A DNA stretch of 64,000 bases from Tubulanus polymorphus. Its lineage: Eukaryota; Nemertea; Palaeonemertea; Tubulaniformes; Tubulanidae. Shown here piece by piece: positions 1-64,000 of this stretch (position 1 is the stretch's first letter; every line of letters starts with the position of its first letter). The position numbers and the translations under genes are program-made. Below the pieces are notes generated by a model. That model saw only the letters and a program-made list of their open reading frames with translations, searched no databases and was not told where the DNA came from. The stretch spans positions 8,616,278-8,680,277 of the forward strand of contig NC_134030.1 of the NCBI RefSeq assembly GCF_964204645.1, read 5' to 3'.

Positions 1-2918
1 ACACTAGATATAATTCTACATCTAAAACGAAGTCACATGTATCATAGTGTATTTCAAAAATATGGATCCTTATATCATCGTAAAATAGGGATTGTCCCTG
101 TTATTTATTTGATTAGTAGATTTCGTTTAATTTGTCTTGGTTTGGTGTCCCTCCTTACAAACCCACCACACCTGCCGCGAGCGAAACAGGGGAGTTTGAT
201 CCAGAATTTTAGCAACATCTAAATAAAGTATCGTTTGTATTTTTACAATTATCAGCTTCTCGTGCGAGGCGAAAGAGAATTGATTTTGTTTGTCTTCGCC
301 ATGAACCCAAATCAACGTGAATGAAATACTGGTATACGTGGATCCCATGAGGCAGTTCGGGTAACACCAGAAGACGAGGTTACGCTGCGGTATTATGACC
401 GGGTTGTCTACCTTGAGACTCGATCAATTTCTTGTACGTTAATTAGGTGTATAGGCTTGGGGATATATGGGCCAGATATAGCGCCGACCGTGAATCCAAA
501 ATGCAACGGCGGTAGAGTGGTGTCTACTTGAGAAAATAGCCCACCTGGTATAAAGGTCTGACTAATGCTGTATTTGGAAGGAGTCAACATGGCCGAACAG
601 GCTTCGCTAGCCCGAGTAACGCCCCCCTCCTCTAATATTATCCACTTTCTAATGCCATACGTTTCGTTCGTTGCTAGAATTCACAGGGAAGGAATTTGGC
701 CACTAAGCGAACGTATATACTACAAAGTGGCATCGGACCCGGGCTTTGATTTTCAAATGGCGTAGAACTTTCTGCTTTTCTTTACCTCCCCGCATTTACT
801 GTTTTGGATGACGCCGGGTTCTTTCATTTCCAGATGACAAAAAGTTACGACAGCAGCATCACCGCCAAACAACACCAACGGCCTTTGAAATATATAAGCG
901 ATTGCGCCAGAAGACGCCTGGTTGAAGGTGGTAAAATGAACGAGGATTACACGATTTCCAAGGCAGCTCATCGTCTGCTTCAGACAGCTCGCGAAGCTCA
1001 CACTGGGAATACGACGTATCGATCCATCAGAACCGGGTGATTTTGACCTTTCGGAATTGGTTCGTATAGCTTAACATTTACGAAGAGGCCTCTTATGGGT
1101 ATGTGGTGAGGGTGAGTTAGGGAATGGTTAGCAGCAGTCAGCTAGTAGCCGTTGTCTCGAAACGATAGAACAGTGTAGTACGTGACCAAACATCGTATTG
1201 TACTGTGCTCCCAAGTCACCAACCCAAATCGCACATTCTTGCATGATTTTTGCAGACCATTACTGTACGCCTGCCTGCAAAATAAACTGGACATACTGCT
1301 CACTATGGAGCACTCGGTATCTTCACTCGGCGCCTTAAGCTATTATGATAGCTACGGTTCTGAACCGGGCCGCGGCGTGGTGGCCACCAAATTGTGGTTA
1401 TCAACAAACGGTGGATGTACTTCAACACGTCGCACCATATCAGCGTACTAATTGATATCAAACATAAAATCAATGCGTTATCTGAAATTTCAGTTACTCG
1501 AGTACATTGATAATATAACGCGCACCTTTCTCCTAACCAGCTCGATAAGAAGGTCGAAAGATCGCATATATTCTTACAATACCAATACAATCATCAAGTA
1601 TACATTATACGTACGTACGTACAATTGGTAACGTGTGTAATTTCGCACAGTTTGAAGGCCCAATATGTTTTAATAAACACTCGTGGTATCCCTTCCCTTC
1701 AGCTGTCTTTTGTAAGCTTATCATATCAAAATTATCAATCAACTAGGTTTGACTAATACGCAAAGGTCCAGGACCAATGTCCAAAGATGTTGGACAAGAG
1801 GTCAATTGAAATGGACTTATGAATAAATGAGGTATGTCTTGATAGGACCGATAACGTGCATGGTCGAGTCGGGTGATAACTACCGCCGTGTAACCCCGCT
1901 TTGGTATTTTTACAAGTATTTCTCCTGAAATCATTACTACAAATGTATATGGATAACGGCCTTACGGGCATAAACCACAATAAAATCCCGTATGGTTCTA
2001 TCGACACGCAAAGCCACCATCAGCGAAAATGATGTCTCGTTTGGTTTAATGTTGGGTAACGCAAACAAATCTTCCATTATTTACATCTGATGTAGCGGCA
2101 GGTGCTCCGTACCATAGTCTGTATCTAATAACAGTCGCAATTCGCACTGTCGTAATATACGTTCGACGTCACCCGTTATAAGAAAAAGGAAACCGTTATT
2201 CTCGTTAATGTAGGCCTACCGAGCGTGCTTAGTTGTCGTTTGAACCCCAAACATACATTTCACGATGTATGTTTGAAAAATTGTTTATGACGTGTCCATG
2301 CGTATTGTAGGAACTACCTCCTTCGAGAGTCAAAACCAAAAATTAAGCGTGAATTAGCAAGACTCTTGGGTATACGCATCTTGGTTGACTTGGCTGCGAT
2401 CATCATTAATTCATTAGACTGGTTATAGAACAAAATATCGTCATATTTTATGTAGTTCTTAAATATCCACCGCGAAGTTGGAAGTGAAATTGGTAATGTA
2501 TAGATTCATGATTTTCAGAGAATTAAAATTTGTTTGTACGCACAGTCTGGATTTCTGAAATGCGTATTGTATGCATACACTATCAGGTCCCATGAGTGAT
2601 TTCAAATACAACGTATAATCTAAGCAGTGTAATTACTTTCCGAATGGATACGCTTGAAAATAAAACAACAATCTACGCAAATATGGAGGGAGGCACCGTT
2701 TACAGATAATAGTTACGTTGCGCCGAGTGTAGAGCGAGAAGGGGTCCAACTAGTAGTTCCAGATATAGAGTAGACACACGTTTTCCCGATCCTCCGGGTG
2801 ATGATACCGTTGATGGTGACAGTTGCATCTTTTGACGTCGCCATATGTATGAACACTTCAGGCCATTCGACATTCATTTATGTAAATGTTCATTTTATGT
2901 GTAGTTTAATGTTAATTT
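1..2918. other. intergenic, no gene recognised
   Basis: Several open frames of 60-95 codons occur on both strands (for example near 565-765, 804-1040 and 1182-1451), but none resembles a family I know. They overlap one another on opposite strands and are not joined by convincing splice sites. A short ACGT-repeat tract lies near 1609-1621. I see no RNA gene here. Confidence 0.5.
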
Positions 2919-3213
2919 CAGGCGCAGATCTAGGGGGTCTTAAAGGTCTTCTGGAAGACCCTCAAAATTTCTAAGTGCCCTCAATACATTTTGCTCGCAA
3001 AACAATTTCATGACTCATAATGCAGGAAATGGCTTCAAATCAGTGCTGGAATCTCAAAATTTTTCTGGCGGGACCTCAGCCCCCGGAAGGGCTTCGCGCT
3101 GAAGCAGTGTTAACCTCCGCGCTGCGCTCGGCGTGTTATCAGTGCCCTTTTCTTTAATGTATGCCCCTAGAATACTGAGAAGACCCTCAGATTCACCCCA
3201 AGATCCGCCCCTG
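2919..3213. mobile_element. MITE-like element, CAGGGGCGGATC family
   Basis: The element starts CAGGCGCAGATCTAGGGGG and ends with the complementary AGATCCGCCCCTG, giving imperfect terminal inverted repeats around ~295 bp. The five bases AATTT flank both ends (2914-2918 and 3214-3218), which looks like a target-site duplication. No coding capacity is visible. Related ends occur near 14875-15068, 19650-19670, 26178 and 60444-60629. It is a non-autonomous DNA transposon by structure; the superfamily is not certain. Confidence 0.7.
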
Positions 3214-4328
3214 AATTTTAAGTTGTTGTGGACACTTTCATATTCATTAATGATTTCTTTGCTAAGCTGTAAGCTCTATTGGAAACCATACAATAAATGA
3301 CAACATTTCATCCATCATCGGTTCGATGAAGCGCTATTTCCTCGTCCGACGGTCTGGCGATACACACGGATATTGGAAGTCGATTCCCACCTGACTGACG
3401 ACCTCTTCCTCCAGCTCCTCGGTCTGGTCGTATGTAGACCGACATCCATCTTTGCAGTACCAGACAGGTTGCCAGCCAGTATACGTATATAATAATAGAC
3501 ATTGCTAAAGATTGCACGTACATCGAATAACTGAAAATACCATGGGACCATCAATTACAGCCAACATTATTGCTAAATTGATGCTCTAGAATAATTAGTT
3601 TTCGTCTGCCGGGTCCATCTAAAAAATACTTATTATCATTTAGATGCAAATGAATACAAATAGACGGTGATTATGCAGTCAATACTGCATACACCATCAT
3701 ACACCACACGTATTTATTTTCGTATGTGTAATTATAATCTGTATGGTAAATTAATAATGTTTTTGTATGTCTATGATGAATTATTTATTGTGTGCTGGAA
3801 TTTGATTTGCTGAAATTCACTTCCTTCATTGTCGGGAAATTGGAATCTGATGGCATCTTGAGTTTGCTAATGGTTACAATCTCTTATCTGGGAGAGAGCT
3901 TGGAGGAGCCCGGCAGAGGGCTTTCAGAGAGCCAGTTGGGCACCTCGGGCAATACGTTAGGAACTCTGCGACTGTGTTTCCATTGATCTACAAAAATAGA
4001 CGATTAAATCGGATTTAACAAGTTCTAGGTACACTTGTGACACATTCTGCGCTCTCCAATTCGCCCGAAGCGTCAATAATTTCAGTTTTGTGTGTTTGGT
4101 AAATGGCGTCGATGGCCACCCCGGTGTAAATATTCAAGTCAAATGTTTACAGCACTGCTACTCCTTTTGAATAACGATCAGGACCTCGTGCATTTTCCGT
4201 TTATATAATTGTTTGTGTAATAGACCTTTTACGTAGTGCTGTGTAAAATCATCCAATACCTGTCAGAATAATTACTCCGAAGTATGCAAAGTAGTACACG
4301 GTAGAACAATCCGTCGCGCTCTAGAAAT
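3214..4328. other. intergenic, nothing recognised
   Basis: AT-rich sequence without a supported gene. Frames of 64-79 codons (3315-3554, 3792-3986) have no family resemblance. Confidence 0.4.
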
Positions 4329-4523
4329 TATAATATACCTCAACACAAATCTCATTTACAACTGCCCAAGTTCGTTATTGCTAATGCGTTTGGAATCATG
4401 TAGGGGTTACAAAATTCAAATTTTATGCGAACGTAATTAATGAATGATTCCAAACTGTAAACGTCATGAGCAATAACGAACTTGGGCAGTTGTAAATGAG
4501 ATTTGTGTTGAGGAATATTATAT
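4329..4523. repeat. inverted repeat / hairpin element A
   Basis: Arms of about 58 bp (4329-4386 and 4465-4523) are near-perfect reverse complements; the shared core includes CTGCCCAAGTTCGTTATTG. The spacer carries a second nested inverted repeat (GTTTGGAATCAT against ATGATTCCAAAC). The form is that of a foldback MITE. A minus-strand frame of 110 codons crosses it but has no protein resemblance. Confidence 0.75.
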
Positions 4524-5367
4524 ATACACATTAAGCATTGGCCCCCTCCTAATGCGTACGTAATAAATAAATGACCCCTTTGCCAATTTGGCCCGGGCCA
4601 AATCGTGTCCGTGTGATCGCGGCTTTTGTCATATTTGCGCGATAGTTTTCTCGGTTCGAAGATGGTGAACGAATGATCGTTCAAAACGCATTTCAGGTCG
4701 TGATATGTAGCTGGGAGATCACGGTACGTTGAATGAATAATTGTTTTTATAGAACTTTCGGTACTGGTAATGTCTTGAAGAGTAAATATTTACGAGCTGT
4801 CCAGAACTAACTGTCGGTCTTGTCGTGATAGAACGCGATATTCAACGCTTTAAATGACCAAAATGCGGAAACTCATTAACGAATTGGTTTGCCCCGTAAA
4901 TGAATATAATTGTATTATTCATGAATTCGTCTGCGGCGATGCTAACAGGTACCATGTGCGGTGTATAATTAAAGTTATACACCCCGGTATATATGAATAC
5001 GTCCGCGGTATAATGGACTGTCTTACCCGTGAGAAAAATGCGCATATATTCAAATTGAAGTGCTGAGTGTCTTATTCATGAGCGTCATGTCTCGGGCTGT
5101 TACACGATTGTATTCGAGTGAAAATATACCGTCGAAGCACCACCCACACGAGAATATGTATTTCTTATGCTAAACGAGTAACTCCTCGCATAACTGATTA
5201 ATAGTTCAGAATAGATGGGGTTTTTATTATCATTTCGAAATGTTATGAGGGGGCAACTACTTGATAAATGTCAACACTGATAAATGTCACATACTTTTTC
5301 TTTCAACGGTCACGCACGACATAAAACTTCTGTTATGACTGTCGTGAACTGATGTAAATCTCAGTGT

Positions 5368-5547
5368 AAACCCACAGTTACTTCTGTAAAAACAGTTTAT
5401 TGCCTTACAGTTTCGAGGTTCAAACTAAACCTCATCATCAGAGGAACAAAAAATACAATTGAATTTATGTTCCTCTGATGATGAGGTTTAGTTTGAACCG
5501 CGAAACTGTAAGGCATAAACTGTTTTTACAGAAGTAACTGTGGGTTT
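5368..5547. repeat. long near-perfect hairpin B
   Basis: Arms of about 80 bp (5368-5448 and 5468-5547) are reverse complements with few mismatches, separated by only ~20 bp. Transcription would give a long double-stranded RNA stem. It is a foldback MITE or a recent inverted duplication; no coding capacity is visible. Confidence 0.8.
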
Positions 5548-5763
5548 TATTCGTTAACATACTGTTATATTCGTATACATTACATCTATTTTAACCGAGT
5601 TCTCAATGGTTTAAAAATCAACTAACTGTTACTCAAGTATTTTTCTAAATGCGATCATGAAGTAACCGGGTTTCTAATTTTCTGGGATATGTACATGGCT
5701 TCAACTATGTGCCTCAAGAAGCGGGTCGCCCAGTTCGTCCATTGTCTCACTCATTCATTCAAA

Positions 5764-5865
5764 GATTCGTAGACGAGCCGTGCAATAAAATAAGTTAACC
5801 TACAAAGTTCTACTCGTCTCGCTGTATTTATTCTACACCCGGTTAACGCGGCTCCTCTACGAATC
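5764..5865. repeat. short imperfect inverted repeat
   Basis: GATTCGTAGACGAGCCGTG at 5764-5782 is nearly the reverse complement of 5847-5865 (CGCGGCTCCTCTACGAATC). It is probably a small MITE remnant. Confidence 0.45.
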
Positions 5866-8353
5866 ATTTATTCAGCTAATCTTAGGAACGACACGAGTAG
5901 AAACATACGTATCGATTCGACCGTCGAAAAAAATTTAGCCGGCGATATTCGTTCGATTTCTCGTAATATAAATCGTTCTTCCCAACGCACTCTATCACGC
6001 ACACACACGGAATTATTATATCAATCTTGCTGCAAAGTGCGACGGCCGTAAAACCGATATGAGATTTTGATTAACTTCCGGTGTGAAACAGCTGATCACT
6101 GTGTATACACGAGTGCTTTTAGATTGCCACGGTACGTACGTCGCCTCTCAATCTATACATCAGCGGTATTCCAAATACTCAGAAAAATACTTCATCTATA
6201 TAGAGTAGTTGTATTCAGACAAAGAGCAGACTCCGCCCCAGCCGGATAACCGTTCAAGTCGGATCGTATTGAAAAGCTATCTATGAAATACATATCATCC
6301 AACTCGGATATCGCTACTGTTGAGACCTCCTGTTAATCCGAGGGAATCTCATGTGGTGCAGCCACGGAAGTAAGCGAGGACCCGGAACCAACCACTTACA
6401 AAAATGACGACGATTCATCAACTTTAGACTGGAACTGAAGCTGATATTTATCATACCACACTCGTGCAATGAGTGGTCGGAGTTGTAAGATTCTATTCTT
6501 CACAACCCAGGCGAACGCAAATCATTTATTCGCTTTCCCGGCAAGAAAACCAATGTATAAAATTGATCTTGTGCCAGTAATAGGAAATAGATAAATCGAT
6601 AGGATGTCTGATCGGCTCAGCGGTAATGTACAAGCTCCCGGCTGCTGTGCTCATACAACGGCCGTTCTCAGTGTAAATTCATGATCGGGTTTGTATACGC
6701 CATTAGCGACACGACGGCTAGGACGGACCCTGACAAAATCCAATCAATTATACGACCCACCGCCATGTGAATTCTGAATTAGCGTTTTATAATCAGAGGC
6801 GGATTGTTCTCTTCTCGATAGGGGGTAGGCTGTGTACATAAACCAAATTTTCTTATTCATATTGCAGAGAAAACACGACAAAATGCCGGGTCATATTATT
6901 TACATTCCATCGCCACTTGATCGTTCCTCGTCGCTCTCCGTCGTCCCGACCCGGTACCAAACATTCAGCCGTTGTAAACCGTGATACGATATACACATAC
7001 TTGCCACAGGCGGCTCTTTCCGAGAAAATTTCCCAGGCATTTCTATTTCAACTTAAATGTCAAAACTAGTCCGCCTCAACGCAAATATATCACAAACCCT
7101 GTCCGCCGAACAAATAATCACCCTCGTTCGGCAATTGTTGAATACATAACAGAGACATGATCAAGTTTAGTACTTTCATTATGACAGACTTTACCGCTGT
7201 CCTAGAAATTTAGTCCAAAAACCAAAGAATGCCATTCGCTGTGTACTTTTTATTTTTGGTGTTATCGCGCTAGACTTGAAAAACCACCTCTCGCCTACAA
7301 AACTGAAAGACTCCACAATTCGTAATTTTTGACATATAAAAGATCTTTTTATTTTCAACTTTTAATTACAGTCTGTGAGAGATATCAACTACCATATATA
7401 TATATAATATTTGTCAAACTTAGCCGAAATTTATTTTTCCGTAACATTCCATTAACAATTAGAAACACAAAGATGTTTTACTACTTTTCAATCGGAGAAA
7501 CTACCGTCCGCAGGTACCTCGCACCCACGCACTGACACACGCAGCATTGTCTACACATACATGTAAGCTGCCCTAGAACAAGTTAGTTTGTGGTAAGTAA
7601 ATAATGATAATATTCATAATAATAGTAGTAGTAGTAGTTATGATATAGTAATCGTTGATATTCTATTATTCTATCGACAATAATTTTGCACAACACGAAT
7701 CAGTAGTTTCTATATCGTTCTACTGATTTAGTATTAAGGAATAGCCACCGAAAGAGAAGAGAGATGCGAATAATAACGAAATCTCTCTCCCTTTATAAGG
7801 ACTTCAATCACGATATCGTCATCAACCACACAAATTTATGATTATCATCATCACCATCATCATCATCATTATCTGAGATCAACCAGCAATCGTACACAAT
7901 AGACCATAATACAATGTGCAAGCTATATGTATACGCAGTATTGAGTGAGAATGAAATGTGTGGGCGTGCGCCGTTACTTCTAAAAGCGATTGATTTATAT
8001 TTGGCCACCATATTAACACTGACTGCAATGTACATGAACCTATATACATGTATGTATATGACATACTGACCATAGAGAAATAAACATATAACAATGTATC
8101 GATAAAGTGCAACTAACAAAAACTATCTTCGATAGTAGTTAGATCCATGTGAAACGGTTTAAAATCGTCGGCCAAAATGCTCGCTTCAGCCAGCAATTAT
8201 CTGAACTACTATATTCTCACTGTTGTTTGTTTGTTTAAGACACTCTAGTATTATGCCAAAATCAATACGTATAATTGGAGGAATGTTTCCAGTAGACCCT
8301 GGCCAGATGGACCTATGATGAGCTTAATTGTCGTCGCTGAAGAGTTAATAATA
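5866..8353. other. intergenic, simple repeats only
   Basis: No gene is supported. Triplet tracts (GTA repeats near 7624-7640, ATC repeats near 7845-7870) produce spurious short frames. No tRNA or rRNA pattern was seen. Confidence 0.4.
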
Positions 8354-8497
8354 CAGTAGAACCCGCTTAATAATTCGCATCATTTGGAACCAAGAAAATT
8401 CATCCGGTTTACGCGAAATCCGGATTTCAAGTCATTTACTCGTATATCGATGAACAAACGGATTATAAACATCATCCGGATTAAGCGGTTTTGACTG
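8354..8497. mobile_element. pogo/Tigger-like MITE
   Basis: It begins after TA with CAGTAGAACCCGCTTAAT and ends ATTAAGCGGTTTTGACTG, giving roughly 18 bp imperfect terminal inverted repeats. CAGT...ACTG ends with a TA target are typical of pogo/Tigger-derived MITEs. There is no transposase. A related element lies at 49563-49741. Confidence 0.65.
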
Positions 8498-11400
8498 TTT
8501 ATAAACTCAAGCGCACCTGCCAGCTTGGTTAAAACCCTCAGTACTATTGCCAGCTTCGAACATTTAGACCATTTAGACGTAGTTAGTTTTGTGTATTTGA
8601 TTTGGAGCCGGAACGATCATTCAATGATATTTACTGGCAGACACATGTCTAACACAAATATGCAGCCACTAATACTAGATATTTCAAAGAAATGCCATTT
8701 AAGGTGTTTGCCTAGTCACAGAGATGATATATGCTAACATTGAACCAAATTTACAAGTGCCATCTCTAGTAAATATCCCTAAATCTCCAACTGAACTTGA
8801 CACGGACAAGAAAACACAAAAAAGTTCATATGTCGTCCTTCTATTTTTAGCCCAATCATTGTCAATACATGAACAATGATTCTTGCATCGCGAGCAGTGA
8901 ACAAACCTGAGTTAGGCATGTGACAGTGGATACTTCGCCTGGTTTGCAGACAAGCAGTTTCTCCGTACGCCAAACAATTGTCAAAGAATTCATCATCAAT
9001 AGTCTTAACTATCAATTAGCTCGAACATCGTTCGTAAATGATTAAAATTTGGAAACTGATGGTGAAACGTGTTTGACGCAGTAATAGTCTCTTCTAAATG
9101 TATTTCAAACATCGATAGTTAAAACCAGAGAAAGGGAAAACGATAGAGATAGATAAATCTAAAATTAAGAGTTTAGTTAAGTACACACACAGTAAAATGA
9201 TAAGAGGAGAATTGTTCAACCTAACTAAGGGAAAAAAAGAGGAAACAGCCAGTTAGTCAGACGAGTAGTGATTTTCGATGAAAGCCAAATGATACGTAGT
9301 AAGAAGTAAATAAGCAGCTAACAAGACACTTTAAAATCAATGGACGAACACGAATTCAGATACATTCCAAAAAGGTACTGAACAAAACGAGTCTCACCTC
9401 AAATGGTAGGTAACGAAAAATCAACGCAGTAATTTCGATAAGCTATCAATTTGTTAAAGTCGAATATTTTCGCTATCAAACGGTGCACATATGTCTAATG
9501 CTCTATCGCACACATCTTAATAACTAACTGCAATATTACAGTTTCCTATGTATAACACCGCAAGAGAGCAAAGATAAAGCTCATAGTTTACAGCTAACAT
9601 CACACGGCTAGATAAAACGCTTTCATCGATGGATTGATTGTTAAATATCGATTTACAGCTAATATTTCGATAATGATTATTATAATGAATATAAATTAGC
9701 AAATCATACACATTTGATCAGTACACAGTTTTACAATATGGAATGTTAAAACCAGGTGGTTCTACTAAACTATTATCAAAAGTACACACGGCAGTCGGCG
9801 GATATTCTATTAGTAAATATCGCCGGTTAAAACCAAACGTGGCTAGGATCGATCGACATGCCAGTCATAAGAACGAACGAATGAACAACAACAGGTAGAG
9901 GAAGGGGATCGGACTCGGCGAAGAAATTAACGAAAATAACGTCTGGCGAAGTAATGATGATTACCCATTTACAATTATATTATCATCGCACACGCTCCCA
10001 GAGAGGCAGAAACACGAGATCAATAGAACGAAACCTACGCGCATATTATATCGTATGTGCTGATGATGTCTTTCACGGCCGTATAGCAACGGCTTTCCCC
10101 TTTAGAAAAACTAAGCTTCGTGCCTTTAGATTAGCCCGAGCATGGTCGTCGATGGTATCCAGTATTCATTCCCCCAGGGTATATCTTACTCAACATCACC
10201 AAAACATTTTCAGTGCATATCAAACATAATCAACCGGACCGACATCAAATGATCTAGGATTAATCAATTAACAATAACTAAACATATCACATTTAAGTGC
10301 TATAATAGGTCGCAATCAAGAATTATGGCATCAAATATCGTAAAAATCACTTTTCAGAAATGTTCAATCTTTTTTTTTCCCCATACAGGAGGATGTTGTG
10401 AGTAAACAAATGTTCTCTAATGCTATGTACATCATCCTCTCAGTACATGTAGTTGGGTAAAGCGTTAGGTCTTAATCAACGTTTCAACCATGCAAAATAC
10501 GACTTTAAAGTCCGCGTGCACACGACAAACCGGTTAACATATTCATCTCCGCTAACAACAATATCTTACATACATTGTCGACATACACAACGCAGGAACC
10601 TCGTTTTGGTAAAATTTGACGCGGTGAAAACACCTCGGCTACTATAATTCGAAACATCGCCTCCAGAGAATTATACGTAGAGCAGACAAAGAACGAGGTT
10701 CAACTCGATATCTCTCTCTCTCTCTCAAAATCAATTAGTTAACCGTTTAGCTATATCGCACATCCGAAGCAGTATATAAACAATGTATGCAAGTCTTAAC
10801 ATCACGTAGTTTTTTATTATTCAATTAAAATTATTAAATCGCTAAATGATACATACACATATACAGATAATGTCATCATTCATCAATTGCCATATTATAT
10901 CTTGTTGACACGAAGTAGTAGTAGTAGTATTTAACAATATTCACATTTTCAATCGATTAAGACATTCAGTGATATATTATTCATCAATTTTTTTTCTTTT
11001 CGGTTAAAAAAAAAGCCAATCAAAAAACACCGATTAATCATAATAATAATAATGTGTTAATAATTATCATCGTTGGTACTGCGACGTCGTCGTTCTCGGT
11101 CAGTTGTCATCTTACGCGCGAAAAACGACGACGACGACATTTTTCGGCGAGAATTTAAAAAAGACTCGTCTTTCGAACATTCATCGGTATAGCGTCACCA
11201 GTTAGCGATATTATTCTACGTTAAGATACAACAATGACACTCATCCCTCTAAACAGACAACTCAGAATTGATGATAATGCGTTTTTTGTTTCATGCTATT
11301 TCACTAGTGTATATATATATGTATAGATGTAAAATGGTTATTATTATCATATTTACCATTGTTAATTATGATTATTATCTGTAAGTTGAAACTCCCGATT

Positions 11401-13314
11401 CATACGTACTCTTAAGGGATACTTTTCATATACAAGACGATTAACGCTATTTATTCCTACAATCGTACTTTTCAAGAGCGAAGTTGGCAGAGAACGCTGC
11501 TGGAATTCGGTGCGCTGCTAAACGATTTTTAAAAACGATGCAAAATATCGAAATAACTACTTCAATAATAAGATGTTGTAAAACGCAATTGTGGCCAGTT
11601 CGCCGTACTAAGTACGTCGGGCGAACGCGCACGCCGTTCGACGACAACATGTTGCCGTCGTTTCACAGCGTACAGGCCAACGATTCAGACACAAGATATT
11701 TCTCTGCACATGATGGCGACTATTTTTTTCGATGCGATTTATGAGAACAGACAGAGCCGTTTACGCGACTTGTTTTTTTGATATGGACAGACTACTGGAG
11801 ATATTCAGTCTCGTACCAGAGAAGTTTTCACATATTTTCTTCTTTTTAAATTAGCCATTATATTCATATTCATACGCTTATGTATATATGTCTCACGACT
11901 ATCAATCGTGATTGCACGAGCGTTGGAGTGTGTTGTGTGTGAATCAACGTCACTATTATGTACAAATAACAACCAAATATCTTCGTTTATCATCACCATC
12001 ATATTTTATACACTTTGTATAGAACGTAAATATCTACAGCATATTTATATATTTATATGGGGGCAGCGGCATTATTGAGCGCGCGCATGTGTGTGTATTT
12101 TGAATTTCCTCAAGAATGAACAATACAATTGCCACAAAGCGTGACGCTAGATTCTGTAGCCAAAAATTTAATAGGGAAAACTCCTGTTTCATTGAACCAA
12201 CTATTGAAGTGGTAATGCTATCAATTAGTAAGGTGGGATTTATATCATCGATTCGAATCACTATTATTACATCTCGTTGATTATACCTAAATTTATATAT
12301 ATATATATATATATATCGAGTGACTTTTCAACTAAATTCTAAATTCAAACAACGCTACCACCGTTTCTGGATACTCGACCTTCCGAGGTCACCGCGCGTG
12401 TTTTAACGAGTTGTTAATATATATCGCGTTAAAGAGGATGACGATTATTTTCGTGTGGCTTTTTCTTTTAAAGTACGGACGATAAAACGTACAACAACCA
12501 AAATGGATGGATGCAACTACAGCGAAAAAACATAGTTGTTATACATACCACATATACATATATATATATATATATATATACCCAGTGACATCGGTGGTCG
12601 TGTGTCGACAGGGTGGATGGAACACAGTCTTATAAACTAGTCAATTCCAAACGTTCTAGTGCGTAACAATAATTCCACGCAGCGAATTGAACACCAGAAC
12701 GCGCGGCGTCCATACAGTTATTCAGGCGTTCAGAGACGAGTCTTCTCGATCTTAATCCGCGCACGGTTTTTGTCAATAATATTTGATTCAGCGTCGAAGA
12801 TCACTCAAGAATTTACGCAAAGTAACGTACAAGTATGTGCATGTTAATCGACTGTTTAAAATGGAGCGACCGAGTTGTTTTTCCGGATGGTGCACGTTAA
12901 CATAAATTCAGCGTATTCCCCGTTGCTCCACAGGAGTATATACATATATATATATAAATATGTATACATCTACATCAACTCCAACTCGTATATTACATGA
13001 TGACCGACGATAATCGCGACGACGTTGACGACGACAGGCCTTCCACACGCTGGTTAACACGTAACGTGTGTCTGCACTGAACTACTTAGTTGCACTATGT
13101 TTAATCTCTTGCATTGCATATTGTGTTATATGAATCCGATTCCCTGAAATCCGGTTTTCGTCGCTGTTGTTTCGCGTGTGTTTCTCCCCGCCAACGACTT
13201 TATGAAGGCCGGCCATTTCTCGTTGATCGAACTCACGCACGCGCAATTTAACGTATTTTTTTTTTTAATATTTGATAATTAATAAGGTTTAACGCACACA
13301 TACACACACAATCT
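8498..13314. other. non-coding; possible long 3' UTR of the Na pump
   Basis: No exon-like sequence is visible. The stretch is AT-rich with AT dinucleotide tracts (12297-12315, 12555-12580), a TC tract near 10712, AAT repeats near 11041 and GAC repeats near 11128. The part nearest 13314 must hold the 3' UTR of the minus-strand ATPase gene, but I could not place a unique poly(A) site, so the UTR length is unknown. Confidence 0.4.
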
Positions 13315-22285
<8,971 letters not shown>

Positions 22286-22771
22286 CTTGAGTTAAGGGGC
22301 GGTCTAAGACAATGACGTCATTGGTCACGTGAAGCGCATGCCTCGACAAGCCGCCGCTAAAATCTCGCGGGATTCTCGTTCAGTTCTCGCGCGCGATGTA
22401 ACACAAAGTTTTGCACTCCACCTATATACACCCATACCCTGAATAATTAACCTCGGAAAGAAATACTACTCAGTGCAAGATTGTTGATTACACAAATTTT
22501 ATAAAAATCTATGCAGCCATTTTTATCAATGGGAAGCAAATTCTTCAAAATATAATCATAGAAGAAAAGGTTTTTCAACCTATTCATTTCTTACTAATTA
22601 TTAGACGTAGGCATGCAATTCATTCGTACTGGACCTGCTTCCAAATTTCATTAATTGTATAAGATTTATCTTTATGTCATCACTTTGTTATGATCTTGCT
22701 GTCCACTAAATAAACTTGAGCTTGATTTAGACACGAATCGTGGAATTCAAAATGTACGCAACATTATCATC
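22286..22771. promoter_or_regulatory. bidirectional promoter ATP1A / TOM70
   Basis: The 486 bp between the two divergent start codons must hold both 5' UTRs and promoters. Close to the ATP1A start are a GC box GGGGCGG (22296-22302), a perfect CRE TGACGTCA (22313-22320), an inverted CCAAT (ATTGG, 22320-22324), the palindromic E-box TCACGTGA (22325-22332) and an NRF-1-like core GCGCATGC (22334-22341), followed by TCTCGCG-type motifs near 22363-22395. On the minus strand the ATP1A start lies in AAGATGGCG, a YY1-like motif. Motif matches are seen directly; their use is inference. Confidence 0.6.
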
Positions 22772-25700
22772 ATGGCTTCCCAAGCGCGGTCTAACGTGGG
22801 TTCACCAACCGGTATGAAAGGTTGGCAATTAGCCTTAGCCGTTGGCGCCCCCGTCGCCCTGGGGCTGGCTGGGCTATGGTACTACAAAAGGCTGAAAGCA
22901 CGAGAGCTGGGTTCATCTGGTAAAGGTTCTAAAACCGACAAAAAGGCGGAAACCTCCAGTGAAAATACACCGGTTCGTTTTTACTTCCGGGTTTGGAATG
23001 ATGGATGGGGATTTTCACTTGATTGATTTGCTTTTTCTAGTAGATTCCCTTTGATACCCGACCCCCGACCCTATCGTTGTTTACCATAAAAAAGGGCAGG
23101 GGCCTAAATAGATAGCCTCTTCAGGTCCTTCTAGAAGATCTGTCCTTCCTGAATTAAACTTGTATTTAATATGAATATAGGCCCAAGGCAAGTCCTACTT
23201 AATATTTTGCCTCATCTCATGTCTCAGTTCCTATAAACAGGTCAATGAAAATACGTAGATTTACGTATCTGAGAAAGTTAGCAAGTTTTCACCGTTATAC
23301 ACACTCTTTGATTTTGATGTTTTATCTCAACTCCATTGCATTTAAAGTTATTCATGTGTGATAAAAATTAAGGAAAAAATTAAAGAACGTTCAGGGACTA
23401 TATATTCCTACTAGCATGAAAGATCGTTAGATTGGCATGAAAAATGGTGAAATTATAAGGGTGGCAGCACCAGCTGGCTTTATGTTTTTGCGGGGAAAAC
23501 CAGGTTTTTTCGACAACAGGGTGAAGAATATCTTCATTTAGGAGTCGTATTGATGATAAATTTCACTCAATTTTGAAATTTTTTGCTTCTTAAGATTTTT
23601 CACAGGTTGACAAAAACAAGTGAAATATGGCAAGTCAATTAATTTGAAGATAATATGATAAATGTTGTTTTATACTGGAGTTTTGTTTTTTATTTGTATA
23701 TTCGCTATAAAATCTGAAGTTTTTTCGTGAATAAGTAATTCAGGCTATGCATCAATTTAGTGACCATAGTACTCCCATCTTGTCTTCAAAAATTTAAGCT
23801 GACAAAACGCCACGGTAGATCATCAAATGCCATGGTAGAAATCAGCAGAACTTAGCCCTCCACCACTTTAAACACTAATTGTGTTCCCCGACCGCTAGAT
23901 CTCTTTCGCAGCAGCCTCCAAATATGGCAGTGATGGGTAAAATACAACCACTGTCTAACTTCAACCTGTCACCCCTATTAAGTAGTAGTAGTAGTAGTAG
24001 TAGCAGTAGCAGTAGCAGTAGCAGTAGCAGTAGCAGTAGCAGTAGCAGTAGCAGTAGCAGTAGCAGTAGCAGTAGCAGTAGCAGTAGCAGTAGCAGTAGC
24101 AGTAGCAGTAGCAGTAGCAGTAGCAGTAGCAGTAGCAGTAGCAGTAGCAGTAGCAGTAGCAGTAGCAGTAGCAGTAGCAGTAGCAGTAGCAGTAGCAGTA
24201 GCAGTAGCAGTAGCAGTAGCAGTAGCAGTAGCAGTAGCAGTAGCAGTAGCAGTAGCAGTAGCAGTAGCAGTAGCAGTAGCAGTAGCAGTAGCAGTAGCAG
24301 TAGCAGTAGCAGTAGCAGTAGCAGTAGCAGTAGCAGTAGCAGTAGCAGTAGCAGTAGCAGTAGCAGTAGCAGTAGCAGTAGCAGTAGCAGTAGCAGTAGC
24401 AGTAGCAGTAGCAGTAGCAGTAGCAGTAGCAGTAGCAGTAGCAGTAGCAGTAGCAGTAGCAGTAGCAGTAGCAGTAGCAGTAGCAGTAGCAGTAGTAGTC
24501 CGCTTTTAATCCGTTTCCTCTAGCGTTTTTTATAACACCATTTTAAAAGTTTCATATATACGCACGTAACATATATTCAGAGTTTAATCCTTATAGGTAT
24601 ACAGCTTCGGGTGCGTACTCCAATGTCTGTCAAGCCTGACCTTAAAGCAATCCATAGACGGTAGAAAGTTTGGTGGGGAGGGACATATACCATGTATATA
24701 TTTATACGTGTTGATTGCATCACCCCTCATTCTTCTATAAACCAGGGTTGGAAGTTGAAGTTGTTTTAGGCGCTGTTCATAAGATAAATTCTGTAATCGG
24801 GGAACCATCCTAGTCACTCTCCTTTGGACTGCCTCAATAGCGTCAATATCCTTTTGATACTGCAAGGCCCATACTACATTAGCATACTCTAATATCGGTC
24901 GAATTAGGGCTTTATACAGAGGTATCAGTTAACACAGTTAAGATAGAAATACCAAACTTTTTCAAAAAGAACTTCAACCATTGGTTAATATTATGGAGTG
25001 AAAGCCAATCAAATGTGCCGTCTTATACAGGGTGTAGCACTGGCCTAAAGTAGAGGGTATAGGTTATGCTTTTACCTGCGTAAAATTTCGTACGATACGT
25101 AAATTTACGTAGATACGTAAATCTACGTATTTTAATCGACCTGATACAATCTGTATGTCCATTTTTGTGCACTTCTAACTGGATGGCAGCATCTGTAGGT
25201 CTTGTCCCTGTCATTCTAAAAATTCAACTGATCAAAAGGATATTTTAAGGGATTTTATCCACTTCTTACTGATATAATTTTTACATCTGCATTACAGAAA
25301 TTCCTGATGATAAACAAAATAATTTATGTCTTCATTCATTTCAGAGTACACCATTAGAGTTGGCGCAAGCTGCGAAAAATAAAGGCAACAAGTATTTCAA
25401 GGCTGCTCAATACGACAAAGCGATTGAATGTTATACACAAGCAATAGATCTGTGTCCTGGAAATAATCCAACTGATCTCAGTACATTCCATCAGAATCGA
25501 GCTGCAGCTTATGAACAATTGGTTCGTTGGAAACTTTTTCCTTCGATTTTCTGTTATTGTTGGGAAGAATGTTGATGTTTTTTTCAACTCAGCCTGAAAA
25601 GATATCAGGTGCCATAACTTTTGGTACTAGGCCTACAGTAAATAAAGAACATTTTGCATCATGGAAAATATGACTCAAGTATATTCGACTTAAAAACTGG

Positions 25701-28700
25701 TGCTGGGATAAACTATGATATTACTCTGTTGGTAGTAAATGCCTGATACAGCTGAACTAAAACATTTTTTTTTAATCCATTCTACACTGTATTGAAAAAT
25801 GTCTTTTTCTTTGATTCGACTTGAGCAAAAGAAAACATTTCGGCAATCCTTCAATACGGTATAAAACAGGTTGTCCTTTTAAACCAAGTTGAAATAGGCA
25901 TTGGAACTTATCTTAAGAAAAGCACATTCTGAATTCTGCTCTTTGGATTTAGGCGATAAACAGTATAATCCCTAAAAATGATTGCAAATTGAACTATTTT
26001 CAGAAAAATTATCCGCAAGTCATCGAAGATTGCTCGAAAGCTCTGTGTTACAATAAGAAATACGTAAAGGCGTTATTTCGAAGAGCTAAAGCAAGTGAAC
26101 ATGAAGGACACCTTACTATGGCACTAAACGGTATGTACCTATTTGTCTCCCTCTAGCTCGCTCATAAGGAGAAATATCCGGGGCGGATCTTAGGGGATGC
26201 ACACTCGCCAAAAATATGTCATTTTGCCCTGCTATATTATGGAAAATCAAGAATATTAAACTGGTATCCAAAAAGTATAAATTCATAAGCTTGTTTTTAC
26301 AAAAATAAGTTAATATATTTTCCGAAAAGCTTTTTTGGTTCTGGTTCCTGCAAAATATCTGGCTTCACTGTTATATACCGGTACCAGTAATAGCCTACTA
26401 GTTTACAGTGCCAATCCTGTCTTAGTAGTAATAATATGTATTAGGCTTTTTCATGGGCTCATTAGATCTGTAATCACTTGAATTTTCATATTTTATTGAT
26501 AGCAACAGGGCTAGTAAGGTTATACTCAATTGTTGTGGATACTTTCGCTGTTTAACCATAATTTGTAAGGGTTTTTTGAAAAGGTTTGTTGGAAGCCATG
26601 TGACCATTCCATGAATTGACTAGTAAAGCAAGTTTCCTTGCATGCTTTAAGACAGATTCCTATCTTATTTCAGATGTGACTGCAGTATGTATTCTTGAAG
26701 GATTTCAAAATCAACAGAGTCTTTATATGGCCGATCGTGTGCTGAAAGCCCTTGGTAAGACTAAAGCAAAAGAAAAATTCAAGGTAAGTTACATTTCACC
26801 AAGAGCTGATGGCTAAGGGGGTCTCCGTCATTGTGAACTTTTACTTTAAATTGCTAATAGTCCTAGTGATTTTATTGGATCCTGATGAAACTTTGAACCA
26901 GTAATCTGTGGGCCAAGGCCTAAAACAATATACATGTAGAGGCGTTTTTTTTTTTTATTTAACCATAGCGGGTGCCCTAGAGATTGGGGCCCAACTACTT
27001 GTCCATCACTACTTGTCGTACAGTAGTTATCGAATCACTACTAAATTGTATGCACGTTCTATTGGTGAAGAGCTAAAATTGAGTATGAATGTTCTATGGG
27101 CCAGCAGCTACTAAGATACCTAGCTGTTCTTGAATTTGATCCTTAAGAATACCCTTGGTGGTGGGGAATAAAGAAGTTACAGTGGAGTTATATCAGTTGA
27201 TTAACTGCTTATGTTTTCTTTATATCTATATCTACTGACCACAATGTGCTAATTAATGATTTTGATTATCACAGGTTCGAGAGCCGACGATGCCATCGCC
27301 TCATTTCATTCGCACGTTTTTCTCCGCATTCGCGCATGATCCCGTCATGGAGAAAGTCGCCGAATGTGAACGCCAGTTGAAACTGAATGACGCTGAAAAA
27401 CATTTGAACGAGAGTCCTGAAAAAGAAAATCAAGAAAGAAATTCTAGGTAGAAATATAAGTACACGTCGTTATGCATTACATGGTCATAAGAAATGATTG
27501 AAAAATACTTGTTCTTCATAGCTGTGATGTCCATAGGTCTCCTTGATTCCTTGAGTTTAGTTAGAGTTAAGGATTATATTTGCTAACTAAGTCACTGAAT
27601 TAGCAGTTTACGGAGATAGACAGTACCGATTTAGGATGAGTACGGTAATTGGGATATGAAACTGATACATACACTCCTCGAAATTTGAAATTTTCTCTGT
27701 GAAAAGTCCTTGAATTCTGGAATGACTGATCTGTAGGGACCCCATAAGGTGCAAAACAACCAGGATGTAACTGAACAAATTGATAAATTTTCATTTTGAT
27801 ATCTATTGTGACCTTATACTCCAACGAGCCTGTTAGAAAATGCAATTAGATCTTCTATGAAATGGAGACGATTGTCATTTGTAAATGTCCTTTCTTTTCA
27901 GTCCATTCCATAAAGCAATCAAAGCTTACGTGCAGCGTGATTACAGCGATATAATTCATCTTTGCGATGAAGAAATCAATACAAATGGAGCAAATGTACA
28001 CGAAGCATTGTTGTTCAAGGGTACCTTCCATCTTTTACGGGGTGAAGGCAACCTGGCAATGGAAGCTTTTGATAAAATAATATCATCTGATGAATCCAGC
28101 CTCGAGGTATGTATTCTAGTATAGCTTTGAATTTCAGACATTGCAAATTTTGGGATTCAACCTATTCCACAGTTAAGATGATAGGTTAACTGCCGCAATA
28201 GTATACAGGTCGAATATTCCATTATAAGCAACGAATGAAATATAGCAGTTATGATATATTTGTAAATATCAATCTTATTTATGTAGGTGAAAATAAATGC
28301 ATATATTAAACGCGGAAGTTTAAAGATGCAAAATGACCTTAAAGATGAGGCCTTGGCAGATTTCACTGAAGCAGTCCAAGTCGACTCCCAAAATTCAGAT
28401 ATCTATCATCATCGTGGCCAGGTATGTATGTAATAATGCACGTACTTGCAAATTTCTCACTATTGTAGTCTTAAAATCTTTCTCATGAACTCGAGTTCAT
28501 TTTGGGATTGTACGTTTGTATGGTGAGGTTTTACTTATCGATTGCTATTTTTTGCAGTTGAATCTATTATTAGAAAGAGTGGATGAAGCACTTCGAGATT
28601 TTGAGAAGTGTGTTGAGTTGAATCCTGGTTTCGCTGTTGCTCGCGTGCAGAAGTGTTATACAGGTTGGTGTTGCTCTTTCGACCAGTCTTTCGACGATTT

Positions 28701-29785
28701 GGATTACGAAGCAAAATGAGTGCATTTTATTTACAGAACACAGATACGCATTCATGACGAAAAATCCAATGCTATTCCAAACTGCATTGAAATCGTTCGA
28801 AGAAGCATTGGAAGAGTTCCGAGACTGTACAGAAGGTTACGCCCTCTATGGACAGGTAAATATGAAAGGTTTCACCATACAACACAGTCCCCAGTTTGGC
28901 AGTTCTGTGTTAAGATTTGACTCAAGAAAATGATCTACTCTAACTCACAACTGTGGGAAATGGGTCCAGGAGTTCATGATAAACAAACCTTTTGACTAAT
29001 ATTAACAAAATTTGCATTTTAAAATTGATGAATGAATATCAGATGTATGTTTACGATATTAATTGATATGAATATGAATGAGTGATCCTTGTATTGTTCT
29101 TTAACCTTTTGAATTTGCAATCTTTTTAGGCGCTTTGTGACCAACAAATGTATGAGTTGTCTGAGAAAAACTTCCAGAAAGCTATTGAATTAGACCCAGA
29201 AAATGCTAACATCTACGTTCATAGAGGGTAAGTTTTTAAATGAGGTCAACGTCCGTTAAAATTGCTTGATGGCAGTTCTCAAGCAATTGTCAACTAACAT
29301 AAATGTTGTTAAAGGTCTTTTATGAGCAGGAAAAAGCTAGCCCTCACTATTTCTGTACTTATCTTTTACAGACTTCTCCAGCTGCAGTGGAAACAAGATG
29401 TCGATGAAGCCATGAAGTTACTCAAGAAGGCGATTGAATTGGATGATCTTTGTGAATTAGCCTACGAAACTTTAGGAACCATAGAAGTACAGAGGTACGT
29501 AAATTCATGAATCATGCCGATACATTTCATTTCCGCCTTCACCTGATTGTTCCTTGACCAAGTCCTGGTATCTTTATGTGGACAAAACTGCATACCTGAG
29601 TTAAACTTCTATTATACCTTTTTTGCAGAGGCTGCTTGGACCGAGCCCATGAACTGTTTAACAAAGCGATTAACTTGGCTAAAACCGAACAGGATATGGC
29701 TCATCTATACTCCCTGTTAGCTGCTGCTCAAGCTCAAAGCAAAGCCGCTCATGATTTAGGATTACAAATGCCTGGCTCAATGTGA
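22772..29785 (+). CDS. TOMM70: mitochondrial import receptor TOM70
   Basis: Outer-membrane receptor that takes chaperone-bound carrier preproteins and passes them to the TOM complex. Exons: 22772-22972, 25345-25521, 26004-26130, 26674-26783, 27275-27447, 27902-28106, 28287-28421, 28558-28663, 28737-28855, 29130-29227, 29372-29494, 29629-29785. Together 1731 nt, 576 residues, a little shorter than human TOM70. Residues ~17-40 form the single N-terminal membrane anchor (LALAVGAPVALGLAGLWYY) followed by KR-rich linker. TPR motifs start at ~70 (KNKGNKYFKAAQYDKAIECY, the Hsp70/90 clamp) and recur to the end (RGSLKMQ, AIELDPENANIYVHRG, KAIELDDLCELAYETLG). A second in-frame ATG occurs at 22814. An out-of-frame ATG at 22752 opens an upstream frame overlapping the start. 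Confidence 0.96.
23981..24499 (+). repeat. (AGCAGT)n hexamer satellite, 82 copies
   Basis: Seven AGT units are followed by 492 bases of uninterrupted AGCAGT (24002-24493, 82 copies) and two more AGT. It lies in TOM70 intron 1. One frame reads as poly-serine and gives a 214-codon open frame that I regard as an artefact. The perfect homogeneity points to recent expansion. Confidence 0.97.
24590..24935 (-). mobile_element. LINE reverse-transcriptase C-terminal fragment
   Basis: The minus strand encodes the tail of a non-LTR retrotransposon reverse transcriptase: RPILEYANVVWALQYQKDID, then AIEAVQRRVTRMV, LSYEQRLKQLQLPTL and RRMRGDAINTYKYIHGI. These are the conserved C-terminal blocks of CR1/Jockey-type elements in invertebrates. 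The catalytic core is absent, so this is a dead 5'-truncated copy inside TOM70 intron 1. Confidence 0.85.
26178..26400. mobile_element. MITE-like 5' end, CAGGGGCGGATC family
   Basis: CCGGGGCGGATCTTAGGGG near 26178-26196 matches the left end of the family at 2919-3213. I could not define the right end. It lies in TOM70 intron 3. Confidence 0.4.
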
Positions 29786-29934
29786 AAAACATAAAACGAT
29801 AATTCTTAGTGTGCTTAGAACCTTGTATCACATATTATGAATATTGTTATGTGGATGAGCCATGGATTAGAGTTGCTTACTAATTTCTTGTGTCTCATGA
29901 AGAACCATCATGTGTGAAAGACTTATGTCATCAA

Positions 29935-29940
29935 ATTAAA
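29935..29940 (+). terminator. probable TOM70 poly(A) signal ATTAAA
   Basis: ATTAAA lies 150 nt after the stop codon and is followed at a suitable distance by GT-rich sequence (GTGCTTGAATTTGTGTAATG). Confidence 0.45.
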
Positions 29941-31694
29941 AGCCAAATCATAAGAATGTGCTTGAATTTGTGTAATGTTTTACTACTGAGTTGAAGGAAC
30001 CCAGCCTATAATGACACAGTTGGATTCATCTAACTGCTGGATACTTAATTGGCTGATACACAATTTGAAATGAATAACAAAATATGAATATGCAATGTTT
30101 GTCAACTAGACTCCTTGGAATTGTATGCAGACGTTTTTCTAAGATAATAATTAAATTGGGTTAGTTCTGTACACATAACTGTATCCAAAGCTTAAACTTC
30201 ATAACTTAATTTGAATTAACCATGGGAACTATCCAAGATCTATTTCATTAATCCTATGTTCATCAGGGGGCATTGAATATGGAAATTGTCAGATTATTGA
30301 CCAGTTCAGACCATTTCCCAAGTGGGCATGGTGTCTCGGACCCCTCGTTTAGATACAATGGCCAACTTGAGAGTCTACAGTCAAACCCACTAAATCCAGA
30401 TCAGTTTAATCCATGTTTACAGTATCTATTAATTACACAAATATGATTTCCTCACACAGGATTTCATCAGTCCAATTGATCCAAATCAAGCAATGTCTAC
30501 TCGAGTAGCTACTGCTACCACCTAATTATTGGCTTTATCATTACACACCCCTCTCCCTGGCCTGTGATGTTTAAGTTTTATTTTATCTGAAATATAAGCA
30601 CCAGTAGCAATTTTTTACTGACATATCTTTGAATGTTTTTGTAATTTCATTTGCCAGAGTTTATAGAAATTGTGTAAACGTAACATGTACGGCGGTATAT
30701 CTGTAAATTTAATATGTAAAATACATTATTATATTATTAATAACATTTGAAGAAATTTCTTCCTTTAGCTGCAATTGATTCATAAAGCTGCTTCAAACAT
30801 TTTTTTCCAAAAGATCTATTCTGACCAATCTTGAGCCTTTTCTTCCAGCAGAGAATTATGTCCTTTCATTTGCCACTTTTGGAAAATTCTGCCAATTCTT
30901 CCAATCTCTACGCTGGCAGAAATTTCATGATGAATGGAATGTAAATTACAGAAGAGCACAATTGAAAAGGGCCCTACAGATATACACCCACGATATGGAG
31001 ATGAAAATTGGGTCCAGAAGAAAATAAGAGCTTTTCCCAGATAAAGCAGCCAATGCCAATGGCCACTAGCTGGTCTTGCCCTTGGTATTGAGAAACAGAA
31101 CCTAAAAGATGCAAAGTGTCAAATTTGTAGGTTTTGTCTTGACAAAAATGCCACCTCAGCACGAAGGCAGGGGTCCTGACCCTTGAGACCACCCCCTAAA
31201 TACATTCCAGAAGTGAGATCCAGCCAAATGAATCTTGACACCAATGAGTTGCTTCCTCAAAAAACTAACAAGATTCAAATATAAGATGAAAAATGTATGT
31301 ATGTACATATAATAATAATATACAACCTTTATTGAGTTAATATACAACTGTTAACAAAAATACAATATTGTGCATGTACGTATACAAGTTAATAAATGCA
31401 TTATTATTTGTAATAAAGAATTTTACCCGGTGAGACATTTACATTTTGTACAAAATACATACCATACAGTCAAATCATTATAAATGGATATTTATTTAAA
31501 CTCGAAACTTTACATCACATCCCCAACATATGGTTTCTAGTGAAAATTCTACTTTATTGGACAGTTACGTTGTCAACATGGTGGTAGTGAAAAGGACTTA
31601 ACCAGTCCTTGTAGCAGAAGGAATGAATGTACACGTCTGTTTGAACTAGTTCACAATGGGAATGTTAAATTCACTAAAAGACATATCAAACTCC
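29941..31694. other. intergenic between TOM70 and TBRG1-like 3' ends
   Basis: Convergent 3' ends with no gene between them. On the minus strand, AATAAA at 31553-31558 and again at 31328-31333 lie ~140 and ~360 nt beyond the TBRG1-like stop codon and are candidate poly(A) signals. An AAT tract near 31310 overlaps the second. Confidence 0.45.
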
Positions 31695-34600
31695 CTAAAT
31701 GGTGTCTCCTGACTGCTGCAGTGTAGGGTTCACCAGCAAACTTCTCAAATTACCATCAGAAAATGCTGACATTGAAGCAGCAACACCTGAAATTACATTA
31801 AACATTAAAATATACAATCATTATTTTAGAATGAAGAAGGGTCGTGGTACCCTTCCGAAATTTCCATTTTCAATAAACTTTTTAGTTCAATTCCTACTGT
31901 GGGAGTTAACGTTTCATTCCTACATCAAGGATATTGTGATTTCAAGCAATTCATTGAACATTGACATTGAGCACGTGAAATAACAGTTGGTTAAACGAAA
32001 CTCTAATTCAGAACTTTTCACTATCGTGTAGGATTTTTCATGGGTACGTACGTACCTTGTTGATAAGCAGGATGAGACTGAAGCGCTTCAAAGCTTAAAC
32101 CGATGTCATTCTCACTGACAGAAGCCACTTCACCCGGTTCTAATCGGCACACTTCATATTTCACCCACTTGTAGTTGGAACATTTTCGCGCTCCCAGTGA
32201 ACTTTGGATCAAATTTTGTATAGTCGGCTGCGAGAAACCAAAAAATTCAGCACCTTTTCCTTTCGTCGGCACAAGTATGTTACTTCCTCTGAAATTATCG
32301 TTCGCGTTAAAAAAACTCAAAAGCCTAGTCACAGCCATAAGTCTCATAACCAATCTGATCACTCAAAGATTTACGATTTGAGATTATATAGCTACAACTC
32401 GGTCTAGATTATTATTGCAAATAATGAATAGATTAGACTTGGAAGAACAAACATCAAGACCTACATTAACTTGTTCACACTTTCTAATAATCTCTTATGG
32501 CACTCAAACGCTGAAGACCCAGTTATCATTTGAAGTGGATTATCATCAGAAGAGATTTCAAACTAAAAAGATATTCAGTCAAAATAATTACTGTTTAATT
32601 TAGGGTACATTCCTTCATTTGGTTTTTGTTACATAGGTTTAACTACTAACCTTAGGAGAGCTCCCTGCGTCTGATATTTTACATGTGTAAAGGCACTTTT
32701 TGTTAAGTCGAGTCGTGCTGGAATATTCTCTCGTGCTACAAAATCCTACCGGAAAAATGTAGTCTTGCGTGTGAAAATTACTACGATCAGACACAACCTG
32801 TGTATTATATGGAGAACAATCATGAAGTAGAGTGAATACTAATCAATTGCAATTATCCAATGAGTGACTCTCTATTCAAATCATGTAAATTAGCAAAACG
32901 TATGGAATTCTAAAGAAATAAAACAGTCAGTAGAGTTGCTTCCCGCATATACAATCTTTCAGGACCGTAAAATCTGTCTAACTTGAAAGAGTCAAGTCCG
33001 AGTTGGATGTTATGTACTTCATGTGTCCCAAAAAACATCAGAGTTGAACGGTTATGCGAGTTAATCGGGTCCAACTTGGGAAGAGTCCGCTGTATAATGG
33101 AACTCACCTCTCCTAAACTATGAACGGTTAATCCTCCCAATAATATCGGGAATATTGGACGTCCAGACAGATCTAATGGAATTGGCTGCACTTGATTTTT
33201 CTTCATCACAGAGGAGACAGTTTTGCTGCTAGTCCTACGAGCTTTCGCTTTCATATTTTCAGCTACAAATAACGAGGGCGAATGTGAATCGATGAATAAA
33301 ATGTCATTCGGATCCTAAATTGAATCACACCAAAAACAGCTTCCAGTACGGTACCTAAAAGATGCTTGGCAATTTTACGAGTAGCTGTCGTCGCTAATGA
33401 GGGCCTTTTCTTGACAACTTTATCTTTAACACTCTCTGGAAATAAAAACTTACAACAATGACCAGAGTGATGTGCCGGTGTTGTTGTTTGTTGTTAAGGA
33501 ACTTAAGGTAACTTAAGTCACCACCAATGCAGTCACATCTCTCAGGGGCGGGCGCAGGAAAACCCTGTTTGTGCTAACCGTGGTTAGTACACTGTGGCTA
33601 AGCATAAATGGGCGCAGGAAAACGCTGTTAGCTAACCATTGTCTTTGTGTGGCCTTTTATTTCAAGCTCGTTAGCCTAACCATGGATGAGCCACTAGCCA
33701 CGGTTAGGCTAACAGGGTTTTCCTGCCCCTGGTGGTAAAGTGCTGGTGAACATGTATTATCTAAGTTTTTGTATATTGTGACAAGTTTTCTCAAAGAAGG
33801 ACTGAAGTCAATTCAAGAAAGACAGACTTCTCGATTATAATGATTATACCAGTTTTTCCTGCTGTCAATGAAGCAACAAATTTCTTCAACATCGCTGCAT
33901 GAGGAGTTACAGCAGTTGGTTTTTCGGGAGTAACACGACTCGCAGCGGCTTCGTGTTGCAGAACTCGCCTCAGTAAAAACCTATAAACAATAAGACATTA
34001 TGTCCCTGATATCAAAAACCAGTCTAACATACCGGCCCAAGCCTTTGATACACTTACCTTCGCTCATTGCGTAATCTGTCAAGTTTTTCTTCCTTGCCAC
34101 TAACTTCATCACAAAGTGCAGAATTTAACTATGGTAGTAAAAATAAATAATTCAAATGTTTGTTAAAATCAAATGACAGCAAGGGATTTAAAAGCTCTCT
34201 CCATTCATAACCATATCCCTCTAATCAGAAACAGAAACAAATCTAATCGTTATTATGCTTAGCGCATTATACAGTATAGGTTACAAATTCTAAAGAAGAG
34301 GCAAAAAACTTACAAACACCATTTGTTTGATCTGCTTTCGAAGACGTTTGTATTTTCTGTAGATCTTCTCCTGCTTCATCTGATGTAGTTTGACCGCTTG
34401 TTGCTGATGACGCGCAGCTATAGAATAGAAGTCGCTGTTCGGGGAAACACCAGTTACTTTAGGCTTAACAGTATCATCGGATGTTGTCTATAATATAGAG
34501 ACATATTCAAGACTTTATGTATATATGCAAGATAACAGACTCCACTCATGCAGGTTGAATCCGAGGAACTCAGATATTTATTGAAACATTTTCTGACTCC

Positions 34601-35608
34601 ATCATCGGATCCGAGAGTTTGGCTAAATATGACTTGAGCAGTGTCCTCTGCATATAATCGTATCTATTGACACCAGACATTCTACATTTTCAAGTACATA
34701 ACATGTTTATTGAATTATATTATCAGTGTGTAAGACTGACCTGCACCAGCATAAAAACACCAGGATTTCCTTCTTCTTGCTTAAAACGTTTAGCCCCAAC
34801 TTGAATCTGTCCATGGAAATTCAAAATTTTCAGTATAGACAGTACATTCTGTGCGGTTTGATAAAGTATACTTATCAAAGCAATGATTTATGGGCCTTGA
34901 TTCACTAAAAGTGACTTGAGTACAAGGTAATCATAAGTGAATGAATATCTGATAACATACCAGTGTCTAGAAATTCAAGGGCCCCATAAACAGAGTATCA
35001 TAATTAACTCCTCGTGATAAGGCCTACTTACATCTCTTGTGATAGCTTTATCTAATTGGCTGATTGTTCTAAACGAAATTAACGAATGAGAATTAGTAAT
35101 GATCATTTATAGTCCATGATCAAACAGTACTCGTACAGTAATACTTACTGAACATCAAGGGTTGTCGTTTCCAACATTTTGCATTTTATCTCTTGAACAT
35201 GCAGAGGCTTGTTCGCCTCTTCCAAAATCTTGTAAGCGGCTTCCAGCAACGGGCTTAATGCGATTATTGTAAATCGGTTTCCCGAACTGAAAATAAAACA
35301 TTTTTTTGGTCCAGTTGTAGTTCTATTTACTTTCTATAGTGGAAACAGCTGGAGTGAGGAATTCTTAGTTGGTCATTACAGAATGACATCTTCATGACCA
35401 GCAGACATTTAGAAATCCAGAGAATCCTAGATGAAGAGCAGCGGTGGATTTTGTATCTAAAACATTTACTAGGTCATAAAGAATATCTCGGCTAGGCTAC
35501 ACGCAAATAGGTAGCTACTTACCCTGTCAGGGTTCCTGCTGACCCAGTGCCAGTCGAGGCAGAGGATAGAGCCTTTGCTTTATCTTCATCAGCAGCAGGG
35601 GAAAACAT
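31695..35608 (-). CDS. TBRG1: TBRG1-like FYRN/FYRC nuclear protein
   Basis: Homologue of transforming growth factor beta regulator 1 (NIAM), a nuclear growth inhibitor in vertebrates. Exons (minus): 35523-35608, 35149-35286, 35032-35068, 34314-34487, 34058-34128, 33850-33980, 33355-33435, 33108-33262, 32651-32797, 32465-32562, 32056-32288, 31695-31786. Together 1443 nt, 480 residues. The basic coiled region has KYKRLRKQIKQMVFLNSALC and LRNERRFLLRRVLQHE. The FYRN half has RPIFPILLGGLTVHSLGE and FPVGFCSTREYSS; the FYRC half has FEISSDDNP, then AEFFGFSQPTIQNLIQS and GARKCSNYKWVKYEVC. These match vertebrate TBRG1 block for block. The first ~85 residues hold an extra helical module absent from vertebrate TBRG1. 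The start at MFSPAADEDK is the first ATG in its exon, but the frame stays open upstream past a weak acceptor, so an earlier exon is possible. Confidence 0.88.
33543..33731. mobile_element. foldback MITE in TBRG1-like intron
   Basis: Ends CAGGGGCGGGCGCAGGAAAA and TTTTCCTGCCCCTG are inverted repeats, extended inward by complementary GCTAACCGTGG / CCACGGTTAGG segments. Length is ~189 bp. An internal near-copy of the left end (GGGCGCAGGAAAACGCTGTT) suggests rearrangement. No coding capacity. Confidence 0.7.
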
Positions 35609-36624
35609 CTGAGACACGATCTTAAAAATATTACAAAATCAATAAGATCAGTGGTGAATGAACTATGCCAACTAATAACTAAGACATCATGCCCAATCGA
35701 TGAAAAGCTTGACAATCTGATAATTTCAATTTTCAACGCCCCTGGTGAACAAATACAGTTATCAATGAGTTTGAAACTCAGCACGATCATATGATTCAAT
35801 ATTTAACTCCCTCTGGTGGGGAAAACATAAACTTGTGGGTAACCCCAATTCTATATAAGAAGATGTGTCGTTATATGATAGTGCTAACAATTATCAAATG
35901 TCAGGACAACAAACTTAAACCTGTTGACATTTTCCTTAAAAAAAACCTTTTTCACATCCACGCATGAGGACTCTGATGAGACTTGGATGTCTGCCAAATA
36001 CATAATTCCTACATAATTTTCTAGCGATCCTCTATGTTAAAGATGCCCCCTTTAAGTACAACCACCGAGAATTTCAATGAAAATGCGTAGCATTAGGATG
36101 TTACAGGTTGTGGAATTCAGGCCAAAACGGGCACAAAAAGGTTACAGGATGGCCATCATATGTCTGATTGAATCAATTTAATTTGTGATGATTGGCCCTA
36201 GGGTGGAATACTAAGCTATAACATCTAGAAAATCAATCTTCAAAATTTCCCTTGAAAACTTCAAAAATATGAAAAGGTGCTATTAACAACAATGGCCATC
36301 GATTCTGACCTAGGCAGATGTGTCTAGGGTAGATAAATGTATAAACCAAACCAAGGCAATCTATTGAAATGTCTTCAAAACTTCCTAGAATGACTCCATT
36401 CCGTATACACCTACGTACGGACAGAGACGGCCAGACAGATAAAAATGAATTTTTATGGCCCACTGGGACAAACAGGTTAAAAAACAGGGTTAACTCCTAC
36501 AAGATTGGCACGCTGGCATTTTGTATTTGGCATAGCATCACATAATTGTATTTGGCATAGCATCAATATATCGATAGTGATAGATATTTAGAGATAAGAC
36601 AGAAGGGCGAGCTATCTGCACTGT
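35609..36624. other. TBRG1-like upstream region
   Basis: Between the first TBRG1-like coding exon and the 36.6 kb repeats. It should contain the 5' UTR and promoter and perhaps one more 5' exon. No coding exon is recognised. Confidence 0.35.
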
Positions 36625-36905
36625 AGTCAGTAACCTGTCTGTGGTTTAGTGTCACGATCGGGTATTTTCACAAACCACATATATACCACCTTGTCCTTGG
36701 TATAAGCCCATCCGATTATAAAAAGCTTACCACCAATGATTAGGTACCTAAGTTCTAACTATGCCACTGATAAACTAGTCAGTAACCTGACAGTGGTTTA
36801 GTTTCACGATCGGATATTTTCCCAAACCACATATATACCACCTTGGTATAAGCCCATCCAATTATAAAAAGCTTACCACCAACAGGTAACTAACTACTGA
36901 TAAAC
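36625..36905. repeat. two tandem copies of a dispersed repeat
   Basis: Two ~130-150 bp copies follow each other; both carry CAGTAACCTG, a GTGGTTTAGT block, CACGATCGG, AAACCACATATATACCACC, TATAAGCCCATCC and TTATAAAAAGCTTACCACCA in the same order. Reverse-orientation relatives occur at 48362-48475 and 55290-55350, so this is a repeat family rather than a local duplication only. Confidence 0.8.
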
Positions 36906-37400
36906 CAGCCACGAGCCAGCAGCAGCTGCAGGGAGTTGACCTAAAACATCAGTCATACCCACCAGGCCTCTACACACATACACACCTTCTCTTAGTTTCG
37001 AGTATGTAATTTTAATTGACTTTTACTTTTTCGGTATATTAAGTGGCTCTTTCATTAATCAGATCTATGCAGATCAACTAATAAAAATTTAAGTTGATGT
37101 TTCTTTTTAACCGATTTAGCTCAACGACCTTGAAATTACAGTGCGCCCTCGCATGCCAGGGTTTGATTTACTTACGCGATACGGAAGCACCCGCTTCGAG
37201 CCTGCGGGATTTAAGAAAAGAAAATTTTGCAATGTAACATAGTTGGCTCGCACAGCAGGTTCGACACTGTTTCGTTTGTTTCTAGGCTTTGATGTATTGA
37301 TATCGTAATATTTTTAAATCAGTTTGTGATTGTTTTATGTGCATAGAATAGTGTCGATCCGCGGGGCGATTGTACTATTAGTTTTATGGATTTATAACTA

Positions 37401-37410
37401 TTTATTTATT
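37401..37410 (-). terminator. probable GPCR poly(A) signal
   Basis: On the minus strand two overlapping AATAAA hexamers lie about 90-100 nt beyond the TAA stop of the receptor gene. If used, the 3' UTR is very short. Confidence 0.5.
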
Positions 37411-37498
37411 AATTTATGTAGATAGATTTGCTTAAGATTCTGTGACGTTACTTGTTTCATTGTGATGGGCTGTTTTCTCCTTTAGAGATGGCGAGTTG

Positions 37499-40400
37499 TT
37501 ATTCGCTTGACATTGTGACTCGAGATGAAGTGCTGGACGATTCTTCCGGTAGACCGGCTAAACGGCGGTTGAATAAACGGAATACTCGAGGTCTCAAAAC
37601 AAAACAGATGAAAATGAGAAACCCTTGGGAACCATTAAAAAACGTGTAGATTATTTTCAGAACAGGGGTACTTCCGTAGCTAGCAAGAAAACCGAGATAC
37701 CACGTCAGTCCCATTATCAAAGATAATTTCATAATAATGATATAGGAGCTGTTTGTTTTCTTCCGTTTCGATTTTACAACTTTTGCCACCTTTTTAGCAT
37801 CTCGTATTGCTCGCATTGTGAATCCGAAAAACGCTAAATTAAAGAAACAAATAACTGCGATGGGTATGAGAAAAGTGTAGACGAGTTGGTCAGGGTTTGA
37901 GATCCAACACACTTGTTTGTCGGCGTATTTGAAGCCGGAGTTTTCTACCCAGAACGTTAGCGAGCCACATATAGCCAGTAGAACTGCCGGCAGTAGGTAA
38001 GCATAAGCACAATAGCGTCTGAAACAACGAGCCTTTTGAAAATTATCTCTGATTGCCGCAGAACCCCTGAAAGTTCTAAAGGTATCGTAGCTGATGACGT
38101 TTGTCCAGAAGAACACAACGAGCCACAGATAATGCACGATCATGCCGACTATCGAACACAGCAGTGGACGAGAGAGTAACGATGGTTGGAAAATCACGGC
38201 ATTGAATAACAGCATAACGATGAATAAAGAAGCACACATGTTCATCAATGTTTTACCGGGTATCGTACGCAGCGTTCTGAATAATGAATAAGTAAAAAGA
38301 ACGAATATTAAACCAAACAACGACAACGAGCAAGTGATTATCGTTAGTTTAGTCTCAATCTCAGTCGCAAGATCGTAGTTTCGTCGGTAGAACTCATCCA
38401 TTCAGACAACCACCAAATTACCACTGATCTGTATTTGATCTTTGCTAAGCTCGAGTTCCAACCCCGTAGGTGTTTTGATAAGAAGAATACCATCTTCCGT
38501 TTCGTTTAGATGATCTCTGCTATAAACTTGTCGACGCCGGCAAACCTCTTTCTCACAAACGACAATGTAGTTTCTGGTCCGATTTTCATCCCGATAATTT
38601 CGATGATAAATTCCCAGCTCACTTCTTACCGGTGTCCATTGCCTTAATGTCGAGTTATCACTTCCGAGGAGTGATACGTATTCTACACCATTTTGGACTG
38701 TCAGGTCAAATGCTTCGTCTCCGTATTCGCGTAGATTGTTTTCATCACAATCCGTCATCAAGTTGTCGGTTCTGAAATTTCTGATTCGAAGTTTGTACTT
38801 TTCGATAGACCGACAGGCATATATCCGCGATTTCCCAACTCCGAGACTGCTTAGAATATGATTAGCGATGTTCTTTAAACTTTCGTACGTAACGATATTC
38901 AAATCGGGAAATTCTACCGAATAATGGAAACCTGCGTTGCCAATTTCACTATTCGGTAAGGTGTTCATCTTCCATGTCGTGTTTAACTTGAAACGTGAAA
39001 TAACCTCATCTATCACACCGGCAATAGACGTACTTACTCGCTTCGTACATTTGTAAAACACCTCGAAATTTGCGAATAAAACTCTCGTTGCGTTGTATGG
39101 AGGAAATTCGGCGTGGAATTCGTCGGAATCGATGCATCTTTTTGAAATAGTGTTGTACAACGTGTTTTCAGCTTCGCACGTTGGAATCGACTGGAGCTTT
39201 CTCATCGTTTTCGGATCAACAAGATCCATTTCAGCAATGCCGGGTCTAGACAGATCAAATAATACAGATAACTGCGGATTGGCACCGAAAACACTTGAGG
39301 GAGGACCACTTCTTAACCTACCTAGGCAGCGTACGTCATTGCTTGCATTGAAACCGTTGCACAAGGCACAATGTACATTGCGGAACACGATGTCGTAATC
39401 TTCAACTTTTATTGGTTCAGCGTATTTGTAACAGGGATGGTCGTTACGGTGTTCCTGTGACGGACAAGTCATAATCTGATCTTTCATCCCCCTCCTGAAA
39501 CAGGAAACTGCCGAATCGGTGAAATCTAGTTCGACGCGGTGTCTCTTCAAACTCTCAAACACACTTCTCTGGTCACCGCCATTCCAGTGAGAACTACCAA
39601 ACGACGGTGGCACAAAATCCAAACGAACTTGACGAATTCTGTAATAACTGACGTTTTGAAAATGACACCGAAGGCAATAGATATTACGAAAGAGAATGTC
39701 GCCGTAAACAACGGGGGTAAAACTAAGCAAATCTGTCAACTTGGAATCCGCATGAATCGGTGTAGGGCTTTCACATGCTTTAGTCTCTTTGGTGGTAGTT
39801 TGCTGGGGACATTTCACAACTGACCAGTAGTAATATCTATTTCTGCTTTCGAAGTATGGTATATTGAAGAATGTACAGGAAGTGAAATCCGCATAGTGGT
39901 GTAACTCGGATGACACTATGGGCGTAGTGGAGCTCTCGTTTCTGCAAAGCATGTAGTAGTCCAAACAACATGTACCCATCACCACGCACAATTCGCTACA
40001 CGAACATACAGATCCGCCTGCACTTCCACAACGATCTCTGCATGTTAACCACGGACAAGTAAGCGCAGTTGCAGTAAAATTGAACGACGCGTCCCCATCT
40101 GAAAATTATAAGCGTTTTACAAATTAGCAGAACAAGCACATACTTGTGAAAAACATGCACTTAGAACGAAACAATCTACGAACAATCCCCTCGGATTGTA
40201 CAAACAGGAGATTAATGTCGCGATTGACACTTAAGTGAAAGTTAACAATAAGCAGCAACAACTTCGCACCGATGTATTACCGGCGGAATAGAGCAGTCTC
40301 GCCAGGAAAAATGTAATCGTACGATTGGAAGAATACAAGACGAATATCTCGAAGAATAGAACGCACGGAAAGCGCTTATAATTCGTGATTCGTCTAAATG

Positions 40401-40575
40401 TCGAACAGACGATTGTGTAACCTGCAAATGATGACACTAATGCGTAAAAGAAATGTAATTCGTCGTCAGAACTCTTGATCTCAGTACAATCATTACCTGC
40501 GATTGCTGGCTCAGCGATGGAAATGGCTTTCGCAGAAATAACAATTACGACACAAGTCCATATCATGAATTTCAT
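37499..40575 (-). CDS. SMB-domain methuselah/secretin-like GPCR, split by in-frame TGA
   Basis: Seven-pass cell-surface receptor; the ligand is unknown. Exon 1 (40497-40575) starts MKFMIWTCVVIVIS, a signal peptide, and joins in phase 1 to a single large exon 2 (40098-37499). The mature N-terminus is a somatomedin-B-like domain with ordered cysteines (CPWLTCRDRC, VCSCSELC, GTCCLDY). A long Cys-containing ectodomain of ~480 residues follows, with no visible GPS cleavage site. A TGA codon at 38402-38404 ends this frame; the next codon is ATG and the same frame continues as the 7TM region (TLRTIPGKTLMNMCASLF in TM1-2, WLVVFFWTNVISYDTFRTF in TM3, MGLTWYLGFLA in TM6). The stop is TAA at 37499-37501. 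Both halves look intact and constrained, so decay alone does not explain the TGA. The TGA falls where related receptors often have a cysteine just before TM1 (from memory). Confidence 0.85.
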
Positions 40576-41956
40576 TTCGGCTCAGATTTCTTTGTTATGG
40601 CCATGCATCAAATGTCAAACCTAATGGACTATGAGCTCCTATAGGTCGGAGCGTAATCTTTAGACCGATTTTTTTCTAGAATCTACGGTGTAGCTCAGCA
40701 GTTTCTACATTCACTCTTTTGTTCCTTAACAAACGCTGATATAGATTCGTGTTTGGGATAATGAAAGTTCGATAGTTCCAGTGAATGAATTGTATGCAAC
40801 AGTATCATGGATTGTAACCGACCGATAATTATACGAAAATGAAATAAGGAAAGAATCGATCATACATCTTCAGCAATAATTTCTAGAAATATTAGTGAAC
40901 GCAAAAATAGATGGGGGCCCTGTTATAGTCTGTAGCAGAAGAATAACATGTGGTGCACAGCTCTTCCGCAAAAGAATTGCATCGCAGAAAACGATATAAA
41001 TACCTCGAGATTCAGCCCAGTTGACCATAAAGTGACCATGGAAGACTTCTTGAAATTGGCTAACTCGAGTTAACTCTATTTCTATATTTTCTTGTCTATA
41101 TGTGTTACCAGAAAAGTGAACGTCCCTGGCGATCTTACAAACCTTTCAAACCTGTGATTGCCATATTCGAAGCATTGTGTAATAAGTATCAACATCATTA
41201 TGTCGAATTTACTAGAATACTAATTGTAAAAAAAACTCAATACCACTAAGAAAATGCAGAAACACAACTAGGTATGTGTGAATATCTAGTAATATATAAA
41301 ATTCATTGCATAATAACACACAAAACAACCAATTTTGTAATTATGTATGACTCACATGCCATACGAATATAGTGTGTATGTTTTGCCGATACAATGTGGT
41401 CCGCAACTCGAAATGCTCTACGATGAACTGGGTATTTTGTATGAGTAAGTACGATGAAATATTTCATATAATATGTAAAATAATGTATATATAATATGTA
41501 TATATAATGACATCTTGCATCATTTTCCACGTAACGCAATAACGAATTCCCTACAACTAACAATATTAAAGGGTGACTGACACTTTTTTCAAAGTATCGT
41601 GGTACATTGTCATACACATATGCTAGGCCTACTATTTCTCAATCCGACGTAACAATGTTATAAATGTTTTATTTGATGATTGCAATCAAAAACATGTCAG
41701 TATCAGATAATTGTTTTGACAAAAGACTTTTTCATTAATTTCCATAGAGATAGTCACGTCATGCTGCATCGTCTATATCAATGGGCGACCTACACAGAAC
41801 CAAGGTAATAATCCGTTAACTCATGAGATGATGTATCTCAATCTGCAAGTAACATTGCAAGAGATCAATGAGAAGATTTTCTGTTAAATTGAAGATTCGT
41901 ATACGTATCCTGATACAATCTACAATCAGATTTCATTTGAAGTTTGTCATTTAAAG
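40576..41956. other. divergent intergenic region
   Basis: It separates the minus-strand GPCR from the first recognised exon of the plus-strand Ig receptor. I found no convincing signal-peptide exon for the latter. AT-rich palindromic stretches occur near 41480-41510. Confidence 0.35.
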
Positions 41957-44900
41957 GTTCCAACAGTCGAGTCGAAATTGCGTCAAAATATAAGATTGAT
42001 GGTCAGCCTTATATCGTGGCCCTGGAAGAAGACGACGACGTTAAGGTCACGTGTAACCATACATCCCCTGCTTTTGTGAGCAAGGGGCCAGTGAGATATT
42101 CTCTCTTGAGAGATAGGATCGAAATCGATAACAGCGTTGTTCCGGAAGTTGTTCTTAACAAAAGAGTAGAACTGAAAATCGGAAAACTGATACCAGCAGC
42201 AAAATATCAATGTCGGATGAGAACAGGTGAAAGCCAAGTGTTCAGCTCAACTTTAGTGGCTGATGTCATCAAATGTAAGTCAAGCGGTATTCTTTCACCT
42301 TTGGTTGCCATTGTCTTCGCGCTTGGTGCCCACTGGCCAACTAGACTTGGCCGGTTTCGGCTGGAAAAACATGAACTTGCTCGAATGGCCGCCTCGATGC
42401 TGATGTGCTGTTGTACAATTAATCCTTGTCCATTCAATCGAGGACTCTTAGGACCCTCTTTCCTTTCGGCTTCTTTCACCTTTCGGCGATTCTTTAAAGG
42501 AAGTATTACTATATCAGCACCGTGGGTGGATGTGTTGACAATATAAAGTAGGACAATTTTGTTTTCGTTCGTGCTGCTTTTTCACAACATGAATTGGGTC
42601 GGGTTGCAGTAATTGCGCACAACCTTTGATCTCTAAATATGGATAGACATATGTCCCCAAAGTCTGCTGATTCTCATCTAAATCCCACCATTGGCTGATT
42701 CTATTATTACCGACCCCAATCTATTGGGACGAGAAAATACTACCATGTCATCTAAAATAGCAAGAAAGTTGTTCCCTATTCCTAGAAACGTATAATGTTT
42801 CAAAAAAATCTTTCAATTGAAGCCATCAGAATTTCGCCTTCACCATGCACTGGAAGTAAATACAATCATGTACGATGCACTTGTTTGGTGACGAATAGTC
42901 TTGTCGATGCAGTAGTTGACGTTGATTGGTTTAGAACTAGACACAAAATGGCAGAATTTGCAATTCAAAAATATCCAGGAAATAAGACTAAGGTACGAAT
43001 ATGCGCATACTGGAAAAATATACCGGAAATGAAAAATTCAAAGATGCGTGTTATATCGAAATTCGTTTAAGTAAGCGACATCCAACAATACTTTTGATTT
43101 CTTGCGAATTTTCATCAAAATAATGACACCATATCGCAATGAATAACAATGCAACGATTGTTACAGGACGGTTTGATATTTACGAACTCTATAGAATTCG
43201 AAGCGAACGACAACGAGAACAACCAAACCATCGAATGTCGTCTGAATTACAACGGACAACGTATACATCACCTATTCGCTGCGACGTCGATCAATGTCAC
43301 ATGTAAGAATTCGGCCGGCTAAGATTACTCACTCGTACCTTACACACTTTCGTATCACTTCGGGGAAGAAATATCAAATAGAAATGCAACGATAAAATTA
43401 AATGATCAAATGCTATTTGATGATGATAGAAATGAGTAATTCATTATACTGATAATAGCAATGCTAAAATACCATGATTAAAGGTTATTTAAAGAGGTCC
43501 ACTCTTAAATCATATGAAGAAGGACTCATATTTATCTTCATCGTTCTTGTTAGTTTTGACGTTTTGGTTTTTGTTTCACTGCATGGTTAGCGATCCTATA
43601 TGGTGGCTGATTCGGACATTCAGAGAAAATTTGACGTTTTTTGTCGTACTGGTGTTCTGGCGCCTTCATTTGCATACCCGGAATTTTACGTTATGGCCCG
43701 AATCAGCCACCATAATCCTATATTCTTGCCGTTGACATTCTAGTTCCAGCTCGAGATATTATAGCCACCGGAATGTATACACACACCATCAATGAAGGAG
43801 ACAAGGAGAATCTCATGTGTGTCGCTGGAGAAGCAAACCCGCCCTCAACTATATACTGGTTCCGACAAAAATTCCAAGGGGACGAAAGCGTTGACGTTAC
43901 TCGCCGCGCCCGAACGTCTTTCGTTCCCAGAAGAACAGGGGATTATGGTTTCCGTCTGAAAAGTGAATATTTAGTACGTGCGACGCCCAGTGATGACGGA
44001 TCTTACGTAAAATGTGTCATCGGAGAAAATCGAAGTCTATTCAAAAAAGCACATTTTATCGTTCATCGTAAGTGCAAAATGTGGACTTCAGAATATCTTT
44101 GGAATTTTCTTTATGGTATCATCTGGCCTGGAAAGATAAAAAATGGTTCACCAATTGTGAGATTATTTTGAATTTCAATTACTGTTTATTATTTGAATAT
44201 GGTTTTATCGCTTCGCATATCGGGGTCATACATCGTTAGTTCATTTTTTCAGATGGTCCGTCGCTTGAGCTCAACATTTCGTCGTCTAACATCGAGCCAC
44301 CTGTGAATAGTAGTGCTACAATCGTGCTAAACGTGGTATCGAACCCGAGCGCTACGGCAGTTAGCTGTTCACAGGAGAACAAGGAAACCGCGTATGCCGG
44401 ACGTCGGATCCAGCCTGACGATGGAGTGTGGTTAATAACGGTGCCGATACATGAAGCAGACGATTACGGTAATTACGTCTGCACTGGAGTGAACGAAAAC
44501 AACATCCAGAAAACGGCCGTCGTCACAATAGCAAATCCAGGTATTCACCGAAAAGAGATATAAATGAAAATAATTAAGGTCGACTTTTTTTCTATTTCTA
44601 AAATATTACGTATTTTACCAGGCTCGTTCGGTATGGTGAAGGTTCTAGTGACAGCGGTTTCGGGGACTATTCTAACTGGAGTACTGGTCGCCGGTGTTTT
44701 GATCGGGATCAGAAGGCGTTGCAAGCGAAAAGAAGGTAAATATCAATGCGTGAAATGATAAAGATATGCAATACTTTTTTCTCATTATACATAGACGTAG
44801 TAGACAAAACTGGCTTTAATGTGTCGTATATATCAATAGTGTTACAATACAATCTTACATTAATCACGGAAACTTCTGGTTCATTCCTTGAAAAATAAAC

Positions 44901-47900
44901 CATTCAGTGAATTATCAGACTATGACAAACGGGTTGTGATTTGAAAAGAAAGCATACATTAATTTTTTTCGGGTTAATAAAACAGTTACAGCAGGCTCGT
45001 AATTCAATAAATTTTTCATTATAGAACCTGCTGTAACGTTGACAGAACCATATCTTACGCGCGATAAAGGTGAGGAAATAATCCGGTATGATTAAGAAAA
45101 TAAATTATCATTAACATAATCATTATTGATTATTCAGGTCAAAGCTGTTGTTGTTATCTATAAAAAGATATCTAGAATAGGAATGAATAAATGGAAGTAA
45201 TCATTAGATTAGCGATACCGATGATGGAAAGGTATCAACATTTCTCTCAATTTGTAGCATTTTTGCGAGAAAAGTTGGAAAGAAGTTTGAATCAAAGGAA
45301 CATTACTGACGACGAGAAAACAGGTGCGCGCGTTACAATGTCTTTCTCGTGCTTTCCCAAATGCCTATTTCAAGAACGGTATTTTCTTAAACGATTCTCA
45401 TTACAGAGATATTGACGCTTTTAAGATGGGAAGGAAATTGGATCGAATGGAATAGAGTGGTCTGCATTGATAATGCTGGTAAATATTGTACGCCAACATT
45501 TATGAGGCCTTCTTTTAAAATCTATGTACCGGTATGTTAATCTATGCAACATAGACTTTAAGTGTTACTTTCTGGCAGAAAAGACAGACTTAATGATTTT
45601 GCTTTTCGATTGAAGTTCTCATTTCGCATACATTTTAAATGATATATACATGTATAATACCTATTCATGAAAATCTTCTGTTTTAAGTAAGATTGATTGA
45701 GCGAACATTAATGGAATATTCCGCTACAGCCAACAAAAAGTCACCGGGTAAATTTAGCATTTGTTTATTTCTCATTTTAAGCATAATTATAACAACAACA
45801 AAGAGGATATTTTTGTCATTTTCTTTTATAGATGTATTAAAAACAATGGATCAGTTACTAACTCAAGAAACTGAAGGTGATTCTGACATTAAATATATGT
45901 ACACAGACAGGCCCTTGAATCAATTTTTAGGATCCCTTTACCTTTTATTGATATTTCCATCCGTAACGATTACTTGTTCTTCCGTACGACTTTCAGAAAT
46001 CGACGCTTTGTGCAATAGAAATGAGGGTGAGCTTCAATTTTATTTAGGAATATTTCGTCCGTCTAATTGGCTCTGTTTTCGTCCAGAAATCCCACGCACG
46101 ATCGTATAGAAAAAAAATTGTTAATTTTTCTTTTCTGTGTTTCAGTTGATTTATTCCGAAAAAGGGTTATATGCTATAGAGGTTCGTGTAATTCAAATTC
46201 TTATTTGTTATCATTAGAAGTTTTAAAATACTTTTGTGTATAGTTCCATAAAAGTAATTTCAAGATCATATTTTGTTTCAGCTACTGATACAGTAACACG
46301 TAAGTTATCAGAAAAATGAGAAAACGTTCGGTTGAAAAATGTATCAAAAGCTTGAGTGATCGTTAGAGCATTGATATTGATGCATAAATTATTTTTGATT
46401 TATGTACTTGACAGGTAAATACATGAAAACTAGTTGTGCAACTATCTTTGAGAATCAAATCGAAAAATTCAAAGGTAAGTAGCTACAGGTCCCTACTCAA
46501 AAGAGACAGTGGTTATAGATAAAAAACGCCTCCCATTTCTCATTTGCTTAAGCTAAACAGAAAAATCTAAATAGATACGAGCGCACTGCATTGAATTTGA
46601 TAATGTTATAGTAGTGATTAAGTGTTATGTATGATAGTTAGCTAACCATGCAGTATCCATCTTACAGAGTTGATAACTGTTATCTTGGATTCTCGAATAT
46701 CAGAACTGTCGAAACAAGGTAAGTAGGTTTCCTGAAAATGTAAATAAAAAACGATAAGATCAATTTTTATTCTAAAAACGCATTCAAAAATGCCATTCTA
46801 TTGTCAAAATTGTGATGAAAAGTTTTACTTTTTGTAGTTCCTTCACATAGTTTCATCGTCAGCAGGATACAGATAGGTACGCGCGCATAATCATCTATTC
46901 CCACTCATAGCATATGTCTGTCTGAACTGAAATGGGCCCCTGAAAAGAAGTATATTTTTATTTCTATATCTTGAATTTTTTTAGACAGTCTTTTAAGAGA
47001 GAAAATCATATTTGACCAAGGTAAGTCAGAATTTCATTGTGAAACACAAAAGCGATGCTACGTGTAAAGTTTTCAACAGGACAACCTGATATCATTATGC
47101 GTGTTAATGCTTTTTCAGCCTCCGTCGATGGAATGCGAGAAATTATAGGTACGTACATGATACGGATCCTCTTTGCATAATATGTGTGCTAATTGCACTA
47201 GGATAATAACTCATAATTTATTTCCAGACGATCGCATTCGTAAAATCCAAGGAAATGGACGAGCCGATATAGGTATGAACAACTAAAAACTGTGGCATTG
47301 GTTGAATCTTTTCACTAACTACCATAGGCATCCCCGAGGGGGAAGGTTAAGTTAAGTTTATTTTGCAAAAAGGTTCGAGGATGCGAACGCCCCTCTCTTT
47401 TGGAATAATGAAAAATAGTTTTTTACCTCATAAATTACGCCGGCTACTCCAAACTTCGTACACCAAAATCTAGCAGCCATTCTTTTTCATTAGTAAAAAG
47501 CCTTATCGGCAAAGTGTGGTACAATCTTTATAGTGGAAATAGCCATTTTTAAGGGAATTCGGCCCCTCCCCTGGAAAAAGAAACCGGGACGCTCATGTTT
47601 ACCAATTCGCTCCCCGAAGTTTTAATGTACACTTTTTTTATTAAGATTTATTGGACGATTTAACCGAAGAAAGCGAAGATGGACAAATTGTTCTCAACCA
47701 CGGTAAAAATTGATTGATTGGAATGATATTCGTTATACTTTCGAAATGTATTCTATTAAATTTGCCTTCATTTATGCAGCGAATAGGATCGGTTTGAACC
47801 TACAAGACGAAATACTGCACTGGGCCTTAGGTAACGAAGGATTCACGACAATTTTTACTTTGATATTAAGTCCACTCTCTGTAGGTACACTGAAATGACT

Positions 47901-47982
47901 ATGATATTATGCGCTTTTTTCAGATGATCTCATCCGACAACATTTATTAGTGTCAAGCGTGAACAGTGTCTATCGAGTATAG
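41957..47982 (+). CDS. Ig-superfamily membrane receptor with micro-exon tail (5' partial)
   Basis: Single-pass membrane protein with four Ig-like domains. Exons: 41957-42274 (Ig1), 42823-42992 and 43167-43302 (Ig2, split by a phase-0 intron), 43750-44067 (Ig3), 44253-44540 (Ig4), 44622-44735 (membrane span, VKVLVTAVSGTILTGVLVAG, then RRRCKRKE). Tail exons: 45025-45069, 45258-45323, 45688-45747, 45832-45876, 45997-46026, 46146-46181, 46282-46299, 46415-46474, 46668-46718, 46838-46876, 46985-47020, 47119-47148, 47228-47272, 47646-47702, 47780-47830 and terminal 47924-47982 with stop TAG. Ig marks include VTCNH/YQCRM, VRCTC/IECRL with VDWFR, LMCVAGEANPPSTIYWFR/YVKCVI and AVSCSQ/DDYGNYVCTG. All junctions agree in phase. 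The signal-peptide exon is not identified, so the 5' end is partial. No ITIM or ITAM is seen. Closest general type is an adhesion or immune-type Ig receptor; orthology is not recognised. Confidence 0.85.
43595..43716. repeat. inverted-repeat element in Ig-receptor intron
   Basis: CCTATATGGTGGCTGATTCGG at the left is the reverse complement of CCGAATCAGCCACCATAAT at the right, ~120 bp apart. It is a MITE-like foldback and accounts for the short open frame at 43514-43735. Confidence 0.65.
45025..47982 (+). other. array of 16 symmetric micro-exons (cytoplasmic tail)
   Basis: The internal exons measure 45, 66, 60, 45, 30, 36, 18, 60, 51, 39, 36, 30, 45, 57 and 51 nt. Each begins and ends in phase 1 and is a multiple of 3. 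The terminal exon of 59 nt ends in TAG. All have an AG acceptor and a GT donor. Any internal exon can be skipped or included without changing frame. Many encode a short amphipathic segment beginning with one of D/E/A/V and two or three hydrophobics (DVLKTMDQLL, DSLLREKII, DLLDDLTEES, AFLREKLERSL, DDLIRQHLL), as if derived from one another. Confidence 0.85.
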
Positions 47983-48361
47983 GTAAATATAGTTCCAAAC
48001 AGCACATGATCCTAGAGCAGATTCAGATGGGAGCACAAGAAGCACGTGCCTGCCACCATCGAAATTGTCCCGTGCCTTTTTTCGGGCAGGTTTTCTTAGA
48101 ATTTTCCTGACCGAATGGCGTGGATATTGCCCTTGTAAATAGTATGCCCTTTTCATGTCTTTCGTTGTGCTCCTGTCGAAATCTGTCCCTTCATTTTTAG
48201 ATCAAAATCTACCCTACTAATTGAAGTATTTTCTTTTTTCAGCTTCAAATGAACGTCATGTTTTTCAAGCCATGTAAAGTTAAAAAAGAATCAAAATATA
48301 TGCATGTTAATAACTACAATCTCAGTAATGAAAATAAATGTAATTTTGTAACTCTAGTTAA
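47983..48361. other. downstream of the Ig receptor stop
   Basis: It holds a GTAAAT directly after the TAG at 47980-47982, so the last exon could also be spliced onward outside the coding region. No further coding exon is supported. Confidence 0.35.
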
Positions 48362-48475
48362 GTACCCTAGTTACCGAATCATTGGTGGTAAGTTTTTTCA
48401 CTCGGATGGATTTATGCTTGGTGGTTCGCAAAAATATCCGATCGTGAAACCAAACCACGGACAGGATACGAGGAC
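48362..48475 (-). repeat. dispersed repeat copy (36.6 kb family)
   Basis: The stretch AGTTACCGAATCATTGGTGG, TAAGTTTTTT, TCGGATGG and ATCCGATCGTGAAACCAAAC matches, in reverse orientation and the same order, the tandem copies at 36625-36905. It forms the middle of an open frame at 48249-48545, which is therefore probably not a real exon. Confidence 0.7.
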
Positions 48476-49562
48476 CCATGAATCACCATATGGTAGTTGT
48501 GTGGTTGGTACATCGATCATATGCTGCCAACAGCAAATATGCTAAAGCCTTCAGTTTCCACAATGAATCAATGAACAATCTGGAACACTTCTAGTACTGA
48601 ATGAATAAAATGATTTTATTTTGTGAAAAATGATACGAATATATCATTATATATTATATATAAAATACAGTTGTGAATGGTCCCGGTACAAATTTCTCAT
48701 AAACTGATGGAAGTTGTGTATAAAAATTTGAGCAATATAAAAACACATGAGCAATAAAATATACGTGTCCGGCTGGCATATACACCAGCTGCTAATGATG
48801 GTAGGATGGTAGGCTCTGATTATCTACATAATGTACCTACACTGAATCGTCTAATGTATAGTCCTCTTAACTACGAAGAGTGGAAATGCTCGCAAGTACT
48901 ACATGTACGTTTGCTTATTGGCCAAATAGGTTCAACTCTACCACTCCCAACCATGGCGAACTTCAGATTTCGTAGTTTGTCGACAAGTGGTTGGAGCAAA
49001 TAATCGAACGCTTTATAGTTCAATCTTAAAGTATTTCACAGCTTCAGCCATTCTACATCGACTATACTCAGTTGCGTGGTTTGCTATTTTCGGACTATAG
49101 TTCCGACTAACTGACATTCGGTTTGACTTAACTTGCCAAATAGTCAGTTTACTTAGATAACTGAAGTTCGACCTTACTAAGTTAGACTACAGATGATAAA
49201 GTCTGCCGAATTAGGCTACCTTAAAAGGGTATTGTTCAACTCGATATAATTAATTATATGACTAAGAACCTATGAAATATACAGAATAAAATGTCATAAT
49301 CTATACAAAAATACACCGTACAGAATCGCTAATGAATCACACTTCAGTTATACAGTGGTCCAACATGCATACACCCAGTCACACAAACACATACACGTAC
49401 ATATGTCAAAACTGCAATTTTGAGGTAGGGTTAACCATGCGCTCTTAATTCGTTTTAGAGTCCATGGGTTAACGTGTATGACTTACTTAAAATCATGTAC
49501 AGCCATTACCATCATCGAATCAGTATTGGGCAGTGCATTTGGCTATTTACACTTTCATAACA
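48476..49562. other. intergenic, nothing recognised
   Basis: AT-rich sequence between the Ig receptor and CDK4/6. AATAAA at 48605-48610 on the plus strand could serve the Ig receptor transcript. Confidence 0.35.
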
Positions 49563-49741
49563 TATAGTAGAACTCGCTTAATTTGGATTTTTCATACCGG
49601 ATTTTCATTTAATTTGGATGAAATATTCGGTCTATTTAACCTGGAACCATGTAAACCATTACTATTATTCAAAATTCAGATTTTACTTAATTTGGAGAGA
49701 TCTGGGCAGTTCCCTAGTCATCTGAAGTGAGTTCTACTGTA
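49563..49741. mobile_element. pogo/Tigger-like MITE
   Basis: Left end TAGTAGAACTCGCTTAATTTGG and right end CTGAAGTGAGTTCTACTGTA are imperfect inverted repeats of the type seen at 8354-8497. Similar fragments follow near 49855-49915. No transposase. Confidence 0.6.
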
Positions 49742-50491
49742 ATACAATAGAAACTAATTCAGATTATTTCTGACAATGAAACTACTTAAGTTCATTAGAA
49801 ATCCAGATTGACGATCAGATTTCACATACGTTTATGTAGGTGGACCAATAACAATAACTGGATTAGATAAAAATCCAGAATGAAATGACTCGAATTAAGT
49901 GAGTTCGACCATAATAAATACTTGTATAGGAAATGTAGTTAAATGCATCATAAGACTATTCTATCGGCTGAGCAATTTATCAAATTCTTATTTCACATGG
50001 TAAAAAATTACATTTTTCAGTACAAGATTTTGCGATAAATTTGCTTAAGACGAAATCCATTATGCCTGGGTAGAACACAGTATTACATACATTAAAAATA
50101 TGTAAAAGCTATTAATCATGACAAAAAAATATTATTGGATAAGATAAAAATATGTGAAAATTCTAAAATGCAGTATTTACTTTACGAGATAAAATGGAAT
50201 AAACGCTTTATAAATGCATTCGTATCGTACAGGTATATGATAAAAGAAATATTCTTTAATAATTCTTTAAATGCGAATAGGACCGACCACTGTGCTGGTA
50301 AAATGCATCATAACAAAATTGCATACATTTTGTATTTCTTATTGAGATAATAAATGGCGTAAGTCGTAAAATTGATTTTTGATACCAGGGTACCTAAAAA
50401 TGAATTCAGCCAGGAATAAAATGCTAAAAAAAATGTATTTCCCATACGCAGATGGTAAAATATTATTGTAGTAACCAATTTCTCTCATGTT
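49742..50491. other. 3' flank of CDK4/6
   Basis: AT-rich; it should include the 3' UTR of the minus-strand kinase. No clear poly(A) signal was picked. Confidence 0.35.
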
Positions 50492-53564
<3,073 letters not shown>

Positions 53565-54810
53565 GACAACTGTTAGGCTAAATACGATTCCAATTGTTAA
53601 CCCATCATTGCTCTCTTCTCAGTACTTTTACATAATAACGTCATCAGGTCATCAGCTGAAGAAACAAAAAGAAGGTACATGTGTTTTGTATGTTGTCTAC
53701 ATCTACATGTACGTGGGATACTGCATCTGAACCGCGATCGCGCGTATTACGATGCAGGGGGAAGGTGGTGCGATTAGGTGGTGCATACTGAGGCAGCAGA
53801 ACATATCCTATGGATTATCTCCTGACTGCTGTTGTTCCAGTCCACAAATGTTCTTGGGAAAAAAGAGTTTTGAGAACTCCTCGGTCGACGTCCTAAACTG
53901 TAGCAGTTTACAATCGTTCAGCCGTCTAGTTCTTCCGGATCCTTGTTCGATGTAATTTTCCTTGTCGATTGCAGGGACTGTTCCGGTTACTATTCTGGCC
54001 ATGAGCGCTATGAGATTATCTTGGCGGCGGGAGGCTAGGCTTGGCCATTTCAGCTCCTCCAGCATTGTCATTACCACACTACTGCTGCGGTACGCTTATA
54101 CTCAGTTATAGTTTCCGGTCACGGTTGTGTTTTCTTATTTTAAAATTTGTTACTTGTGTTTTGTATGTTGTATTTTCCTATTTTAAAATTTGTAACTTTA
54201 TTGAATTTGGGAATCTTATATGTAATGTTTAACATGTTATAAGGATCACAGAATTGAATTGAATCGTCTAAGAACAAGTCTTCTGCCCTGGGCATGAAAA
54301 GAGCACTTCTACAGCAGGTCCCAGCAAATCTAGTACTAGCAAGGTGAAGAAAATCAAAACATCAATAGTAACAACATTACGAACCAATGAAACAGCCTCC
54401 AACACTTTGTCTTTATAGATGAAGAAATTAATTCTTCTTCTTAAAACTTTGGGCGATCAGATCACAATTTATCATGAAGCGAACCGTCGTTTATTTTGTG
54501 TTAGATGGTGTGTAAGATCAGATTCAATCTGCGATCTACAAAGAACGGCAACAGATTTTTCAATGTATTTAGAACGTATGGTATATTTATGAGAATTGGA
54601 ATTAAGTTACTTAATGGAGATTTAACAATCTAATTAATCGACATTTCGTACAACAAATTTCTAACCAATTAAATTCAACCTGACAAAAGATTGTGAAGGT
54701 CGCGTGGACCTAGGTAAATACTTCCGGTTCCACTTCCGGGTTCGTCGTTCAAGTCCTTTACGCAATCCCTTTTACACCGCCTGCCCGGTCACTACTGAAC
54801 GGCTCTGAAA
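53565..54810. promoter_or_regulatory. divergent upstream region of CDK4/6 and AGPS
   Basis: Both flanking genes start outward from here, so promoters and 5' UTRs must lie within 1.25 kb. A LINE remnant occupies 53.8-54.1 kb, leaving ~0.7 kb next to AGPS and ~0.24 kb next to CDK4/6. No TATA box was assigned. Confidence 0.45.
53800..54110 (-). mobile_element. LINE reverse-transcriptase C-terminal fragment
   Basis: The minus strand reads MLEELKWPSLASRRQDNLIA, then LMARIVTGTVPAI, GRTRRLND and STEEFSKLFFPKNICGLEQQ. These are typical blocks of the extreme C-terminus of invertebrate non-LTR reverse transcriptases (WPSL..RR; T..F..SFFP). The core is absent. It belongs to a different element from that at 24.6 kb. 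Confidence 0.8.
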
Positions 54811-58789
<3,979 letters not shown>

Positions 58790-58848
58790 TAGGGCACCAA
58801 TTAATCATTCTGTTAACCCAGGGAGGACAGTTTAAATCATTTTATGGA

Positions 58849-59022
58849 TCACAGGGTTCTTAACAGATTTTTTTAAAATTCGAATTTTTGTGTCTTGTTG
58901 GTCTTGCTGTTTATAAGTGGCACAAAGCACCCCTTGAGAAGAATTAGGGAAGGATATCTGATAATTTCGTCAGGAAATTTCTGTCAAGAGTCGTGAAATA
59001 TCAGAATCTGTAAGAACCCTGT
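58849..59022. repeat. inverted-repeat element
   Basis: ACAGGGTTCTTAACAGATT on the left and AATCTGTAAGAACCCTGT on the right are inverted repeats ~170 bp apart, as in a MITE. Confidence 0.6.
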
Positions 59023-60443
59023 AATGATGAGAGCAAGCATTTTTACATTTTTCGGTTATTATAAAGATTCAAAGCAATTTGGATGATAAGATTGCTATAA
59101 CTCGTATAGTATTCCAGTTGTATACCTCTTATTTATTTCCCTGATTGACACAACGTTGATTTTGCAATTGTCACGTGTTAGTGGGTTTTCAGTTGCAAGG
59201 TGCTGACATCTAACATCTGTTATGAAAATCATTTCACTTCAGGAACAAAAGCCTGAAACATGAATTCACACTCATAATGGAGCAGATGTTTTTATATCGA
59301 TCGAAATTGGAATCTGATGAAAAACTATGTATGCTTTATTTGTGGCAACGACATATAATACTAAAGTCTGTATGAATTCTCCGGTGACTTGTGGGATAAG
59401 TGCCATTGAGGGAACGAGTTGTTCAAAGGAACAGACATTCTCATATTAACGCCGCGGTCCTATGACCCCCCATTATGATGTGAACTGAATTGATATTTGT
59501 AGATGCTGATACAAGTATCTGTTGTCCAAAAGGGAATATCTTATATTTTGATGTCATTAATGTTACTTAGCATTTACATATGAATGAATATCGACCAATG
59601 CCTAGTAGGACTCAGGCGTTGATAAGCCTGATAGGGTATAGAAAATTATTCTCAATAAACTTAGTTTCGAAATTTGGCTCTGATTTAAAAACACAACGAG
59701 CAAAACGTTGACTTTTGAGCACATATTAAAGTATCTTATTATCATAATTTCAATTGTTCAATTTCCTCTACTTTTGAATTGAAAACCTTTATTTCTGGGA
59801 ATGAATCCCAGTTATTACAATGTGACATTTGGTGCGAATAGGTCCTCAAAAGTTAATCCATAATGATTTATTATGTTCACGAAGCGGGTGATGTTTTCTA
59901 GTTCCAGATGTAAACCAGATCGATGTTATTAGAAACCACAAGTCACTGTCCTGTTTTAACTTAATTCAGTGTTTCATCATGTAACAAGGTGTAATATAAC
60001 TAGTTGGGCCTATAGTGCATTTAAATCCCTAGTAAAAACAATTAATTTGTAAATTAATCCCTCGTGAAACCCCTGTAATAATACGTTTTTCACGTTTTAA
60101 TGACAGTTGCAAATGTTGTTGTTTTCGACGATGGCAGTGCATTAAAAAAGTTGCGAAGAAATTAATAATGGACTCGTGTCATAAACACCAGCTGTTTAAA
60201 CAGTTTTCCTTTAGACCTCAGTTTTCAACCCCTGGAGACACATCGCAGTGTGCCCTGGAGATTCTGATTAGTGACAGGGTTTACTCGTTTGCTATCATAT
60301 ATCATCATAATGTTATTGATTACTCACTGTATCAGCGGATCATATTAAAAAAAATTGATTAATGATTCTATTCGAGGCTTTCCCCTGAAGTTAGATAAGT
60401 TTATTTGGATTATTTCTCATCCAGACCATTATCGAGAGATCAT

Positions 60444-60629
60444 CAGACGCGGATCCAGGGGGTGTTTTGGGAACTAGATCTCTACCCTTGGAAAACTTCC
60501 TTTGTATTATTAATTTTCAGATAATCAGCGCTACTTATCAATGTACTAGGTACATTTCAAGTACATGAGATTATCATGCCTAAAAACGTTCCGAATGTGT
60601 GAAAATGAGACTAATTTCATCCGCCCCTG
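60444..60629. mobile_element. MITE-like element, CAGGGGCGGATC family
   Basis: It starts CAGACGCGGATCCAGGGGG and ends TCATCCGCCCCTG. ATCAT flanks both ends (60439-60443 and 60630-60634), a likely 5-bp target duplication as at 2919-3213. Confidence 0.65.
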
Positions 60630-62302
60630 ATCATCTTGGTCTAGATTATTTCTGACCTCCGAAAAACTAACAGTGATTATGTTGAAGATAATAACTATAG
60701 GTCTTAATGAGCTTTTAACATCTTTTCCGATGTGTAAGAGTTTTATGAATGATTTGATTTATCATATAATAACGTGCTAGAAATGAAATCATCTTGAACA
60801 GTAAACATACTGTACGTTTTATGTGCATGTTTCTAAGAAATGACACAATTTCACCGCACTATATAGAAAGCAGCTGTTACCGATGTATTGAGGGTATAGA
60901 TTATTGCAGCCCCACGCTTTATTTATGCAAATGGAGGGAAAATAATGTCCGATTTCAACCTTCATTTTGCATCAAATTAGATGCACCTGTAAACACATGA
61001 GATATAGATATAGATGATTTCTGATCCCAATCATCTCCAATATACATACATTATGTTTTGGTCGATAGATATTTAACAAAGATATTTTTCCCTGATTAAC
61101 TGGCTCACAGTCTGCCAATTGGCCCTATTCAGGAGAAAATATTTCTAGTCTGGAGTTTGGATTTTTTCCAGATTAAGTACTTTAGCCTTTATCTATTCTA
61201 GTTATGTATGTCGCAGAGACTCTTGACAATTTTATGAACAGTTTTTTCCCAAGTTCTAATTTCTTAAGACGACTCTTTCATGATACACTGTACTAGGTTT
61301 TTTGGTTGGCATAACTTACTCCCCTTACATAGTTGGAGGAAAAGACCAAAAATGACAACAAGTGTCTATATACCTGAAATATTAGGTACATCTTGATCTC
61401 TCAATCACTTTCTCTTTCGTATTAAGTTCTTTCCATGATATAATCAGTTTTTGCTTTTGTCGATATTTCATTCATAAAATGATATAAAACGTATCAAGAT
61501 TGATCAAAAATATTTCCATTAAAAAAAAAGCCAGCTAATCTTGACTGCGTTGACTATCATGGTATATATATATGCGTCATGTCAATTGTTTTTGGGGCGA
61601 ATACTTTAGAAACGTATTAGGTCAACAGTGTTTACGGTTTAACCTATTCAGATATTAAAAAGAAACTGTTTTGTAAATGACTGGTTGATTAGTGGTGTGG
61701 TTTATATTGTGCCTGGTCACTTTCATGCATCTACTGTGATGCGATTCTGTAGGACCCTGGTTGTGAAGCGGGCAATTATATTTTCTGTCACAGTCATAAC
61801 AAAATGGTGTTAAAATATAAGACTTTAAGAATGCCTCCGGACGGTATTGACGTGGAATTTTTCACCGCACGACGAATATGGACTCCACCCACAGAAACCC
61901 GCGCGCTTCATGAAAATGTGGATTTTTGATGGATTATTACGATTTTGAGCAGCTCACTCAGATACTACTACTGGAGGAGGTAAATATATTTCCTCGTTTT
62001 TTCGATCCTGTTTAAATCCAGACTGTTCGGAATTCTGATGTTCGACTTTAATTGAGTTAAAGGAAAATGGTGTTGTTTTGAAGGCCTGTACATAGAAAAT
62101 ATTTCAGCAAGCCAGATATTTTCATATGAATCTATTTATGAATGAGAGGTCCATGGACTGCACTGAAATCATGTGCCAATTTGTATTAGAACGTAACATC
62201 ACTATTATAGTATAGTCTATACTCGTCGTACCTGATGAATCAGTTTGGGTTTTAGGGATAGTTTCTTAGGCTTTCTTGCCTCTTGAAGTATACAGACTGA
62301 AT

Positions 62303-62374
62303 ACATAGTCATCAGTTACCTACTAGTTAAAAAGTGGAACATAGTCATCAGTTGCCAACTAGTTAAAAAGTGGA
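62303..62374 (+). repeat. 36-bp direct tandem duplication
   Basis: Two copies of a 36-bp unit (ACATAGTCATCAGTT...CTAGTTAAAAAGTGGA) differ at only a few positions. Confidence 0.85.
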
Positions 62375-62410
62375 ATATTTGTTGGTGTTTATTTCGATGC
62401 ACCAAATTCT

Positions 62411-62668
62411 AAAACGATAATACGGTAACAGAAATCCCATAGTACAGATCAGAAAAATGAGTCCGAAAAGTTTCCTTTAGTATAGATTATTTTCAACATT
62501 TCAATTATATGCAGTATTTCTGAAAATGACTATTATCAAAAATACATAAAGAGGATCCTCTTTATGTATTTTTGCTATTATGCACATTGAAATACACTAT
62601 AGCTCAAGAAAACCTTTCGGACTCATTTTACTTATCAACATTACAGGATTCTTACCGTATTATTTTCT
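62411..62668. repeat. long nested inverted repeat
   Basis: Outer arms pair GATAATACGGTAACAGAAATC with GGATTCTTACCGTATTATTT; middle arms pair ATGAGTCCGAAAAGTTT with AAACCTTTCGGACTCAT; the inner arms form a perfect palindrome centred on GAGGATCCTC (62553). It is probably a foldback transposon of ~258 bp. Confidence 0.75.
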
Positions 62669-64000
62669 ATGTCTATGAGATTCTGTGAGTTCGGATTTAA
62701 AATGGTAGAACGTTTTTTTAGTTCGATCGTACCATCAAAAAGTACCTTTTCTAACTTCGTCAGATTGAGGATAGCTGATGCATTGATTTCTCTTTTGATC
62801 AGTCATTAATACGGCAGTTATAATTTTATGTTCATTGTAACCTACAATTGGAAAATAAACGACATATGTTAAATATATTAAACGGGAAAAAATAATTCTT
62901 TCGCGCTGATTAATTACGAATCGAACGCGAGTGTTGAAAGGACGTACGTAATGTTGACAGGTGCACTACGTTCCAGGCAGCTCCCGCTCTTGTTTTTACA
63001 TCGGAAAAAGAGAGGTTAGATGTAATTCACTCTTTATGAAATCGCATTTGATTGTCGTACGCGCACTTAAACACCTTCCAGAAAGACGGGAATTTATCTT
63101 GGTAATGTTGTCTTAAAGATGAGCCATCTGGTATATATTGTTAGAAAACTAACTCATCAATTATAGGTATGTGGATTCATTATATCTGCTGATTATTTTG
63201 TCCATTACAGGAGTAGACGTCTTTCGTCAAAACATTTCTACTTCTTGGTGCCTTCCCATTCTACTTCATCAGAACTAGTTGTTGCTTAAGCGGACAACGT
63301 TCATGAATGTTTTTGATAGGCATTTTCAAAGTAAAATGTAAGCATTTTTGTGCATGTTTTATATGGACAGAGATGTGCGCGTAGATTGATAGTTAACTCC
63401 ATTAATTCGATACATGTAACTCAGTTGTTGATTGGAATAAATCAGGAAGTGAAATATTACCTATGTGTCTGATACTGGTATGATTTTGTGTGTGATCTAA
63501 CATGGAAACTGTATACGAACAATGTTAATCAAGGAATTCGCATCATGCATTATATATTTGAATATCTCCTAAAGTCTTTTACATAAAATCAATCACAGTG
63601 TCGTGAAGTTCAACATGAATTTGATATTAAAATCATATGATCAATTGAAAATTTATGACAGTTATCTTTGAAATGATCTTCAACTGCATTTTAACAATTG
63701 TTAAGTTCCAGAATTTCAAAACTAAAGATAAACTCAATTTTCAATCTAGATAATTGAAACAGTAACTCAGATTTAGTTCCGTTTTTTTTCACTTTAGCCT
63801 TGATTCATGAATTTAACAGATTTATATATAAAGAATATCTACAGTGCACATTATGCGATTGGGAGGAACACTTTCATAGCTTTATCTATATCAATTTTCA
63901 AGTTGTTGAACTTGAATCACACACTAAGTGGATTATCATTGAAAAATGTTATAGATAGATTTGTTGGCACTTATCTTATCGTGGCCATTGAAAGTTTATT

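Follow-up and report, generated by a model that had tools for sequence, protein, structure and literature searches.

Very short exons in the tails of Ig adhesion receptors are familiar from the L1CAM-type and other neural microexons, and in the vertebrate Ig receptor PECAM1 (CD31) the intracellular exons are likewise short and the tail carries tyrosine (ITIM) motifs. PMC7720527 describes PECAM1 isoforms that arise by including or excluding exons 12-15 of the intracellular domain and that have differing roles; PMC2268708 detected the full-length form alone in horse skin and names a form without exons 14 and 15 as the main murine endothelial one. Another comparable system is that of the schistosome micro-exon genes (MEGs), for which PMC4350168 gives a coding region made mostly of very small symmetric exons, products that are secreted or membrane-anchored, and a distribution stated to be restricted to the platyhelminths. 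In PMC4350168 and PMC4015677, MEG exons are described as skippable in frame, giving variants, and SmVAL6 is described as carrying a micro-exon part next to the exons of a conventional domain, with up to five isoforms.

Here, we analyzed a window of 64,000 nt (C6:8616278-8680277, from a 268-Mb assembly with 77 contigs) that contains a putative Ig receptor gene, whose tail is divided among 16 internal symmetric exons (T1-T16). The likeness to PECAM1 is that of an Ig receptor with an intracellular domain divided among several exons. However, PECAM1 has four named optional exons, whereas the receptor gene has 16 symmetric exons and multiple possible ends; and the PECAM1 tail contains tyrosine motifs, whereas the 252 residues of the receptor tail contain no Y..[LIV]. 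The L1CAM-type receptors differ in having one microexon instead of an array. With the MEGs, the receptor tail shares a run of very small symmetric exons (16/16, 18-72 nt), but these do not form the majority of the coding sequence: they make up 36% of the 1932 nt counted, and exons no longer than 36 nt account for 9%, the count excluding the first half of Ig-like domain 2 and the signal peptide. By this comparison, the receptor gene falls outside the MEG definition and at most may work in the way that MEGs or PECAM1 do. SmVAL6 resembles it in combining conventional domain exons with a run of small symmetric exons, but carries a VAL domain and is described as excreted (PMC4015677), whereas the receptor is predicted to cross the membrane, with Ig domains outside and the tail inside. 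A limited search of the literature, with sources consulted in part, found no Ig receptor with a tail exon array of comparable size. Nevertheless, the statement in a preliminary description of this DNA that no receptor like this had been described was too strong, given the tail isoforms of PECAM1 (PMC7720527) and the composite SmVAL6 (PMC4350168, PMC4015677).

Structure of the receptor gene

In addition to the Ig exons, the window contains genes for a Na/K-ATPase, AGPS, and a secretin-type GPCR; this gene content, together with the GT/AG introns, indicates an animal genome. No RNA families at the gathering threshold and no tRNAs were detected in the whole window. All exons described below lie on the plus strand and are numbered by window position. 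The exon-chain search placed the exon of Ig-like domain 1 at 41957..42274 (318 nt, phase 1-1); this domain was without a Pfam match and, as with domain 2, was judged Ig-like by eye only. Ig-like domain 2 is interrupted by a phase 0 intron. Its first half is a by-eye open reading at 42820..42992, with an uncertain start, a donor at 42992 scoring 8.2, and no well-scoring acceptor at the expected place and phase, and its second half was placed by eye at 43167..43302, where the exon-chain search took an alternative acceptor at 43195. The exon of Ig domain 3 (43750..44067) matched two Pfam families above their cut-offs, C2-set_2 (4.6e-5) and ig (1.5e-4); its acceptor possibly lies a few bases further upstream. 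The exon of Ig-like domain 4 was found by the exon-chain search at 44253..44540 (288 nt, phase 1-1), with a match to Pfam Ig_3 that is below the cut-off (E 0.051). The membrane-span exon follows at 44622..44735 (114 nt, phase 1-1), with a hydrophobic stretch recognized by eye and the basic stop-transfer sequence RRRCKRK.

The ectodomain exons of the receptor gene are mostly phase 1-1. When the exons for Ig4 and the span were used as a genome query, no close paralogue emerged: the best match elsewhere had an E value of 0.0027 and fell in a tandem Ig cluster on C3. The receptor gene is predicted to be single-copy, with an Ig ectodomain and a single membrane span, where one Ig domain is over the Pfam cut-off, three are weak or recognized by eye, and the span is recognized by eye. 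Stricter searches for a signal-peptide exon gave no candidate, and laxer limits, applied at 40.5-41.95 kb, gave a list in which none was convincing.

The span exon ends in phase 1 and is followed by T1-T16, which measure 18-72 nt each and 699 nt in total, and then by T17. The array begins with T1 (45025..45069, 45 nt), T2 (45258..45323, 66 nt), and T3 (45407..45478, 72 nt), followed by the first of two 18-nt exons, T4 (45730..45747), and by T5 (45832..45876, 45 nt), T6 (45997..46026, 30 nt), and T7 (46146..46181, 36 nt). The second 18-nt exon, T8 (46282..46299), precedes T9 (46415..46474, 60 nt), T10 (46668..46718, 51 nt), T11 (46838..46876, 39 nt), and T12 (46985..47020, 36 nt), and the array closes with T13 (47119..47148, 30 nt), T14 (47228..47272, 45 nt), T15 (47646..47702, 57 nt), and T16 (47780..47830, 51 nt). 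T6 and T13 also have longer in-frame forms, from 45931 and 47080, respectively, and two weak in-frame alternative sites occur at T1 and T10. All 16 exons are multiples of three (3n) with phase 1-1 and AG/GT borders, and there are no stop codons inside them in the shared frame. Therefore, the frame would be kept by any subset of T1-T16. The preliminary description had given 15 internal exons of 18-66 nt; the number is 16, and while the lower end of the size range is correct, the upper end is set by the 72-nt exon at 45407-45478. Its remaining structural points, namely 3n lengths, phase 1-1, AG acceptors and GT donors throughout, a 59-nt terminal exon with the stop, and an architecture that permits exon combination, are borne out.

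Splice sites were scored with generic metazoan matrices built from consensus sites. On this scale, the acceptors of T1-T16 range from 4.0 (T1, the weakest) to 9.2 bits and the donors from 4.6 (T7, the weakest) to 12.0 bits, compared with 4.1-10.8 and 5.1-9.1 for seven internal Na/K-ATPase and AGPS exons of the window that spliced alignment had located. The tail introns are short (median 115 nt), and no further 3n phase-1 microexons were found in them with an acceptor above 2 bits, a donor above 3 bits, and margins of 40-45 nt. An exon-chain run that permitted long exons and rewarded length replaced T6 with 45931-46026, so the individual exon borders are not all certain.

Comparison with chance expectation

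The tail exon array is real and beyond chance. The chain search was limited to phase-1, 3n exons of 12-90 nt with thresholds of 3.5 bits for acceptors and 4.0 bits for donors, which were fixed after the exons had been seen and applied identically to all controls. The best phase-1 chain in the tail region scored 113.0 with 16 exons, compared with 16.4 (three exons) in phase 0, 22.1 (four exons) in phase 2, and 3.0 for the antisense phase-1 chain; there were 17 chain candidates in the region, which are T1-T16 and the longer form of T13. Dinucleotide shuffles (n = 200) scored at most 20.9 with at most five exons. Control slices of equal length (n = 188), taken from both strands of the window and of loci L029-L048, partly overlapping and with Ig-type genes included, reached a top score of 44.5 with seven exons, and the seven top slices all came from Ig-type gene loci on C3 and C12. 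A further 26 Ig loci of 3.2 kb (L001-L028 minus L009 and L010, which overlap the receptor gene; some of the 26 overlap other controls) scored at most 37.5, with a longest chain of eight exons. The reality of the array, as claimed in the preliminary description, was in this way confirmed.

Requiring open frames in the search could make the result circular, and this was avoided by a frame-blind test in which exons were chosen from splice score only. Among these picks, 16/17 were 3n and open in phase 1 at acceptor/donor limits of 3.5/4.0 bits, 15/16 at 4.0/4.5 bits (the miss being 47494-47513), 13/13 at 5/5 bits, and 11/11 at 5/6 bits. If lengths were free, 13/13 exons with 3n lengths would be expected with odds of about 6e-7; for comparison, 4/17 of the introns from the span exon to T17 and 1/7 of the internal exons of the Na/K-ATPase and AGPS (190-289 nt) are 3n. 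The earlier argument that agreement in phase and openness is improbable by chance is upheld. Codon usage did not separate the frames (0.023 bits per codon in the true frame vs −0.016 and −0.003 in the others, stops excluded), although 1000 sets of open segments drawn from introns all stayed below the exon value of 0.023.

The last exon and candidate alternative ends

T17 (47924..47982, 59 nt) ends in an in-frame TAG as its last codon, and a donor-like GTAAAT (6.5 bits) stands immediately after it. Inclusion of T17 gives a protein whose C-terminus is VYRV and whose stop codon lies at the final junction. If T17 were skipped, the tail would end in a later exon, for which there are two candidates that compete with one another. 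The first, T18, would have its coding part at 48243..48277 and read ASNERHVFQAM and a stop in phase 1, behind an acceptor of 11.6 bits; the second would start at 48090 with an acceptor of 10.3 bits and a phase-1 reading of GFLRIFLTEWRGYCPCK and a stop. Both acceptors exceed the 99th percentile of AG sites in the window (8.9). Any phase-1 reading from an acceptor meets some stop, so site strength is the whole of the case for T18 and for the exon at 48090. A candidate polyadenylation signal, AATAAA, lies at 48333..48338, 90 nt past 48243, and others occur at 48604, 48753, and 49285. Of all features of the locus, the stop of T17 beside a donor, together with the strong later acceptors, most clearly predicts alternative splicing, and the putative ends past T17 (48090 and 48243) are new relative to the preliminary description.

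Properties of the tail protein

The tail of 252 residues has 36% ILVFMWYC, four prolines, and four tyrosines, and Y..[LIV], NPxY, and PxxP motifs are all absent from it. In the charge-hydropathy plot, it falls on the folded side (H 0.453 vs a boundary of 0.428), a composition with which losing pieces of the tail may be harmful. The tail had previously been taken for the signalling side of the receptor, a view that neither the motif search nor the folded-side composition favors. No Pfam family matched the tail over the cut-off; the best hit, a bacterial family with E 0.017, was below the cut-off, and the best match among PDB chains had E 0.12; both were taken as noise. All eight matches to the tail in the genome (E up to 10) lie in its own locus, a search that matches of 12-20 residues could escape.

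Similarity among the exon peptides was at the level of shuffled sequences, with the start-anchored value reached by 233 of 1000 shuffles and the best pair by 150 of 200. Duplication is therefore not visible in the receptor gene itself, where the exon peptides are mutually unlike. Recent exon duplication within the array was considered and rejected: there are six short two-copy direct-repeat families, none of which links two tail exons, and the peptides are shuffle-like. Splicing motifs were not enriched around the tail exons (top z of 3.2 both upstream and downstream, while shuffles reach 3.9), and TGCATG was absent.

A receptor cluster with similar tails in the same genome

A cluster on C3 (22.80-23.21 Mb) contains receptors that combine Ig-like exons with exons judged FN3-like by eye; in these receptors, the span exon leads to short phase-1 exons (27-105 nt) and then to a longer last exon. 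Several of these tail exons carry one tyrosine motif each. As in the C6 receptor gene, the span exon leads into short 3n phase-1 tail exons, although the chain search on C3 required 3n phase-1 exons, and the symmetry there is an input of the search; in the slice from L040, the phase-1 chain scored 44.5 vs 34.0 in phase 0 and 15.1 in phase 2. The C3 receptors differ in having about eight tail exons, FN3-like domains before the membrane, and multiple family members, whereas in the C6 gene the Ig4 exon stands directly before the span exon and such FN3-like domains are absent. The two thus have tail phase and exon size in common but not tyrosine motifs: the L040 tail has nine Y..[LIV], against zero in the C6 gene, and its charge-hydropathy values are of the disordered type (0.366 vs a boundary of 0.415). 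As a description, a signalling tail of exchangeable motifs suits the C3 family more than it does the C6 receptor gene.

The C3 family also provides a view of how such exons are gained. The exon encoding DPIYSNV is present in two copies in L032, L036, L037, and L041 and in one copy in L040 and L047, as counted in the six genes with a full row, where a match had to reach 60% identity over 75% of the exon; L035 and L048, which overlap L032 and L040, were excluded, and the divergent L031, L043, and L044 have a partial row. In L037, alignment of the two copies with their 60-nt flanks gave agreement at 137 of 192 positions, and no difference falls within the exon. Comparison of L040 with five paralogues gave identities of 94.6-97.2% for the span and tail exons and 91.8-95.0% for the introns. 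These differences in copy number show gain or duplication of a phase-1 receptor-tail exon in this genome.

Optional or constitutive use of the tail exons

We give slightly better than an even chance to the reading that the receptor tail is built from 16 short phase-1 symmetric exons with more than one possible end, and that at least some exons, T17 first, would be optional. Subsets of T1-T16 would give in-frame tails that close with T17 or with a later last exon, and the gene may make a modest number of different tails in this way, much as PECAM1 does. The spread of splice-site strengths (acceptors 4.0-9.2, donors 4.6-12.0) was counted in favor of optional exons. The array itself may have originated as 1-1 modules collected behind an IgSF gene whose exons were already mostly phase 1, an origin for which the gain of tail exons in the C3 receptors was counted.

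The rival reading, a constitutive tail, comes close behind, with a chance that we would put somewhat short of even. All 16 exons would then always be used, and their symmetry would be a relic of the old addition or duplication of phase 1-1 modules, with later length changes held to multiples of three and the short exons having no regulatory role. The short introns bear on this directly, since intron definition could splice tiny exons constitutively, which counts against optional exons, as do the lack of splicing-motif enrichment and the folded-type composition of the tail. The exon duplication seen in the C3 receptor tails and the mostly phase 1-1 ectodomain exons of the receptor itself are also in keeping with constitutive use of inherited modules. 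However, no exon-exon similarity remains in the array, two of the exons are of 18 nt and the splice sites vary in strength, and the T17 stop beside a donor with strong acceptors behind it is hard to square with a tail that is always spliced in one way.

The optional-exon reading has a stronger form, compatible with it, in which many or most exons would be independently optional in the style of micro-exon genes, and each animal would make a large set of tails that vary, for example, per cell type or per cell. We consider this form unlikely. It is permitted by 16/16 symmetric exons in a single phase, and schistosome micro-exon genes do vary by exon skipping, according to PMC4350168 and PMC4015677; however, the architecture is permissive, the composition is of the folded type, and mutually similar alternative exons are absent. 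It is equally doubtful that one recognition ectodomain is joined to a tail of 16 independently optional exons with alternative ends, and without the usual tyrosine motifs, so as to give very many tails and to place the diversity at the output side of an immune or adhesion receptor. Least probable by far is that the exons are accidental or are part of another gene, separate or decayed, rather than of the receptor: codon usage does not discriminate the frame and the 5′ end of the receptor was not found, but all 13 frame-blind picks at 5/5 bits agree in length class and phase, none of the 188 control slices or 200 shuffles reaches half of the array score, the array has the phase of the membrane-span exon and is stop-free across 16 exons, and the antisense phase-1 chain scores 3.0.

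Implications

In the known cases of large-scale splicing diversity in Ig receptors, such as Dscam, it mostly affects the outer part of the molecule. If the optional-exon reading is true, an inner tail with 16 removable exons would shift such diversity to the response side, and the receptor locus offers a clean single locus for testing tail diversity. The gene structure is real and unusual, and its exon symmetry may serve optional splicing or be a relic in a constitutive tail. A constitutive tail would still call for an evolutionary explanation of 16 short exons that share phase 1-1 but do not resemble each other. That the genome has another receptor family with modular phase-1 tails points to a shared way of building them.

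Introns of the receptor tail and other Ig loci

In the Ig receptor gene, a single open frame runs through window positions 45687-46109 (+), spanning the short phase-1 tail exons T4, T5 and T6 together with both intervening introns. These introns, of 84 and 120 nt, are each a multiple of three in length and free of in-frame stops; therefore, their retention would preserve the reading frame. The 83-nt intron between T2 and T3 likewise lacks an in-frame stop.

Short phase-1 exons also form the tails of receptors clustered in tandem at 22.80-23.21 Mb on contig C3 of the assembly (G000), at Ig-match loci L029-L037, L040, L041 and L043-L048; these receptors span the membrane once and are of Ig/FN3 type, with FN3 assigned by eye. 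Several of the tail exons carry Y..[LIV] tyrosine motifs, and the number of DPIYSNV exons varies among the paralogues. Matches to the receptor's fourth Ig-like domain exon (Ig4) occur in tandem on contig C12 (1.33-1.46 Mb; L038 and L039), where L038 additionally has EGF-, F5/8 type C- and FN3-like exons, as judged by eye. On contig C7 (18290604-18296047), 16 Ig matches with similar scores lie in a row, spaced 331-390 nt apart; the row may represent a recent internal domain expansion.

The neighbouring GPCR gene

Elsewhere in the window, an AGTAGC hexamer is repeated 86.5 times with 99% matches (23981-24499). On the minus strand, 37499-40105 holds a GPCR of the secretin-family type that also has a somatomedin B domain (Pfam 7tm_2, 2.9e-25; Somatomedin_B, 2.9e-7). 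Its ectodomain frame closes with a TGA directly ahead of the ATG of the 7TM frame, in the same frame. This junction could conceal an intron (a 5.7-bit donor is located 20 nt upstream of that ATG); readthrough, two separate genes or a broken copy are also possible explanations.

An open frame at 40231-40581 (-), containing MKFMIWTCVVIVISAKA, gave no match in a Pfam search; judged by eye, it is likely a signal-peptide exon of this GPCR. The frame faces the Ig receptor gene, and the two genes may share a common promoter region.
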